NCBI RefSeq assembly: GCF_007860175.1
Contig: NZ_SJPX01000005.1
Coordinates: 1-64,000 of the forward strand
Source of the DNA: Rubripirellula reticaptiva
GTDB taxonomy: Bacteria > Planctomycetota > Planctomycetia > Pirellulales > Pirellulaceae
Direction of reading: 5' to 3'
DNA: 64,000 bases
Below the pieces are notes generated by a model. It was not told the DNA's origin and searched no databases. It saw only the letters and a program-made list of their open reading frames with translations. Position numbers and translations under genes: made by a program. Numbering within the stretch: position 1 is the stretch's first letter; each line of letters starts with the position of its first letter. Below are positions 1 to 64,000 of the stretch, one piece after another.

Positions 1-431
<431 letters not shown>

Positions 432-866
432 ATGCCTGCCTTGAAACATTCGTTGCGACGGACGGTGCACTTTGGCCTGATGTTGGCGGTCATTGTCTTG
501 GGATTGGCGTCCCGCCAATATTCGCTGTCGTTGCCAAACTTCGTTGCGTCGTACGCGGGTGACCTTTTGTGGGCGTTGATGGTTTACCTGGGGCTGGGTG
601 TTTTGATTCCAGCGACGAAGATACGCCGCCGAGTGATCATTGCGTTGCTGTTTTCCTACGCGATTGAATTCTCGCAGCTCTATCACGCACCTTGGATCAA
701 CGAAATCCGACAAACCCGACTCGGCGGACTCGTGCTGGGATTTAGTTACTTGACGAGCGACTTGGTCTGCTACACGCTGGGCATCGCAATTGGTGCAGCG
801 GGTGAAATTGGTTTGAACCGATGGACCTGTGGTTCGCCCGAGCATGACAGCGAGAGCTCGACTTAG
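432..866 (+). CDS. DUF2809 family small membrane protein
   Basis: A 144-residue integral membrane protein with about four hydrophobic segments (roughly residues 12-28, 42-62, 66-80 and 100-125). It matches my memory of the DUF2809 pattern: LGLASR near the N-terminus, then LPNFVASYAGDLLWALMVY, an acidic-aromatic EFSQLYHAPW motif, and LGGLVLGFSYLTSDLVCYT. The EFSQ motif within a membrane segment recalls the VanZ-like group. The biochemical role is unknown. I chose ATG 432; TTG 426 is in frame but has no better ribosome site. It stands alone between the 16S terminator and the sulfatase cluster, so context says nothing about its function. Confidence 0.75.
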   Translation: MPALKHSLRRTVHFGLMLAVIVLGLASRQYSLSLPNFVASYAGDLLWALMVYLGLGVLIPATKIRRRVIIALLFSYAIEFSQLYHAPWINEIRQTRLGGLVLGFSYLTSDLVCYTLGIAIGAAGEIGLNRWTCGSPEHDSESST

Positions 867-1013
867 ATTCACCCGGCCAAGTATTCGGCACGTTGGCGTT
901 CAACCGCCCGAACGTTCTTGAGCATCCTGAAGTTTGTGGAATTGGCGGCATCGAACAGCTATGATGCAGCCCCGCCCTAACCCATTTCCCTCCTTTTGGA
1001 TGAGTGTCGTCGC

Positions 1014-1775
1014 ATGCGTCGTTTGCTTCTTGTTCCCGCCTTGTTGCTGTTTTCGTTTTCCTTTGCCGGTGTTGTTGACGGCGAGGAGTATTTGAATGGC
1101 ATCACCTGGACGCCAACGCCCATCGTTGCACCAGGTGCGACCGATGATGCACCGCCGGCTGATGCAGTTGTCTTGTTCGACGGCACGGATTTTTCGCACT
1201 GGAATGGCGCCGAGAGCTGGACGATCGAAGACGGCGCGGCTGTGGTCGGCAAACGTCAAATCACCAGCAAGGAAGAGTTTGGCGATTGCCAAGTTCACGT
1301 CGAATGGTCAGCCCCGCTTCCCGCAAAGGGAAAAGGGCAAGGCCGCGGCAACAGCGGAATTTTCTTGATGGGACGATACGAGCTGCAGGTGCTCGATTCC
1401 TACGACAACGAAACCTATTTCGATGGCCAAGCGGGCGCGATTTACAAACAAACACCTCCGGCCGTGAACGCGATGCGGCCACCGGGCGAGTGGAACACGT
1501 ACGACATCGCCTGGACGGCGCCGCGCTTCAACGAAGACGGAACGCTGAAGTCGCCCGCTGCGATCACAGTGCTGCACAATGGCGTGTTGATCCAAAACAA
1601 TTTTCAGTTGAAGGGTGACACACCGTTCAATCGGGCACCTGAATACAAGGCACACGGCGAGAAGGGACCGATCTCGATCCAGGACCACAACAACCCGGTC
1701 CGTTTCCGCAACATTTGGGTCCGTGAATTCAAAGCGGCACAGGGCGAGGCTACTGAAGCGCCGCATCTGCGATAA
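1014..1775 (+). CDS. Secreted DUF1080 (3-keto-disaccharide hydrolase-like) protein
   Basis: A 253-residue exported protein. ATG 1014 gives a clean Sec signal peptide (MRRLLLVPALLLFSFSFAG); an in-frame TTG at 996 would spoil it. The mature part is a DUF1080 domain, a concanavalin/LamG-like beta sandwich: VVLFDGTDFSHWNG opening, the GRGNSGIFLMGRYELQVLDS core, and PISIQDHNNPVRFRNIWVRE at the end. Members have been linked to hydrolysis of 3-keto glycosides; which glycan this one acts on is not visible. It is the first gene of a co-directional run (63 bp to the next gene) with three sulfatases and a Gfo/Idh/MocA oxidoreductase, which supports a role in sugar breakdown in the periplasm. Confidence 0.85.
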   Translation: MRRLLLVPALLLFSFSFAGVVDGEEYLNGITWTPTPIVAPGATDDAPPADAVVLFDGTDFSHWNGAESWTIEDGAAVVGKRQITSKEEFGDCQVHVEWSAPLPAKGKGQGRGNSGIFLMGRYELQVLDSYDNETYFDGQAGAIYKQTPPAVNAMRPPGEWNTYDIAWTAPRFNEDGTLKSPAAITVLHNGVLIQNNFQLKGDTPFNRAPEYKAHGEKGPISIQDHNNPVRFRNIWVREFKAAQGEATEAPHLR

Positions 1776-1838
1776 ACGGTCGTTTGGACCGTTTCGAAAT
1801 TGATTTTGTCGCGTTGCACTTGCCGCCCCTTGGATGCC

Positions 1839-4046
1839 ATGAAAACCGCTCTCCTTTCGTTTTTGTTTCTCGTCCTAGCCGGCGCGCGAGCGTTCGGCAC
1901 GGATCAACCAAACATCGTTTTCTTGTTTGCCGATGACCAAACAACCAGTACGGTTGGTTGCTACGGCAACGACATAATCCAAACGCCGAATATCGACGCG
2001 TTGGCTGCACGTGGCACTCGGTTCGAGAACGCATTCGTTTCTCAATCGATCTGCTGGGTCAGCCGAACAACGATCCTGACGGGTTTAACAGGACGCAGTT
2101 ACGGAACGGCGTCAAATCCAGAAATGGCTCGCGCCGATGCTGTCGAGACTCTGTACACCGACATCCTGCGCGACCACGGTTATCGGACAGGATTCTTCGG
2201 CAAGTGGCACGCCAAGATGCCCAAGGGATTCCGGACCGAAGATCACTTCGACGAAATGAAGGTAATCGGCCGAAATCCTTACTACAAACGACAAGCCGAT
2301 GGGACTCTTCGGCACGAAACCGATGTGATTGTCGATCGCGGGATCGATTTCGTTCGGTCACAGCCCAAGGACAAGCCGTTCGCGTTGAACCTGTGGTTCA
2401 ACGCCTGTCACGCTGAAGATAGCGACCGACGGCCCGGCATCGGCCATTTCCCTTGGCCGCGAGAACTCGATGGGATGTACGAGGATGTCACGATCGCGCC
2501 CCCTCGGCTTAGCGATCCGGCCGTTTTTGATGCGTTACCCGATTTTTTGAAAACGACGATCAATCGCGAGCGTTACTTTTGGCGTTGGAACACGGACGAG
2601 AAGTATCAAACCAACATGCGAGCTTATTACCGAATGGTGACCGGCATCGACCGCGCGATTGGTCGCTTCCTGGGCGCACTGGACGAGGCCGGGTTGGCAG
2701 AAAACACGATCGTCGTCTACACGGCCGACAACGGTTACTACCTTGCTAACCGGGGCCTTGCTGGCAAGTGGTCGCACTTCGAAGAATCGCTGCGAGTTCC
2801 GATGATCATCGCTGACCCGCGCGTTCCGGCCGATCAACAAGGGAAAACGTCCGACGCGATTGTGCAAAACTTGGACTTACCTTCGACGTTTCTGGATTGG
2901 TCCGGTGCCGAAATCCCCGAGCGATATCAGGGGCGAAGTTTGACGCCGATCGTCAATGACAAGAAGCCTGCGGATTGGCGTACTGAATCTTTCCACGAAC
3001 ACTTTGCCGTTCGCAATCGAATTCCGGCGTTTGAGGGACTGCGAAACGAGAAGTTCAAGTATGTGCGTTACTTTGACAACGACAATCACGAGTTTTTGCA
3101 CGATCTGCAGCGCGATCCGGACGAGTTGGTGAACCTGGCTAGCGATCCGGCGCATGCTAAAATGGTCGCGGCGATGAGATCTCGCACGACAAAGTTGGTC
3201 GACGAATTGGGCGGGCCGCTGGATCCGTTAGCCGGACAGTTTAGCGACTCAACCGTTCCCCATCCCGCTGCATCGGCAAGTGTCGGTGCTCGTGCTGACA
3301 AGGATGGCTTTATGTCGGTCTTTGACGGCAAGTCGCTGCGTGGTTGGTCGGCGATGTCCGACGATGCGGATGCCAAGTACTGGACCGTCGAAGATGGCGC
3401 GATGACAGGCCGAACGGACGGATCGCTAAAGATGAACCACTTCATTACCTGGGAAAACTCGACGATTCAAAACTTTGATCTGCGAGTGAAGGTGAAAGTG
3501 TCCGCGGGTGGGAACAGCGGACTGCAGTATCGCGGAACGTCGCGCCCAGACTTCGGTCTTGATGTCGTGACGGGATACCAGTGCGATGTGGTGGCAGACA
3601 ATCCAAACTACAACGGCATGCTGTACGAAGAAAAGGGACGCCGCATTCTGTCGCACACAGGCGAGAAGGTCATCATCGACACCGACGGATCACCCTGGGT
3701 CGTTGACCAATTCCCGGTCAAAGAATTCGAAGCCGACCAGTGGCACGACTACCGCGTGCTGGTCCAAGGAAATCATCACCAGCATTGGATCGACGGTCAT
3801 CCGACAGCAGATCTGATTGACCTGGACGAGAACGGCCGGTCGCTCGAAGGAGTGCTGGCGGTTCAAGTCCACGTCGGACCACCGATGAAGATTCAGTACA
3901 AGGACTTCAAGATCAAGCATCTGCCCGACGATCTGCCACTGATTGGTGCCGACAAAGCAAAAATCCCTCCAACCGCCCACGGCGTTCGTCCTCAAGCCAA
4001 GCTGCCCAAAGATTGGCAACCGCCGATTTACGGCGACCGGAACTAG
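1839..4046 (+). CDS. Secreted sulfatase with C-terminal DUF1080 domain
   Basis: A 735-residue fusion. After a signal peptide (about residues 1-20) comes an alkaline-phosphatase-superfamily sulfatase: metal-site NIVFLFADDQ (26-35), the formylglycine signature region CWVSRTTILTG starting at Cys72, GKWHAK, and ADNGYYLANRG. The signature has Val where the usual C-x-P-x-R core has Pro. From about residue 491 a complete DUF1080 sandwich follows (FMSVFDGKSLRGW, GGNSGLQYRG, QVHVGPPMKIQYKDFKIKHL), so one polypeptide would combine desulfation with a keto-glycoside-type or sugar-binding domain. ATG 1839 is chosen because it starts the signal peptide; an in-frame TTG at 1800 does not. It lies 63 bp after the stand-alone DUF1080 gene and 63 bp before the oxidoreductase gene. 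Confidence 0.88.
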   Translation: MKTALLSFLFLVLAGARAFGTDQPNIVFLFADDQTTSTVGCYGNDIIQTPNIDALAARGTRFENAFVSQSICWVSRTTILTGLTGRSYGTASNPEMARADAVETLYTDILRDHGYRTGFFGKWHAKMPKGFRTEDHFDEMKVIGRNPYYKRQADGTLRHETDVIVDRGIDFVRSQPKDKPFALNLWFNACHAEDSDRRPGIGHFPWPRELDGMYEDVTIAPPRLSDPAVFDALPDFLKTTINRERYFWRWNTDEKYQTNMRAYYRMVTGIDRAIGRFLGALDEAGLAENTIVVYTADNGYYLANRGLAGKWSHFEESLRVPMIIADPRVPADQQGKTSDAIVQNLDLPSTFLDWSGAEIPERYQGRSLTPIVNDKKPADWRTESFHEHFAVRNRIPAFEGLRNEKFKYVRYFDNDNHEFLHDLQRDPDELVNLASDPAHAKMVAAMRSRTTKLVDELGGPLDPLAGQFSDSTVPHPAASASVGARADKDGFMSVFDGKSLRGWSAMSDDADAKYWTVEDGAMTGRTDGSLKMNHFITWENSTIQNFDLRVKVKVSAGGNSGLQYRGTSRPDFGLDVVTGYQCDVVADNPNYNGMLYEEKGRRILSHTGEKVIIDTDGSPWVVDQFPVKEFEADQWHDYRVLVQGNHHQHWIDGHPTADLIDLDENGRSLEGVLAVQVHVGPPMKIQYKDFKIKHLPDDLPLIGADKAKIPPTAHGVRPQAKLPKDWQPPIYGDRN

Positions 4047-4109
4047 CGCGTTGGCAACGTCTCGACTGCTTAGTCGTGGTGCACGAATTCTATTTAACAG
4101 GAAACCGCT

Positions 4110-5141
4110 ATGCGTCGAATTATCAAACTTCTTGGTTTCGGTTTTCTGTTGGCAAGCGTTCTTCGGGTCGCGCACGCTGATGATGCAGCGGCAACGACGA
4201 TTCGAATCGGGTTGATCGGGCTCGATACATCTCATTCGCCGGCGCTGGTGAAGACGTTCAACGACCCGAATCCGAAAGACGACTCGTTTGCTGGCCAGCG
4301 GATTGTGGCGGCGTATCCGTTTGGCAGCCGAACGATCGAATCGAGTGCTAGCCGAATCCCGAAGTACACCGAAGAAGTCAAACAGCAGGGCGTCGAGATC
4401 GTTGACTCGATCGAACAACTTCTCGCCAAAGTGGACTGCGTGCTGCTAGAGACCAACGATGGGACACTGCATCTCGAACAAGCGTTGCAGATTTTCCGAG
4501 CGTCCAAGCCGGTCTTCATTGACAAGCCGACGGGGTCGAACCTGGCGGAAGTGCTCGCGATTTTTCGAGCCGCAAAACACTACGACGTGCCAATGTTTTC
4601 TTCTTCATCACTGCGGTTCAGCAGCGGGGCTCAGGCCATTCGAAACGGGAAAGTCGGCCGCGTCTTAGGTTGCAATAGCTACAGCCCCTGCGCGATCGAG
4701 CCATCGCACGTTGATCTGTTTTGGTACGGCATCCACGGCGTCGAGACGTTGTACACGTGCATGGGATCCGGTTGCGAGTCGGTGGCTCACACGTCGACGG
4801 GCGACTTTGAATTTTCCAGCGGCGTGTGGAACGATGGACGCATCGGAACTTTCCGCGGCATTCGATCTGGAAAGTCAGGCTACGGTGGAACCGTTTTTGG
4901 CGAAACCGCCATCGAAGGCATCGGTTCCTACGATGGCTATCGACCGCTTTTCGTGGAAATCGCAAAGTTCTTCCGCACGCATCAATCGCCAATCGACGAC
5001 GCCGAAACGATCGAGATCTACGCCTTCATGCAAGCAGCCTCTGAAAGCAAGAATGCCGGCGGCATTCCCATCAGGATCGATCACGTTATGAACCAGGCCG
5101 AGCAAGCGGCGACAAAATTACTGGCGAACGAGTTGCAGTAG
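4110..5141 (+). CDS. Exported Gfo/Idh/MocA-family oxidoreductase
   Basis: A 343-residue protein with a signal peptide (about residues 1-24, ending ARVAHA-like) and an NAD(P)-binding Rossmann domain. The nucleotide loop reads IRIGLIGLDTSHSPALV, a variant of the usual G-x-G-x-x-G. The family lysine-proline motif appears as FIDKPTGSNLAEV. The C-terminal half fits the Gfo/Idh substrate domain. Members oxidise or reduce sugar hydroxyls, often at C3; the substrate here is unknown. An AGGAAA ribosome site lies just before ATG 4110. Its place between DUF1080 and sulfatase genes suggests it generates or consumes 3-keto sugars. An exported dehydrogenase needs cofactor delivered with the folded protein, which would point to Tat export, but no twin-arginine motif is obvious. 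Confidence 0.85.
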   Translation: MRRIIKLLGFGFLLASVLRVAHADDAAATTIRIGLIGLDTSHSPALVKTFNDPNPKDDSFAGQRIVAAYPFGSRTIESSASRIPKYTEEVKQQGVEIVDSIEQLLAKVDCVLLETNDGTLHLEQALQIFRASKPVFIDKPTGSNLAEVLAIFRAAKHYDVPMFSSSSLRFSSGAQAIRNGKVGRVLGCNSYSPCAIEPSHVDLFWYGIHGVETLYTCMGSGCESVAHTSTGDFEFSSGVWNDGRIGTFRGIRSGKSGYGGTVFGETAIEGIGSYDGYRPLFVEIAKFFRTHQSPIDDAETIEIYAFMQAASESKNAGGIPIRIDHVMNQAEQAATKLLANELQ

Positions 5142-5194
5142 TTTGCGGTGTTGCCGTGATCCCGTTGCTAGCTCTCATCAATCGAAAATTTCTA

Positions 5195-6679
5195 ATGCAC
5201 CCCATTCGATTCAAACTCTCCGTCACGTTGGTGTTGGCATCATTTTCATTGCTGCGTGTTTTGCCAACGGTAGCCGACGATGGTCGTCCAAACATCATTT
5301 TGATCTTCACGGACGATCAAGGCTACCAGGACCTGGGTTGCTTTGGTTCGACGACGATCAAGACGCCGAACTTGGACGCAATGGCAAATGAGGGCGTGCG
5401 ACTGACCAATTTTTATGCACAGCCGGTCTGCGGTGTTTCGCGTGCGGCGCTGATGACGGGGTCGTATCCGATCCGCGTCGGCGAACCGGGCAATGTCAAA
5501 CGACTGCATACGGTGCCGCATCCGCAAGAAACGACGATCGCCGAAATGTTGAAAACGGCGGGCTACGCTACTGGCATTATCGGCAAGTGGCACTTGGGTT
5601 TGAGCGGCCCGGCGGGCGACGACGCATCGACAATGCCGAACGCACAGGGGTTTGACTATTTCTACGGCACGCCGAGATACAACGGAGCCACGGTTTACGT
5701 AGACGACTCGAAACTTCGCAGTCCTATCCTGCGGAATCAGGAAGTAGTGGTCGAAGCCGTTGCGGACTGGGACCACATCACGGCAGACTACACCCGCGAA
5801 GCGATCAAGTGGATCGAAGCCAAACGCGATCAGCCTTTCTTCCTGTACCTGGCTCACAACATGCCCCACATTCCCCTGGGTGCATCGGAGAATTTTAAAG
5901 GCAAGTCGGCCGGTGGTTTCTATGGCGACACGATCGAAGAACTTGATTGGTCATGTGGTCAGATCTTTGAAACGCTAAAACGGCTAAATATCGACGAGAA
6001 AACGTTGGTGGTTTTCACGTCTGACAACGGGCCGTGGGTTGAAACAACGCGAGCGATGCAGCCCGACGCGGCCGCGTTCATCCCTCGCGACCATAGCGGC
6101 AACGCGGATCCGCTGCGTGGTTGGAAAATGTCGGCTTGGGACGGTGGTTGCCGTGTGCCCTTCATCGCCCGCTGGCCGGGCATGATTCCGGCCGGCTGGA
6201 CATCGGCCGAGCTACTCAGCACGATGGACTTGATGCCGACGTTTGCGAAACTTGCGAAAGCCAAACGACCAACTGTAACGATCGATGGCAAGGATGGTAG
6301 TGATTTCTTGCTAAGGAAAACACCAACGAGTCCACGAAACGAATACTTTTATTACTCCGGTTGCCTGCTAACCGGTGTCCGCAGCGGACAGTGGAAGTTG
6401 GTGCTTCCGCGAGCGAAATCGCCTCAAGGTTTGGGATGGTGGGGTCGGATGATCGAAGCGGTTCCGGAATCGATGCTTTTCGATCTGGAAGCCGATCCAG
6501 GTGAGACAACGAATGTCGCTAGCCAGCATCCGCAGACGGTAACGGAACTCATGAAGCGGATCGAATGGGCGAGAACCGAACTCGGTGATCTCGACCGCAC
6601 CGGCAGCGGTGCGAGGATGTTCGAGAAGGGCCCTCGAAAACTGCAGGTTTCACCCAGGCGAAAAGTGTCGGCAAAATGA
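5195..6679 (+). CDS. Secreted arylsulfatase-type sulfatase
   Basis: A 494-residue sulfatase with a signal peptide (about 1-27; ATG 5195 chosen over an upstream in-frame GTG at 5156). Visible landmarks are RPNIILIFTDDQGYQDLGCFG (metal-binding Asp pair), the active-site region CGVSRAALMTG at Cys79, IIGKWHLG, HNMPHIPLG and FTSDNGPW. As in the sulfatase two genes upstream, Val replaces Pro in the C-x-P-x-R maturation core. It should act in the periplasm on sulfate esters after Cys-to-formylglycine conversion; the maturation enzyme is not in this window. It follows the oxidoreductase by 53 bp. Substrate cannot be read from sequence. Confidence 0.9.
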   Translation: MHPIRFKLSVTLVLASFSLLRVLPTVADDGRPNIILIFTDDQGYQDLGCFGSTTIKTPNLDAMANEGVRLTNFYAQPVCGVSRAALMTGSYPIRVGEPGNVKRLHTVPHPQETTIAEMLKTAGYATGIIGKWHLGLSGPAGDDASTMPNAQGFDYFYGTPRYNGATVYVDDSKLRSPILRNQEVVVEAVADWDHITADYTREAIKWIEAKRDQPFFLYLAHNMPHIPLGASENFKGKSAGGFYGDTIEELDWSCGQIFETLKRLNIDEKTLVVFTSDNGPWVETTRAMQPDAAAFIPRDHSGNADPLRGWKMSAWDGGCRVPFIARWPGMIPAGWTSAELLSTMDLMPTFAKLAKAKRPTVTIDGKDGSDFLLRKTPTSPRNEYFYYSGCLLTGVRSGQWKLVLPRAKSPQGLGWWGRMIEAVPESMLFDLEADPGETTNVASQHPQTVTELMKRIEWARTELGDLDRTGSGARMFEKGPRKLQVSPRRKVSAK

Positions 6680-6789
6680 GTACGCAATCAACGAGGCTAC
6701 TCTGAAAAGGACAAACCGTCGTCAACATGCTAGCGATCAATACCGCTCTACCTCATCACGTCTCCCCGTCTCGAACCCGACGACTCTCC

Positions 6790-8268
6790 ATGAACTCAAT
6801 TTGCTCAGCTTTCACATTCACACTCATGCTTGTTGGACTGGCTGTCCATCCGCCGATTTCGGCCTTGGGTGCCGACCAAGAAACGCAACCTAATTTCGTT
6901 GTCTTCCTGGTCGATGATCTCGGGTACATGGACGTGGGTGCGAACAATCCCGATTGCTTCTACGAGACTCCGAACATCAACCGCTTGTCGGAATCGGGCA
7001 TGCGTTTCACCGACGGATACGCCGCCAATCCAGTCTGCTCGCCGACACGATTCAGTTTGATGACTGGCCGATATCCGACGCGTGTTCGCGCCACAAACTT
7101 TTTCTCTGGCAAGCGTAGTGGCCGGTTCAATCCTGCGCCGCTGAACGACAACATGCCGTTGGACGAAATAACGATCGCCCAGGCACTGAAAGCAAACGGC
7201 TACGGAACTTTCTTCGCCGGAAAATGGCACCTCGGTGAATCGAAAGAGTACTTTCCTCAGAACCGTGGCTTCGACATCAATATCGGCGGTCACACTAAGG
7301 GCGGCCCTTACACGGGCAAGAAGTACTTTGCACCGTTCGAAAATCCTGAGATGGAAGTCGAAAGTCCCGCTGGCGATCACCTGCCCGACCGCTTGGCTCG
7401 TGATACCGCTGCGTTCATCGATGCGAACAAAGACAAACCGTTTCTCGCCTATTTGTCGTTCTATTCGGTTCACACTCCGTTGATGGGACGTCCCGATTTG
7501 GTCGCAAAGTACAAAGCCAAAGCTGATAAAATCAATGGTGTGGAGTTTGCGGAAGAAGAACAAGTGACTGGCGTCACGCCACGAAAGGTACGTGTGCTGC
7601 AAAAACATGCCGTCTATGCAGCCATGGTCGAAGCGATGGATCAAGCGGTCGGCAAAGTGCTGAAACAACTTGATGATTCAGGCGTCGCCGACAACACAGT
7701 TGTAATCTTCACGTCCGACAATGGCGGACTTTCAACATCCGAAGGATCACCGACCAGCAACTTGCCACTGCGCGGTGGAAAGGGCTGGGTCTACGAGGGC
7801 GGGATTCGTGAGCCTTGGATCATTCGATATCCCGGCGTCACGACGCCAGGTTCCGTGTCGGCGGAACCGATTTGTTCCATCGATTTGTTTCCTACGATCG
7901 CTTCAGCCGCCAACATCAAAGTTGATCACGAAATCGACGGGATCGACGTTCGGCCTGCGCTTGACGGCAAATCGCTTGATCGTGAAGCTTTGTTTTGGCA
8001 CTACCCGCACTACAGCAATCAAGGCGGCATACCGGGCGGTGCGATCCGCATGGGCAACTTTAAATTGTTCGAACGCTACGAGGATGGCCGTGTTCATCTC
8101 TACGATCTTGCATCCGACATCGGCGAATCACATGACTTGGCAACCGACATGCCCGATCGCGTAACGATGATGCGAAACCGTTTGCATCAGTGGTACGAAT
8201 CCGTCGATGCAAAGTTCCTGCAACCGAAGGGGAACGCGATCCCATGGAGTCCCGCTTCCGCCGAATAG
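6790..8268 (+). CDS. Secreted sulfatase with canonical CSPTR site
   Basis: A 492-residue sulfatase. ATG 6790 starts a good signal peptide (MNSICSAFTFTLMLVGLAVH); the in-frame ATG at 6727 would add 21 residues that do not fit one. Landmarks: FVVFLVDDLGYMDVGANN, formylglycine site CSPTRFSLMTG at Cys83, FFAGKWHLGE, SVHTPLMG and FTSDNGGLST. It belongs with secreted arylsulfatase A-like enzymes that remove sulfate from polysaccharides or glycosides. It is the last sulfatase of the 1.0-8.3 kb run, 110 bp after its neighbour, and the only one of the three with the canonical C-x-P-x-R core. Confidence 0.9.
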   Translation: MNSICSAFTFTLMLVGLAVHPPISALGADQETQPNFVVFLVDDLGYMDVGANNPDCFYETPNINRLSESGMRFTDGYAANPVCSPTRFSLMTGRYPTRVRATNFFSGKRSGRFNPAPLNDNMPLDEITIAQALKANGYGTFFAGKWHLGESKEYFPQNRGFDINIGGHTKGGPYTGKKYFAPFENPEMEVESPAGDHLPDRLARDTAAFIDANKDKPFLAYLSFYSVHTPLMGRPDLVAKYKAKADKINGVEFAEEEQVTGVTPRKVRVLQKHAVYAAMVEAMDQAVGKVLKQLDDSGVADNTVVIFTSDNGGLSTSEGSPTSNLPLRGGKGWVYEGGIREPWIIRYPGVTTPGSVSAEPICSIDLFPTIASAANIKVDHEIDGIDVRPALDGKSLDREALFWHYPHYSNQGGIPGGAIRMGNFKLFERYEDGRVHLYDLASDIGESHDLATDMPDRVTMMRNRLHQWYESVDAKFLQPKGNAIPWSPASAE

Positions 8269-8396
8269 CGTTGTTCGTTAGCGACCCTTATTTTCGTTGC
8301 GAAACCCTGAACGGAAATCGGAGTTGAATCGTTACTCCGATCGGCCACTTATCAACGGCCAAGATTCTCTTCTCTTTCGCTTGATGGAATATCGCA

Positions 8397-9188
8397 ATGA
8401 AAACGTCAATTCAGCGTTTCGCATTTTCAGCACTTTTGTTGTGCCCCGCCGTTAGCGTCAGCGCGCAAGAACGCGGCGGACGTGGCCCAGGCCATGGTCC
8501 CGAACGCGGCCACCGACCGAGCGATGGTGAAGTCGATGAACATAGAGAGCACGATCGTATCGACCATGCACGTGATGACCACGAGCGGGGCAGAGGTGAA
8601 CACAGTGCTCGTGAACCAGGCCCAGGTGGACGCCGCTTGGGCGGCGGACCTGGTGCCCCCGGAACCAATGGTGGCCCTGGCCCGGGGATGATGCGAATGA
8701 TCCCTGTATTGAACGTGCTTGATATTGACAGAAACGGTGAAATTTCGTCTGGCGAAATTGATCTCGCGATCGTCTCGTTGAAGAAGCTCGATCGGAACCA
8801 CGATGGCAAGCTGACCGGCATCGAACTGCGACCATCCTTCGCCGGCCCACCTAGTCGCGGCCCAAGCGGTCATGAAGAACACGCCGAGTCAGCAGGCCCC
8901 GCCAGAAGCGGCGGGCCGCTTGGAGTACGTGGTCCACGTGGACCTCGCGGTCCATTGGACCAAATCGACGGCGTACGCGGTCCCCGCGGCCGACGTGGCG
9001 CGGGTCCAGGTGGTCCCGGTGGCCCAAGAAACCATGGCCGCCCGGATTCAGGCGAGCACGGTCGTGATCACAGCGAATCGAAATCCAAGGACACAAAACA
9101 AGCCACCGGCGCTGATTCGGAAGCTAAGCCAGTCGTCGTCGAACGAGAGGACGCAAAACCCGAAGAAGCTGAATCAGTTGTCGAATAA
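8397..9188 (+). CDS. Secreted EF-hand protein with collagen-like Gly-rich tract
   Basis: A 263-residue exported protein: signal peptide (about 1-23), a His/Asp/Glu/Arg-rich charged stretch (24-75), a Gly/Pro-rich stretch (76-98), two EF-hand loops (DIDRNGEISSGE at 109-120 and DRNHDGKLTGIE at 132-143), then a collagen-like G-x-y tract (about 172-213, for example GVRGPRGPRGP) and an acidic tail. The EF-hands have the oxygen-ligand spacing for calcium. Similar low-complexity EF-hand proteins are frequent in planctomycetes; their role is not established. It is a single gene between the sulfatase run and the peroxidase gene, with a hairpin shortly after its stop. Confidence 0.75.
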   Translation: MKTSIQRFAFSALLLCPAVSVSAQERGGRGPGHGPERGHRPSDGEVDEHREHDRIDHARDDHERGRGEHSAREPGPGGRRLGGGPGAPGTNGGPGPGMMRMIPVLNVLDIDRNGEISSGEIDLAIVSLKKLDRNHDGKLTGIELRPSFAGPPSRGPSGHEEHAESAGPARSGGPLGVRGPRGPRGPLDQIDGVRGPRGRRGAGPGGPGGPRNHGRPDSGEHGRDHSESKSKDTKQATGADSEAKPVVVEREDAKPEEAESVVE

Positions 9189-9211
9189 CATCACAACGTG
9201 CGCACGTGCAA

Positions 9212-9235
9212 CGGCCTACGCGATGGCGTAGGCCG
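9212..9235 (+). terminator. Hairpin after the EF-hand gene
   Basis: CGGCCTACGC (9212-9221) and GCGTAGGCCG (9226-9235) form a perfect 10-bp stem with a GATG tetraloop, 23 bases past the stop codon. No T-run follows, so it may be a weak or Rho-assisted terminator or an mRNA 3'-end stabiliser. Confidence 0.55.
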
Positions 9236-9405
9236 CTGTGACCGCCGATCGGCAAAGTAACTGTGCTGCGAAGTTTCTTGGGATAATTCTGCACCCTCGA
9301 GTGACATTGCGGTGCCACAGCGCCCCTTTGAGAGTAGGACAGCAATGATCGTCCGACGACGCATTGTTCGCCTTCTTCTCTTCTCAAACCCATGAGGGTA
9401 GCGTG

Positions 9406-11805
9406 ATGGCAAAATTCTGGAACCATTGGAATGTACGTCCCAAACCGTCTCAAAGAAACGGGCGTAAACGAAAGTCTCAGCATCGCCGATCGCGAGCAGA
9501 GAATCTAGAAACACGCCAACTGCTGGCCGCCAATCTCTTTCACAATGAGCTGATGCCCGAAGACGTCAACGAGGACGGCGTCGTATCGGCACTCGACGCG
9601 CTCGCAATCATCAACCAGATGAGTCGCCAATCAGCCGATGGCAATACTGCTTCGACGGATTCTGCGACCGATACCCAACCCAGTCGTGGACGGATGACAG
9701 ACGTCAATAACGACGGGCGGAACAGTTCGCTAGACGCGTTGATGGTCATCAACCGAATAGCCCGAGATCGCGGTCGACTTAATACACCAAGCGATCGTCC
9801 GCCAAACGATCAAACGCCAACGGACGAAACAGACGCCGAGGCTGCCGAAGTCCGCTCGATCGATGGTACTGGAAACAACGTCGAGAACCCGGAACTTGGT
9901 TCCACCGATACTGCATTGCTACGCGTAGTCGAAAGCGACTACGCAGACGGCATCTCGAAACCATCCGGCGAAGACCGCCCCAGTGCACGTGAAATCAGCA
10001 ACACGCTTTCGGCGGCTGATCCTGAAGGCACGACAAGCCAGCGCAATCTGACCTCGTTCGTGTTCGCTTGGGGACAGTTCCTGGATCACGACATTGACCT
10101 GTCCCTGTCCCCCGCCGATTCCGACGACGCCGAATCGTTTGACATCGAAGTTCCTCTAGGTGATCCGCTGTTCGATCCGTTCTCGACCGGCGAGGCAACG
10201 ATCCACTTGACTCGGTCAGCCGTCGCCGATGGAACTGGCACGTCGACGGACAATCCGGCCGAACAAGTCAATTCGATCACCGCGTGGATCGATGGTTCGC
10301 AGGTCTACGGCAGCGATCAGGAAACGTCAGATTCGCTTCGTGAATTCGTCGGTGGTCGATTACTCGTAACTGATGACGGTTTGCTGCCAAGCAACGATAA
10401 CGGAGGTATTCTGGCGGGCGACATTCGGGCCGCTGAGAACATCGTGCTGACGTCGATGCACGCTCTGTTCGTGCGCGAACACAACCGTTTGGCCGAAGAA
10501 ATCTCGACCGCAAATCCAGATCTCACTGACGAAGAAATCTTCCAAGAAGCACGTGCCCAAGTGATCGCTGAAATTCAGTCGATCACGATCAACGAATACT
10601 TGCCGGCTCTGTTGGGCGAGGACGCGTTGTCCGAATACGAGGGATATGATTCGACCGTGGATCCATCGATCGCGAATGAATTCTCGACCGCCGCGTTCCG
10701 TTTCGGTCACACGACGCTGAACGACAACTTCCGTTTAGTTGACAATGACGGCAACGACATCGCCGAACCAATCGCACTTGCCGATGCGTTCTTCCAACCC
10801 AACATTTTGGATGAAACGGGCATCGACTCGCTACTGAAGTACGCATCGTCGACGCTGTCGCAAGAGATCGACTTGGAAGTTGTTGATGGGTTGCGAAACT
10901 TCTTGTTCGGTGCACCCGGTTCAGGCGGATTGGACTTGGTTTCGCTGAATATTCAACGAGGCCGCGATCACGGGCTGGCCGACTACAACTCGACCCGTCA
11001 AGCATACGGGTTGGATCCCGTTGAATCCTTCGCCGAGATCACCAGCGATACAGAAGTGCAAGCGAAACTTGAATCGCTCTACAGCGACGTCAACAACATC
11101 GACTTGTGGGTCGGGTTGTTAGCTGAAGATCATACCGAGAACGGATCGCTTGGCGAAACAGCCACGGCAATCATCACGGACCAGTTCGAACGACTGCGTG
11201 ATGGTGACCGGTTGTGGTACGAGAACGTGCTGAGCGAAAGTGAAATCGCAGAAGTCGAAAGCACGTCGCTTGCTGACATCATCGAGCGGAACACCGGACT
11301 GGATTCGTTGCAAGAAAACGTCTTCTTCTTCGCACCCACGGTGACAGGAACCGTACTCGCTGAAACCACTGTCATTCAAGACGACACGCTCCTGAGCGCG
11401 AATTCGGTCAGCGAAGCGGATCTGGATTTGTTGGCCGCCGATCAGGTGCGAAGTGCGCCTGGTCAGCCCAGCGGGCCACTATCTGCCGATCCGCTTGCCG
11501 GTGGCCGAGGAAACAATGGGCAGCGTCCCGGCAATTCTAAACCGAACGGTCAACCCACAGACCAACTGAGTCCGCTTGCGGGCATGACGGTCGAGTTGCT
11601 TGATTCGGACGGCAACGTCGTCGATACTGCGGTTACTGACGACGCGGGCGTTTTCATATTCAACGACTTCGATCAATCGGGATCGTACGTCATTCAAATG
11701 GCGGCAACGAATGAGGTTACCACCACCGGCAATGACACGTTCGAATTTACGATCAGCAGCGGCAAAGAACGCTTGGCCGGCCTGAACTTCTATGTGACCG
11801 TCTAG
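9406..11805 (+). CDS. Animal-type haem peroxidase with dockerin repeats and SdrD-B-like tail
   Basis: A 799-residue surface/extracellular protein. N-terminus: basic stretch then ENLETRQLLAAN, the planctomycete LEPR-XLL-type export/anchor motif. Residues about 51-121 hold two dockerin type I repeats (DVNEDGVVSALDALAIIN and DVNNDGRNSSLDALMVIN). The peroxidase domain (about 165-640) shows the distal-histidine motif GQFLDHDI (His228), WIDGSQVYGSD, MHALFVREHNRLAEE, the proximal-histidine motif FRFGHTTLND (His435) and NIQRGRDHGLADYN. The C-terminal about 90 residues form an SdrD-B/Cna-B-like sandwich. The enzyme would oxidise halides or phenolics with H2O2, outside the cell. ATG 9406 is preceded by GAGGG. 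No cohesin partner is visible in the window. Confidence 0.9.
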   Translation: MAKFWNHWNVRPKPSQRNGRKRKSQHRRSRAENLETRQLLAANLFHNELMPEDVNEDGVVSALDALAIINQMSRQSADGNTASTDSATDTQPSRGRMTDVNNDGRNSSLDALMVINRIARDRGRLNTPSDRPPNDQTPTDETDAEAAEVRSIDGTGNNVENPELGSTDTALLRVVESDYADGISKPSGEDRPSAREISNTLSAADPEGTTSQRNLTSFVFAWGQFLDHDIDLSLSPADSDDAESFDIEVPLGDPLFDPFSTGEATIHLTRSAVADGTGTSTDNPAEQVNSITAWIDGSQVYGSDQETSDSLREFVGGRLLVTDDGLLPSNDNGGILAGDIRAAENIVLTSMHALFVREHNRLAEEISTANPDLTDEEIFQEARAQVIAEIQSITINEYLPALLGEDALSEYEGYDSTVDPSIANEFSTAAFRFGHTTLNDNFRLVDNDGNDIAEPIALADAFFQPNILDETGIDSLLKYASSTLSQEIDLEVVDGLRNFLFGAPGSGGLDLVSLNIQRGRDHGLADYNSTRQAYGLDPVESFAEITSDTEVQAKLESLYSDVNNIDLWVGLLAEDHTENGSLGETATAIITDQFERLRDGDRLWYENVLSESEIAEVESTSLADIIERNTGLDSLQENVFFFAPTVTGTVLAETTVIQDDTLLSANSVSEADLDLLAADQVRSAPGQPSGPLSADPLAGGRGNNGQRPGNSKPNGQPTDQLSPLAGMTVELLDSDGNVVDTAVTDDAGVFIFNDFDQSGSYVIQMAATNEVTTTGNDTFEFTISSGKERLAGLNFYVTV

Positions 11806-11842
11806 TTCCCCATTTCAAAATACCTTCGTCGATTCAGTTTCG

Positions 11843-11870
11843 CCACGCCGCCTTGCCAAAGGCGGCGTGG
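11843..11870 (+). terminator. Strong hairpin after the peroxidase gene
   Basis: CCACGCCGCCTT (11843-11854) pairs perfectly with AAGGCGGCGTGG (11859-11870) across a 4-base loop, 37 bases after the peroxidase stop. There is no T-run, so termination is likely but not certain. Confidence 0.6.
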
Positions 11871-11930
11871 CTCGTCTACCAACGACGTCAAAATCGGAAA
11901 CCGAGATGACGAAGCTAACGACACCCAAAG

Positions 11931-12140
11931 TCATCTGGTGCAAAAGGAGTTCTCGTTTCCGTGCTAGGACTCCTCGCGGCAGGCTGGTTGATCGCCCGCA
12001 CCGCCGAGTGAGAAACGACGCTGTTGCTGACGATCACTTTTTTGGGCGTTCTGTCGCGCGTACTATTTTGCCTTCTATGTGATCCAGCGTTATGTCGATC
12101 CCTGAATTCGATTCGCCCGACTGATCGACTTTGCACAGTA
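11931..12140 (+). pseudogene. Decayed small membrane-protein gene (tentative)
   Basis: The 408 bases between the peroxidase and the next gene contain what reads as a broken coding frame. From 11949 one frame gives two hydrophobic segments (VLVSVLGLLAAGWLIAR, then TLLLTITFLGVLSRVLF) interrupted by TGA at 12009. At a T4 run (12066-12069) reading continues sensibly only after a one-base shift (FAFYVIQRYVDP), then meets TGA at 12103 and goes on as IRFARLIDFAQYAVRG. A two-helix membrane protein with two stops and one homopolymer frameshift would explain this. No start codon with a ribosome site is clear and I do not recognise the family, so this remains a proposal. Confidence 0.35.
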
Positions 12141-12213
12141 CGCGGTGCGGGGAAACCAGCCGATCGCCAGCAACAGAATTCACGCGAGCCAAAGTAGTAC
12201 TGAGATCCATAAA

Positions 12214-13671
12214 CTATGGCTTCTCGACGTCGATCACCGTTGTTCGATTACCGTAGCGAACCAGTTGAGCGGCATTGACCGACGTCCCACTCGGCAAGTC
12301 TCGTGTCTCGAACGGATACAGATCCCTTGCTTCGTCAGGAATTCCGAACGAGGTCAACAGCGAGACGGCGTCTGCTTTATCGAAGTCTGGCAAAGTAGCT
12401 TGCGTACGATCAAGTGACTTTTCTGCCGTAACCCAAGCCGCTTTCATCGTTTTGATTCCACCGGTCCATTCGACTGAGGTCAAGTATCCGAGACTCAGTT
12501 TATCGCCGACGCGTCTCACGAACAGATCGCGGACCGGATGTCCGTCAAGCATCGGCAACACTTTTACAAAACCGCGCAGTTCGACGTGTCGATCAGTAAC
12601 TGCGACGTTACCGATCAAATGATGCGGTTCAGCATCGTCAACGGCAACCGCCAAACTGCCCGAGGGCGCGAACGCGTTCTTGAAACTGGCCGCATGGCTG
12701 AGCACGAAGTCGCCCGTCCATGACGGCCCGACAGTGTTGAAGATGACGCAGCGACCGTCGTCTTGAAACCGAACGCCAAAATTGGGACCGGAACGGTCGG
12801 AGTCCTGGTGAATCCAGTCACCCAGCATCGATGTCCGCGCCATCGGCTGAACGGTCCACGCTGAGTATCCGCAACTGATTCCTGCCAACATCAACAACGT
12901 TGCGACGATCGAAATGGCGAGTCGCGGTCGATAGAAACGCCGCATCCCGAGGATCGTCTGACAGATGAACGACGGACTCTGAATTTCCAGGGCTGCTTCC
13001 TTGCAAATTTTCTCCGCAGACTTAGCAATTGCCTCGCGAGACCTCACCGTTGCTTCGGCTGCCTCTTCCGCCTCTGCTGCCGACCTTTCTGCGTCCGTCA
13101 CCACAAGCATTGGCCGATTGGCAGCATCACGTACGGCTTCCTTTGCGAGCGAACGTGGAACTTTGGCATTCGCAGTCAAACTGGTCACATGCGTAGTTGC
13201 CGAAGTCCGTGAAACAACTTGCCCGCGATTACCAACCAGCACCAATTCGCCGTTCAAACAAGACGCCAAAATCGGAATGCGATCCGCGGCAAGCGATCTG
13301 GTTGAATTAGTCTTTTCAATCGCTGGACTTAGCTCATTTGTGCCTGCGACATCAATCTCTACCACTGCGTCAGGCGGCAGCAGTCCGCGGGCGGCGAAAC
13401 CAATCAACTCGCGTAACTTGAACGCACAGTCGTTGCCGCCCGCCATGCCTCGGACACGATACATCGTGATTTTTACATCTGCTGGATGCGGCAGCGGGAC
13501 TTTTTTGTCGGAAAACAATCCGACGTTCATCACACTTAGCCAAGGCCCAATGCGTGATCCGCCAATCACCGCATCGGATCGAATGATTCCCGCCAATGCC
13601 GCCTCACGCACTTCGACCCCCGTAAAGGGACCGGCAACCGATTGATCCGTTTTGACAAAGAAGTCAGTCAT
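12214..13671 (-). CDS. Unrecognised membrane protein with GYF_2-like N-terminus
   Basis: A 485-residue protein of unknown function. The first about 55 residues (FFVKTDQSVAGPF, EVREAALAGIIRSDAVIGG) resemble the GYF_2/DUF4339 module often found at the cytoplasmic end of planctomycete membrane proteins. Residues about 60-190 are globular, 190-235 are Ala/Glu-rich and probably helical, and one membrane segment lies near residues 250-275 (LAISIVATLLMLAGISC). The about 210 residues after it include GDWIHQDSDRSGPNFGVRF and a region suggestive of a beta-rich extracytoplasmic domain. ATG 13671 has a weak GAAAG site; GTG 13680 is an alternative. It is convergent with nothing close and divergent from the DUF1559 gene. 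Confidence 0.6.
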   Translation of the reverse strand: MTDFFVKTDQSVAGPFTGVEVREAALAGIIRSDAVIGGSRIGPWLSVMNVGLFSDKKVPLPHPADVKITMYRVRGMAGGNDCAFKLRELIGFAARGLLPPDAVVEIDVAGTNELSPAIEKTNSTRSLAADRIPILASCLNGELVLVGNRGQVVSRTSATTHVTSLTANAKVPRSLAKEAVRDAANRPMLVVTDAERSAAEAEEAAEATVRSREAIAKSAEKICKEAALEIQSPSFICQTILGMRRFYRPRLAISIVATLLMLAGISCGYSAWTVQPMARTSMLGDWIHQDSDRSGPNFGVRFQDDGRCVIFNTVGPSWTGDFVLSHAASFKNAFAPSGSLAVAVDDAEPHHLIGNVAVTDRHVELRGFVKVLPMLDGHPVRDLFVRRVGDKLSLGYLTSVEWTGGIKTMKAAWVTAEKSLDRTQATLPDFDKADAVSLLTSFGIPDEARDLYPFETRDLPSGTSVNAAQLVRYGNRTTVIDVEKP

Positions 13672-13812
13672 TGAAGACACTTTCGTGCAGCAAATCAGTG
13701 GAACCTACTGGACGTTTTCGCCTATAACGGGATGGGCGTCAACCAATTTTTGTCGGCACTCTCAGCGATCGGTTTCCTAAAACTAGTCCGGTTCACCTTC
13801 GAGAAAAGCACG

Positions 13813-14766
13813 ATGCAACGAAAACGAATCTCGACCGGCTTGGGACGAACCGCCCTGACGATGATTGAATTGCTGGTCGTGATTTCGATCATTGGCGTGA
13901 TGATGGCTCTGTTGTTGCCGGCCGTTCAGGCTTCACGAGAATCAGCGAGACAAACCAAGTGCATCAACAACTTGAAACAGATCGGTTTGGCGATTCACAA
14001 TTTTGAATCCCAGCGAAAAGAACTCCCGCCCAGTCGCAACTATGACCACTTCACTTCGTGGGCGTTCTTGATCCTTCCCCATCTGGAACAAACCGCGCTT
14101 CCGGACCAATGGGACGCCCAACTGAAGTACTACTACCAGAGCGATACTGCGCGGCTGACTCAGATCCCCTTTTACTATTGCCCGTCTCGTCGCGATGCGA
14201 ATGTCATCAGCACGGCAGGCGATGACATCGTGTCACCGTACGAGAGCAGCGACCATGTTCCAGGTACTGTTTCCGACTACGCCTGTTCAGCGGGACACGG
14301 CCCGCCCGGGATTTGGAATTGGATTCATTCCAATGGTGCGTTCATCATGGGAGACGGAGTGACTGATCCACCGACCGTTCCGGCTGGCAACTTCCCGCCG
14401 CCGCAAGCTCGCCTGGTGACTTGGAAAAGTCGCACGACGTTCGCCAGCATTACCGATGGGACCAGCAACACGATCTTTGTCGGTGAAAAGCACGTGCGTC
14501 CATCGGGACAAGGGATCTCGCCCGAGGACGGCGCGATCTACAACGGCGATCATCCCGCCAACTTCTCGCGTTGTGGTGGACCGGGCTATCCACTGGCTCG
14601 TTTCCCAACTGATCGGTTTGAAACAAACTTTGGCAGCTATCACGTTGGCGGTGTCAATTTTGTGTTCGGCGACGGCAGTGTGCGCACCCTGAACACTCAC
14701 ATTTCAACCGATGTGCTGGGCAAGTTGACCAACCGAAACGATCACGAAGTTGTGACCGACCCTTAG
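13813..14766 (+). CDS. DUF1559 type II pseudopilin-like protein
   Basis: A 317-residue protein with a type IV pilin/type II secretion N-terminal methylation segment: the prepilin site precedes MIELLVVISIIGVMMALLLP, with the conserved Glu at position +5 of the mature helix. It then has AVQASRESARQTKCINNLKQIGLAIHNFE and, at the C-terminus, VNFVFGDGSVRTLNTHIS, the H-x9-DG-type DUF1559 signature. This family is greatly expanded in planctomycetes; proposed roles are pseudopilus or surface fibre components, but function is not proven. ATG 13813 is chosen because it gives the usual short basic leader; upstream in-frame starts would add 27 residues. A lipoprotein gene lies convergent 32 bp away, a common pairing for DUF1559 genes. 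Confidence 0.9.
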   Translation: MQRKRISTGLGRTALTMIELLVVISIIGVMMALLLPAVQASRESARQTKCINNLKQIGLAIHNFESQRKELPPSRNYDHFTSWAFLILPHLEQTALPDQWDAQLKYYYQSDTARLTQIPFYYCPSRRDANVISTAGDDIVSPYESSDHVPGTVSDYACSAGHGPPGIWNWIHSNGAFIMGDGVTDPPTVPAGNFPPPQARLVTWKSRTTFASITDGTSNTIFVGEKHVRPSGQGISPEDGAIYNGDHPANFSRCGGPGYPLARFPTDRFETNFGSYHVGGVNFVFGDGSVRTLNTHISTDVLGKLTNRNDHEVVTDP

Positions 14767-14798
14767 GACAGGCCGAACGACGAACCCGTTGAGATCCG

Positions 14799-15242
14799 CT
14801 AAGTCCCGTCCTTGGCGTACCGAACCTCAAGCACGACATTATTCGTTTCGGGCTTGACCTCAACCTGCAATCCAGAAGTTCGATAACTGCGGTACTTTGC
14901 ATCCAGTAGTGATTCGGGGATCAGCCCAGGGCGTTCGGCACCGTTACCGATCTCGTAATCCGACAACACCACCACACGATGATTGCCGACTAACGCACCG
15001 TCATCCGCTTGGTAGGTTCCCATGGTAAAGGTTCCGTCAGGCGAAATCCGTGCCGTCGCAGTGATCGGATCTTTTTGCCCGATCAACTCGAATTCGACCG
15101 TCCCACTACGCAGCAATTTGCCGTCGGGGAACTGAACAATGCCGTTAACCGGATAGACGTCGCTAGCAGGTCCGCCGCAGCCGAAGCCTCCGATCAACGA
15201 AACAAACGCGATCAGACCGATCGATAACATCCTATGCAACAT
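14799..15242 (-). CDS. Small lipoprotein with transthyretin/Cna-B-like fold
   Basis: A 147-residue protein with a hydrophobic leader and a Cys-containing lipobox-like site (SLIGGFGCGG, Cys22), then a beta-rich domain of the carboxypeptidase-regulatory/transthyretin type: VYPVNGIVQFPDGKLLRSGTVEF, SPDGTFTMGTYQADDGALVG, NHRVVVL. Such lipoproteins commonly sit beside DUF1559 genes in planctomycetes. The lipobox is weak (Phe at -2), so lipidation is probable rather than certain. It converges with the DUF1559 gene and lies 96 bp downstream of the signalling operon on the same strand, so read-through from that operon is possible. Confidence 0.75.
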   Translation of the reverse strand: MLHRMLSIGLIAFVSLIGGFGCGGPASDVYPVNGIVQFPDGKLLRSGTVEFELIGQKDPITATARISPDGTFTMGTYQADDGALVGNHRVVVLSDYEIGNGAERPGLIPESLLDAKYRSYRTSGLQVEVKPETNNVVLEVRYAKDGT

Positions 15243-15338
15243 TGATTCGGCAAAACGTTAGCGAGCGAAAGTGTCCGTGAACAACACATCATTCTAACAT
15301 CACCGCGACTCGCGTGGTCATGTTCGCTGGATCAAGGC

Positions 15339-15794
15339 TTACAGTCCGACCATCGCGTCGGCCGATACCGTGTTAGCCGACATAAAGTGACTCGTTCCAA
15401 CCGGCGGCCCCACGCAGACTCGTTTCGAGCGTGCCGATTCTAGCCCCTCGCGAATTGCCATAGCCAGATCCACATCACCGGTCGGTTTCGTCAAAAACCG
15501 AAACACTCCGCCGCGATTGATCATTTCCTGGGCCAACTCGACTCGGGCATTGCCCGTCAGCATGATTCGAACCGTTTCAGGAAAATGATCGGCAATCCAA
15601 GTGATCAGTTCGGCCCCGGTCATGCGGTCCATCTTGTGGTCCACAACGACCAGATCGAATGCACATCGTTGAAACATCTGCACTGCCATTTCACCTGAAT
15701 TGGCAATGTAGAGATCGTACGGTTGATCGCGCAAGACTCGTCGGAGCCCTCGTAAAAGGTTCATGTCATCATCGACCAATAGAATGGCAGTCAT
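15339..15794 (-). CDS. Single-domain response regulator (receiver)
   Basis: A 151-residue CheY-like receiver with a short C-terminal tail. The acidic pocket is DDD (8-10), the phosphoacceptor is Asp52 in LVVVDHKMD, the conserved Thr/Ser position falls in IMLTGNA, and Lys103 is in FLTKP. The tail (about residues 118-151) has no recognised output domain. It is the last gene of the BLUF/H-NOX operon, starting 4 bases after the stop of the preceding gene, so it is almost certainly cotranslated with it. It could be a phosphate sink, a shuttle between the two kinases and the other receivers, or a protein-interaction output. Confidence 0.9.
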   Translation of the reverse strand: MTAILLVDDDMNLLRGLRRVLRDQPYDLYIANSGEMAVQMFQRCAFDLVVVDHKMDRMTGAELITWIADHFPETVRIMLTGNARVELAQEMINRGGVFRFLTKPTGDVDLAMAIREGLESARSKRVCVGPPVGTSHFMSANTVSADAMVGL

Positions 15795-15798
15795 TGCA

Positions 15799-16956
15799 TT
15801 ACTCGGCAGTCACGGGTTGAGGATCAGAGTTGTTTGTTTTTGTCGCAGTCGCCGGTTGGACAACGACCGTGCGAACCGAGATCGGCTCACGAACGCCCGT
15901 TTGAGAACGACGCAGACGAATCAATTTTTGAATCAAGGAATCGTGAATCTCGGTGCCCGAGGCAATGAGAATTCGTCCCGACAGATCGGTCACATGGCTT
16001 TCAAGAACCATTCCATCAGTCAATTGAGCGACAGCAACTTCCTGGTTTTGGAACATCGCTTGAACGACCGCCGACAGATGTTCAACAACGACAGGATCGT
16101 ACTGAGATCGGTGCTCCATCAAACGCAGCGCCGCCAACGGTGATCTGTCGCCACGAAAACGCTGAAAATCACCGACGGCTTTTAAGATGCGAGCCGCAAT
16201 CGGAGTTGGATCGCAAGCCGGTTCGTTTTGAGCAGCCACCAAATCGGCAACTCCCTGCAATCGCGGAATCGCAGAAATCAGATCGTGACCTAGCTTCGGC
16301 GTTTGCTCGATCAGGGCTTCGTCGTCTGACGAAAGTGGCTGATGATTCAAATATCGATGAATCACGTCCGCAGGCAAAGAGACACATCCGACTCGCATCA
16401 GCATCGCTGCCATTTCAATTTGCCACATCGGCCCAATGCCGATCCGCTGAGCCACGGCGCGAACCATGGCTCGTGCTTCGCCAGTCAATCCAAATGCTTC
16501 GGGCATCGCCATCGACAATACCTGCGTCAACATGCGAACACTGCCAGCAAGAGTTTTGTTCAACAGCTCGGCTTCCGCGGTCACCAGTCGGTACTGTTCG
16601 AGTCCCGCGTCGAGTGTCTTGGCTAATTGGTCTGGCGGACAAGGCTTGCTGAGAAATCGAAAGATATTTCCTTCGTTGACAGCATCAACAGCAGTCTTTT
16701 GGTCGGCATTGCCGGTCAACATCACTCGCACGGTTTGTTCGTTACGGTCGCGAATGCTGGACAGCAATTCAACGCCCGACATTTCCGGCATCTGCATGTC
16801 CGAAACAACAACAGCAAAGGGGCCGACCTTTTCGATCATTTTCAAGGCAGCCTCGCCACCCACTGCAAAGTGCAAGTCGTACTGATTCCGCAGATTTCGT
16901 TTGAAACCTTGCAATACGTTCGGCTCGTCATCAACAAGCAAGATCTTCGTTGTCAT
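15799..16956 (-). CDS. Response regulator with degenerate HD-GYP-like output domain
   Basis: A 385-residue protein. Receiver: DDE (9-11), phosphoacceptor Asp53 in VVVSDMQMPEMSG, Lys104 in FLSKP. Residues about 140-310 follow the HD-GYP layout (MAAMLMRVGCVSLPADVI, then LIEQTPKLGHDL, then VAAQNEP), but the catalytic residues are gone: HD is Met187-Arg188, the second-helix His is Thr219, and the HHE triad position reads AQN-E. It therefore should not hydrolyse cyclic-di-GMP but might still bind a nucleotide or partner. ATG 16956 overlaps the upstream stop as ATGA; a longer frame upstream lies inside the HDOD gene. It belongs to the BLUF/H-NOX operon. Confidence 0.85.
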   Translation of the reverse strand: MTTKILLVDDEPNVLQGFKRNLRNQYDLHFAVGGEAALKMIEKVGPFAVVVSDMQMPEMSGVELLSSIRDRNEQTVRVMLTGNADQKTAVDAVNEGNIFRFLSKPCPPDQLAKTLDAGLEQYRLVTAEAELLNKTLAGSVRMLTQVLSMAMPEAFGLTGEARAMVRAVAQRIGIGPMWQIEMAAMLMRVGCVSLPADVIHRYLNHQPLSSDDEALIEQTPKLGHDLISAIPRLQGVADLVAAQNEPACDPTPIAARILKAVGDFQRFRGDRSPLAALRLMEHRSQYDPVVVEHLSAVVQAMFQNQEVAVAQLTDGMVLESHVTDLSGRILIASGTEIHDSLIQKLIRLRRSQTGVREPISVRTVVVQPATATKTNNSDPQPVTAE

Positions 16957-18206
16957 GACACAGCCTCGGGTCGCAGCAAATCGATCCAGCCTGCAACTTT
17001 GTCCATTCGTCCCAACGAACTTAGATATTCGCGGTCCAGACAGAGACCATCCACCGAACAATTCGCACCGGGGAACTTATCGCAACCTTGCCCACAAATA
17101 GCGTTTGCTGCATGGACGGCCGCGACGGGGGAAAACTCAGTGCACTCGATGTTCGTTGCGGACGGTTGATGATGAAACGCGACGGCTTCGACAATCGGAT
17201 TAGGCAGCCCCCACAGCCCCAGCAGATGAGCGCCAACGGCGGCATGAGTGGTGCCGAAGACAGACAATTCGGCCTGCCAAAGCGGGATGGATTCCTTTTC
17301 TGCCATTGCTATCGCCAGCCGATAAGGATCGGTCAAGTGAACGGCCAAGATCATCTTCCCGATGTCGTGCATCATTCCAGCAATGAACGCATCATCAACA
17401 ACTTCGATGTCGCTTGTTTCTTGTTGTGCGATCTTGCGAGCCGCGATGGCGACCGCCAAACCGTGATTGACCGAATCCTCTAGCGAGAAACCTGCTAAGT
17501 TTGGATCCTTGAACTCACCAAAAGCGCTAGCCGATAGTGCTAGCGGACGAATGATATTTAGCCCAAGCATCGAGACCGCGTGTTTTGGACTCTCCACATG
17601 ATGGGGAAGCCCAAAAAACGAAGAATTGACCAACTGCAAAACCTTCGCGCTCATCGCCAAATCGCTGCCGATCACGTCAGCAACTCGGTCGAGCGAGGTG
17701 TCGTCAGACTCTAATTCTTGAACCAACTCGCGATAGACACGCGGCAAGCTTGGCAGACTGTCAATCTTTGACGTGATCTGTTGCAGCTTTTCATCGTGTA
17801 ACTGATGCTGCAAACCACATGCGCGTTGAACCGTTTTGATTAATAGATCCGGCTCGCAAGGCTTCGACATGAATTGATGCGCTGGCCCGATCGCACGAAA
17901 TATCTTTTCGTGTTCAGACTGACCGCTCAACACCAACCGGATAGTGTGCGGATACTGTTTCGAAACCCTCGTCAACAATTCAGCTCCATCGATACCCGGC
18001 ATTCGCATGTCGGAAACAATGACATCGACGGGCTGAGTCGCCAACAAATCAAGTGCCTCTTGCCCGCCGCCGGCAAAATGCATGTCCCAAACGCCGCGCT
18101 GTCCCCGCAGCATCCGACGCAGCCCTGACAAAACGTTGACTTCATCGTCGACAAACAGAATGCTGGTTTTTACTTCAGTCGTCGCGATTGAATGCAGCAT
18201 ATTCAT
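16953..18206 (-). CDS. REC-HDOD signalling protein
   Basis: A 417-residue response regulator with an HDOD output domain. The receiver has DDE (20-22), phosphoacceptor Asp66 in VIVSDMRMPGIDG and Lys115 in FMSKP. The HDOD domain (about 140-345) reads IDSLPSLPRVYRELVQELES, SAKVLQLVNSSFFGLPHHV and AGMMHDIGKMILAVHL, then VGAHLLGLWGLPNPIVEAVAFHHQP. HDOD proteins are non-DNA-binding signalling outputs, tied in several bacteria to motility or biofilm control; notably, H-NOX operons in some proteobacteria also use HDOD or HD-GYP regulators. It overlaps the upstream kinase stop by 4 bases (ATGA) and the next gene by 4 bases. Confidence 0.92.
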   Translation of the reverse strand: MNMLHSIATTEVKTSILFVDDEVNVLSGLRRMLRGQRGVWDMHFAGGGQEALDLLATQPVDVIVSDMRMPGIDGAELLTRVSKQYPHTIRLVLSGQSEHEKIFRAIGPAHQFMSKPCEPDLLIKTVQRACGLQHQLHDEKLQQITSKIDSLPSLPRVYRELVQELESDDTSLDRVADVIGSDLAMSAKVLQLVNSSFFGLPHHVESPKHAVSMLGLNIIRPLALSASAFGEFKDPNLAGFSLEDSVNHGLAVAIAARKIAQQETSDIEVVDDAFIAGMMHDIGKMILAVHLTDPYRLAIAMAEKESIPLWQAELSVFGTTHAAVGAHLLGLWGLPNPIVEAVAFHHQPSATNIECTEFSPVAAVHAANAICGQGCDKFPGANCSVDGLCLDREYLSSLGRMDKVAGWIDLLRPEAVS

Positions 18207-19471
18207 GACGTCAACTCCGCTTCGAATGGCGATGCAACGAGTGAACCCGAGATCGGTGCCGTGACTTGCTTCGGTCGCTGCAAGGGAAGACGGATCGTGA
18301 ACACGGTCCCTTGCCCGACAACACTGGCGACATCGATCGTCCCAGCATGTTTTTCGACGATCACGCTATGAGCGATCGCCAAGCCTTGCCCGGTACCTTT
18401 CCCTGCCGCTTTGGTAGTGAAAAATGGACTAAATACTTTGGCTAGGTTTTCCGGTGTAATCCCTCGGCCGGTATCAGCGACTCGAATTTCTGCTTGCTCA
18501 TCACACCGTTTGGTCGAAATTGTGATGCAACCCTTTGCGTCGGCTGATCCGTTCATCGACTCACCAATCGCATGAGCAGCGTTGACGATCAAATTTAGCA
18601 AGACTTGATTCAACTCACCCGGGAAACACTGCACAGGCCCCAAAGTCGAATCAAAGTCTGTCTCGATGGTGGCGACATACTTCCATTCATTGCGGGCGAC
18701 CATGACCGTGTTGTTGATCGCTTGGCATAGATCCGTTTGTGCCATTTCCGAAACGCCGGGATGGGCAAACTCTTTCATCGCACGAACGATCTTTGCGACT
18801 CGATCAACGCCTTCAAGCGTTTGGCTGATCGCCGCCGGAATTTCTTCGATAAGATAGTCAACATCAGCCGAATCAATCGATAACCGCAAGCGGTTCGCCG
18901 CCTCGGCCAGATCAACAGTCTGATCAGCAAGCGCGGCAAAATTTTGGCAGTCAGCTAATAGGAGGGCTAGACCTCCAAACGCCTCTTGCACAAAACGTGT
19001 GTTGTCACCGACGTATTGAATGGGAGTATTGATTTCATGCGCGATTCCCGCCGCCAGCTCGCCAATCGACTCTAGCTTTTGCGCCTGCGCCAACCGTTGT
19101 TCAAGCTTGTCTAAATCTTTTGCGTGAGAAAACTTAGACATAAGCTCGCTGTCACTGCAGCTCTCGCCAACACAGTCGTGTACCCCTAGACGATATGCTT
19201 GCTCGGTTGAATTAGGGCTGTCATCGACGACCGCGATCAGGCAACGGCACTTGGCATGCAACTGCAACATTGTCTTATCAATATCCGTAGTCCAATCCAA
19301 TGGAAAGCGCATAAAGACGGTCGCAAAAGATCCTCGCGTCAGTTCGGTTTCAACCTCAGAATGGCAAACGGCAACGACAACATCAGCGTTAGATTGAGCT
19401 GCGAATTCTCGCACCCGAGCAATCCAATCGACATGTTGTTGTGAGTCAGGTTCAATAAGCAGAACGTGCAT
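18203..19471 (-). CDS. Histidine kinase with N-terminal pseudo-receiver
   Basis: A 422-residue soluble histidine kinase without membrane segments. ATG 19471 begins MHVLLIEPD, the first strand of a receiver-like fold (residues 1-115), but the phosphoacceptor position (about residue 54, TVFMRFP) holds Met/Arg and the conserved Lys is missing, so this looks like a pseudo-receiver. A short coiled linker ([21 protein letters not shown]) leads to the H-box [16 protein letters not shown] with His145. ATP-binding motifs follow: [40 protein letters not shown]. Its start overlaps the upstream kinase by 20 bases and its stop overlaps the HDOD gene by 4, so the genes are translationally coupled. Confidence 0.88.
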
Positions 19472-20861
19472 GAGTGCGCCTCTGGATGCTGGAATCACAC
19501 TGAATCGGCAGCCGAACAACCACTCTCGTGCCGCCCTGTGGGGGTGATTGCACGTAGATGATTCCGCCGTGTTTTTCGACGATCACGTCATGAACGAACG
19601 ACAAGCCTTGACCGGCCCCTTTTCCTACTTCTTTGGTCGTGAAGAACGGTTCAAAAATTCGCTCTTGGATTGCCGCAGGAATTCCGGGGCCGTTGTCTTC
19701 GAAGCAGACTTCGACTTCATCTTCTAGCGAATCGTTGGCCACTAGCCGAGTCGAAATACGGATGTGTCGTTCACCCTCGGCTCGATGCTCGGTGACTGCG
19801 TCAAGGGAATTGGTTAGTAGGTTTAACCAAACCTGGTTCATCTGCCCGGCCAAGCAGGACACTAAACCCAAATCGGCGGATAGGTCGAGTTCCACGTGGC
19901 CAACATTTCGGCACTGATTCGCGGTCACCGCAAGAGTGTTTTCGATCGACCGATTTACATCGATCGAAGTTTTCGCTTCGGACATCGGCTGCGAAAACTC
20001 TTTAAGCGCTCGCACGATTTTTGCGACACGTTCGATTCCCGACAACGATTGCTCGATTGCACCGGGAAACTCTTCGCGAAGAAATGGCAAGTCAGCGAGT
20101 TCGCGCTCAGTCGCAATCTTTTCGAGCAATTCGGCCGTAGGTGTTTCTTCCGCTACTGCCTTCTCTAACTGCTCGAACAGGTCAATCAGACCGGCAAGGT
20201 CGTTGAATGCCGACTGCAAGAACTGGATATTGTCGCCGACGAATTGAATCGGCGTATTGATTTCATGTGCAATGCCGGCAGCGAGTTGGCCAACCGATTC
20301 CATCTTCTGAGCCTGACGCAGGCGAGACTCCATCGCCTTGCGTTTGGACAAATCACGTACCACGGCCGTAAAAACGACTCCGTCGCCGCGTTGACAGCGA
20401 CTGACAGCAACTTCGGACTGGAAGGGTTTACCGTCAAACTTTGTCGCTGCAACTTCGATCGCGTCGGGCAGAGTGAATTGGCAGACTTCCGTGTCGTCGG
20501 TTGTAGCAAGTTCGGCACCGGGCGGAAAAACGTCGGTTGCGACATTCGACGCGGGGAACAGAACCGCACGGCAAGAATCGTCCATGGCAAACACACTGGA
20601 AATGGATTTACCAACCATGCTTGGGCACTTGAAGATCAAGCGTGCCGAACGATTGAAAGCAGAGATGGTGCCGTTCTCGTCGTACGACAAAATTCCCTCG
20701 GCCGCGGTTTCGACGATAGCGCGATTTTGGTCCGCCATCCGTTGCAACTTCTGATTCGCCTCATAAACCGCCAACGACTTTTGCTCGAGAAGACTTTCAG
20801 CTTCCTTGCGAGCCTTCCGCTCTCGCTCAAACCGTCGATTCAATAGTTCCAGTTCGGACAT
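19452..20861 (-). CDS. PAS-domain histidine kinase next to H-NOX
   Basis: A 469-residue soluble kinase. Residues 1-45 form a charged coiled coil (ERERKARKEAESLLEQKSL), a segment type often found in kinases paired with H-NOX proteins. A PAS domain follows (about 45-170: AIVETAAEGILSYDENGTIS), then the H-box [16 protein letters not shown] with His199, and ATPase motifs NQVWLNLLTNSLDAV, EDNGPGIP and FEPFFTTKEVGKGAGQGL. No membrane segment, so it senses through cytoplasmic input, plausibly H-NOX. Its ATG overlaps the H-NOX stop (TGATG), which strongly suggests co-production. It is paralogous to the next kinase in the operon. Confidence 0.9.
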   Translation of the reverse strand: MSELELLNRRFERERKARKEAESLLEQKSLAVYEANQKLQRMADQNRAIVETAAEGILSYDENGTISAFNRSARLIFKCPSMVGKSISSVFAMDDSCRAVLFPASNVATDVFPPGAELATTDDTEVCQFTLPDAIEVAATKFDGKPFQSEVAVSRCQRGDGVVFTAVVRDLSKRKAMESRLRQAQKMESVGQLAAGIAHEINTPIQFVGDNIQFLQSAFNDLAGLIDLFEQLEKAVAEETPTAELLEKIATERELADLPFLREEFPGAIEQSLSGIERVAKIVRALKEFSQPMSEAKTSIDVNRSIENTLAVTANQCRNVGHVELDLSADLGLVSCLAGQMNQVWLNLLTNSLDAVTEHRAEGERHIRISTRLVANDSLEDEVEVCFEDNGPGIPAAIQERIFEPFFTTKEVGKGAGQGLSFVHDVIVEKHGGIIYVQSPPQGGTRVVVRLPIQCDSSIQRRTHARSAY

Positions 20862-21430
20862 CAGACAGTCTCGGCTAATAAGCAGTTCGTTGTCTTAGGA
20901 GTCAGCGTGAAAGTGGCTTCGGTACCATTTTTCTCACCAATGTCCGTTCGAGCGACTTCGATTGCGTCGGCAAAGTGATCAACACAAGCAAGGACCAGCC
21001 CCTCGGCCAAGTCGGCAAACGGACGCTTGGATCGGTACGTCATGGCAAGCACTTCACCGGTTTGCTGACACTCAAAGGAAGGCAATTCAGCATCCGGATA
21101 GAGTTTGCGGACCTCAACGTGAATGTAGGTCTCAACTAAGGGCAAGAACTGCGTTGCCGATTCAATTCCTGAAAAGAATTGAGGATAGAGCTCGAAAAAG
21201 CGAACAAATAAGTGCTTGCCGAACGTGCGAACCAATTCAGATACAGGAATCGAGGTCTCTTGCGAAAGCGCTACAACTAGATGAATCAGTTCGGCGTGAT
21301 CGTAGGTGCCGACGGCGGTATAAGCGCCACTGTTTTGGGTGTTACCGCCCGCAATCATGCGGTCGGCGATCTCGATACCAAGATCGCTTTCAACCATCTC
21401 GATCAATTCAGTAAAGACGATGCCCTTCAT
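20861..21430 (-). CDS. H-NOX haem-nitric oxide/oxygen sensor
   Basis: A 189-residue stand-alone H-NOX (HNOB) domain. Visible signatures: N-terminal MKGIVFTELIEMVE, AYTAVGTYDHAELIHLV, the proximal-histidine segment YIHVEVRKLYPDAELP with His104, and the haem-propionate motif Y-x-S-x-R at Tyr132, Ser134 and Arg136. These match the spacing of characterised H-NOX proteins, so ferrous haem binding is expected. The ligand (NO versus O2) cannot be read with certainty because I could not place the distal-pocket Tyr. The stop codon overlaps the start of the PAS kinase, the classical H-NOX/kinase pairing. The gene follows the BLUF gene by 47 bases. Confidence 0.93.
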   Translation of the reverse strand: MKGIVFTELIEMVESDLGIEIADRMIAGGNTQNSGAYTAVGTYDHAELIHLVVALSQETSIPVSELVRTFGKHLFVRFFELYPQFFSGIESATQFLPLVETYIHVEVRKLYPDAELPSFECQQTGEVLAMTYRSKRPFADLAEGLVLACVDHFADAIEVARTDIGEKNGTEATFTLTPKTTNCLLAETV

Positions 21431-21477
21431 AATTCATCCAATGCAATAGGCGTACGTGCGAGAAATTCCCCAGCCAA

Positions 21478-22017
21478 CTAGTTTGCGCTGAGTACCGGTT
21501 CGGTGAACTCGGATCGACGCCAACGCCCGCGTCGGAAACCTTCGAGAATCTGCCGCATGCGTTGCGAGTCGCTTTTCAAGTCAATGAACTTGGGCGACTG
21601 TCCGGCGGCGCAACTATCGGAAGAACTCGAACCCGGTCCCTCTGTGTCGCGTTGTGCAAAGAAGTCGACGAATCCGGGCAGCAGATCGATGACACCCTCG
21701 TCACGAGTGAACCCCATCTGCCAGTCGCCAAAGTGTCGGCTGTCGATCTCTTGCTCGGACAGCACGATCATGTTGCAGTGACGCGGATCCGCAGAGATCC
21801 GGCGAAAAAGCTTGTCGACGGCGTCCGCCGGTCCTTCCATTACCTGAAAAAACGTGCGGTCGCGAAATAACAATACTCCGGTGATCCCAATCGACTGATT
21901 CGATGATCGCGAAAGACGAAGTAGTCCATCGAGCTCTGTTTCTTCAAAGGAAGCGACGGCAGCACTGGCATACACCATTTGCTTCATCAGATTCGTTTTG
22001 GAAGATTTACTATTCAT
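21478..22017 (-). CDS. BLUF-domain blue-light photoreceptor
   Basis: A 179-residue short BLUF protein. Counting from ATG 22017, the flavin-site residues are Tyr16 (MVYASAAV), Asn40 (SSNQSIGITG), Gln58 (FFQVMEG), Trp99 and Met101 (FGDWQMGF). Their spacing equals that of AppA (Tyr21, Asn45, Gln63, Trp104, Met106) with a constant offset of five. It should bind FAD and respond to blue light. The tail after about residue 115 is Ser/Gly-rich then basic (GFRRGRWRR) and carries no enzymatic output, so signalling must go through partners. Start 22017 is preceded by GGGGCG; ATG 22029 is also possible. It is the first gene of the seven-gene operon. Confidence 0.93.
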   Translation of the reverse strand: MNSKSSKTNLMKQMVYASAAVASFEETELDGLLRLSRSSNQSIGITGVLLFRDRTFFQVMEGPADAVDKLFRRISADPRHCNMIVLSEQEIDSRHFGDWQMGFTRDEGVIDLLPGFVDFFAQRDTEGPGSSSSDSCAAGQSPKFIDLKSDSQRMRQILEGFRRGRWRRSEFTEPVLSAN

Positions 22018-22402
22018 AATTCGCCCCATTGGCCAAGAACGTGTTTCCCCCGCGCTCGACCTGCCCAAGATAAGCAAACGACTCATTCGGGCAGTTGAAG
22101 CCTGTGTCAACTTCTCTCCCGACGCCGACGAATCTCGCCGATATTACGGCTCGCCCCGCATGAAGTGTTGAACGATGACGGTTGTGCCGGTTGATTCGGC
22201 ATATCGCGAAAATGGAGACCCGGATGGCAGCCCACTTAGGATTGAGTGCAACCATAGGAATGGGTGGCAATGAATCTCCCAAAACTCGCCACACCCTGCC
22301 GAATCAGTTTCAGCCTAAAACTTCGACTAGAATGATATTGTTCTCTTCACGCTCATTCCACACGCCCACCTATCACATCCCCGCCCCAGCACGGAACCAC
22401 CG
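22018..22402. promoter_or_regulatory. Divergent intergenic region, signalling operon versus esterase
   Basis: These 385 bases separate the minus-strand BLUF/H-NOX operon from the plus-strand esterase gene and must contain both promoters. No gene is supported here. I could not assign -35/-10 elements with confidence and see no long palindrome. The stretch near 22326-22345 is relatively AT-rich (AGAATGATATTGTTCTCTTC), a plausible promoter position for the esterase. Confidence 0.4.
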
Positions 22403-23434
22403 ATGTCGACGAAGTCTCTTGTTGTGATCGCGATTGCGATTTTCTCGTACTTTCCAACGACGGTTTTTGCCGAGGCGCCGAGCGGCCGAGGGAATGGAGA
22501 CTACGTCGTTGGCCCCGAATATCGATTATCGGACGATCTAAGGAACAAAGGCAATGTGCGCGGCCAGTCATTTGAGTTTTCGATGCCACTGGCTGACAGC
22601 AAGATTTTCCGTGGCGACGATTCGACTTTGGATCCCAAGAAGGAAGTCCGAACCGATCGAAAGATCTTTGTTTACGTTCCGGCCGCCTATCAAGACGGCG
22701 ACAAGGCGCCAATCCTGGTGACGCTTGATGGCCCCAGCCGGATGAATTTGGTGACCGCGGCGCTGGACAACCTTACCGCGTCAAAAGATCCGAAACGCGC
22801 ATTGCCGGCGTTCATTGTGATTGCAGTGCAAAACGGTGGGGACGACAGCAAGGGCAGCCAACGTGGCTTGGAATACGACACGATGTCAGACCGTTTTGCG
22901 CGGTTCATCAACGATGAAGTTCTACCCGCGGTATTAGACAACGCAAAGATCCGGGCTGCCTTTCCAAACATCGCGTTCACGTCCGACCCGTGGGGCAAAG
23001 CCGTTATGGGATGCAGCAGTGGCGGAGCGGCAGCGCTAACGATGGGCTGGTTCCGCCCTGATTTGTTTCGGCGGCTGATCACTTACTCGGGGACTTTCGT
23101 CGACCAACAAGATGACGATGCTGCCGAAGAGGCCGCCTTCCCGTTGGGCGCGTGGGAGTACCACTCGGGGATGAAGCTGATTGAAAACAGCGACAAAAAG
23201 CCGCTACGCATCTTCACTCACGTGGCTGAAAACGACAACCGCGCGGGCGACGCCGAGGAAACCTACCATAACTGGGTAATGGCAAACCAACGGACCGCCG
23301 CAGCACTGAAAGCAAAAGGATACGACTATCGATTCGTATTCAGTAAAGCGTCCCGGCACTGCGACAACCGTGTTTTCGAGCTAACGCTTGCCGACACGCT
23401 GGTTTGGATGTGGGACGGATACGAACCGGAATAA
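22403..23434 (+). CDS. Secreted esterase-family alpha/beta hydrolase
   Basis: A 343-residue exported hydrolase: signal peptide (about 1-23, ending TTVFA), then RKIFVYVPAAYQDGDKAP typical of the esterase D/enterochelin-esterase family, nucleophile elbow GCSSGG with Ser205, and a likely catalytic His319 in KASRHCDNRV. Family members deacylate carbohydrates (for example feruloyl or acetyl xylan esterase-like) or siderophores; the substrate is not evident. It stands alone, divergent from the signalling operon and convergent with the DUF3859 gene. Confidence 0.85.
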   Translation: MSTKSLVVIAIAIFSYFPTTVFAEAPSGRGNGDYVVGPEYRLSDDLRNKGNVRGQSFEFSMPLADSKIFRGDDSTLDPKKEVRTDRKIFVYVPAAYQDGDKAPILVTLDGPSRMNLVTAALDNLTASKDPKRALPAFIVIAVQNGGDDSKGSQRGLEYDTMSDRFARFINDEVLPAVLDNAKIRAAFPNIAFTSDPWGKAVMGCSSGGAAALTMGWFRPDLFRRLITYSGTFVDQQDDDAAEEAAFPLGAWEYHSGMKLIENSDKKPLRIFTHVAENDNRAGDAEETYHNWVMANQRTAAALKAKGYDYRFVFSKASRHCDNRVFELTLADTLVWMWDGYEPE

Positions 23435-23470
23435 CCGTCCGTTCCGCGGCGTAATCAGTGGGATGAAGTA

Positions 23471-23869
23471 CTACTGCGGCGCATCATCGCAGAGTTCAAA
23501 CGTTTTCTCGGCGACGACGTTCCCATCGAGTTCCAAGTAGAGAACCCAGTCGCCGATTTTGTCGGCGATCGGATCCCAAATCGTATCGCCTAGGTAAAAA
23601 TTCCAGTCGTTCGTTTTCACATAGACCGTTCCATCGAACGGTTCGCGCCGCTGGCCACGATCATCAAGAATGCCGGGATGATCGATGCAGTAGTCGAGCA
23701 CTTGGTTTTTGCAGTTTTTGATATTGACGATAAATCCGAATTCAATGCCGACCTTGGCTTGGATCCGAGTCGCCGTCTGCATGAACCGCGGCAACTCTTT
23801 TGATTCGGCGTCCCAATGAGCATAGACGCCGTAGCTGCGCATCTTGATTTCCGGTTTGCGTTTGGCCAT
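23471..23869 (-). CDS. DUF3859-like cytoplasmic protein
   Basis: A 132-residue soluble protein starting MAKRKPEIKMRSYGVYAHW, with an AGGG site 7 bases upstream of ATG 23869; an in-frame start at 23908 lacks a comparable site. Features resembling DUF3859 are the GVYAHW opening, the IEFGFIVNIKN strand, YCIDHPGILDDRGQR, and GDWVLYLELDGNVVAEKTFEL near the end. The fold is probably a beta sandwich; function unknown. It is convergent with the esterase gene and has no operon partner. Confidence 0.65.
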   Translation of the reverse strand: MAKRKPEIKMRSYGVYAHWDAESKELPRFMQTATRIQAKVGIEFGFIVNIKNCKNQVLDYCIDHPGILDDRGQRREPFDGTVYVKTNDWNFYLGDTIWDPIADKIGDWVLYLELDGNVVAEKTFELCDDAPQ

Positions 23870-24401
23870 GAAATTCCCTGGTCGTGTCTGCGCTGCACTT
23901 TGTGTCATCGGTTAGTAGACGGCGGATCTTCCAACGCCATCGCAGCGCGAGTTTAGCTGGCTAGCGTAAGTCATCAATGGTGTTTTGGGTGTTCACGAGT
24001 CCAGTTCCATCGCGAATGCACAAGACCGAATCGCTACAGTCGTCAAACTTGATATCGTCAGTCGTTTAGCTCGACGCAATCCGCCTGTTTTGCCTTGGCA
24101 AACTCTTTTGCGTGCTTAACGCTTCACCCGTAGTCGATGAATCCAGTGCAACGACTTCCTCTTCGCCAGTGAGCACAGATTACGCGATTCGGTTCACCCG
24201 CCTCGCTCGTGCAACTCGCCCAGTTTGAGGTGCCGGATTTGCGAGACGTCTGCAAAAGAAACCAGACAAGGGTCGTCCAAAAATCTGCGTGCTGCGTGTC
24301 GCACAGGAACATCGATTGTGAGTTTACCGATGCCGGAGCATCGGGAGTTTTTTAGCTACGTCCAACGCAACCTAACGGTTGCACCTAGTGGAGAATTGAA
24401 T
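23870..24401. other. Gene-free region upstream of the YTV gene
   Basis: About 530 bases between the DUF3859 start and the YTV protein start. No supported gene, no RNA gene and no strong hairpin were seen; it should hold divergent promoters. Such a long leader region fits a highly expressed wall protein, but promoter elements could not be fixed by eye. Confidence 0.4.
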
Positions 24402-26159
24402 ATGAGAAAGCTTTGGTTGTTGCCTGCCGTTGCGATCATTGCGATCGTATCGGGAGCAAAATCGGTTAACGCCGCATATTGCGGTGCGATTAGCTATCAG
24501 GGTTGTAGTGAGTGTGGCTCGAGTGTTGTCGATGGCGGCATGGCTTCAGAAGGCGTCATCGTCGACGGCAGCGTAATTGCTGACGGCGGCTCGATGGGTG
24601 CCCCAGTTGCTGGCGGCACCTACACGGTCATGCGTTCGGTTCAAGAAACCGTCTACGATCAAGTTGAAGAAACTCGTTACCGTTCACGTAACGAAGTTTA
24701 CTACGAAGACAAAGAAGTGTCGGGAACACGAAGCGTTCCTTACACCGAATCCCGTGAAGTTCAGTACACGGTCATGGTTCCCTCGTATGAAACCAAGACC
24801 CGCACACAGAACTACACCGTGATGAACAAAGTCGTGGAGAATCACTCCAAGACGATCAACTACACGGTCAAGGTTCCTACTTACGAAACCAAGACTCGCA
24901 CGATCAACTACACCGTCAACAAACCGGTGTACGAGACTCATCAAAAGACGATCAACTACACGGTCAAGGTTCCTGTAACGGAAACTCGCCAAAAGACGAT
25001 CAACTACACGGTCATGAATCCGGTTCGCGAGAACCACAGCAAGACCGTCAACTACACCGTCATGGTTCCAGTTCAAGAACAAAAGTCGCGTACGATCAAC
25101 TACACGGTCTACAACACTGTTCAAGAACAAAAGACTCGAACGGAAAACTACAGCGTTGTTGTCCCTGTGACAACGACCAAAATGGTTACCGTCAAGGGTG
25201 GAAACTGGGAAACGATCACCGAAGAAGTTCCTGGCAAGATGATGAAGCGCACTGTGCGTGAACCAGGCACTTGGACATTTGATCCGTCGACCTGCAAGAA
25301 CGTTTACTGCCCCGGCGCTTGCCGCACAGAATGCGTTCAAGGTTGCCCAACGACTGTCTGCAAGAAGGTTTGGGTTCCAACCTGCGAGCAAAAAGAAGTG
25401 ACTTGCACTTCTTACACTCGTGAATGCCGCACTCGTGAGATTCCTTACACCGTATGCCGTAAGGTTCCAGAATGCCGCACCAAGGTTGTAAACTACACCG
25501 TTTGCAAGATGGTTCCTGAATGCCGCAGCAAGGTTGTCAACTGGACAACTTGCAAGATGGTTCCAGAATGCCGTAGCAAAGTTGTAAACTACACCGTTTG
25601 CAGCACTCGTTGCGAAAACCGTAGCAAGGTTGTCAACTACACGACTTGCAAGATGGTTCCAGAATGCCGTACCAAGACTTGCAACTACACCGTCTGCAAC
25701 ACTGTTTGCGAACAACGTAGCAAAGTTGTCAACTACACGACCTGCAAAATGGTTCCAGAATGCCGCACCAAGACCATCTCGTACAAAGTGTGCAAGATGA
25801 TCCCAGAATGCCGCACCAAGACCGTTTGCGAAACCAAGTGCCGCACTGAGTGCTTCACAAAGATCGTCAAAGTTGCTAAGTGCCGTAAGGTTTGCGAACC
25901 TTACACCGTTACCAAGTGCGTTCCACGAGTTGTCTGCAAGCAAGTTCCAGTTCAAGTTTGTGCTCCTGCACCAACTTGCTGCGATCCTTGCTCGGCTGGC
26001 GCCATGAGCAGCGACTGCGGTTGCGGTGCTGCTTCGGATTGCGGTTGTGCAGCACCTAGCTGCGACGGCCCAGTGAAGAGCTTGCTGAAGAAGGTCTTCG
26101 GCGGACACAACTGCGGTTGCGACACTGGTTGCGACGTTGCACCAGCTTGCGGTTGCTAA
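24402..26159 (+). CDS. YTV-repeat cysteine-rich cell-wall protein
   Basis: A 585-residue secreted protein. ATG 24402 has a GGAG site and starts a signal peptide (MRKLWLLPAVAIIAIVSGAK, cleavage near VNA-A). Residues 121-248 are eight exact 16-residue repeats without Cys (type NYTVKVPTYETKTRTI). After a Cys-containing linker (about 298-345), residues 348-475 are eight further 16-residue repeats carrying Cys (type NYTVCKMVPECRSKVV). The C-terminus is Cys/Gly-rich (SSDCGCGAASDCGCAAP). This is the planctomycete YTV family, reported among Rhodopirellula cell-wall proteins and thought to be disulfide-cross-linked in the wall. Codon use is uniform across repeats, suggesting high expression. Confidence 0.92.
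   Translation: MRKLWLLPAVAIIAIVSGAKSVNAAYCGAISYQGCSECGSSVVDGGMASEGVIVDGSVIADGGSMGAPVAGGTYTVMRSVQETVYDQVEETRYRSRNEVYYEDKEVSGTRSVPYTESREVQYTVMVPSYETKTRTQNYTVMNKVVENHSKTINYTVKVPTYETKTRTINYTVNKPVYETHQKTINYTVKVPVTETRQKTINYTVMNPVRENHSKTVNYTVMVPVQEQKSRTINYTVYNTVQEQKTRTENYSVVVPVTTTKMVTVKGGNWETITEEVPGKMMKRTVREPGTWTFDPSTCKNVYCPGACRTECVQGCPTTVCKKVWVPTCEQKEVTCTSYTRECRTREIPYTVCRKVPECRTKVVNYTVCKMVPECRSKVVNWTTCKMVPECRSKVVNYTVCSTRCENRSKVVNYTTCKMVPECRTKTCNYTVCNTVCEQRSKVVNYTTCKMVPECRTKTISYKVCKMIPECRTKTVCETKCRTECFTKIVKVAKCRKVCEPYTVTKCVPRVVCKQVPVQVCAPAPTCCDPCSAGAMSSDCGCGAASDCGCAAPSCDGPVKSLLKKVFGGHNCGCDTGCDVAPACGC
24762..25145 (+). repeat. Eight 48-bp tandem repeats, Cys-free YTV units
   Basis: Eight consecutive 48-bp units encoding 16-residue repeats (residues 121-248), each opening with (N/Q)YTV and closing with a K/R-T-(I/V) step. 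DNA identity is high around AACTACAC(C/G)GTC, but units vary by codon, which argues for protein-level selection and old duplication. Confidence 0.9.
25443..25826 (+). repeat. Eight 48-bp tandem repeats, Cys-bearing YTV units
   Basis: A second block of eight 48-bp units (residues 348-475) with the same 16-residue period but with Cys after YTV/YTT and, in most units, a second Cys in VPEC. Same unit count and period as the first block of the gene. Confidence 0.9.
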
Positions 26160-26197
26160 TCACTGTTTGGCTAAACCCAAAGTTTAGTTAACTACAA

Positions 26198-26230
26198 CTC
26201 GCTGCCGGGCGGTGACCGTGCGGCAGCGAG
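26198..26230 (+). other. Hairpin downstream of the YTV gene
   Basis: CTCGCTGCCG (26198-26207) and CGGCAGCGAG (26221-26230) form a 10-bp stem 39 bases past the YTV stop. There is no T-run after it; a true terminator follows at 26261-26313. It may protect the mRNA 3' end. Confidence 0.5.
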
Positions 26231-26260
26231 AACTCAACAGTTGAATTCGCTGGACGTAAG

Positions 26261-26313
26261 CGAAAAAACGAGACGGGTCGAGGCTTTGAAAAAAGCCCCG
26301 GCCCGTTTTTTCG
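26261..26313 (+). terminator. Terminator of the YTV gene
   Basis: CGAAAAAACG (26261-26270) pairs with CGTTTTTTCG (26304-26313). Inside, GACGGG (26272-26277) approximately pairs with GCCCG before the T6 run, giving a GC-rich stem followed by T's. The A-run on the left makes it usable in both directions. Confidence 0.8.
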
Positions 26314-26626
26314 TTTGGCGACGGCTCTCGTCCAACTACTAGCTGGTTCAAAGTGACAGTACTTTTCGACCAGTTTCTGTCCCAATCTTGGACTTGGAAA
26401 TGCTAGTTTTGGCCATACTCACTCCTGCAAGTGTTCCGCAAGACTAAATCCAGGCAAATCTGGTTCGAATTTCTATTTTCCAACTTGCCGAATTCGCTGA
26501 GACCGCTAGGTTTGGATAAGCTAGATGAATTAGTGCGGCGCAATCGGGGGATCACCTTCCCTGCATCCCCGCCCGTCTGGTTTGCCACGGATCCAATTCT
26601 CCCAACCCCTACATCAGGGACCTACC
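26314..26626. other. Gene-free stretch before DUF1573 gene
   Basis: About 310 bases between the YTV terminator and the DUF1573 start. No supported gene. A GGTTCGAATTTC string near 26463 recalls a T-arm but no cloverleaf can be built around it. Presumed promoter region of the DUF1573 gene. Confidence 0.4.
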
Positions 26627-27643
26627 ATGTTTCGACGCTTCTCTTTGGCTCTTTCGATTTTCGCCGGCATTTCGTCGATCGCTTGCCTAAACCTAGTTTC
26701 GTCGAACGTCCAAGCCCAGGATTGGACTGCGGCTGCGTTCCCAGTTAAGACTCACCAATTTGGAACGGTAGCGGTCGGTTCGAAAACGGAATTCGTTTTC
26801 CCGGTCGTAAACACGATGTCCAATACAATGCACATCCAAACGGTCCGAGCAAGTTGTGGATGCACGACTCCCATCGTTCAAAACCAATACATCGCTCCTG
26901 GTGAAACCGGATCCATTTTGGCTCGGTTCAACACTGACACATTCAAAGGGCAAAAAGGCGCGACACTAACGGTGGTGATTGACCAACCGTTCTACAGCGA
27001 AGTCCGTTTGCGAGTGGACGGCTATATCCGCAGCGATATGGTTTTCTTTCCGGGAGCCATTGAATTTGGCAATCTGGCACAAGGCGAAGCTGTCGCAAAA
27101 TCGACAAAAGTTCTGTACGCCGGCCGTAGTGACTGGCAGATCATGGATGTGCGAAGCAATAAGTCTTGGCTGATGCCCGTCGTGAAAGAAACGGTCCGCG
27201 AAAACGGCCGCGTCAACTACGAATTGACCGTCGATGTTCGCGAAGACGCGCCGACAGGATATTTCCAGGACGAGTTGGTCGTCGTTACCAATGATCGCTC
27301 GATGCCAAACGTCCCGCTTAGAGTTTCCGGTCAAGTCGAGTCGGCCCTGTCGATTTCGCCACAAGCGATCGCACTGGGATCACTGAAGCCTGGCGAAGCA
27401 GTCAGCCGAAAGTTGGTGCTGATCGGCCGCGAACCGTTCCACGTCGACACGATCACCGCCGATGGCTGGAAAATCAATTTCCAACCGACGTCAGAATCGA
27501 AGAAGATGCAAATGGTCGATGCAACGTTCACCTTTGTCGGCGACACCGCGGGACCGAAAAAGGAATCTTTCGTCATCAAGACTGCCGGTGGAAATTCGGT
27601 CACCGCCAAGGGACTGATCACCGCAGAAGTTCGCGGCGAGTAA
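26627..27643 (+). CDS. Secreted DUF1573 protein
   Basis: A 338-residue exported protein. ATG 26627 is preceded by CAGGGA and gives a signal peptide ending about NVQA-Q (residues 1-31). The mature part starts with the DUF1573 hallmark: HQFGTVAVGSKTEFVFPVVNT, VRASCGCTTPIV and GETGSILARFNT, followed by two more Ig-like/ASH-type sandwiches (IEFGNLAQGEAVAKSTKV and ALGSLKPGEAVSRKLVLI). Three FG.L..GE modules are visible. Role unknown; such domains are usually structural or protein-binding in the periplasm. It is a single gene, followed by a small palindromic element. Confidence 0.85.
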   Translation: MFRRFSLALSIFAGISSIACLNLVSSNVQAQDWTAAAFPVKTHQFGTVAVGSKTEFVFPVVNTMSNTMHIQTVRASCGCTTPIVQNQYIAPGETGSILARFNTDTFKGQKGATLTVVIDQPFYSEVRLRVDGYIRSDMVFFPGAIEFGNLAQGEAVAKSTKVLYAGRSDWQIMDVRSNKSWLMPVVKETVRENGRVNYELTVDVREDAPTGYFQDELVVVTNDRSMPNVPLRVSGQVESALSISPQAIALGSLKPGEAVSRKLVLIGREPFHVDTITADGWKINFQPTSESKKMQMVDATFTFVGDTAGPKKESFVIKTAGGNSVTAKGLITAEVRGE

Positions 27644-27666
27644 GCAGCTTGTCTTCGACAATCTAG

Positions 27667-27685
27667 TGCAGGCTGCCAGCCTGCA
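27667..27685. repeat. Short palindromic element (REP-like)
   Basis: TGCAGGCTG (27667-27675) and CAGCCTGCA (27677-27685) form a perfect palindrome with a one-base centre in the 116-bp gap between the DUF1573 and ROK genes. A related form with the core GGCT-n-AGCC lies at 63084-63104. Convergent-gene position fits a REP-like element. Confidence 0.5.
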
Positions 27686-27759
27686 GTTTCAGACGAACAG
27701 TTTGTGCGACCCGTTTCCGCGAAGATTCGTTTTCAGGCCGCGTGATTGAGACGCTAACG

Positions 27760-28821
27760 TTACTTGATCGCGTAAGACAATGCGCCGATCACAGATGCTT
27801 GGTCGCCGCAGACGCTGAAACTGAACTCGTGGAAATCACGGAATCCGTCCAGTGCGTTTTCATGGTACGCACGACGGACCAAGTCCAAGTATCGATCTCG
27901 CAGTGCGGGTGCTAAATCGCAAACGCCACCACCGATCACTAGCCGGTCATAGTCACCCAAGTAATTGACCATCAGCAAGGTGATCCCGAGCGCCGTGGCT
28001 TGATCGTCGAGCAGTTCGACGGCCAACGTATCACCATCGGCTGCCAACTCGCGAAGTTGTTTCGCCTTGTCTTTCATGCTGCACGTCTGTTTGTTCAGCA
28101 CGTGGTCACGATAGGTGTCGAGAGTCAGCCGATACGCTAATTGATGCGTCAGCGACGTCAACGAAACCGCACTCTCGGCGGTGCAATAGGCGTTACCCAC
28201 TTTCAGGTTGCGATCATGTTCATAGCGGAACGCATGCACCGGCAACATCAGGTGCCCAGCGTGACCGGCGCGGCCAAAACTGCCTTGCACGGGCTTTCCG
28301 CTGCGCACTTCGCCACCACCTAGGCCGGTGCCGACCGCGACCATGAACAACGAATCAAACTCGTCTTGTTTGCCGTCCATCGGTGATTCGGACCAATGCA
28401 CGAGCCCGGTGCGAATCGCTGACTCGCCCACCGCCGCGGCTTGGCCGTCTCCGACATAGCTAACTTCGATTGCCTTACCATTGTTGGCCCAGGCGGTTTG
28501 CAGTCGTTCACGAATCGGACAGCGATTCCACAATCGCGAATCCAGGTTCGGCGTCGACAACAGGATGCCGTCTTTGGTCGCTGGCCCCGGTGTTGCCAGC
28601 GTGATGCCAGAAACCTCATCACACTGACGCCCCAATTTTTCCAGCTCGATTTCGATTTGGTTCACAATATCCGCGATCGTGGCATCAGGCCCATCGATCG
28701 AGCGGGTAGGAAATTGCTTCGAAATGCACAGCAAGTTGCGATCCGAATCACCGATTGCAATCGTGCTGGTGGTTCCGCCGACGTCGACACCGACAAATAG
28801 TGACACTGGTATTGATTCCAT
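27760..28821 (-). CDS. ROK-family sugar kinase
   Basis: A 353-residue cytoplasmic kinase of the ROK (repressor/ORF/kinase) family, probably a glucokinase-type hexokinase. ATP-binding GVDVGGTTSTIAIGD (11-25), a catalytic Asp126 in VGDGQAAAVGE, VAVGTGLGGGEV and FGRAGHAGHLML are all visible. The usual ROK zinc cluster (C-x-C-G-x(4)-C-x-E) after the GHAGH motif is not present; only NAYCTAES occurs there. No HTH domain, so it is an enzyme rather than a repressor. It diverges from the GNAT gene with 95 bp between the starts. Confidence 0.85.
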   Translation of the reverse strand: MESIPVSLFVGVDVGGTTSTIAIGDSDRNLLCISKQFPTRSIDGPDATIADIVNQIEIELEKLGRQCDEVSGITLATPGPATKDGILLSTPNLDSRLWNRCPIRERLQTAWANNGKAIEVSYVGDGQAAAVGESAIRTGLVHWSESPMDGKQDEFDSLFMVAVGTGLGGGEVRSGKPVQGSFGRAGHAGHLMLPVHAFRYEHDRNLKVGNAYCTAESAVSLTSLTHQLAYRLTLDTYRDHVLNKQTCSMKDKAKQLRELAADGDTLAVELLDDQATALGITLLMVNYLGDYDRLVIGGGVCDLAPALRDRYLDLVRRAYHENALDGFRDFHEFSFSVCGDQASVIGALSYAIK

Positions 28822-28916
28822 CTGGGGGTAAGTGCATCCTCCGCAGCCACTGCGACCGGGAAGTTTGCATGTACAGTGTTACGGCAGCGGCAGCTTTGCG
28901 AAAGGTGAATCCGACG

Positions 28917-29570
28917 ATGATGACGACAATTCGAACTCGCGGGTTTCTCTATTTGGTAGGAACCTTGGTCAACAAATTAGTGCCAGAACGAGTCTTTCGA
29001 TTCCGGATCTTCCGAATCTTCGAGCTCGAAGAAATCGACCTGGACGCCAATGCCGGACGATCCCAGGCGAATGCGCCGCGTGCCCATGAACTTATGTTTC
29101 GGTGGTGCGAAACCGAGGCCGAAATCGCGGATGCTTGCCGTCTGACCTTTTTTCGTCCCGATGGATCGGGCGCTCCCCAACAAGCTTGTCTAGCGATTGC
29201 TAATTCCGAACCGGTCGGTGGCGTCTGGATTGGCCGCGACTATTTCAACGAAACGGAACTGGGCCTTCGGATTTGCTTGAACGAGGATCAAACGTGGCTC
29301 TTTTCGGCTTTCGTTGAAAAGCAACATCGTCGCACGGGCGTCTATCGCCGCCTACTCAACCATGTCCTTGCCGATCAACAGCAGACGGTTTTTGCGTCGA
29401 TCAATCCAACCAACAAAGCGTCCATCAAATCTCATTCGCCGTACATTCGCCGAACGGCGGGGACCTGCGTCGCCGTCCGCTGCTTTGGATGGTCAAAATG
29501 CTGGGCCAGTGGTCAATTGCGAGTCGACGGTAACGAAATCACGATTCTTGCCTACACGGAATCGAATTAA
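28917..29570 (+). CDS. GNAT-family acetyltransferase-like protein
   Basis: A 217-residue protein. The central region (about residues 70-165) looks like a GNAT fold: ADACRLTFFRPDG, SEPVGGVWIGRDYF, a TWLFSAFVEKQHRRTGVYRRLL acetyl-CoA loop region with RRTG in place of the usual R/Q-x-x-G-x-G/A, and FASINPTNKASIKSH. Substrate unknown. ATG 28917 has an AGGTGA site 8 bases upstream; ATG 28869 (with GGAAG) would add 16 residues and cannot be excluded. It converges with the kinase-Hsp70 gene 18 bp away. Confidence 0.7.
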   Translation: MMTTIRTRGFLYLVGTLVNKLVPERVFRFRIFRIFELEEIDLDANAGRSQANAPRAHELMFRWCETEAEIADACRLTFFRPDGSGAPQQACLAIANSEPVGGVWIGRDYFNETELGLRICLNEDQTWLFSAFVEKQHRRTGVYRRLLNHVLADQQQTVFASINPTNKASIKSHSPYIRRTAGTCVAVRCFGWSKCWASGQLRVDGNEITILAYTESN

Positions 29571-29588
29571 CGTCTAAGTGATGTCTGA

Positions 29589-32321
29589 CTAACGCAGCGA
29601 ATCGAGCCACAGAATCCACTCGGCTTGTTCGTCATCTGAAATCGCGGGCTTGGGCAGCACCGGCAATTTCGTGCTAGACGCTGTTCCCGTTGATTGCTTG
29701 CGAACGTTTAGCAAACCATTGACGTTGATTTCAAAACCGATCATTCGACCAATCGGTTTTTGATCGCCATTGGAAAGTTTGCTTTCCGGAGCGACGCGGG
29801 CTGGTTCTGATTCGATTTCATATCGGCCCAGTGAATGCCAGTCGTCACTGAGAATGCCGGACGATTCGACCAGTGACAACGTCATGGACTGGCGTTTCTT
29901 CGACAGCGTCAAACGACGATTCGTTCGCGCCGGCAACAACGTTCCTCGGGGAATGATGGGCAGGATTCGTCGACGGCCCTTTGCGTCTTCGACCACGATG
30001 CCGATTTCTTGACTCGTAACGCCTCGCGGCGGCATCGCGACATCGCCACGCCCAGGCAATTCGGCTGCCAAACACGCCGCTGCGCCACGAGCCACATCGG
30101 TGCGATCAACCACTCGCCGCTGAGCGGTCGCCGACACGCCATCGGTCACGGCGTCTCGCACTCGGGCAATCCGCATCACGGCGCCCATCGTCACGCACAC
30201 ATCAACGTCCGATAATGATACCGACGCTTGATCGCACGTTCGTTTTACTGCTGCGACGATCCCGGCAATCAGGTCATCGCAATAGTCCAACCAATCATTC
30301 CGACTAACCGAGACCGCGATCTTTTTACCGCTCGACTCGATTTGAACGGTCGCCGAATCGGCAAGCAGCATAGTGTTCATCGCCCGCTCGCACGCAATTT
30401 GCAACTGAGCACCGGTCTTCATCGAACGACGAGGATCCAAGCCAAACTGAGTGACGAATTTCGCGGCAACTAAATCGACCAAACGATGCAACCAAGGTAA
30501 CGTCCCCTGGTGCCAATGCCCGCCGTTGGCCAATTGATGCAACCGTGTTTCGTCACGGCGTACGATCGCAATCTCAGTCGCCTGGCCAGATACGCCGACA
30601 AAGAAAATGAGCTGATCCTGGTCCGAATCAAGTTCGCCGATCCTGCCACCCAATCCGCCCTCAATCGCGGGGCCGGCCCCTATTTCATGATCGGGATCAA
30701 CCAACAACGACTGAACCGCTGCGATCGATCGATCCACCAATCGCACTGACGACATCCCCGCCATCTTTGCCGCCTGCAGCACGCTTCGGCGGTGCAGTTG
30801 ATCGTAACTTGACGGCACCGTAATCGCAGTTGCAAGCGGCTGCGTATTGCCAGACCAAGCATTCTTGCGGATCTTTCGCAACAGCATCGCCATCAAGACT
30901 TCGGGCGGACAAGATCGCCCTGCGACTTTGCGATCGACCACCGGTTTGCCGATGTACATCGGCAAACAATGCACCAGACTCTGCGGAAACTCGCGCCGAC
31001 GTTCGATCGCATCTTGGCCGTAAATCAACTGTTCGCCGTCCGATGCGATTGCCATCCGAAACAGCGGATGATCGCCACCACCAGCCGACAACTGATTCAT
31101 CCCACCGATGGGCGACGCCGACGCAGCCGCGGAATAGAACATTCCAAAATCGATTGCGAAAACCCTGGCAACAGTCCTCGATGTCGAACCGCTGGCGTAG
31201 GTGGAGCCTGCGCCTGCCGTTGATTGATCGCCCACTGTATTCCGCTGAGCAAATTCGGACAACCAAACCGGTGCATCGGCCAGAGTGGCGTACGGCGACA
31301 GATCGTCGATCACTTCGTCAAGCGACGCGTACCGTTGATCGGGCTTCTTCGCCATCATTCGGAAAAATATGTTGGCAAAGTTCATGTCAACGTCGCCCCG
31401 GGCCTGCATCAGATCCGGAATCTCGCCGTGCCGGTGTCCGTAGACTTGGTCCAAGTACTCGCCGCTGAACGGAGGACTCGCCGTTAACAAGAAATACATC
31501 GTCGCACCGAGCGAGTAGATATCGCTTCGCGCGTCGGCTTCATCCGGGTTCTCAAGTTGCTCCGGTGACATGAATGGTAACGTGCCGACCAGACGTCCCT
31601 TCGCACTTTTCAAAGGATCGATATCTTCGCCGTCTGCATCGACAATCGGCGAAACATAATCGGCCTCTGAAATTCTGGCCAAACCGAGATCCAGAACTTT
31701 GATCGTTCCGTCGGTCGCACGCATCAGATTGCCTGGCTTGACGTCGCGGTGAACAATCCCGGCACGGTGAGCATGCAGCAGCCCCAGGGCGGCTTGGCGA
31801 ATGATCGAAGCCGCTTCGCTAACCGGCAACGGACCTCGCATTGCGACCCAACGTGTCAGTGTGACGCCATCGACATGTTCCATCGCCAGATAATGGATGC
31901 CGTCATCGGATTCGCCGGCATCAAACGCGGTAACGATATTGGGATGCAATAAACGCGATGCGGCTCGAACTTCGTCATAGAATCGACGAACCGCCAACTC
32001 GTCCTTCATCCGTTTGATCGGCAGCATCTTGATCGCCACCATCCGCTGCATCCGTGTATGCTCGGCCAGATAGACGTTGCCCATGCCACCCGACCCGATC
32101 AGCTCGCGGATGACGTAGTCGCCGATTTTTTCGGGCACGTCATCGATCGTGTCACGTTTTTCGATGTCCGCAACGTCAAACGAATCGATTTCGTCACCCT
32201 GGGACACGCAATCCTGAGTTGGAAGTTCGTTGATCGGTAGGTTTTCGTACGATGAAGACAAAGGTGCGTTGGACTGAGATGTTTGATGTTGGGTTTTAGG
32301 AAACTCGCGAGACACTATCAT
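29589..32321 (-). CDS. Ser/Thr protein kinase fused to an Hsp70-like domain
   Basis: A 910-residue cytoplasmic fusion. Kinase (about 66-345): glycine loop IGSGGMGNVYLAE, Lys98 in VAIKML, catalytic loop IVHRDVKPGNLM (Asp193), DLG (211-213) in place of DFG, and GTLPFMSPEQ. From about residue 384 an Hsp70/DnaK-like ATPase follows: VFAIDFGMFYSAAA, AITVPSSYDQLHRRSVL then AAKMAGMSSVRLVD, FFVGVSGQATEIAIV, ACERAMNTMLLADSATVQIE, and VTMGAVMRIARV, with a substrate-domain-like region (PRGTLLPARTNRRLTLSKKR). The phosphate loops deviate from DnaK (GMFYS for GTTNS; GVSGQATE for DLGGGTFD), so ATP turnover may be weak. No membrane segment. It diverges from hemC, with 53 bp between the starts. Confidence 0.88.
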   Translation of the reverse strand: MIVSREFPKTQHQTSQSNAPLSSSYENLPINELPTQDCVSQGDEIDSFDVADIEKRDTIDDVPEKIGDYVIRELIGSGGMGNVYLAEHTRMQRMVAIKMLPIKRMKDELAVRRFYDEVRAASRLLHPNIVTAFDAGESDDGIHYLAMEHVDGVTLTRWVAMRGPLPVSEAASIIRQAALGLLHAHRAGIVHRDVKPGNLMRATDGTIKVLDLGLARISEADYVSPIVDADGEDIDPLKSAKGRLVGTLPFMSPEQLENPDEADARSDIYSLGATMYFLLTASPPFSGEYLDQVYGHRHGEIPDLMQARGDVDMNFANIFFRMMAKKPDQRYASLDEVIDDLSPYATLADAPVWLSEFAQRNTVGDQSTAGAGSTYASGSTSRTVARVFAIDFGMFYSAAASASPIGGMNQLSAGGGDHPLFRMAIASDGEQLIYGQDAIERRREFPQSLVHCLPMYIGKPVVDRKVAGRSCPPEVLMAMLLRKIRKNAWSGNTQPLATAITVPSSYDQLHRRSVLQAAKMAGMSSVRLVDRSIAAVQSLLVDPDHEIGAGPAIEGGLGGRIGELDSDQDQLIFFVGVSGQATEIAIVRRDETRLHQLANGGHWHQGTLPWLHRLVDLVAAKFVTQFGLDPRRSMKTGAQLQIACERAMNTMLLADSATVQIESSGKKIAVSVSRNDWLDYCDDLIAGIVAAVKRTCDQASVSLSDVDVCVTMGAVMRIARVRDAVTDGVSATAQRRVVDRTDVARGAAACLAAELPGRGDVAMPPRGVTSQEIGIVVEDAKGRRRILPIIPRGTLLPARTNRRLTLSKKRQSMTLSLVESSGILSDDWHSLGRYEIESEPARVAPESKLSNGDQKPIGRMIGFEINVNGLLNVRKQSTGTASSTKLPVLPKPAISDDEQAEWILWLDSLR

Positions 32322-32374
32322 ATCCGATCCGGTACTGATCTTACCCCCTAATATCTAGCTCCCAATAGCCTCCC

Positions 32375-33280
32375 ATGCTCCGAATTGCGACCCGACAAAG
32401 TCCGTTGGCCCTGTGGCAGGCCGAACATGTGGCCGCACTGCTAGCATCGGCGGGGATTCAAACCGTTTTGGTCCCGATGGTCAGCAGCGGCGACACCGAC
32501 ATGCGTCCGATCGATGGGACTAGGCAAGTTGGGTTGTTCACAAAGCGAATCCAACAAGCATTGCTGGAAGACGAAGGCGACATCGCGGTTCATTCGCTCA
32601 AAGACTTGCCGACCGAAGTCAACGAGTTGCTAACCCTTGCAGCCGTTCCAGTCCGCGAAACCGTTACAGACTGTTTAGTGTCCAAGTCGGGTGTGAAATT
32701 TTCGGATTTACCCAACGGAGCAAAGATCGGAACGGGTAGCCGGCGACGGGCGGCTCAGATCCTCAGTCGTCGGCCGGACTTGAACGTGGAAGGAATCCGC
32801 GGCAACGTGCAAACGCGATTGAGCAAGCTAGACGAAGGATTTGACGCGATCGTTTTGGCCGATGCCGGTTTGGTGCGATTGGAAATGGCAGATCTGCCGC
32901 GATATCACTTTACGTTTGACGAGATGCTGCCCGCGCCCGGGCAAGGTGCCCTGGGAATCGAAGTCCGCGCCAACGACAAACAGGCGCTCGAAGCAGCCGC
33001 GACGATGGACGACATGGCAACCCGAGCCGCAGTGACGGCCGAGCGAACATTGTTGTCGTCACTGCACGGTGGATGCCTGGCGCCAATCGCTGCCTACGCC
33101 GTCGTCGATGGTGACGTGCTGAGAATGTCGGCTGTCGCTCTTAGCCCGGACGGCAGAAAGCGTATCGATGAAACCGACGAGATCGAGTTCGCAAACGATC
33201 TGTCGGCAGCCGTCGAACTGGCCAACCGAATCAGCCAAAGAATGGTCGACGCCGGCGCAATCGAAATGGTTCGCGGCTAG
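32375..33280 (+). CDS. hemC: Porphobilinogen deaminase (hydroxymethylbilane synthase)
   Basis: A 301-residue enzyme of tetrapyrrole synthesis that condenses four porphobilinogens to hydroxymethylbilane. Family marks: [25 protein letters not shown] with catalytic Asp77, [44 protein letters not shown] and the dipyrromethane-cofactor Cys234 in LHGGCLAP. Length is normal for the family. ATG 32375 follows a short leader without a strong ribosome site. Its stop overlaps the last 4 bases of the convergent ABC permease gene. It supplies haem, which the H-NOX sensor and the haem peroxidase in this window need, though no direct link is shown. Confidence 0.97.
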
Positions 33281-35781
33281 TCGATGGTGCTCGTGCTGAC
33301 TCCCCTACCCTGCCAAACCCTGCCCTGCCAAACCCTGCCCTGCCAAACAACGTTCGGCAGTGGCCGCAGACTAGCGATCCATACGATCAGCGGATCGTTA
33401 GCGTAGTAATCCGGTTGTTTTTCATCAAACATCGACCCTCGTTTTGCACGGCCCCAATCCGCAGCCATTGCCGCGATCGCGTCCGTATCACCGTACCCGT
33501 CGTCATCGATCATATCGACCAGTCGTCGTACAAACGAGTCAATGTTTCGATCCGCTCGATTGCGTTCGATCGCAAACTTATGCGACATGCTGTTGAGCAT
33601 GAGTTCCCCCGCGAAGTCCTTGATGGGCACTTGAGGGTCGCGATCAAACCAGCCGCGTCGGTTGTAGCGTTGCCATTCGCCGATCACGCCAATGCGGCGG
33701 GACTTTTTGCGCAGCTCGGGGGATGGAAACATCGCAGCAAGCAGCTTGTCGGAACCGACTGATTTTATTCTTGGTTGGGACGCGAACACTTGCAACGCAA
33801 TCTCCTCGGCGGGCTCAGCAATACGAATCAACGCAAGCAACCCCTCTTCTCCGTCCGCCACATACTGGCGAACCAGGTTGGCCCATTTCAACAAGACTTC
33901 GACGGCCAAGTCGCGCTGTCGAAAAGCAACCTTTAGTTCTGCTTCCGTTGGCTCTGGGGGTACAAACACGCTGAATTCTTCGTTCCAAACGACCTCGTCC
34001 GACGCAGCAACGAAGCCCCTCGATGTCCGCTCGACAACCGACCGGAGCTCGGCGAACGAAACATGCCGACCGACCGAGTCTTCGGCTTTCAATTCGTTTT
34101 TCAAACGTTGGGAAATGTCCGCACGGACGTCAACGTTGACATAATAGAGTGGCTGCATCGCCTCGGCCGAAACCTTCGTCGAACTTGGCATGCCCTCCCA
34201 CCGAGTTGCGGGGCGTTCCAACGTTGGCAAGTTGACTGCCATCATGCGGGCTCGCCAATCCGTCATGACGGGCGGCGTTGTCCACCAACGCAGGCCGAAC
34301 ACCAACAACATCGGAACGGCAACTGCCATCCCTGTCCAACCGATCACTCGCCAGTGGAATCCACGGTCAATCCGGCCCTCGAGCCAACGTCCCGTCAATC
34401 GACGAGTCGCAATCAGCAAGATAGGCACCATCAACAAAATTACGATCACATAGTGCGCGTACGGAATGAAGAACCACACCAACACAAACGACGCGAACAT
34501 GCCGTAGGCCGGCGCCGCAAAGAACGACAAAACTGGACGCTTGACCCACATCGAAACCAATTGCCCAAACGCATAGCAACACATCAGATACACGGTGGCA
34601 AAAGCACGCTCCTGCGTCGCATTTTGCGGACCATCGATCCGAGGCGCTGACAACAACAAAAACGCTAGCAGTAATAGCGCCGGTACAAGTGTCGGCAGCA
34701 CGCGAGTCCACCAGACCATGCGGTGCGAGATGCCGCGATCGGCAAAGTAACGGCATTGCTGACGGACCGAGTCGCCATAGAACGTGACCGCTCCCATCCA
34801 TAGAAACGAAAGCGTTGCCAGGGGAATCACGCCGCCCCGTACCCGACCTCGGTATCCATACGAACTGGCAAGTTCAACGAGAACAAAAACGAACGTGATC
34901 GAAAACAACGATGCCACGATCACGCAGACCTGACGCCACTGTTGCCACAACATCGCGTAAACGGGCGTTGGCTGGAACAGACCCGAGACGACGACGGGTG
35001 GCGGACGATAGGCGTCTTCACGCATGATCCCACCGGCCGGATTCCGGAACGTCAACGTTGCCTTTGATAATCGATACCTCGCCAACCAGCGCTGCAGCGC
35101 AAACAGTGCCACCAACACCAAGGCGCAGGCGACAATCATGCGGATCCAGTTGGCGACCGGTGCGCCGATTTGCGAAATCGACGAAGCATACGGAGAGTCC
35201 AGCAAGTAAACCATCATCCAGTAGGCAAAATACCAGGCGATCGAGATCACTGGTAACAACGACACTAGCCCAGCCACCGGTGATTTGATCGCGTACGAAG
35301 TCACCAAGCCGACCATCAACAACAGGCACGTAAAGAAGAACGCTTGCCCGATCCCAACCGTCGTCAACAACCCACCAAAACTGTTTTCAGAACTGGCATC
35401 CTGCCACGTCCAAGTCGAAAGCCACAGTGCGACCGACGCCAGAACCCACGCACTAAGCATGCAGACCAACGCGATCGCAAACTTCGTGTCCGCGACCGAC
35501 TGCCAACGCACCGGCAACGTCCGCAGCCAACCCAACGTTCCATTTTCTTCTTCCGTGCCGATCAACATCGGTGGAAGACCGATCGCCATCAAATTGGGCA
35601 ACAAGATCCACATCATGACCGACCATGCGACCGCTGACCGTCCACGATCATCCGACAACATCGACGCAAGCGCAGCGATGATCGGTAGCGCCAGGATCGC
35701 CAATCCCACCGCCAACAACAGCGGCCGAATCGTGACCAGGTCTTTCCAGCATAGGCTTTGCCAAACTCGCGAGGCATTCAT
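33277..35781 (-). CDS. ABC-2 type transporter permease
   Basis: An 834-residue membrane protein with two sets of about six membrane helices (residues about 20-235 and 275-490) separated and followed by soluble regions. [20 protein letters not shown] and [15 protein letters not shown] are typical ABC-2 permease cytoplasmic motifs. The C-terminal about 330 residues are soluble and of unknown fold. The very C-terminus contains VWQGR in tandem, encoded by a 15-bp DNA repeat running up to the gene's end. It overlaps the ATP-binding subunit gene by 4 bases (ATGA) and shares a GntR regulator; likely an efflux or stress transporter. Substrate unknown. Confidence 0.85.
33310..33348. repeat. 15-bp microsatellite-like repeat in the permease C-terminus
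   Basis: CTGCCAAACCCTGCC occurs at 33310-33324 and 33325-33339, followed by a partial copy (33340-33348). In the minus-strand permease it encodes repeated VWQGR, close to the stop and hence close to the hemC 3' end. Copy-number change is expected by slippage and, being 15 bp, would not shift the frame. Confidence 0.85.
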
Positions 35782-36686
35782 TGAAGACTCCCGGTTTTTT
35801 GGTCATCCGTGCAAACCGCGACAAAAATTTCTTCGAGCGATGCGGGAACCGCGGATGCATCTGCCACACCGCTTTCGGTGCCATATTGGGATCGCCAATC
35901 GTCGGCCAGATCGGAAACCACAAATCGCAGTTGGCGTCCGTTCTGAACTTCGGAGAGGACTTTTCCTTCGGGGATCGCAACGGTCGATCCAGCGTGATCG
36001 AGCGTCATCGTGACGATGAAGGTTTTCGCTCGCAAAGTGTCCAGTGGCTCGCAGACTCGCAGTCGACCCTTGTGCACGATCGCCACCCAGTCGGCCACGC
36101 GTTCGACTTCGCTGATCTGGTGACTCGACAACAAAACCGTTCGTCCAAGCGCCGCGCGGTCCACCATCGACTCCAAAAACTGGCGCCGCACCATCGGATC
36201 CAAGCCGCTAGTCGGTTCGTCTAAAATCAGAAGTTTCGGATCATGAGCGGTGGCTAGTGCGAGTGCCACCTTAGCCCGCTGGCCCTTGCTCATGTTCTTT
36301 AGCTTCACGCCCGCCGGAACGTCGAATGCGGCCAACAGTTCTAAGTAACGCATTGGAAACGTTTCATCGTAGAACGCCGATGTGAACCAACCGATCTCCT
36401 CGGCCTTCATCCAGTCGTACAGCGCCGGTGCGTCCGACACGTAGCCGATCGAACGACGAATCTGCATCGCCGCATCACTGGGCGACTTGCCAAGAACGAG
36501 TGCTTCGCCCGAGTCCGGCTTTTCGAATCCTGTCAGAATCCGAATCATGGTCGTCTTGCCAGCACCGTTCTCGCCAAGCAAGGCAAACACGACGCCTTCG
36601 GGTACCTCCAACGTCACATGATCCAGAGCCTGGGTGCGGCCATACCGCTTGGACACGTTGTCCAATGAAATGATGGAATTTGCCAT
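35778..36686 (-). CDS. ABC transporter ATP-binding protein
   Basis: A 302-residue ATPase subunit: Walker A GENGAGKTT (38-46), signature MSKGQR (132-137), Walker B LLILDEP (152-158) and the switch histidine in LLSSHQISEVERVAD. The first about 215 residues are the nucleotide-binding domain; the last about 85 resemble the C-terminal extension of ABC-2 export ATPases. ATG 36686 lies 3 bases after the GntR stop, and the 3' end overlaps the permease start by 4 bases, so the three genes form an operon controlled by the GntR-type regulator. Confidence 0.95.
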   Translation of the reverse strand: MANSIISLDNVSKRYGRTQALDHVTLEVPEGVVFALLGENGAGKTTMIRILTGFEKPDSGEALVLGKSPSDAAMQIRRSIGYVSDAPALYDWMKAEEIGWFTSAFYDETFPMRYLELLAAFDVPAGVKLKNMSKGQRAKVALALATAHDPKLLILDEPTSGLDPMVRRQFLESMVDRAALGRTVLLSSHQISEVERVADWVAIVHKGRLRVCEPLDTLRAKTFIVTMTLDHAGSTVAIPEGKVLSEVQNGRQLRFVVSDLADDWRSQYGTESGVADASAVPASLEEIFVAVCTDDQKTGSLQ

Positions 36687-36689
36687 GCT

Positions 36690-37082
36690 TCAAGACTCCG
36701 ATTCAATGGATTGTTTTGCCAGTTCAACTTCAAACAAAGCACGAAGCTCGTCCGCCGTCATACCGCCCGCGATCGCATCGGCCAACGCACGGCGAACCGC
36801 ATCGACGACTAGCGTATTGCGAGCCTTGGTGCAGCGATTGATCGCGTCGCGGCGGACCACCATGCCTCGGCCCCGCAGTGTCTCAAGCACGAGATCGTTT
36901 TGCAGTTCGGTATAAGCCCGCGCGATCGTGTTCGGATTGATCGCCAATTCATGGGCGAGCTGCCGCACGCTGGGCACCATCTGGCCGCCAACCAATACGC
37001 CATCGGCAACACCCAATTTGACCTGCCGAACAATTTGTTCGTAGATCGGCGTGTCGCCAGACGGGTCAATGGAAAAGAACAT
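36690..37082 (-). CDS. GntR-family (YtrA type) transcription regulator
   Basis: A 130-residue regulator with the short YtrA layout: PIYEQIVRQVKLGVADG, then a winged-helix reader MVPSVRQLAHELAINPNT with recognition helix TIARAYTELQNDLVL and wing LRGRGMVV, and a short helical C-terminus (about 85-130) instead of a ligand-binding domain. YtrA regulators typically repress adjacent ABC transporter genes and respond to cell-envelope stress; that is family knowledge, not shown here. It is first in the GntR-ATPase-permease operon and a palindrome lies 27 bases upstream of its start. Confidence 0.93.
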   Translation of the reverse strand: MFFSIDPSGDTPIYEQIVRQVKLGVADGVLVGGQMVPSVRQLAHELAINPNTIARAYTELQNDLVLETLRGRGMVVRRDAINRCTKARNTLVVDAVRRALADAIAGGMTADELRALFEVELAKQSIESES

Positions 37083-37108
37083 TCGTCACCCCTAAACGTG
37101 GACGTCAT

Positions 37109-37130
37109 GTGTACTGCCGTGATGGTACAC
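37109..37130 (-). promoter_or_regulatory. Candidate GntR (YtrA) operator
   Basis: GTGTAC (37109-37114) and GTACAC (37125-37130) form a perfect inverted repeat with a 10-base spacer, 27 bases upstream of the GntR start. The GTGTA-n-TACAC form fits YtrA-type operators and would allow autoregulation of the transporter operon. Confidence 0.65.
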
Positions 37131-37217
37131 CGAGTCGCTGGCGAATGTCAAGCAAATTTCGCAAGGAACGTTCTTGGGGCGTTTCGCCACTTAGAAACGA
37201 CGCATCCATCACTGGTG

Positions 37218-37269
37218 TAGTGGACGAGGCAACGAGTCCTGCAGCACGGGACCGTTGCCTCGTCCACTA
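37218..37269. repeat. 17-bp perfect inverted repeat (strong hairpin)
   Basis: TAGTGGACGAGGCAACG (37218-37234) is the exact reverse complement of 37253-37269; the 18-base loop can add a 4-bp inner stem (37236-37239 with 37249-37252). It lies between the CocE gene's stop and the GntR operator. No T-run follows on either strand, so it could be a REP/MITE-like element, an mRNA-end hairpin, or a terminator for the CocE unit. Confidence 0.7.
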
Positions 37270-37319
37270 ACATTTGCGCCACTTATAGCTAAGCCGGATG
37301 CTCTCTTACGGCCCTCGGC

Positions 37320-39182
37320 TCACTTAGCGGGCGACAACGCATCGCGAAGCTGTGACTCGCCGCCGACGATCGGCAGCGTGATCGAGGTTGCGTCGAGATC
37401 GACGGTCAGTTTCGTACCTGGCGTTGGATGCAGTGTGAAATCGCGATCGCTGGAAAAGATCATCAATCCGATCTGCTGACCCTTCGCGATGATTTGGTCA
37501 TCGGGTTGAAGATCAAAACTGAGCTCATAGAACTGTCCTGGAACGAGGGGCTCACCCTCGGTGAGTGATCGGTGGTTCTGCGGATCGGCCCAACCACGTG
37601 TGATGATGTTGTCAGTGATCCGCGTTTTCTTTCCCTCTGTCCACGGCAGCGACACCAGCCAAACGGACAGGTTGGCTGCCGGTTTGCTGCTGGCCACTTT
37701 GACGGAGATGCGAGACGCCCCCGAGACATGAACGGGTTCCGTCAGCGGATCCGACACGTAGATCAAACGGTGTTCGGTCCACGGTGCACGAGCCAGTGCG
37801 TCGCCGTCGAACGAGAAGTTGTCCACCAGCGTCTCGGTTCCCTGCTTGGCGCTCGGCGACATCGACAAGCTTCCCTGCTCGGGCGCGCCTGCTTGCAGGT
37901 ATAGGGTAACGGGCGAAGCGGCTGGGTTCGGAAAATCTTCATACGGCGTCGGTTTGTCTTGGTCATCCTGTTCACGGACGATCCAAGCACGCGGGTCTTT
38001 TTCGACATCGTTTTCGATGCCGTGCAGATAACGCGTGAACCAGCGATTCATCATCTTCATCGGCGGCGGTCCGCCGTGGCCGCCTTGATGAAAGAACGCT
38101 TGGCAGGGGACACCCTTTGCCTTGAGTGCTTCGTAAATGCGAACGCTGTGCTCGGGAACCACGTTCCAGTCGTTGAACGCATGCGCCATCAGAACTGCGG
38201 CTTTCAAGGGTTGCAGATCGTTCAAGTAATCGCGACCGGCCCAGAAATCGTTGTAGTCACCGGTCACGCGATCCATCCCGTCCGCCATCTCTTTGTCACG
38301 GACCTCGCAATCACAATACTCACGCCGAGCCTCATTGCCGCTGTGGATAAAGTCGTACAGATAGTCGATGTCTTCGCCCAAGAATCCGAACGGGTGCCGC
38401 ACCAAGCCGTTGGATCGATAGTAGTGGTAGTAAGACGTGTTGGGAGCAACTGGAATGATCGCTTCTAAGCCCTCGACACCTGTGGTTGCGGCAGCAAGCG
38501 GAATCGTTCCGTTGTAAGAAGTCCCCGTCATGCCCACCTTGCCGGTACACCAATCGGCCACGACTGGCTCGTCACCGTCCGGCGTCGTGAAACCTTTCCC
38601 GCGACCATACAACCAATCAACAACCGCCTTGGGTGCGAGCGATTCGTTGTCGCCACCGATCGTTGGGCAGCCCTGCGACAATCCGGTTCCCGGCGACGAA
38701 GAATGCACCACGATGTATCCGCGAGAAACCCATTCTTTGACGTGCGATTTTGAAATGATCGGGCGAGTTCCTTTCAGCTCAACGGCCGGAAAGTGCTCCC
38801 GTTCTGGCGGTTCGGCACCTACTTCTTGTCGAGGATTCCAAAAGTACTGCTGGCCTTTGTCGCCGGTCCCTGCAAAGTAGGGACTCGATACATAGACGAC
38901 CGGCAGCTTCAGTCCTTCGCTTTCGGTTTGCCGAGGACGCGTGACGCTGACGTGCATGCGATCGTTCTTTTCGTCGCCGTCCGAATCAAATTCCGTTTCG
39001 ACCCACAAGTCATGTCGAATCCAATAGTCGGAATCTTCGAATGCTTTCACAACTTGCGCTTCACCGTCTTTAAAGACGGGAACGGCAGGCTCGTCTCCGC
39101 TGGCGGTCACAGCACCGAAAAATGAACCGATAGCAAGGCACACGACACGGTGGTTTGAACGGTCGAAAAGAAAACGAAGCAT
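37320..39182 (-). CDS. Secreted CocE/PepX-like (X-Pro dipeptidyl-peptidase S15 family) hydrolase
   Basis: A 620-residue exported serine hydrolase. ATG 39182 (after a GAGAG site) starts a leader (MLRFLFDRSNHRVVCLAIGS...) ahead of the mature protein; an upstream in-frame start at 39266 lies inside the sulfatase gene. The alpha/beta hydrolase part has the RGYIVVHSSSPGTGLSQGC motif, the nucleophile elbow GMTGTSYNGTIP and a likely catalytic His in FFHQGGHGGPP; the C-terminal beta-sandwich (ARAPWTEHRLIYVSDPLTEPV onwards) is the usual jelly-roll partner. Family members are dipeptidyl-peptidases or esterases. It lies 40 bp after the VHL-domain sulfatase and is probably cotranscribed with it. Confidence 0.88.
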   Translation of the reverse strand: MLRFLFDRSNHRVVCLAIGSFFGAVTASGDEPAVPVFKDGEAQVVKAFEDSDYWIRHDLWVETEFDSDGDEKNDRMHVSVTRPRQTESEGLKLPVVYVSSPYFAGTGDKGQQYFWNPRQEVGAEPPEREHFPAVELKGTRPIISKSHVKEWVSRGYIVVHSSSPGTGLSQGCPTIGGDNESLAPKAVVDWLYGRGKGFTTPDGDEPVVADWCTGKVGMTGTSYNGTIPLAAATTGVEGLEAIIPVAPNTSYYHYYRSNGLVRHPFGFLGEDIDYLYDFIHSGNEARREYCDCEVRDKEMADGMDRVTGDYNDFWAGRDYLNDLQPLKAAVLMAHAFNDWNVVPEHSVRIYEALKAKGVPCQAFFHQGGHGGPPPMKMMNRWFTRYLHGIENDVEKDPRAWIVREQDDQDKPTPYEDFPNPAASPVTLYLQAGAPEQGSLSMSPSAKQGTETLVDNFSFDGDALARAPWTEHRLIYVSDPLTEPVHVSGASRISVKVASSKPAANLSVWLVSLPWTEGKKTRITDNIITRGWADPQNHRSLTEGEPLVPGQFYELSFDLQPDDQIIAKGQQIGLMIFSSDRDFTLHPTPGTKLTVDLDATSITLPIVGGESQLRDALSPAK

Positions 39183-39222
39183 GTTGAATCTCTCGCAATG
39201 AACAACGAACGGAAAATCAAAT

Positions 39223-40938
39223 CTACTTGGCCGGCACGATCGCGTGGGCGGTTCGGTCGCCAACAACGAAGTGTCCGAGCGGTTTTTCGTCAGCGTTGGT
39301 GATCATCCAAACCGCACCCGGACGCGTCTTGTACGGTTTCCGCCAACCGGCTTCCAAGGTCCCGTACGGCTTTGGATTGCCTTCCCGATCCATCCAATAG
39401 ACCTTGACCGGCTGACCATGTTTGTTGGTGAACACCAAATCGAAGGGGTCGCCGTCTGGATTCGATGCGGGTGCCGCTGAATCTGCCGCCGCATGCCACA
39501 TCAATTCGGGCAGTGTTTCGACGCTTGCTGCCACGTACTTCGCGTAATCTTTGGGTGCACGCGACCGCAGTGCCGCGATCGTATCAGCATGCTCGGGATT
39601 AATTGCCAAATTCGTCCATTCATACGGATCGTTTTCAATGTCATACAGTTCGTTTTCGCCGGTGTCGTACTCGATGTAACGCCACCGATCATCGCTAAGC
39701 CCATAGTTGCCCGGTTTATTCAAATGGGTGATCGACACATGCGGCCAATCGCTATCCGGTTGCCGTAGCAGCGGCAGCAAACTGGGGCCATCGTTGGTTG
39801 ACTTGTCAGGCAAGCCAGCGAGCTGAGTCAGAGTCGGAAATAGACTCAGCAGGTTCACCGGCTGGTCGCAATGCGTTCCTGGCTGCGCGCCCATCGGCAA
39901 ACCGGGTACGCCGGGTGGGACGCGGACGATCAACGGAACTCGCGTGCAAACTCGCCATGCGGTGTACTTCTGCCAGTGTTGCTTCTCGCCCAAATGCCAC
40001 CCATGGTCGCTCCATAACACCACCATCGTGTTATCGCGATTCGGGCCATTGTCGAGAGCGTTGATGACTCTTCCAACCATTGCGTCGGCAAAGGCGATCG
40101 AGGCGAGGTAACCTTGGATGCCATTCTTCCACTGGCCATGCTCACGAATGTGCGGGAAGTATCGATTCGGGCCTCTGCTTTTGCCGGCCGCAGGCAGGTC
40201 GTCGAGGTCGTCCGCCTTGTAGCCCGGCGGTAGCTGTATCTCGTCGAGCGGAAACAGATCAAAGTACTTCTGCGGCACGAACCATGGTTCATGCGGCCGA
40301 TAGATTCCGCACGCCAAAAAGAACGGCTTGTCATGCTGCTTGCCAAGGTGTTCGCCGATCCATTTCGACACCAACCAGTCGCCACCGAATTCTTCATCGG
40401 TCGCGTCGAGCGCCGCCCAGTCGGTTTCGTTGTATTGCCACGGCCCGCCGACTGGAAGATTGACGGGACGGTTCTTGGGGTACATCGTGCGAGGAAACGG
40501 GTCTTCGGTTTCCTTCGGCGGGTAATACTGATCCCACGATGCGGCATCGATGAAGTAGTGCAGAATCTTTCCAGAACCCGCTGACCAATATCCGTGCCTC
40601 GAAAAGTACTTCGGCATCAGCTCGGCATCCGGCATCAGCTCACGCATCTTTTGACGGTTGTCGTAGAGCCCCGATTTGTGCGGCGAGATCCCGGTCATGA
40701 TCGCGCTGCGAGACGGATTGCAGGCCGGCGCCGCGCAGTGCGCGTTGGTGAACAACATGCCGCTGTCCGCCAGTTGGTCAATGTTGGGGGTCTTTGCCTG
40801 CGGGTGACCGCCCAGACATCCAACCCAATCATTCAAGTCGTCAACGGAGATGAACAGAATGTTGGGCTTGTCTGCCGCACAGGTCGTCGTCAGCCCCAGC
40901 ACGATGGCGGCGACTGCGGTTGCGAAAATTTTTCTCAA
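39223..40938 (-). CDS. Sulfatase with C-terminal VHL-beta-like domain
   Basis: A 571-residue secreted sulfatase of the iduronate-2-sulfatase-like type. The start is TTG 40938, supported by AGGAAG 5 bases upstream and a signal peptide (MRKIFATAVAAIVLGLTTTC). Sites: NILFISVDDLNDW, formylglycine site CNPSRSAIMTG at Cys73, GSGKILHYF and WSDHGWHLGEKQ. Residues 499-571 match the beta domain of von Hippel-Lindau protein: VFTNKHGQPVKVYWMDREG, PKPYGTLEAG, GAVWMITNADEKPLGHF. The aromatic residues equivalent to human Trp88, Tyr98 and Trp117 are present, while the His115 position holds Ala. What the domain binds in bacteria is unknown. Transcribed ahead of the CocE-like gene. Confidence 0.88.
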   Translation of the reverse strand: MRKIFATAVAAIVLGLTTTCAADKPNILFISVDDLNDWVGCLGGHPQAKTPNIDQLADSGMLFTNAHCAAPACNPSRSAIMTGISPHKSGLYDNRQKMRELMPDAELMPKYFSRHGYWSAGSGKILHYFIDAASWDQYYPPKETEDPFPRTMYPKNRPVNLPVGGPWQYNETDWAALDATDEEFGGDWLVSKWIGEHLGKQHDKPFFLACGIYRPHEPWFVPQKYFDLFPLDEIQLPPGYKADDLDDLPAAGKSRGPNRYFPHIREHGQWKNGIQGYLASIAFADAMVGRVINALDNGPNRDNTMVVLWSDHGWHLGEKQHWQKYTAWRVCTRVPLIVRVPPGVPGLPMGAQPGTHCDQPVNLLSLFPTLTQLAGLPDKSTNDGPSLLPLLRQPDSDWPHVSITHLNKPGNYGLSDDRWRYIEYDTGENELYDIENDPYEWTNLAINPEHADTIAALRSRAPKDYAKYVAASVETLPELMWHAAADSAAPASNPDGDPFDLVFTNKHGQPVKVYWMDREGNPKPYGTLEAGWRKPYKTRPGAVWMITNADEKPLGHFVVGDRTAHAIVPAK

Positions 40939-41157
40939 TTGGTCTTCCTGTGTCAGAGAAGATCCTGTTTTACTTCGCCGGCGCAGATCGATGTAACCAC
41001 TTCAGCAATACCGCATGGGTATGGCGGCGAAAACGCCCGAATCGCGACATTGTTCGGGCGGCTAGCCAATCGTTTTCTTTACGACTTCTTTACGACGCGT
41101 GTCGTATCAATGATTGTCCGGTCCCGGCGTTTACGCCGTTGGTGTACCGGTACAGAC

Positions 41158-41206
41158 ACAAAAAAAGCCCGGCAGGGTACGACCTTGGTCGTCCCAGCCG
41201 GGCTTT
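41158..41206 (-). terminator. Terminator of the Gld-like ABC operon
   Basis: AAAGCCCGGC (41164-41173) pairs with GCCGGGCTTT (41197-41206), with GGTACGACC/GGTCGTCC extending the stem inward. On the minus strand the stem is followed by a run of seven T. It ends the DUF4340 gene's transcript before the TTG-started sulfatase gene. Confidence 0.88.
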
Positions 41207-41225
41207 GCGTTTGTTGGGGCCGCGG

Positions 41226-43220
41226 TTAATTCCCTGGAAAACCTGGGATGTTGAACTGCGGGCCACCTTGGCCGGGTGCTTCGGCTGCGGCGGCGTCACT
41301 TGCGGATTCGAACAAGTCGTCACGCTTGATCGTCAACTTCGAATACGTGTCCTCGGGGATGACGTAGTACCAATCGGCGAATCGCTCGTTGAGTTCTCGC
41401 ACTTTGCGTTCAGCGATTTCGATCTGATCCTTCCGAGCGTCCAACATTCGTTGGTTCTCTTTCGTGATCTTCTCTTGCTCGGCTTCCAAACGTTCTTGGA
41501 GTTCCTCGTCCGTCAGTTTTTCATTAGCAGGAGTTTCCTCAGCAGCCATTTCAGCAGCAGACTCAGCGTCGGCTGGTTTTGCCTCAGCATCAGCATCAGC
41601 CTTGGTCTCGGTTTCCGGTAATGAATCAGCCTTTGCTTCATCATCGCCGTCATCTTGCGCCTCGCCCTTTCCGGTCGCCTCGCCCTGCCCTTCCGTTTCG
41701 GTTTCGCCGGACTCTTCGGCGGCTTCTTCAGCCGATTCAGTTTCTGGGTTCTCAGACTTCGCTTCTTCCTTTACCGACTCTTCGGCTGCCGATTCCTCGG
41801 ATTCCTCGGACACTGGTTCCTCGGTTTCCATTTCTTCGGTCGCAGGCTTGTCGGCTTCCTCTTTCATCTTCGATTCGTCCGCGGGATCATCGGCTGGCTC
41901 GGCGTTGTTCTCTTTCACTTCACCAACCGGAGCAGTTTCAGTGTCAGCCTCTGGCGCGACCTCCTTGGGTGGATTCAGAATCATTTCGAGATCTTCCAAT
42001 GTTTGCGGGATCTCACGCAGCTCTGGCGCGGGGAACTTCGAATCGTCCACCATCGTCGTCACGAAAAGATACCGGTTCACGCCACCATCAGATTTTTCCG
42101 CACCTTCATCCGCCGCATCTCCGCTGTCACTTACGCCCGCGATGTTGCCAAACCGGATTAGATACTTGACGCCATCTTTCAACGAAACCGCTAGCTCGCC
42201 GTTGGCCGACAAGATTTCCGCTTCGCCGTCTGGTCCAACATCGATCGGGTAGAAACCACGCTGAGCCAGGGATTCAATCGCAGCTTGATCGGACAGCAAA
42301 TCCTTGCTCGCCTTCAGCGTCGCACTGACGCCTTCAGGTTTACGGAAAACGTTGACGATCTTCAGGTCGTCCAGAGCATTCTTCAGCTCGTTCAGCTTCG
42401 TCTTGTTCAGCGACTGACCTTCGGGAGCCTCAACGTTCTTGGGTTCAACGCGAGGATCACGCGGATCAAACTCCAGCAAATTGGTCAGACTGTACTGAGC
42501 TCCCTCCACTGCAATCTCGGCGGTGTACTTACGGCTCAGCGAAATGCCGCCCTGCCCCAACGTCGCTGTGTAGTCCTTCATTTCCAGGCTGTCGATGTCG
42601 ATGCTGCTCAGCTGCAGCAAGTCATCTTCGATCCAGTCGCGAAAATTCGTCGTCAGCGGTGACTCATCAAATTTGACGACGTAAACCGGATCCTGATTTG
42701 GGATTCGGACGAAGCGTTTGGTCGGATCATCCTTTAACGAATCGCCGATGATCAAAGACGCCAAAGTTTCTTGAGCTTCGTTCTTGAACGTCACCAATCG
42801 ACCGACGCCTTCGTCACCCACTTCAAGATCTTCCAGAGCCGGTTCGGCGACTCCGAGATCATTGTGGTCTTCGGCGTTCGACGTTTGGATGTCCAGAATC
42901 TTGACCCCAACGAGTGCGTTGGCAGCATCCTTCATTTGTTCGAGAGCGTCGGCGGGATAGCCTTCGCGAGACGGAATCGTCCATTGGCCGGACACCTTGT
43001 CCTTGCGGACCTCGAACGTATCGAGCGTGCCTTGCGCTTCGTCAAAGGTCACGATCTTCATGCTGGCGGCAGCCAGCGGATCGGTGAATTTTTCGAACAA
43101 CATTTGGCCGGCACCGTTGTCGGTTTGCACGACCTCGCGGGGCCAGGAGACAAACGTGGCGACGGCGGCCGTCGCCACAGCAGCGACCCAAAAGAGTCCG
43201 GTTTTTTTGCCTTCGTTCAT
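41226..43220 (-). CDS. DUF4340 protein with long Glu/Ala-rich acidic region
   Basis: A 664-residue protein with one N-terminal membrane anchor (about 8-25: GLFWVAAVATAAVATFVSW) and a DUF4340 domain (GQWTIPSREGYPADALEQMKDAANALVG, DPVYVVKFDESPLTTNFRDWI, FYPIDVGPDGEAEILSANGEL). Residues about 425-580 are an extreme Glu/Ala/Ser/Asp tract, likely disordered, followed by a charged helix (QERLEAEQEKITKENQRML). DUF4340 proteins usually accompany GldG/ABC_aux permeases in envelope or motility-related ABC systems. It is the last gene of the ATPase-permease-DUF4340 operon, 111 bp after the permease, and is followed by a terminator. Confidence 0.8.
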   Translation of the reverse strand: MNEGKKTGLFWVAAVATAAVATFVSWPREVVQTDNGAGQMLFEKFTDPLAAASMKIVTFDEAQGTLDTFEVRKDKVSGQWTIPSREGYPADALEQMKDAANALVGVKILDIQTSNAEDHNDLGVAEPALEDLEVGDEGVGRLVTFKNEAQETLASLIIGDSLKDDPTKRFVRIPNQDPVYVVKFDESPLTTNFRDWIEDDLLQLSSIDIDSLEMKDYTATLGQGGISLSRKYTAEIAVEGAQYSLTNLLEFDPRDPRVEPKNVEAPEGQSLNKTKLNELKNALDDLKIVNVFRKPEGVSATLKASKDLLSDQAAIESLAQRGFYPIDVGPDGEAEILSANGELAVSLKDGVKYLIRFGNIAGVSDSGDAADEGAEKSDGGVNRYLFVTTMVDDSKFPAPELREIPQTLEDLEMILNPPKEVAPEADTETAPVGEVKENNAEPADDPADESKMKEEADKPATEEMETEEPVSEESEESAAEESVKEEAKSENPETESAEEAAEESGETETEGQGEATGKGEAQDDGDDEAKADSLPETETKADADAEAKPADAESAAEMAAEETPANEKLTDEELQERLEAEQEKITKENQRMLDARKDQIEIAERKVRELNERFADWYYVIPEDTYSKLTIKRDDLFESASDAAAAEAPGQGGPQFNIPGFPGN

Positions 43221-43222
43221 AG

Positions 43223-43337
43223 AAATAGGTTTTAGGTATTGGGTTTTTAGGTGTTAGGTAAAGCAAAGAAATAGCGTCAAGTGCGAGGGTGGGTTCCAGT
43301 TTCCTAAAACCCGATCCCTAACAGCTAATACCTATTT
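43223..43337. repeat. TAGG-rich imperfect inverted/direct repeats
   Basis: The 111-bp gap between the permease-GldG stop and the DUF4340 start contains AAATAGGT (43223-43230) and its complement ACCTATTT (43330-43337), plus GGGTTTTTAGG, GTTAGG and their complements CCTAAAACCC and CCCTAAC. TTAGG-type strings also occur before the kinase-Hsp70 start near 32290. Function unknown. Confidence 0.5.
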
Positions 43338-46235
43338 CAGACGGCTCTTCGAGATATTTTCGCGTTCACGCAGTCGGCGGGCCGCGAACACAATCACACC
43401 CACGACCAACGGTGGGATGCAGGGCAATGTCACGGCAGCTGCTTTGACCTTGTTCTGAATCTTGGTCACCTCATCCGCTGCGGTCCGTTCAATGTCCCGA
43501 ACCTTCAATTCACGGTCACGTTCCAACTTGGTCCGGCGAACGTCCAACTTGCGCTGTTCCAGCTCTTGTTGAGTTTGGAAGGTTTGCAATTTGGCTTGCA
43601 GTTCGGCTCGGGAAACCTGTCCGTCCGCGTTTTGCGTTTGCAGTTTTTCGACTTCTTCTTGCAAGTCCTTCATTCGTGCCTGCTGAGCTTCTTGAGCTTC
43701 GCGCATCGCATCGTCGTACTCGACTTGAAATTCCTTACTGCCGTTTCGCACGTCGGTCCGAGCGATTTCCTTCACCGAGTCGATCATTCGCAGCGAAGCA
43801 AAGATCGGTTCGTGCTTGCGAACTTCGATAAAGTCATATTCGCCCGTCAACCAATCGATCACGTTCAACACAAACGTGACGTTTTGGAATTGGAATTTTG
43901 CTTCGCTGACCGTATTGGGGTCGGCGCGAATCATCAAGAACTCAGGCAACATCATGTCTGTATCCGCCACATAAACTGCCTTGATCGGTTTCGCCGCAGC
44001 AGCCGGTTCGGCTTCGCCATCGGTCGTTTCCTTTTCAGGATCTGCCGCCGGTGTTTCGACCGCTTTGCCTTCAATCGACATTGCGATTGGCAACGATGGT
44101 TTCAGGCCTTTGGCTTCGCGAGCGATCGTGCTGCGGCGTGACATGATCTCTTGCATCTTGTCCCCGCCGATCAGGCCGCTCAATCCACCGGTTTGCAATA
44201 GCGGCGTGTGAGTCAGCGTCGATTCGCCCTTGGCCATGACGGCTCCACTGACGATCGCCAATACTTCTTTCAAGCCCGACGTAATCACGTTTTCGCTGCT
44301 GAGAGCCTGCCCTTCACCGGCACCGGGTGCTTCTTCGTCGATGAAGACCCACAACTCGTTGGCTTGGTCGTCCAGCGTCGGGTAGGGGTTGTGTTGTTGC
44401 CAAACAATGTCGGGTGCGTACATGCCTTGCATTCCAGCACGACCGGGCACATCCAATTCCAACAAGTCCCAAAGCTGGCGAATGTCAGCCTTGGGTGTCT
44501 GCCCGCCACCGCCGAACATTCCGCCCGGTGCTTGCTTGGGTTGACCGGTGGGAGTGATATAGCCGGCCCCGACGGGCGCGGGGTCTTCGAAAACAGCCAC
44601 AGGTACGCCTGCGCGAACGGCTTCAAGAAGTCGTTCGAATTGCGGCGGTGCCAGCGACGAGGGTTGGACGCATAAAAGAGCGGCATAGATGTCCGCCGAA
44701 ACAGGCGAGTTCAAGTCGACTTCTTCGACGTCGTACTGTTTACCTAGTTCGTCCATCAACATGTGACGCGGCACTTGCTGGGCTGTCATGCCCGTCATCA
44801 CGCTGCCGCCCATCAAGCGAGCGTCGGTGGCGACGATCCCCAAACGCTTCCTTGCACCGGAGGCGACGGTATTGATTGATCGCACCAACTCGTACTCGAC
44901 TGGAATCCCATACTCGAATATCGGCACGGTGACCTTTTCGAGACCCGACTTGAATGCCGCGCCCATGATCAATTGCTTTTGCTGGGACGATCCGCGTTCC
45001 TTCACCAATCGAGTTTGCGGCGCAATGCCGAAACGTTCTTCGGCCAACGCGGCTTCGTCCGAAAACAGTTCGATGTCGTCATACAAGTTGACTTCGATCT
45101 CGCGGCCGCGAGCGCCCGCTTCGCTGCGGAACTCCTTCAGCAGGTTGATCAGTTCGTAACGCGTCTTCGCGTAGACTTCGGGAATGTCTTTGCTAATGAA
45201 CGCGTCGATCACGATCGGACGATCGGCGTCGAGTTCGCGGATCAGTTTCTTTGTCGCCGAAGCCAGCGATGACACTTTGCCTTCGGTGAAGTCATGGCGG
45301 TAAATGTCTTTGTTGCGGAACAACGTCACCGCACCGGTCGTGATCACGACGAGCGCGATCACACGTGCGATGTAGTGCCAAGCCATCGTGTTGCCGTCTT
45401 TGCCGCCGGTCCAGTGACGTCGACCGATCAAGACCATGCAAACGTACAAGGCGACACTGGAAACCAGCACGAAGTACACGACCGACGAGGAACTGACCAC
45501 GCCGCGGCCAAAGTCGTCGAACGGACGAGCGATGCCGCTTTCGGCCAACCACGCAGCCAGTTTCTGGTTCGGCGAAACGGATTCAGCGAGCGAGGCAAAC
45601 GCTAGCGGTGCGTTGAACAGGGCGCCCAGGATAAACCCGACCGTCAAGTTGCCGGTCAAGAACGATGCGATCATGCCGATCGCAATCATGGCCAGGCCGA
45701 CGAAGTAATAACCCAGGTAGCTGGTGAAAATCAGCCCCGTGTCGAGTTGTCCTTCGGTCAGGATCGCCAGCGTCACGAAGGTGCTGATCTGGCTGAACAA
45801 CAGCGACGCGGTGAAAATCGCCGAGGCCGCCATGTATTTGCCGATCACGATGTCAAAGTCGTCGGCCGGCAGCGTCAACAGCAGCTCGTCGGTGCCCTGG
45901 CGTTTCTCTTCCGCCCAGATGCTCATCGTGATCGCTGGGATGAAGACCAGCATGATCAGCGGGAACCAGTAATTGAGTTGGTCGAGCGTGGCCAGGTTCT
46001 GGTTAAAGAACTCGTAGGGCCAGAACGCGGCGACCGACGTCAAGAAGACGAAGATACACAGGAACACGTAACCGGTCGGGTTGCTGAAGTAGCCGACGAA
46101 GTTTCGTTTCATGACCGCAAACGCGGCCCGTTTGGTGCCGGCGAGGACCGCAACGATCGCGACCAAGATCAACAGAAAGATCAGGTCGTAGACCAGCAAG
46201 CTAAGCAGTGCAGTGGTGACGTTATTGAGCGCCAT
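43332..46235 (-). CDS. ABC-2 permease fused to GldG-like (ABC_aux) domain
   Basis: A 967-residue fusion. Residues about 10-300 form an ABC-2 permease with around six to seven helices (FFNQNLATLDQLNYWFPLIM, WAEEKRQGTDELLLTLPADD). Then comes a GldG/ABC-transporter-auxiliary part (about 300-800): DFTEGKVSSLASATKKLIREL, RPIVIDAFISKDIPEVYAKT, YELINLLKEFRSEAGARGRE, and FEYGIPVEYELVRSINTVAS. A long coiled coil (about 855-940, DDAMREAQEAQQARMKDLQE onwards) precedes a final membrane helix. This corresponds to GldF plus GldG joined in one chain. Its ATPase partner is the preceding gene; the pair likely builds an envelope transporter of unknown cargo. Confidence 0.88.
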   Translation of the reverse strand: MALNNVTTALLSLLVYDLIFLLILVAIVAVLAGTKRAAFAVMKRNFVGYFSNPTGYVFLCIFVFLTSVAAFWPYEFFNQNLATLDQLNYWFPLIMLVFIPAITMSIWAEEKRQGTDELLLTLPADDFDIVIGKYMAASAIFTASLLFSQISTFVTLAILTEGQLDTGLIFTSYLGYYFVGLAMIAIGMIASFLTGNLTVGFILGALFNAPLAFASLAESVSPNQKLAAWLAESGIARPFDDFGRGVVSSSSVVYFVLVSSVALYVCMVLIGRRHWTGGKDGNTMAWHYIARVIALVVITTGAVTLFRNKDIYRHDFTEGKVSSLASATKKLIRELDADRPIVIDAFISKDIPEVYAKTRYELINLLKEFRSEAGARGREIEVNLYDDIELFSDEAALAEERFGIAPQTRLVKERGSSQQKQLIMGAAFKSGLEKVTVPIFEYGIPVEYELVRSINTVASGARKRLGIVATDARLMGGSVMTGMTAQQVPRHMLMDELGKQYDVEEVDLNSPVSADIYAALLCVQPSSLAPPQFERLLEAVRAGVPVAVFEDPAPVGAGYITPTGQPKQAPGGMFGGGGQTPKADIRQLWDLLELDVPGRAGMQGMYAPDIVWQQHNPYPTLDDQANELWVFIDEEAPGAGEGQALSSENVITSGLKEVLAIVSGAVMAKGESTLTHTPLLQTGGLSGLIGGDKMQEIMSRRSTIAREAKGLKPSLPIAMSIEGKAVETPAADPEKETTDGEAEPAAAAKPIKAVYVADTDMMLPEFLMIRADPNTVSEAKFQFQNVTFVLNVIDWLTGEYDFIEVRKHEPIFASLRMIDSVKEIARTDVRNGSKEFQVEYDDAMREAQEAQQARMKDLQEEVEKLQTQNADGQVSRAELQAKLQTFQTQQELEQRKLDVRRTKLERDRELKVRDIERTAADEVTKIQNKVKAAAVTLPCIPPLVVGVIVFAARRLRERENISKSRLK

Positions 46236-46388
46236 GGGATCTTTTGGTTGAGTAAGGAGGGAATGTTTGGATCAACCTTCGTGCCCCCGCAGGCGAAGTT
46301 CGCGGGGATTTGGCAGACTCTGAAATGCTTGGCAATTCAGACCTCGCCAGCGGCGCCAGCGGAGACACGAGTAGGTGCTTGAATTTTT

Positions 46389-47132
46389 CTAGGACGAAGT
46401 CGTTAGCGTGTGGAACGCATTGTCCAAGTCGCCGCTGCCGATTTCTCGCAGTTTTGTGACATCGCCGTCGTAGACCACTCGGCCTTCGTTGATCATCACG
46501 ACACGGTCGGCCATCGCTTCGACTTCTTGCAGAATATGCGTGCTAAGCAAGATCGTTTTCGTCTCACTGAGCCGCTTCATCGTCGCCCGAACGCCACGAA
46601 TCTGGTTGGGGTCCAAGCCAGCGGTCGGTTCGTCCAGAATCAGGACGTCCGGTTCGTGCAGCAGCGCTTGGCTCATGCCGACCCGTTGCTTGAAACCCTT
46701 CGACAACTTGCTGACGGCCTTGTACAAGACGCTGGACAAGTCACAGATGTCGACAACCTTTTCAATACGGTCTTTCTTCATTGCCTTGGACATGCCGCGA
46801 GCGTCGGCAAAGAACTCCAGCATCGTCAGCGGCGTCATTTCCGGGTAAAGCGGCCCGTTTTCGGGCAGATAACCCAAATGACGCGAACCTTCGATCCGGT
46901 CTTCCATCATGTTGTGGCCAGCGATCCGTGCGGTGCCTTCGCTGGCCGCAATGTAGCCGGTCAACATCTTCATGGTGGTGCTTTTTCCAGCACCGTTGGG
47001 CCCGAGAAACGCTACCAACTCGCCTTCGCCGACGCTGAACGTGACATCGCGAGCCGCAGCAAACGGACCATAAAACTTGCTCAATCCCACCGCTTCGATC
47101 ATCGGGCGACGGGGCGTTTGGGTCTCGGTCAT
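46389..47132 (-). CDS. ABC transporter ATP-binding protein (GldA-like)
   Basis: A 247-residue ATPase: Walker A GPNGAGKST (44-52), signature LSKGFKQRVGMSQALLHEP, Walker B VLILDEPTAGLDPNQI and a switch histidine in LLSTHILQEVEA. ATG 47132 has a GGAAACG site. It leads an operon with the permease-GldG fusion (153 bp downstream) and DUF4340. The ATPase/GldF/GldG-type arrangement resembles the Bacteroidetes gliding ABC set, but in planctomycetes its role is not known. Confidence 0.93.
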   Translation of the reverse strand: MTETQTPRRPMIEAVGLSKFYGPFAAARDVTFSVGEGELVAFLGPNGAGKSTTMKMLTGYIAASEGTARIAGHNMMEDRIEGSRHLGYLPENGPLYPEMTPLTMLEFFADARGMSKAMKKDRIEKVVDICDLSSVLYKAVSKLSKGFKQRVGMSQALLHEPDVLILDEPTAGLDPNQIRGVRATMKRLSETKTILLSTHILQEVEAMADRVVMINEGRVVYDGDVTKLREIGSGDLDNAFHTLTTSS

Positions 47133-47617
47133 TCGTTTCCTGTTCGATCCATGGACGGGGTTACAGATGGAAATATAGCGGACGGTACGTGATCACGGAA
47201 TGATCGGTTCGCCCAGCCCCAATGCCGCCGATTTCAGCGTCGCCGGTTTTCCCGACGAGCGAATCGGCGTTCATGGAGCCGGGGCTCTGCCAGACTTATG
47301 CTGCCCGCGACATTGTTGACAGTCCGTACGACGTGTCCGCCTCGAAGTCTCCGCCTCGGAGAGGCGGACCTACATGGCAGTGCGGATCAAACACCCAGGC
47401 CCTCCACAGGACCACCCCCAAACACCCCAACGGCGACAAGCCCATACTTAAACGTACGTTACGGTGCGTCAAACCACCACAACGCCGCCGCCAAGCACTA
47501 AACTGAGCCCCTAATACGGGAGCAGTGTTCAATTCATTTTCATTCTGGATTGCTGCGTACAGGTACTCGAAAGACTCGGGCTGACCGCTTTGGCTGGTTC
47601 GAAAACAAAGGTTCGCC
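47133..47617. other. Gene-free region with a CCGCCTC hairpin
   Basis: About 485 bases between the ABC operon start (minus) and the giant gene (plus); it must contain divergent promoters. TCCGCCTC appears twice (47337-47344, 47350-47357) and its complement GAGGCGGA follows at 47361-47368, giving a short hairpin that looks like a dispersed palindromic element. No supported gene or RNA was seen. Confidence 0.45.
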
Positions 47618-50600
47618 ATGGCATTGGGCAAATCCGTTTTACGTCAAGCTTCGACCAGTTCCAAACGACGCGTGCGCGACCAGAAACGGCGGCGGCTGTT
47701 CCTGGAAACGCTGGAAACACGGCGAGTTTTGGCGACGTTAACCGGCGCGGTGTGGGACGACGTCGACGGCGACGGCTTGCGAGATGTGGCCGATCACGGA
47801 CTTGCCGGTGTGTCGGTTTACGTCGACTCCAACAACGACGGCGTTCGCGACGCCGGCGAACCAACGACTGTGACCGTGGCTGATGATCCGTCGACGACCT
47901 CGATTGACGAAGCCGGGACGTACTCTCTTAGCGGTTTGGCGACGGGCCAAGTCGACGTTCGAATCGACATCGCCGGCAATTTCCGAGCATCCTCGCCGCT
48001 GACGGCTGCCGATGGGACCTTGCCACTGGAATTGTTCGAGAATTTGCCGGTACCGACCGGTATCTCTGGATCATCGCCGATCGACATTGATGTGTCACCC
48101 AACGGAAACGTGGCGGTCGTAGGTTGGGGAACCAGCTCGCGAGTTTCTTCGTTTTATCGAAACCCAATTGACGGATCGCTGTCGCATATTGGCGAAATCT
48201 ACAATCCGAATCTGAACGGAATCACGGACGTTACTTTCCATCCCAATGGAAAGTTTGTTTATGTGGCTGCGCGCGTCGCTGACGCAATTAACGTCATGTC
48301 CGTGGCCCCCAATGGCGCACTGTCGTGGGTCGATGCCGAGACGTTCAGCGACAATAGTGACTTGGATCAAGTGCGATCTTTGGTCGTGACCCCTGATGGT
48401 TCTCAATTGGTCGCCGTGGCGCCACAGGCCCAGTCGATGCTGGTGTACGACATCAATTCCGTCAACGGAACGTTGACACTTGCGCAAACCGTCAAACAGG
48501 GAGTTGACGGAGTCACGAACCTGCCGGGGCCGGCAAAAATTGCGATCTCACCGGACGGATCTTTGATCGCGGTTACCAACTACACGGGCAACAATGATCT
48601 GCAATTCTTCGACCGCGATGTGGCCACTGGAGCCCTCAGTCCGGGGCAAACCGCGATCGACTTTAACAACAGTTATTTCACGATCTACCAGGTTGCGTTC
48701 TCAGCAGACGGAAAGAACCTCTACATTGCCGACAGCTCCAATTTCATCCGGACACTCGATCGCGACCCAACGACGGGCGGTGTCACGTTGGCTGGATCGA
48801 CGGACCTAGGCGCCCTGAGCCCCGAATTTTTAGTGACCAGTCCGGACGGGTCGAGCGTGTTCGTGACGGCGCCCGGAAGCGACGCGATGATTCATCTGAG
48901 TCGCGATTCGACCGACGGCTCGTTGACAATTCAGCAAACTTTCCTAAACACGACAGACGTTTCCTTGCTGGACGCGCCTCAGGGCATCACTGTCAGCCCG
49001 GATGGTCGCAATGTCTATGCTGTCGCAACGACGGGCAAGCGTTTGATCAACTTTTCGATTGACCAAGCGGGTCGATCAGCCAGCTCTCGATTGGTCGAGC
49101 TGGTAGCTGGTGAAACCGCCGCTGATGTGAACTTCTCGACAACGATTGATTCGCCTATGGTGACTTCGTTTGCTTCTATACTTTCGGGGCCGATTGATGC
49201 GACGACGGTGGATTTCCAGGTCCAATTCAGCGAACCCGTCACGGGCGTCGACGTCTCGGCTTTCCAGTTTCATCAGACGACCTTTACCAACGCTTCGATC
49301 GACGCGGTCACCGGTAGCGGAGCGAACTGGACAGTAACAGTCTCCACGCCGACAGGCCAAGGGTTTCTGCAGTTGGAACTGGTGGACAATAATCTGATTC
49401 GGGATGCCGATTCGGCAGCACTCGGCGGTGCCGGGACGGGGTCAGTCGTCGCGCGGTCGAACCGCATTTTGGTTGACTCGGTTCCGCCCAACGTTTTAGC
49501 CATTGCGCCGTTCAGCAACACGTCTGCGGGCGCGACGGAGATAGACTTCTATGTCTCTTTCGACGAGCCGGTGACGGGCTTGGATGTTGGCGATCTGAGC
49601 ACCACGGATACCGGCGCTGTCGTTAGCACGGTGCTATCTGTCACACCAACGAGCGACCCGCAAGTGTTCGTCGCGACGATTGGAGTGACCGGCATCCCAG
49701 GCACCGTTGCTTTGAACCTTACCGATGACGATTCAATCGTCGACGCTGGGTTGAAAGCGTTGGGCGGTATCGGGACGTCAGGCCCAGGCAACGGTAGTTT
49801 TGTGTCGTCAGTAGTGGTCATCGATACGCCGGCGATTCGCGGGACCATTTGGAGCGACGCCAACCAAAACGGACGCCGTGACGTGGAGGAATCCGGCCTT
49901 GCCGACGCGATCATCTTTGCCGACTTGAACGACAACGGGTTGCGTGACGCCGCAGAGCCGATGGCGGTCTCGATCGCCGATAACCTTTCCACGACGGGCG
50001 TTGATGAATCGGGCCAGTACACGATTAGTGGCCTGGCCGCGACCACCACCTACTCGATTCTGATCGACAACGCGATCCACACGCAAACCAACCCGGTGGC
50101 GTTTTCGCAAGACGACGGTTTGTTGACGTATAAGGATGACTTCATCGCCAAGGCACAACCGGATATCAGCTTGCTGAGCGCTGAAACGGTAATCGCCAGC
50201 GATGACGGGCGACACCTGTACACAACGTCGCTTAACGGGCACACGCTGGGCGTTTTCGAACGTGATTTTTCCAACGACACGTTCACTCGAGTGCAGTCCA
50301 TTCGATCGACGACGGCTGGCTTTGCCGGTCTCAATTTCCCGCGTCACTTCGAGTTAACGCCGGACGGACGGTTCGGGTATCTGGGCAGTTCCGCAACGAT
50401 CTATGTCGTCTCGCGAGATCAGGCGACTGGCCTGTTGACGTTTGCATCGAAGTTAAACCCAGGCGACGCGGGACCATCGGGACAGACCGGTTCGACTTCG
50501 TTCGTGGCCAGCCCCGATAGTCGGTGGTTGTACGCGTCCGGTCCCAGCGCTGGATTCTCTGTGTTTGCGATTGACCAAAGCGACGGTTCACTCGCTCTGA

Positions 50601-53600
50601 CGCAACAGTTTGTCAGCGGAGAAAACGGTGCATCGGGTTTGAATTCAGTTGCGAATGTTGCCGTGACTCCCGACGGGTCCCAGGTATTTGTCACCACGGA
50701 TCCCGATCGTGAACTGCAAATCTATGACGTCATCCCAGGCACGGGACGCTTGGTTTTGACGCAAACCTTCACGACGGTTTACAACAGCGAAGACACAGCG
50801 TTCTCGCCGGATGGGAACTTCGCCTATGTCGCCGAAACGGATTTTTCCTACATCCGTCTGTACCAACGCGACCCGCTGACTGGAACATGGAACTATCTGA
50901 GTCGGACTCAGTACAGTTCGGGTGACGCGTCGGGAATCGATATCAGCACTGATGGCCGATTCATTTACTTGGCCAATGAAGTCACCCATTCGATCACCGT
51001 TTTGCAGCGAAATGAAACCACCGGTGCATTGACAGCCGTACAAACATTGCTCGACGAAGCCCCTCATTCTGCGCTCAGCGGCGTTCGCCAAGTCATCGTG
51101 ACTCCGGATGACCAAGAAGTGTTTGCGGTTTCCTACAACGACGGTGCTTTGACGCGTTTCGGACGTGTCAGCGGGACCACATCCGTCGTCGCTCGTGACA
51201 TCACCACAAATTTCGTCAACAACAACGGTGGTGATTTTGGTGTCTTCAATTCGCCGCCCACCGTCGTCTCGCTGTTGGCCGACGGGCCGAATCCGACTGG
51301 CGCCGACACGGCAACGTTCACGTTGACGTTTGACGAATCGGTTTCGGGCGTTGACCTGACTGATTTCAGTCTCGTCGAAACTGGCATCACAGGATCGACA
51401 ATCGCCAGCGTGACCGGTGGCCCGGCGCAGTACACCGTCACGGTCAATACCGGGACTAGCCAAGGCACGGTGCAGTTGATCCTGGACGACGACGATTCGA
51501 TCGTCGATTTGGGTGGACAGCCACTGGCCGGAACGGGCGACAACGGCTCGACTGGGTCGGCCTTGCTGAGCGTTAACAAGACACCGCCGGTCGTATCGTC
51601 GATCACTGGGACCACCCCGCTGCAAACAACCGCGTCTACGGTTTCCTTTGCCGTTGCATTTTCGAAACCGGTCACAGGTGTTGACGCCGGAGACTTTGCC
51701 TTGGATGTCACCGGGCTGACGACGCCTGCGCTGGTCAGCGTCACCGAGTCGACGCCAAGTCTGTATCTGGTCGAAGTTTCCACGGGCCCCGGCGAAGGCA
51801 CGTTGCAATTGAATCTGGTCGACAACTCGACGATCACAGACCTTGATTCAATCGGATTGTTGAGCGGTTTTGGTGACGGCGACACTTACACGATCGATCG
51901 CACGGATCCGACGTCGGTTTCGCTGGCACCCGCCACCGAATCGCGATCGGGCGACTTTGAGGTTCGGTTTGTGGCCACGTTTTCGGAATCCGTCAGCGGT
52001 TTAGATACGTCTGATTTCTCGCTCACGTCGACCGGTCTGGTGGGCGCCGAAATCATCGGGGTCGAAGGTTCCGGTGCGACGTACAATGTGATCGTAACGA
52101 CCGGGGACGGCGTCGGCACCGTGGGCGTGTCGCTGATCGACGACGACTCGGTGACCGATGGTGCGGGAAACCCGCTGGGCGGTCCTGGGGCGGGTAACAG
52201 CAATGTCTCCAGCCCACTTCATACGACGCTCCGCTCAACGCCATTTGTCATTTCGCCGACCACATTTGTCGACGAGCTTGATGGCGATACGACCTCGTTG
52301 GCGGCACTAAGGTCCAGTCCAGGCGGCAGCGGGATATCACTGCGTGAAGTGATCGTGGCGGCCAACCAGTCGCCTGAGCGGGTCCACGTCAACTTGTCCG
52401 CAGGAACCTATACATTGTCGATCTCGGGCAGTCGTGAAGACGTGGGATTGTCCGGTGATTTGGACATCACCGAAGACCTGACCATCATCGGAGTCGCGAG
52501 CGAGACGGTCATCGATGCGTCCGGACTGGGTGACCGCGCGATCGACTTAGGCTACTACACAGCCCTGCACATGCACGGAGTCACCGTGACTGGCGGTACT
52601 GCATCGGGCGCAACGGCGACGGGCGACTATCGCGGTGGCGGGCTACGTTCAGACTTCGGAACAGCGTTGTACCTTGACCAGGTCAACTTTCACGACAACA
52701 CCGCGATCTCATCGAACTCGGGATCCGGCGGCGCGTTGGATTTGTTCGGCACCACAACGATCGTTCACTCCACGTTCAAGAACAACGAATCTAAAAACGA
52801 CGGCGGCGCGATCGCAACGGCAGGTAGCCAAGGCACGTTGACCATTTTGGCGTCCACTTTCGACGGCAACAACGGACCCGGCGGTGGAGCAATCTATTCG
52901 GTCCAAAGCTTACTGATCCAAGACAGCCTATTCACCGGCAACAACGCCACCTTGCCGACGCCCAACGGAAGCAACGGAGGTGCGATTAACGCCAACGCTG
53001 GTTCGAGCGTGACGATCACCAACAGCACGTTTACGGGCCACGTTTCAGGTTTTGGCGGAGCTATGTACCTGACTGGCGATGCCAACATTTCCAACAGTAC
53101 GATCGTCAACAATTCCAGCCCGAATTGGGGCGGTGGAATTTACTTTGGCGGGTCTGCTTCGAAGACGCTACAGATCGGCAATTCAATCATTGCGGGCAAC
53201 ACGTCCGTCAACGGCGGCCCCAACGTTTACGGGACGCTCACAAGTCTTGGAGGCAATTTGGTCGTCGGCACTTCGGGATCAACTGGCTTTGGTGTCAGTG
53301 GCGATATCTTTCCATCCGACGCGATGCTTGAATCGCTTTCCGATAACGGCGGACCAACAATGACGCATCTCCCGCTTGCTGGCAGTCCCGCCATCGATGC
53401 CGGCAGCAATGCGATTGCAACCGATCGTGACGCACGCGGCATCGCTCGTCCGCAAGGTACAGCCGTGGACATCGGCGCCGTCGAACTCTTCGTTGGCAGC
53501 AACCAAGCACCGACGGCGGCCGACGACTCGGTCAGCACTAGCGAAGACACCGCAATCACTTTTGACGCCCGCACCGGCGACACCGATCTCGAAGGCGACA

Positions 53601-56600
53601 CGCTGTCGGTCACCCTGCTGCAGTCACCTCGATATGGCGTCGCCACCGTCGGCGGCGACCAACTGGTCACCTACACGCCGTCGACCGACTTCTCTGGATC
53701 CGACAAACTGGTCTATCAGATCACCGACCATGCCGGCGACGTCGATTTAGCGACCGTCATCATTTCGGTTTCGCCACAAAACGATGCACCGAAAACCGTT
53801 GATGACGCGATCGAAGCCGTCCGTGAAACGTCAACCATCATCGCTGTGCTTGCCAACGATAGCGATGTGGAAGGCGATCCGTTTACGATCGAGTCGTTCA
53901 CTCAGCCCACAAGCGGTGTCGTCACAGACAACGGCGACGGCACGCTGGCATACACCGGCAACACGGGCTTCATCGGTACCGACACGTTCACCTACACGGC
54001 AACCGACGGAAACGACGTCTCTGCCTCGGCAACGGTGACCGTGAATGTGTCGGCGATTCCAGTCGCCAATGATGACTGGTTCAACGTCGAAGAGAGCGGC
54101 GAGCTACGGTTCTTTGCCTTCCTGAACAACACGTCGCTGATCATGAACAGCGACTCAGGCGACTGGATCGGACAAGGCTTGTCGTACGATTTTGATGCCA
54201 GCAATTCTGGGATCTCCGTCAGCTACAACCGGGTGACCAGTTCGAACAGTCCCGACCAATGGCGAATCGGCGTCGATGTCAACAACTACACCGGCGCCAG
54301 CGGGTTTGCCGGCGACAATTTCGACATGGACTTTGTGGCCAAGGAAGGTGACGAAATCACGGTTGGCAGTTACACCGGCGCGACGCGTTGGCCGTTCAAC
54401 GATCCGGCCAATCCAGGCATCGACATTTCCGCGACTGGCCGTGGGTGCAATACGATTCTGGGCGACTTCGACATCGACGCTTTGGACTTGCGAACATCAG
54501 GCCGTGTCGCACGGCTGGAGATGAGTTTTCAACAGCAATGTGGTGCCAACATCACGCCGACGTCACCCGGACTGACCGGCACGCTGGTGTACTCAAGTCC
54601 CTCCTACGCGCACAGCATCCTGACCAACGACGTCGATGACGATAGCGATGCTCTATCGGCGGTTTTGGAAACAGGCCCGAATCACGGGACACTGGAATTG
54701 CGCAGCGACGGCAGCGTGATCTACGTCGCCGACACCGGCTACACCGGCCCCGACTTGTTCACGTATCGCGCCGTCGATCCGCTGGGACTGCTATCCGCTC
54801 CGGCCACGGTTTCGCTCAGCGTCACCGGCATTAACGAGGCACCGGTCGTGACGGCGATCACACCACTCGATTCGACCAATACGTCCGGAACCTCCGTCCG
54901 CTACCAGTTGGACTTTAACGAGCCCGTCTACCTCGCACAAAGCAGCTTGAATTTGGTCACGACTGGCTTGACCGGGGCGACGATCGACAGCATCCAAACC
55001 AACGGCAGTCGCGCATCCTACATCGTGACGATCGATGCTGGCAGCGGCAACGGCACCGCTCAGTTGCAAGTGATCGACGACAATATCACCAAGGACTTCG
55101 CCGAACTTCCACTCGGTGGTCCTAGTGCTGGCGACGGCAACTTCACGAGCGCGGCGACCTACAACATTGAAACCAATCCGCTGCGCGACATCATCGGCGA
55201 CGTTTACATCGACGCAAACTTGAACGGCGGGCGCGACGCAGGCGAACTGGGTGCCGGCGGACAGAGTGTGTACATCGATGCGAACGACAACCAGACACTA
55301 GACGCTGGCGAAACGATCGCGATCACCGACGCGGCCGGCCACTACGTGCTCGCCGACCAGCCGCTTGGCACTTACACCGTTGCAGTCGCCGACCAGCCCG
55401 GATGGTTCACCACCGCCGCATCGACCGGTTCGGCGACATTGGTCTACTCCGGCGGTGACGTCACGTTGGACATGGGGATCGAAGAAAATCTGACACAAAT
55501 TTCGGGCCTCGTTTACCGAGACGACGACGCCAATGGCATGTGGTCGGGGACTGAAGTCGGCTTGGGCGAATGGGTAATATTTCTTGACGCCAACCAAAAC
55601 GGGCAACTAGATACGGGCGAGACTTCGGTGCTGTCCCAGCGTGACGATCCGAACACGCCCGGAGTCGACGAAACGGGCTACTATTCGTTTGCCGATTTGC
55701 CGATCGGCGATCACTACGTCACCATCGTCCCGCAAACCAACGTGCACGCCACCACGCCGACGATGGGCTGGGTGACGATCGCCGACAGCAACGATGTCGG
55801 CTTGGTCGACTTTGGCATGTATCCACTGGACACGCGAATTTCGGGCGTGCTGTTCGAGGACACAAACCTTAGTGGTACTCTCGATTCGGGCGAAGCCGCA
55901 CTGTCAGGTTTCACGGTCTACTTGGATGCTAACGCCAATGGAGTTTTTGATTCAGGCGAGACTTCGGTCGTGACGACAGCGGACGATCCGGGCACTCTGG
56001 CAGACGATGAAACAGGAAGATTCGAGTTTATCGATTTAGACGAAGGCAACCACTTGGTCGCCGTCGTCGGACAACCGGGGCACCTATTCCTGAATCCGAT
56101 ATCACTCGTTTTGGGTTTTGGTTCGGAACCGCTTGAAATTGAATTGCCAATCGAAGCGAACTTGACCGAGATCTCTGGCACGGTGTTCGACGACATCGAC
56201 TCGGACGGCATACGCCAAGCTGGCGAGTCTGGGTTGGCGGGCTGGCTCGTGTTTGTCGACCTGAACTCAAACGGCTCTTACAACGCTGGCGAGCCCTACA
56301 TGCACACCCTTGCGGATGACGCTAACACGGCCGGCGTCGACGAACTCGGCACTTTTTCGTTCACCAACTTGGACCTGGGCAACTACAGTGTCGCAGTCCA
56401 ACCACCAACCGGATTCTTGATCACCGGTTCGGCCAGTTTTGCAGGGACACTTGCGTCTAGCACCGACCAGTTCAGCGGCGACTTCGGTGCGCACTTCAAC
56501 GGTGCGGACGTCGGCGGAATTCTGTTCGATGACCTGAACGGTGACGGGTTCCAGGATACAGGCGAACTGCCACTGGCCGGTCTCGTCGTGTTCGCCGACT

Positions 56601-59600
56601 ACAACGGCGATGGAGCGGCCGGGGCGTCCGAACCATCGGATACGACCGCGGCCGACGGTTCGTACTTGTTGGCCAACGTGATCGCAGGCGAGACAGCGAT
56701 TTCGATCATCACGACGGAGCCGCAAATCGTGACCAGCGACGTGGCTCCGATCCCTCGATTGTTTGTCGAGTATGGCCAGGGCATCCGCGAACTCAATCCG
56801 CGCGACGGATCGGTCCTGAACTACCTGAGCGTAAATGTCAGCCCGACGCATGGCGTTGAATTGTCGGGCTTAGCGTTCGACGGCACGAATCTTTATGCGA
56901 TGGATTCATTTCTGGATGTGGTTCTGGTCATCGATCCGAACAATGACGGCACTTTGTCGACGAATATCCTGTACACGCTTGATCTGAACAACCAGTCCAA
57001 CCAATCCATTACCGGATTGGCGGTGATCGGCACGACGTTATACGCACTGGATGAAAACACCGACACGATCCTGACCTACGACTTAGCGACCAACACGTTG
57101 GGCGCTTCCTTTAATATCCAAGCTCTCAACGTCAGCACCACTCATCATCCAGGCGGGTTCAACCTCAATAGCGGCCTGGGCGAATCGGCCGATGGAACCC
57201 AGTTGGCGGTTTCGACAACCGACCAGTATCGATTGTACATCGATCCGGCGACGGGACTGATCACGGGATCCGATGTTGGCTTGAACGTGAACGACGTCGG
57301 CTCGGGCCTGGCCGGTGCATCGAACCGAATCTATTCAGGCCGATCGAACGCCTATGGGATCAAGGTGCATGACACCGCAGGCGGATTCCTGACGCAGCTC
57401 GGTTACTACGGGACGGCGGAAAGTTTGGCAGCCGGACCAAGCGGCCGGGTCGGAACGCTGTTAACCGTGGTGGCTGATCAAGATGTGACCGAACTGGACA
57501 TGGGCCTAGCCAGTTCCGTCGGCTCGATCACCGGCACTCAGTTCACCGACGCCAACGGCAACGGCGTTTTCGACACTGGCGAATTGCCCGTTGCCGGAGT
57601 GACGGTCTTCGTCGACACCAACGGTAACTTCTGGCCCGACGCTGGCGAACCGCAAGCCACCAGCGGAATCGATGGTACCTACACGATCACCGGCGTAGCG
57701 CCAGGCCCACAAACGGTGCGAGCGATTGCACCAGAGCACTACCGGGTCGGCGATGCCTACGCGGCCGAAGACCGTCTTTACGTTGCTTACGGGGGATCCA
57801 ATCTCGGCGGTGGTTTTTACCACTTGATGATTCGCCAAATCGATCCGATCGACGGATCCGTTCTAGCGACGATTCCGACGACGATTCCGATACGATTTGG
57901 AATGGAGATCACGTTCCACGGAAACTCGTTCATCGTGGTCGACAATTGGAACGACCAAGTTCACGAAGTCGCGATGGACGGCGAACTCATTGAAACGGTA
58001 CCGCTGGGGGACTCCGATGGCGAAGGCGGTTTCTTTACGGCCGAAGATTACGGCGCGACGGTGATCGGCAATTCGATCATCTCAGTACGGAAGATCGGTG
58101 GCGATTTGTTTCTGATGCAATACGATCGCGAGGGCAACCAATTTTCTGCGCGCCGCCCCGTATCGATCACTCCGTCTTCGATTGGATTGGTCGCTCCTTC
58201 GGTTTGGACCACCGGGGTCGGTCGATCGGCAGACGGCCAATCGATCGTGATCAGTGGAGACAATTCGGCGGTCGCATTGACAATCGATGTCGCTACCGGT
58301 GAAGGCATTTTGAGCCGCGAACAGTTTACTGATGTCGACGCGCGTGACTCCCTCGGCGGCGAGATGTTTTTGGCGTTCGACGGCAGCCCGATTTCGGTCA
58401 TCGATAGCACCGGCAATATCAATCGTACGTTGAGTATCCCTGCCTACCCATTCGGTATAGGCACCGGTGTTTTTCGGGATAACGGATTGCAGGTTTCTGT
58501 CACCGCTGGTGAAACCCAGACGGCGCTCGACCACGGATTCAACTCGATGTTGTCGACGGTCAGCGGTACGGTCACCGAAGGAACTGCATTCCAAGGTGCT
58601 CAGGTCTACATTGACGTCAATGGCAACGGACAATTTGATCTCGCCGAACCAAACGCGACGACTGGTGCAGACGGAACTTACACGATCACCGACGTGGTGG
58701 CCGGAGAACACATCGTGCGGCAAGTGGAGCTTTCAGGTCGGACGACGATCGTTGCCGGTAGTGATGTGACACGACTGTTCGTCTATACGTCCAATAACCA
58801 ACTCGACAGCACGATCGCTGAGATAGACACTGAAACAGGTGTCACACTACAGGAAATTGCGGCCCCAGGCCCGGCGAACCAGGCGACCGGTATGGCGGTC
58901 GAGGGCGGAAAAATCTTCTTGTCCAAGAACGCATCGATGTTTGTAGTCGACGCTGCGACCGGTCAAATGATCGACGAGATTCCTATTCCATCGGGCGTCC
59001 ACAAAGGTTTGGCGATCCTTGATTCCGTCGCCTATCTGCACGACAGCAGCACCGGGACTCTGAAAACATTTGACCTGCAAACCCGCCGCGTCACCAATTC
59101 GATACAGCTCAACGGTTTGATTCCAGGTTACTCTCAGTCCGGTTTGGGCGGCTTGGGAGAATCGCCCGACGGCCAGTCCTTGATCATCACTGCGGGAACG
59201 TACGCTTATCAGATCGACCCGGTCACTGGATCTGTCATCGCCGACTTGGGTCAAATCTATCCGGGCGTAGGGATCGCCAGTGCGGGCGGGCTGTTGTTTG
59301 AACCCCATCAGTTTAGCGGTAGCCTCATGCTATCGATCGCTGTTCGCGATCAGACGGGACAATTGATCCGCTCGATTCCGGTTCAAATTACCAATAGTGT
59401 CCAAGCTCTTGGTGCCGAATCCGTTGCAGCTTCGGCTCATCGAATCAGCGTTTACGGCGGCGACAACTTTGCAAATCTAGACTTCGATAACGTTGCCGAT
59501 ACGGGCACGATTTCGGGCATGCAATTTATCGATTCGAACGCGAACGGAATCGTCGACGCGGGTGAGGTGCCGCAAGCCGGAGTCGTCGTGTTTGTTGATG

Positions 59601-62347
59601 ACAACGCGAACGGCTTTCCAGATGCTGGCGAATCTCAAACAATCAGTCAGGCAGATGGATCTTACGTCTTGACCGATGTTCCCACCGGGAATTCGTTGGT
59701 CCGCACGATCACTCCCGCCAATCATCGTCCGACCGTTGTTTCCTACTCGGCGGATCGCCTGTTTGCGACTGGCCGCATTACCGACGGTAATAGTCCCACC
59801 GGCTACATCATGGACGTTCGCGAAATCGATCCGGCAACCGGCAACGTGATGACCGTTGCTCACACCGATCTTCCGATCTCCTATAGCCACTCCACCGCGT
59901 TCGATGGCCAGCAGCTAATTGTCATCGATAACACACTTGATTCCTTGTTTAAGATCGGACTCGATGGAACCCTGATCGAAACAGTGCCGCTACCGTGGGT
60001 CGGAAATGACATTTTGTTCGTCAACGGTCCGGTCATGGCTCGCGGTGCCATCTATGTGTTGGCCAGCAGCGGCGAACAGCAGTGGATCTACCGTTTCGAC
60101 ACGGAATCGAATCAGTTCGTTGAACCCAAGGCGTTGACGTTGTTGCTTCCTGCTGGGGATACCCCACCCCAGTTCAGCACCTCGTTGTCGGAATCGGTCG
60201 ACGGTCAATCGATCATCGCCTACGCGAGCGACCAACGTGCTTTCACGATCGATCCGGCCACCGGACGAACGACCAGCGTCGTCGAACTCGCGGAGACTCA
60301 AGGTTTTGACTATGCAGCGACAGCCGTCGGTCAAGAATTGTTTGTCGGCTCAAGTGGCTCTAGCGGAACGCTTGTTTACAACGATGCTTGGGTGCTTCAA
60401 CGCACGATGACGACTAACTTTACGCGCCAAGGTTTCGGCGGTGGACTCTATGAAGACAGCGGGTTGGTGGTCAGCGTTTCCAGCGGACAAACGACCGCCG
60501 ATGTGTCCTTCGGCTATCGATCGACGCTGGGGACGATTTCGGGAACGATCCTCGATGACGTGAACAGCGACGGAATTTCGGATGTAGGCGATCAACCTCG
60601 CGTCGGCGTGGACGTGTTCTTGGACTCGAACCGCAACGGAGTCCTCGACGCGGGCGAAGTTTTCGTGACGACCGATGCAGCGGGGACTTACACGTTCACC
60701 GGAATCACGCCGGGCGATCATCAAGTTCAAGTCGTCACGACATCGGACGAGCGATCCGTCACGACCGCTGGACAAGCGACGCGATTGTTCACCACCCAAA
60801 GTGGCTCGGGAGTCGGCCCGACGGTGATTCGCGAACTGGATCCGATTTCCGGTGCGGTGCTCAATACGTTCGACGCCCCCGAAGATGTAGGCAACGCGGG
60901 TCTGGCGCTCGATCAGCACGCGTTGTATTTCGCGACACAGGATGACCTGTACAGCCTCGACCCCGATACTGGCGAAGTGTTCGCGTACCTAGAACTGCCC
61001 AACGGCGACTACACCGGCGCCGCGGCTGTCGGCGGGCATGTGTTCGTTGTCGAACCGAATACCAACAAGATCTTGAAGATCGAGCCACTCAGCCAAACCG
61101 TCGTCGCCACATTCACGTCGACATTCGATTTGACGGGCACGTTAGGCGAAAGCTTCGATGGCACCAAGCTAATCGCTAGCACCGCCAACAACGGTGTTGT
61201 TGCGATCGACCCGGTCGATGGCAGTGAGGATTCGAACGTCAATTTTCTGTGGATGGATGCCGGGTCTGGAGCGGCTGCCGGCGAGCACTACCACGGCTCG
61301 CAAGGCAAAATTCAAATACGAAACCAGCAAAACCAATTGACGCGAACTCTGCCGACCGCCTACCACCCGAGCTATGCATCCGGCCTAGCTGTCGCCGAAG
61401 TTCCCCACCGCGAAGCCCGACTCAACATGGCCGCCGACGCCACAATTTCAGGCGTCGACTTCTTAATCCGATCCGGCCTCGCCACATCGGACATCGAACT
61501 ATCGGCAACGTCAATCAACGAAAACATCGACACTTCAGCTGCCGACGTCATGTTCGCTGAACTTTCAGCCGTCGACGCATCGCCAATCGGCCAATACTTC
61601 TTCTCCCTAGCCATCGGCAACGGCGATGACGACAACGAAAAATTCGTCATCGTCGGCAACGAACTGCGCATCAAGCAAAACGAAGTCATCGACTATGAAA
61701 CCCAACCGACCTACCAAGTCCGCGTCTTCGTCGGCGACAACTCGCAAGTGCTGATGGAAAAAGAACTGACGCTGTCAGTGAACAACTTGATCGAGATGTC
61801 GACCAACGGCCCCTCAGGAAATGGAATAACAATCGCCAATGGAACCAGTCAACGTTCGCGAGTTGATTCGGTGACCGTCGAGTTTGATTCGGCGGTAACT
61901 GTCGAACCGGGCGCATTTGAAATCGTCAACTTGACCGACCCGACGCAAATCGTTTCCGTCACCCTTGCCCCCGCCAGCACAAGCACAGCTGCGGTCTTGT
62001 CTTTCGCGGGTTCATCCGTCGACGCGTTCGGATCACTGAAGGACGGGAACTACCGTTTGATCATCCATGAATCGCTGATCCACGACGGAGCTGGAAACTA
62101 CCTAGATGCGAACCACGACGGCGAAACCGACGGCCAAATGACCGATGATTTCTTTAGGCTGTACGGCGACCGAGACGGAAACCGTGAAGTGGGATACGTC
62201 GACTTCCTCTACTTTCGGGGTTCCTACGGTTCGTCCAGCACTTCGGACGAGAACTTGTCCGCATTTGATCTCAACACTAACGGGATAGTCGACTACTACG
62301 ACTACCTTTTCTTCAGAGGCAGCTATGGCAAAAAAATATTGCCGTAA
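47618..62347 (+). CDS. Giant modular surface protein (4,909 residues)
   Basis: A single uninterrupted 14.7-kb gene. N-terminus: basic segment then LFLETLETRRVLATL, an LEPR-XLL-type motif. Order of modules by residue: SdrD-B-like 39-130; lactonase-like beta-propeller about 138-498; two Ig-like FSEPVTGVD modules 512-733; SdrD-B 736-821; propeller 841-1195; three Ig-like modules 1212-1535; right-handed beta-helix about 1546-1958; cadherin-like/tandem-95 repeats 1961-2405; Ig-like 2408-2518; SdrD-B units at 2524-3035; then alternating propeller and SdrD-B units to about 4605; cadherin 4625-4728; Ig-like 4728-4838; dockerin-like EF end (DRDGNREVGYVDFLYFRGSYG). I count eleven SdrD-B modules (Ca-binding type DANGNGVFDTGE) and seven propellers. 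Likely an adhesin or matrix protein; no catalytic site seen. Confidence 0.92.
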   Translation: MALGKSVLRQASTSSKRRVRDQKRRRLFLETLETRRVLATLTGAVWDDVDGDGLRDVADHGLAGVSVYVDSNNDGVRDAGEPTTVTVADDPSTTSIDEAGTYSLSGLATGQVDVRIDIAGNFRASSPLTAADGTLPLELFENLPVPTGISGSSPIDIDVSPNGNVAVVGWGTSSRVSSFYRNPIDGSLSHIGEIYNPNLNGITDVTFHPNGKFVYVAARVADAINVMSVAPNGALSWVDAETFSDNSDLDQVRSLVVTPDGSQLVAVAPQAQSMLVYDINSVNGTLTLAQTVKQGVDGVTNLPGPAKIAISPDGSLIAVTNYTGNNDLQFFDRDVATGALSPGQTAIDFNNSYFTIYQVAFSADGKNLYIADSSNFIRTLDRDPTTGGVTLAGSTDLGALSPEFLVTSPDGSSVFVTAPGSDAMIHLSRDSTDGSLTIQQTFLNTTDVSLLDAPQGITVSPDGRNVYAVATTGKRLINFSIDQAGRSASSRLVELVAGETAADVNFSTTIDSPMVTSFASILSGPIDATTVDFQVQFSEPVTGVDVSAFQFHQTTFTNASIDAVTGSGANWTVTVSTPTGQGFLQLELVDNNLIRDADSAALGGAGTGSVVARSNRILVDSVPPNVLAIAPFSNTSAGATEIDFYVSFDEPVTGLDVGDLSTTDTGAVVSTVLSVTPTSDPQVFVATIGVTGIPGTVALNLTDDDSIVDAGLKALGGIGTSGPGNGSFVSSVVVIDTPAIRGTIWSDANQNGRRDVEESGLADAIIFADLNDNGLRDAAEPMAVSIADNLSTTGVDESGQYTISGLAATTTYSILIDNAIHTQTNPVAFSQDDGLLTYKDDFIAKAQPDISLLSAETVIASDDGRHLYTTSLNGHTLGVFERDFSNDTFTRVQSIRSTTAGFAGLNFPRHFELTPDGRFGYLGSSATIYVVSRDQATGLLTFASKLNPGDAGPSGQTGSTSFVASPDSRWLYASGPSAGFSVFAIDQSDGSLALTQQFVSGENGASGLNSVANVAVTPDGSQVFVTTDPDRELQIYDVIPGTGRLVLTQTFTTVYNSEDTAFSPDGNFAYVAETDFSYIRLYQRDPLTGTWNYLSRTQYSSGDASGIDISTDGRFIYLANEVTHSITVLQRNETTGALTAVQTLLDEAPHSALSGVRQVIVTPDDQEVFAVSYNDGALTRFGRVSGTTSVVARDITTNFVNNNGGDFGVFNSPPTVVSLLADGPNPTGADTATFTLTFDESVSGVDLTDFSLVETGITGSTIASVTGGPAQYTVTVNTGTSQGTVQLILDDDDSIVDLGGQPLAGTGDNGSTGSALLSVNKTPPVVSSITGTTPLQTTASTVSFAVAFSKPVTGVDAGDFALDVTGLTTPALVSVTESTPSLYLVEVSTGPGEGTLQLNLVDNSTITDLDSIGLLSGFGDGDTYTIDRTDPTSVSLAPATESRSGDFEVRFVATFSESVSGLDTSDFSLTSTGLVGAEIIGVEGSGATYNVIVTTGDGVGTVGVSLIDDDSVTDGAGNPLGGPGAGNSNVSSPLHTTLRSTPFVISPTTFVDELDGDTTSLAALRSSPGGSGISLREVIVAANQSPERVHVNLSAGTYTLSISGSREDVGLSGDLDITEDLTIIGVASETVIDASGLGDRAIDLGYYTALHMHGVTVTGGTASGATATGDYRGGGLRSDFGTALYLDQVNFHDNTAISSNSGSGGALDLFGTTTIVHSTFKNNESKNDGGAIATAGSQGTLTILASTFDGNNGPGGGAIYSVQSLLIQDSLFTGNNATLPTPNGSNGGAINANAGSSVTITNSTFTGHVSGFGGAMYLTGDANISNSTIVNNSSPNWGGGIYFGGSASKTLQIGNSIIAGNTSVNGGPNVYGTLTSLGGNLVVGTSGSTGFGVSGDIFPSDAMLESLSDNGGPTMTHLPLAGSPAIDAGSNAIATDRDARGIARPQGTAVDIGAVELFVGSNQAPTAADDSVSTSEDTAITFDARTGDTDLEGDTLSVTLLQSPRYGVATVGGDQLVTYTPSTDFSGSDKLVYQITDHAGDVDLATVIISVSPQNDAPKTVDDAIEAVRETSTIIAVLANDSDVEGDPFTIESFTQPTSGVVTDNGDGTLAYTGNTGFIGTDTFTYTATDGNDVSASATVTVNVSAIPVANDDWFNVEESGELRFFAFLNNTSLIMNSDSGDWIGQGLSYDFDASNSGISVSYNRVTSSNSPDQWRIGVDVNNYTGASGFAGDNFDMDFVAKEGDEITVGSYTGATRWPFNDPANPGIDISATGRGCNTILGDFDIDALDLRTSGRVARLEMSFQQQCGANITPTSPGLTGTLVYSSPSYAHSILTNDVDDDSDALSAVLETGPNHGTLELRSDGSVIYVADTGYTGPDLFTYRAVDPLGLLSAPATVSLSVTGINEAPVVTAITPLDSTNTSGTSVRYQLDFNEPVYLAQSSLNLVTTGLTGATIDSIQTNGSRASYIVTIDAGSGNGTAQLQVIDDNITKDFAELPLGGPSAGDGNFTSAATYNIETNPLRDIIGDVYIDANLNGGRDAGELGAGGQSVYIDANDNQTLDAGETIAITDAAGHYVLADQPLGTYTVAVADQPGWFTTAASTGSATLVYSGGDVTLDMGIEENLTQISGLVYRDDDANGMWSGTEVGLGEWVIFLDANQNGQLDTGETSVLSQRDDPNTPGVDETGYYSFADLPIGDHYVTIVPQTNVHATTPTMGWVTIADSNDVGLVDFGMYPLDTRISGVLFEDTNLSGTLDSGEAALSGFTVYLDANANGVFDSGETSVVTTADDPGTLADDETGRFEFIDLDEGNHLVAVVGQPGHLFLNPISLVLGFGSEPLEIELPIEANLTEISGTVFDDIDSDGIRQAGESGLAGWLVFVDLNSNGSYNAGEPYMHTLADDANTAGVDELGTFSFTNLDLGNYSVAVQPPTGFLITGSASFAGTLASSTDQFSGDFGAHFNGADVGGILFDDLNGDGFQDTGELPLAGLVVFADYNGDGAAGASEPSDTTAADGSYLLANVIAGETAISIITTEPQIVTSDVAPIPRLFVEYGQGIRELNPRDGSVLNYLSVNVSPTHGVELSGLAFDGTNLYAMDSFLDVVLVIDPNNDGTLSTNILYTLDLNNQSNQSITGLAVIGTTLYALDENTDTILTYDLATNTLGASFNIQALNVSTTHHPGGFNLNSGLGESADGTQLAVSTTDQYRLYIDPATGLITGSDVGLNVNDVGSGLAGASNRIYSGRSNAYGIKVHDTAGGFLTQLGYYGTAESLAAGPSGRVGTLLTVVADQDVTELDMGLASSVGSITGTQFTDANGNGVFDTGELPVAGVTVFVDTNGNFWPDAGEPQATSGIDGTYTITGVAPGPQTVRAIAPEHYRVGDAYAAEDRLYVAYGGSNLGGGFYHLMIRQIDPIDGSVLATIPTTIPIRFGMEITFHGNSFIVVDNWNDQVHEVAMDGELIETVPLGDSDGEGGFFTAEDYGATVIGNSIISVRKIGGDLFLMQYDREGNQFSARRPVSITPSSIGLVAPSVWTTGVGRSADGQSIVISGDNSAVALTIDVATGEGILSREQFTDVDARDSLGGEMFLAFDGSPISVIDSTGNINRTLSIPAYPFGIGTGVFRDNGLQVSVTAGETQTALDHGFNSMLSTVSGTVTEGTAFQGAQVYIDVNGNGQFDLAEPNATTGADGTYTITDVVAGEHIVRQVELSGRTTIVAGSDVTRLFVYTSNNQLDSTIAEIDTETGVTLQEIAAPGPANQATGMAVEGGKIFLSKNASMFVVDAATGQMIDEIPIPSGVHKGLAILDSVAYLHDSSTGTLKTFDLQTRRVTNSIQLNGLIPGYSQSGLGGLGESPDGQSLIITAGTYAYQIDPVTGSVIADLGQIYPGVGIASAGGLLFEPHQFSGSLMLSIAVRDQTGQLIRSIPVQITNSVQALGAESVAASAHRISVYGGDNFANLDFDNVADTGTISGMQFIDSNANGIVDAGEVPQAGVVVFVDDNANGFPDAGESQTISQADGSYVLTDVPTGNSLVRTITPANHRPTVVSYSADRLFATGRITDGNSPTGYIMDVREIDPATGNVMTVAHTDLPISYSHSTAFDGQQLIVIDNTLDSLFKIGLDGTLIETVPLPWVGNDILFVNGPVMARGAIYVLASSGEQQWIYRFDTESNQFVEPKALTLLLPAGDTPPQFSTSLSESVDGQSIIAYASDQRAFTIDPATGRTTSVVELAETQGFDYAATAVGQELFVGSSGSSGTLVYNDAWVLQRTMTTNFTRQGFGGGLYEDSGLVVSVSSGQTTADVSFGYRSTLGTISGTILDDVNSDGISDVGDQPRVGVDVFLDSNRNGVLDAGEVFVTTDAAGTYTFTGITPGDHQVQVVTTSDERSVTTAGQATRLFTTQSGSGVGPTVIRELDPISGAVLNTFDAPEDVGNAGLALDQHALYFATQDDLYSLDPDTGEVFAYLELPNGDYTGAAAVGGHVFVVEPNTNKILKIEPLSQTVVATFTSTFDLTGTLGESFDGTKLIASTANNGVVAIDPVDGSEDSNVNFLWMDAGSGAAAGEHYHGSQGKIQIRNQQNQLTRTLPTAYHPSYASGLAVAEVPHREARLNMAADATISGVDFLIRSGLATSDIELSATSINENIDTSAADVMFAELSAVDASPIGQYFFSLAIGNGDDDNEKFVIVGNELRIKQNEVIDYETQPTYQVRVFVGDNSQVLMEKELTLSVNNLIEMSTNGPSGNGITIANGTSQRSRVDSVTVEFDSAVTVEPGAFEIVNLTDPTQIVSVTLAPASTSTAAVLSFAGSSVDAFGSLKDGNYRLIIHESLIHDGAGNYLDANHDGETDGQMTDDFFRLYGDRDGNREVGYVDFLYFRGSYGSSSTSDENLSAFDLNTNGIVDYYDYLFFRGSYGKKILP
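56509..61430 (+). repeat. Five tandem SdrD-B plus beta-propeller units of about 1 kb
   Basis: Within the giant gene, SdrD-B modules begin at 56509, 57519, 58555, 59506 and 60535 (spacings about 1010, 1036, 951 and 1029 bp), each followed by a propeller that opens with RLF/RLY and an IDP..G motif and contains a (G/S)(L/V)(G/S)(E/R)S-x-DG signature. The protein-level similarity shows an internal tandem amplification; DNA has diverged. Confidence 0.8.
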
Positions 62348-62385
62348 CTAGGCTGACACAGCTTCCCAATTTCCCGAGCAAACCT

Positions 62386-63063
62386 ATGTTTTTCAAATAC
62401 AGACACATCGCCTTAATCCTTTGCTTTTCATTAGGATTCCCGTCGATTTCAATAGCAGATTTCGTTCTCCATTTCGTGAATAGCGATGACGAGATTGTTA
62501 CCGCATTAAACGTAAATCCGGGAGAGTCTGTTTCGTTCAAGCTGATACTCACACAAACCAACTCTGAGACGCGTCTAAGCGATGAAGGGCTTAACCTTTT
62601 TGACGCGTCCATTACTTCCAACAACCTGTTGTTTGGTACCCCAACTGGAATCTCGCTTGACGCGGCATTTTCTGAAAGCTTGCTTGGCGCGTCAACGTTC
62701 TCAGCGGAAGACTATGAGTTTCATGGCACTGCCCCAGTCCTAAGTCCTGACTCTGCAGTGACCCCAAACTTTTTTTCAACGCCGACGTTACTAATTCATG
62801 ACTCAATTCTATTGGGAACGGGCACTTATCTAGTCGATTCAATGGCCACAGGTACGGCAACGCTTACGGCTGCCGGGATCCCATTCGACATCTTCCCCTC
62901 CTTTGTTCTTGCTGCCGACAATCCAGTGTTCGCCACTCAGTTCAACCCGACACCCGCAATGCTCACCCTTCAGGCCAACGCCGTTCCCGAGCCTTCGTCT
63001 GCCGTTTTGATAGGGCTAGCGATTGCGGTGGGCGGGCTTCGATTGCGTCGACGTCGGGTTTAG
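62386..63063 (+). CDS. PEP-CTERM sorted secreted protein
   Basis: A 225-residue exported protein: signal peptide (about 1-24), a beta-rich middle (FVNSDDEIVTALNVNPGESV, FKLILTQTN), and a C-terminal PEP-CTERM signal, VPEPSSAVLIGLAIAVGGL followed by RLRRRR. PEP-CTERM proteins are processed by exosortase and often belong to extracellular matrix; no exosortase gene is in this window. The middle resembles other planctomycete PEP-CTERM proteins with cohesin-like or Big-like beta folds, but I cannot name it. It starts 38 bp after the giant gene and could be cotranscribed. Base composition seems more AT-rich than in neighbouring genes. Confidence 0.85.
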   Translation: MFFKYRHIALILCFSLGFPSISIADFVLHFVNSDDEIVTALNVNPGESVSFKLILTQTNSETRLSDEGLNLFDASITSNNLLFGTPTGISLDAAFSESLLGASTFSAEDYEFHGTAPVLSPDSAVTPNFFSTPTLLIHDSILLGTGTYLVDSMATGTATLTAAGIPFDIFPSFVLAADNPVFATQFNPTPAMLTLQANAVPEPSSAVLIGLAIAVGGLRLRRRRV

Positions 63064-63083
63064 CTTGAATGGGGCGTCGGAGA

Positions 63084-63127
63084 TTGCGGGCTGCTAGCCT
63101 GCAATTCACGACAGGCTGGCAACCTGT
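63084..63127. repeat. Pair of short palindromes (REP-like)
   Basis: TTGCGGGCT-GCT-AGCCTGCAA (63084-63104, one G-T mismatch) is followed by ACAGG-CTGGCAA-CCTGT (63111-63127). The first shares GGCT-n-AGCC with the element at 27667-27685. They lie just after the PEP-CTERM gene, typical of REP-type intergenic elements. Confidence 0.55.
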
Positions 63128-63218
63128 GTTACGGCGTCGGTTGTGCTTGCCACTGTCGATGCGCACAGAAGTAGAAAGACGGGCCACCGATCCATTGGTC
63201 TCTTGCGAGCCCCCGCCC

Positions 63219-63363
63219 GTGAATCGTTTCTTGATCGGCTTTGCCGCGTTTCTAATGCTGACTGGCCGATCAGACGCCAAACAGCCCAACATCTTGTTCG
63301 TTCTCGGATGACCATGCGCTGCAGTCTTTTACAGCCGAGAGTGGTCTGCCGGCATCCTATTGA
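63219..63363 (+). pseudogene. Frameshifted N-terminal remnant of a sulfatase gene
   Basis: GTG 63219 opens VNRFLIGFAAFLMLTG then RSDAKQPNILFVLG and a stop. Shifting by one base at about 63303 continues as SDDHALQSFTAESGLPASY and stops at 63363. PNILFVLSDDHALQS is the standard start of a secreted sulfatase after its signal peptide, so a single-base change has broken the frame. Nothing that looks like the rest of a sulfatase follows; only about 48 codons remain. It is most likely a truncated and frameshifted sulfatase remnant next to palindromic elements. Confidence 0.7.
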
Positions 63364-63475
63364 TTCCTGCAAACTTAATTTTGCGTTCACCGTCGACACA
63401 ACCCACCCAACTCACCCATTCGGGTACATTTGAAAATAGGTCTAGAATCAAGCTGTTAGCACGGGAACCCTATCC

Positions 63476-64000
63476 TTGCCGCACCAAAGAAAACGCACTC
63501 GTTCAGCACGCCCCCGTTCAGTTCGACCTCGTTCAGCTCGATCGCTAGGTGTCGAACAACTTGAATCGCGAAGACTGCTTGCCAGCGATTTTGGTGATGA
63601 ACCACTCTACTACGAGGGTTTTCCAAATTCTCCCCAACAGACTGACGAGTTAGTTTACGGGCCGAATTTCCCGAACGTCCAAACATATCGTGCCAACGGC
63701 CGATTTACTGCGACGGCCACCGACGGTGGCGGCTTCACATTCGGCGACCCAATTACGTTGACTTGGGGATTTGTCAACGACGGAACAACGCTCCCCGGCG
63801 GATTCGTTTCAGGAGAAGTCACGTCACCAAGCAACCTAATTTCGTTCCTTGGGGATATTTACGGGGTTAGTACAAACGACACGAACTATCAAGACGAACC
63901 TTGGTTTCCTCTGATCCAATCCGTGTTTGATCGCTGGGGAGAACTATCCAGCATCACGTATGTATACGAGCCCAACGACGACGGCGCGACATTTCCCAGC
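63476..64000 (+). CDS. N-terminal part of a probable matrixin-like metalloprotease, cut by window end
   Basis: An open frame begins with TTG 63476 (GGGAA upstream; in-frame stop at 63443) and stays open to the window end. N-terminus: basic SRP-rich segment with repeated RPRS and then GVEQLESRRLLASDFGD, the LEPR-XLL-type motif. It continues FTFGDPITLTWGFVNDGTTL, SNLISFLGDIYG, and FDRWGELSSITYVYEPNDDG, which I recall from planctomycete secreted proteases of the matrixin type, but the zinc motif HExxHxxGxxH would lie beyond 64000 and is not visible. Without an ATG start the gene is easy to miss. At least 175 residues are encoded here. Confidence 0.7.
   Translation, partial: MPHQRKRTRSARPRSVRPRSARSLGVEQLESRRLLASDFGDEPLYYEGFPNSPQQTDELVYGPNFPNVQTYRANGRFTATATDGGGFTFGDPITLTWGFVNDGTTLPGGFVSGEVTSPSNLISFLGDIYGVSTNDTNYQDEPWFPLIQSVFDRWGELSSITYVYEPNDDGATFPS

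Follow-up and report, generated by a model that had tools for sequence, protein, structure and literature searches.

Does one planctomycete operon pass light and gas signals into the same phosphorelay? The question arises from a stretch of 64,000 nucleotides of Rubripirellula reticaptiva (NZ_SJPX01000005.1, positions 1 to 64,000; hereafter the window), in which genes for a BLUF photoreceptor and an H-NOX haem sensor lie together with genes for two histidine kinases and three receiver proteins. We favour, with a probability of about 0.6, a Pirellulaceae signalling operon with two inputs, two kinases and three receivers, in which H-NOX acts via kinase 1, BLUF feeds into the same relay and the output bears on c-di-GMP.

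Layout and domains of the seven genes

The layout of the following seven packed genes supports a single operon-like unit.

15339..15794, minus strand: lone REC, 151 aa (Pfam Response_reg)
15799..16956, minus strand: response regulator, REC with a degenerate HD-GYP domain (Pfam HD_5)
16953..18206, minus strand: response regulator REC-HDOD (Pfam HDOD and Response_reg)
18203..19471, minus strand: histidine kinase 2, with an N-terminal pseudo-receiver, DHp with a HEINTP box, and CA (Pfam)
19452..20861, minus strand: histidine kinase 1, with an N-terminal helix (residues 3-53), PAS, DHp and CA (Pfam)
20861..21430, minus strand: stand-alone H-NOX (HNOB) haem sensor, 189 aa (Pfam PF07700)
21478..22017, minus strand: short BLUF photoreceptor, 179 aa, start ATG at 22017 (Pfam PF04940)
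22018..22402, no strand: divergent intergenic region, the presumed operon promoter region (from the gene layout)

The joins from the BLUF gene to the lone REC gene, computed from the coordinates, are +47, -1, -20, -4, -4 and +4 bases, in agreement with the first-pass annotation; the start of kinase 2 is taken as ATG at 19471, with an alternative TTG at 19474. An esterase-like gene on the plus strand, starting at 22403, diverges from the BLUF gene, and a sequence scan gives no promoter match in the region between them. No terminator-like site is found within the 47-base gap between the BLUF and H-NOX genes, and such sites are at chance level across the region (8 found, 9.4 expected).

The domain calls made from the letters of the sequence are borne out by Pfam and by alignments. 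Matches are above the cut-off for BLUF (105 bits vs 25), HNOB (119 bits vs 25.5), HATPase_c (84 bits in kinase 1 and 91 bits in kinase 2), HDOD (186 bits), HD_5 (69 bits) and, in three proteins, Response_reg (75-76 bits; 76 in REC-HDOD and 75 in the lone REC). The PAS domain of kinase 1 is marginal (PAS 23.0 vs a cut-off of 22.6; PAS_9 24.7 vs 27), as is HisKA, which reaches 22.1 in kinase 1 against a cut-off of 26.9 and has no listed match in kinase 2; the HEINTP box including its histidine is found in both kinases. Pfam gives no EAL, DNA-binding or FIST domain in the seven proteins, and the three of them tried have no defence-family match.

Conservation of the BLUF/H-NOX linkage

In a survey of 241 Pirellulaceae genomes, H-NOX is found in 80, BLUF in 54 and both in 26. 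In 11 of these 26, which belong to five genera, the BLUF gene lies directly 5' of the H-NOX gene on the same strand, and this recurrence shows that the linkage is no accident of one genome; chance neighbourhood is rejected, the adjacency being far above chance. All seven genes are present in 10 of the 11 linked genomes. The full order is seen in the window genome (G000), G001, G018, G075, G270, G271, G280 and G282, with kinase 1 split over two frames in G270, while G032 and G180 have all seven genes rearranged together with an extra REC and a CheX-kinase; the operon of G070 has the first five genes and then runs into the contig end. The flanks differ, five genes flanking the operon in the window being unmatched beside the operons of relatives except for short common-family matches. 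The annotation had tied its operon claim to the genes being neighbours in related genomes, and because the operon is kept in relatives with different flanks, the claim survives this check.

The gap between the BLUF and H-NOX genes is 29-242 bases in the 11 loci, wider than most joins and comparable to the kinase 2/HDOD gaps (2-203 bases in relatives). In the other 15 genomes with both families, some of them fragmented assemblies, the two are not adjacent, and BLUFs of the operon clade lie away from H-NOX in G001, G003, G083 and G254. Among the matches listed for 80 near H-NOX loci, some of which end within 10 kb, BLUF linkage is absent in 79, the sole match being G270. In a phylum sample of 392 genomes, G000 is the only case of adjacency, with none in 31 other BLUF-bearing genomes, of which 27 are outside the family and 4 have H-NOX. 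Relatives of the H-NOX gene also occur on 18 plasmid records.

The BLUF-linked H-NOX proteins form one 13-row clade (support 100/99) with two nested members, G254 and G251, that have no BLUF gene in the operon, and the H-NOX tree requires no more than a single origin of the linkage. All operon BLUFs fall within one 15-row clade (95/84). The window BLUF groups with the solo BLUFs of G001, G254 and G003 (94/82), apart from the other ten operon BLUFs, and might be a replacement of an older operon BLUF. Six other genes, concatenated, also weakly place G000 with G254 (SH-aLRT 79, bootstrap 75), and H-NOX alone does not group the two.

Proposed inputs to the relay

A proximal histidine and a YxSxR motif mark H-NOX proteins. 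Here H104, Y132 and S134 are invariant and R136 is kept in 12 of 13 rows, and the best match among solved structures is 6ocv (E 3.5e-46). L141 lies at the position expected for the distal Tyr140 of the Thermoanaerobacter protein. The ligand would be NO, and O2 is probably not bound. The N-terminal helix of kinase 1, residues 3-53 of which are predicted as a single helix, is a mark of genes beside H-NOX: of 70 genes lying directly 3' of an H-NOX gene, 69 encode it, vs 1 of 1015 others; conversely, 48 of the 51 family genomes that carry the helix have H-NOX. By this correlation, kinase 1 is likely the partner of H-NOX, and the helix would be the docking site. The helix stands beside H-NOX across phyla and could serve to predict the partner protein of a bacterial H-NOX.

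The N-terminal domain of kinase 2, already called a pseudo-receiver by the first reading, is confirmed not to be a functional receiver by alignment and predicted structure. The receiver fold is kept (AlphaFold pLDDT 93; fold by Foldseek), whereas the acceptor Asp and Lys are replaced in the window protein and unconserved in relatives. H146 of kinase 2 is invariant in 12 rows, and the N-terminal domain has just four invariant columns.

In the BLUF protein, Y16, N40, Q58, W99 and M101 are invariant in 12 aligned rows, and they are spaced as are Tyr8, Asn32, Gln50, Trp91 and Met93 of PixD. Identity of the operon BLUFs to the window BLUF is only 44-50%, yet these five flavin-site residues are unchanged. 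A BLUF that senses flavin redox beside an H-NOX for NO/redox would make the operon a nitrosative or redox stress unit and no light system at all. One title names the oxidative activation of an H-NOX (PMC12329717), and light and redox are reportedly integrated by AppA, in which BLUF is combined with a haem-binding SCHIC domain (PMC4844311, in excerpt). AppA resembles the operon in that light and haem/redox input meet, although it is one polypeptide acting on a repressor whereas the operon has its sensors on separate proteins, together with a kinase relay. A purely redox role would not require all five photocycle residues, which are invariant here, and this reading seems to us highly improbable; light is the probable second input of the relay.

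The partner of BLUF would be either the second kinase or the lone receiver. Orthologues of kinase 2 are present in the BLUF-less operons of G251 and G254, and G161 has one on a contig that carries no gene for either sensor. In G168 a close relative adjoins H-NOX with no BLUF there, and in G171, G172 and G175 close relatives occur without H-NOX. Joint gain of BLUF and kinase 2 in every case is rejected, as kinase 2 or its close kin occurs with no BLUF beside it. Distance correlations over nine genomes (G032, a near copy of G180, and the incomplete G070 being excluded) find no relay part that significantly tracks BLUF, the lowest p being 0.096 for the HDOD output; partial r with the N-terminus of kinase 2 is -0.32, not significant, and the helix of kinase 1 yields no value. 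Without G000, BLUF has a partial r, given without p, of 0.65 with H-NOX and 0.43 with the HD-GYP-like receiver. Coevolution of BLUF with one particular partner is unsupported, all p being 0.096 or more in nine genomes.

As PixD does with PixE, BLUF may act on the lone receiver and not on a kinase, with light gating the role of that receiver as a phosphate sink or adaptor; we think this less likely than not. The solo BLUF of G001, the nearest relative of the window BLUF (58% identity), adjoins a DUF3859 gene, which in the window lies two genes from BLUF. The next gene, 67 bases beyond this solo BLUF, encodes a single receiver that shares 46% identity with the window lone REC, with D52 and K103 kept but D9 and T80 changed. 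The 18 kb around this BLUF contain no match to the operon kinases or H-NOX. Relatives of the lone REC (E 2e-38 or better) are found in 14 of the 241 genomes, and 11 of these 14 have an operon-clade BLUF as well, although this co-occurrence is mostly the operon itself; G003 combines the two without H-NOX, and the operon of G254 is without both. On the other hand, the lone REC is present in the BLUF-less H-NOX operons of G251 and G029, and an operon-clade BLUF occurs without it in G254 and G083.

BLUF might also be a passenger, co-transcribed for co-expression and working outside the relay. The solo operon-clade BLUFs of four genomes, the two H-NOX proteins within the linked clade that have no BLUF in their operon, the wide gap to H-NOX at several loci and the lack of a significant coevolution signal are all in keeping with this, but the linkage in 11 genomes of five genera with differing flanks, and a flavin site that is invariant despite such low identity, make it unlikely. 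The idea that light and gas feed one phosphorelay is supported in part: by correlation for H-NOX with kinase 1, but not for BLUF, where no correlation is significant and where kinase 2 or its close kin, and two H-NOX loci of the clade, exist with no BLUF beside them.

Possible output, known relays and the proposed circuit

The acceptor Asp and Lys are retained in REC-HDOD, and D8-D10, D52, T80 and K103 of the lone REC are invariant in 11 rows. The HD and GYP motifs of phosphodiesterases (searched as HD and HHExW(D/N)GxGYP) are lost in the HD-GYP-like protein of the window and its 13 orthologues (14 of 14 rows), in line with the dead domain of the annotation, and kept in three paralogues (L060, L079 and L070). 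In G075 and G282, an eighth gene encodes a REC-HD-GYP protein with both motifs present. Of the NCBIfam models, NosR (NF053512) fits each of the three receiver proteins best, with 201 bits for the REC-HD-GYP-like protein and 145 and 122 bits for the others, under the cut-off of 400.

By its title, a 2019 paper reportedly has NosP modulating the hno network of Shewanella. The network of Shewanella oneidensis consists of H-NOX, the kinase HnoK, a second kinase HnoS, whose input is called unknown in the review, and the regulators HnoB, HnoC and HnoD; it takes in more than one stimulus, and HnoD, a degenerate HD-GYP protein, reportedly keeps a c-di-GMP enzyme in check (PMC6335343, in excerpt). The operon resembles it in having an H-NOX-adjacent kinase, a second kinase and three regulators, one a degenerate HD-GYP protein, the degeneracy here being judged against intact paralogues and the likeness to HnoD by description. 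Unlike the operon, the Shewanella network as excerpted has no BLUF, and it has EAL enzyme and transcription-factor regulators. The NosP/NosK/NosR relay likewise joins a haem NO sensor (here FIST), a kinase without its own sensor domain and a REC-degenerate HD-GYP regulator, NosR, proposed to restrain a c-di-GMP enzyme (PMC12570481, in excerpt); NosR is the best model here, although below its cut-off, and NosP is FIST, not H-NOX, with one kinase and one regulator in the excerpted account. BLUF control of c-di-GMP is represented by PapB, a short BLUF acting in trans with PapA, and by BlrP1 (PMC8846402, in excerpt), where the effector is an EAL enzyme, a domain missing from the seven proteins; action in trans and the c-di-GMP link are both proposed for the operon. 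We read the operon as a variation on the kinase relays already known for NO sensing, light being its probable second input. The first-pass view that no intact c-di-GMP site exists is right for the seven window proteins, but its restriction of the response to protein contacts is too narrow in view of the likeness to HnoD and NosR and of the REC-HD-GYP proteins of G075 and G282, whose two motifs suggest that the output may bear on c-di-GMP.

In the circuit that we propose, NO bound by H-NOX would, in the way of H-NOX systems already described, alter the activity of the adjacent-gene product kinase 1 via its N-terminal helix, and kinases 1 and 2 would phosphorylate the related receivers of REC-HDOD, the REC-degenerate HD-GYP protein and the lone REC. 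BLUF would pass blue light into the relay by protein contact, via the lone receiver or via kinase 2, in which case the pseudo-receiver may be its docking domain. The degenerate HD-GYP protein would, like HnoD and NosR, bind a c-di-GMP enzyme under the control of phosphorylation. This would make c-di-GMP-controlled motility or attachment to surfaces the probable output, in addition to HDOD-mediated contacts.

We know of no earlier phosphorelay in which one conserved operon encodes photoreceptor and haem gas sensor as separate proteins. A literature search, weak in that subscription journals are thinly covered, recognised no report of an H-NOX and BLUF operon, of planctomycete or Rhodopirellula H-NOX, or of the partner helix. 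The operon offers a concrete seven-protein system, found in five genera and headed by a photoreceptor whose flavin site is intact, in which to study how the two signals combine, and the BLUF-less G254 and G251, as well as G075 and G282 with their added candidate c-di-GMP enzyme, are natural controls. With the two sensors beside these kinases and receivers, light and gas may be integrated by the bacteria in one circuit. We give an even chance to a natural coincidence circuit, in which BLUF and H-NOX set the phosphorylation of shared receivers and a c-di-GMP or surface decision depends on light as well as NO; if true, it would be the first such phosphorelay of a photoreceptor and a gas sensor known to us.

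Adjacency of BLUF and H-NOX genes

The seven minus-strand genes at 15339-22017 (BLUF, H-NOX, the PAS-kinase termed kinase 1, the kinase with an N-terminal pseudo-receiver termed kinase 2, and three receiver proteins) were borne out in order, strand and spacing by the gene calls of the window, and Pfam agreed with the domains assigned in the first-pass annotation (BLUF, HNOB, two histidine kinases, REC-HDOD, REC with an HD_5-type domain, and a lone REC). On the plus strand at 24225-26159, the window also has a cysteine-rich frame made up of many NYTV-type repeats. The genome (G000; 7.85 Mb, 13 contigs) contains one H-NOX and two BLUF genes. H-NOX was found in 40 and BLUF in 22 of 147 relatives and, among 241 genomes of Pirellulaceae, H-NOX in 80 (79 above the cut-off), BLUF in 54 and both in 26. 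A search for neighbouring BLUF and H-NOX genes across genomes had been proposed; they are immediate neighbours on the same strand, BLUF directly 5' of H-NOX, in 11 of these 26, an adjacency with a chance probability of about 2e-33 under a simple, generous model.

Adjacency genomes: G000, G001, G018 (the window's genus), G032, G180, G070, G075, G270, G271, G280, G282
Gene order in G032 and G180: kinase 2, REC-HDOD, REC-HD-GYP-like, REC; then an extra REC and a CheX-HATPase kinase; then BLUF, H-NOX, kinase 1

In the other 15 genomes, several with fragmented assemblies, the two genes are far apart or on separate contigs, and the BLUF match of G002 sits at a contig end. The exact seven-gene order is kept in 8 of the 11 loci, the window counted among them; the G070 locus has the first five genes before the contig ends, and G032 and G180 have all seven, rearranged. 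The added REC and further kinase occur in the loci of G032, G180, G251 and G161 (L082:11435-13209, L208:6607-8398, L233), the kinase being assigned to CheX and HATPase by Pfam in G032 and by BLAST to the G032 protein in the other three. BLUF and H-NOX are separated by 29-242 bases across the 11 loci. Where kinase 1 and kinase 2 adjoin in relatives, the overlap between them is 20 bases in 7 of 9 loci, as in the window, and 26 bases in L059 and 16 in L079. Kinase 1 of G270 (L081:12428-13785) is in two frames, owing to a frameshift or a sequencing error. Except for short matches from one common family, none of five genes flanking the operon in the window was matched beside other operons.

Beyond the family, an alignment of operon-type H-NOX was scanned against one genome per species in 84,980 species, a collection that may omit records close to the window's own; at least 594 stretches matched, and relatives account for at least 560. 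The 80 best stretches were taken with up to 10 kb per side, some being shortened by contig ends. A BLUF profile, which recovers 20 BLUF loci from a control set, matched only 1 of the 80, that of Rhodopirellula baltica BR-MGV (G270). BLUF is present in 32 of 392 genomes sampled from the phylum; among the 31 besides G000 (27 outside the family), H-NOX is present in 4 and adjacent in none. As far as searched, BLUF/H-NOX linkage is confined to Pirellulaceae. In another, distant member of the phylum, two BLUF matches form a tandem pair (G354:C30:7759-8494).

Candidate partners of the two sensors

H104, Y132 and S134 of H-NOX are invariant in 13 rows, and R136 is kept in 12 of them. L141 of the window's H-NOX stands at what we take to be the position of the O2-binding distal Tyr in Thermoanaerobacter H-NOX, which argues for NO, not O2, as the probable ligand. 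The N-terminal 50 residues of 12 kinase 1 orthologues were made into a profile and compared with called genes of at least 100 aa in the best 80 H-NOX loci. By the rule applied, H-NOX is followed directly, on its own strand, by a gene in 70 of these loci and not in the other ten. In this set, partly non-independent through several Paenibacillus, Leucothrix and Massilia, the segment was found in 69 of the 70 genes directly 3' of H-NOX (the exception is in L170), whereas the 1015 other genes gave a single match, which lies 5' of H-NOX in L175.

Window 20712-20861, minus strand: kinase 1 N-terminal helix segment, by profile and predicted structure; also in loci L097-L176

Segment-bearing proteins range from 109 to 952 aa, with varied best BLAST matches. 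Within the family, 51 of 241 genomes have the segment, 48 of them together with H-NOX (Fisher p 2e-25); of its 57 copies, 45 are no more than 1.5 kb from H-NOX and 12 are farther away, and of the stand-alone H-NOX frames, 45 out of 61 have the segment at such short range and 16 do not. Another 36 H-NOX matches, in frames at least 450 aa long, are probably fusions, and the segment is nearby in only one. It is predicted to form a single helix (residues 3-53) running into the PAS-like part (mean pLDDT 81, pTM 0.58), and kinase 2 is without it. An N-terminal helix of 45-50 residues marks the H-NOX-adjacent gene across phyla; no description of it was found in the literature searched. From this correlation, we read it as a putative H-NOX docking helix.

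On the BLUF side, Y16, N40, Q58, W99 and M101 are invariant in a 12-row alignment. An FRRGRWRR-like stretch at the C-terminus (window 21478-21540), almost invariant across the operon BLUFs and one solo BLUF, is possibly a partner-binding tail. Kinase 2, whose phospho-acceptor His is kept in 12 rows, is a candidate partner, because no part of the operon changes faster than its N-terminal domain (mean distance 1.93 versus 0.28-1.03 elsewhere) and because this domain has a predicted fold suited to docking. The first 124 residues are modelled as an alternating beta-alpha fold (pLDDT 93) with receiver domains as the best Foldseek matches, e.g. NtrC1 (E 1.8e-6) and VicR (E 5.2e-6); the window's protein has other residues in place of both the acceptor Asp and the Lys, and an 11-row alignment of the domain has only four invariant columns. 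The label of pseudo-receiver was right. Kinase 2 orthologues are, however, without adjacent BLUF in G254, G251 and G161, as are close relatives in G168 and, without H-NOX too, in G171, G172 and G175. In the last three (L219, L211, L210), a kinase-2-like gene is grouped with REC-HDOD and REC-dead-HD-GYP-like in a unit of three genes with no adjacent H-NOX or BLUF; BLUF is present elsewhere in these genomes. The other candidate is the lone REC, whose active site is complete in 11 rows, because a single REC with 46% identity to it comes after the solo BLUF of G001. G003 likewise has BLUF and a lone-REC relative with H-NOX absent, although the lone REC occurs without BLUF in G251 and G029. Distance correlations gave no decision between the two.

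Output of the relay

The HD-GYP-like regulator had been annotated as having a dead domain, and both the HD and the GYP motif are indeed missing in all 14 aligned rows. Both are present in three paralogues, the eighth gene in G075 and G282 and a third regulator in G038.

L060:12293-13516, L079:6910-8094 and L070:7088-8242: REC-HD-GYP paralogues with both catalytic motifs, beside the dead HD-GYP regulator

Absence of the motifs from all 14 rows and their presence in the paralogues indicate that the domain's degeneracy is conserved and did not arise by recent decay. No protein resembling these paralogues turned up in the nine remaining BLUF-bearing loci, the 20 kb around the operon in the window among them. 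By BLAST and Pfam (HD_5, 131 bits), G168 has a paralogue-like REC-HD-GYP between kinase 2 and REC-HDOD. NosR is the best NCBIfam model for the three receiver proteins (201, 145 and 122 bits, all under the cut-off of 400). NosR is a regulator in NosP nitric-oxide systems with a proposed role like that of HnoD (PMC12570481), and HnoD, of the Shewanella oneidensis H-NOX network, is reported to restrain a c-di-GMP phosphodiesterase (PMC6335343); its dead domain is called HD-GYP there, whereas a second source names it a DGC. Because of these roles and the both-motif HD-GYP protein in two sister operons, c-di-GMP is our best guess for the output. If so, the c-di-GMP enzyme of the window's genome would have to be located outside the operon.

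Origin of the BLUF-linked operon

In a midpoint-rooted tree of 46 H-NOX proteins, hand-chosen from the family with additions from a few other phyla and with several long branches outside the BLUF-linked clade, all 11 BLUF-linked H-NOX fall within one 13-row clade (support 100/99). The other two members, of G254 and G251, are nested inside and their operons have no BLUF, so one gain and two losses of BLUF would suffice, three changes that can be read otherwise. A BLUF tree of 46 rows, a subset of the family matches, groups all 11 operon BLUFs with the solo BLUFs of G083, G003, G254 and G001 in a 15-row clade (95/84), where the window's BLUF clusters with those of G003, G254 and G001 (94/82). 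Shared descent with relocation of BLUF in G254 and G001 fits; a swap of the window's BLUF is also possible. When the six operon genes other than BLUF are concatenated, G000 groups with G254 (SH-aLRT 79, bootstrap 75), a grouping not found in H-NOX-only trees. In G001 one BLUF belongs to the operon, and a further, solo BLUF is beside a DUF3859 gene, a type found two genes from the window's BLUF.

The component proteins and the relay type are already known, but no H-NOX relay with such a light sensor encoded alongside it came up in the open-licence papers searched. What we therefore call new here, on a known relay type, is a photoreceptor co-encoded with the H-NOX relay as its conserved second sensor.
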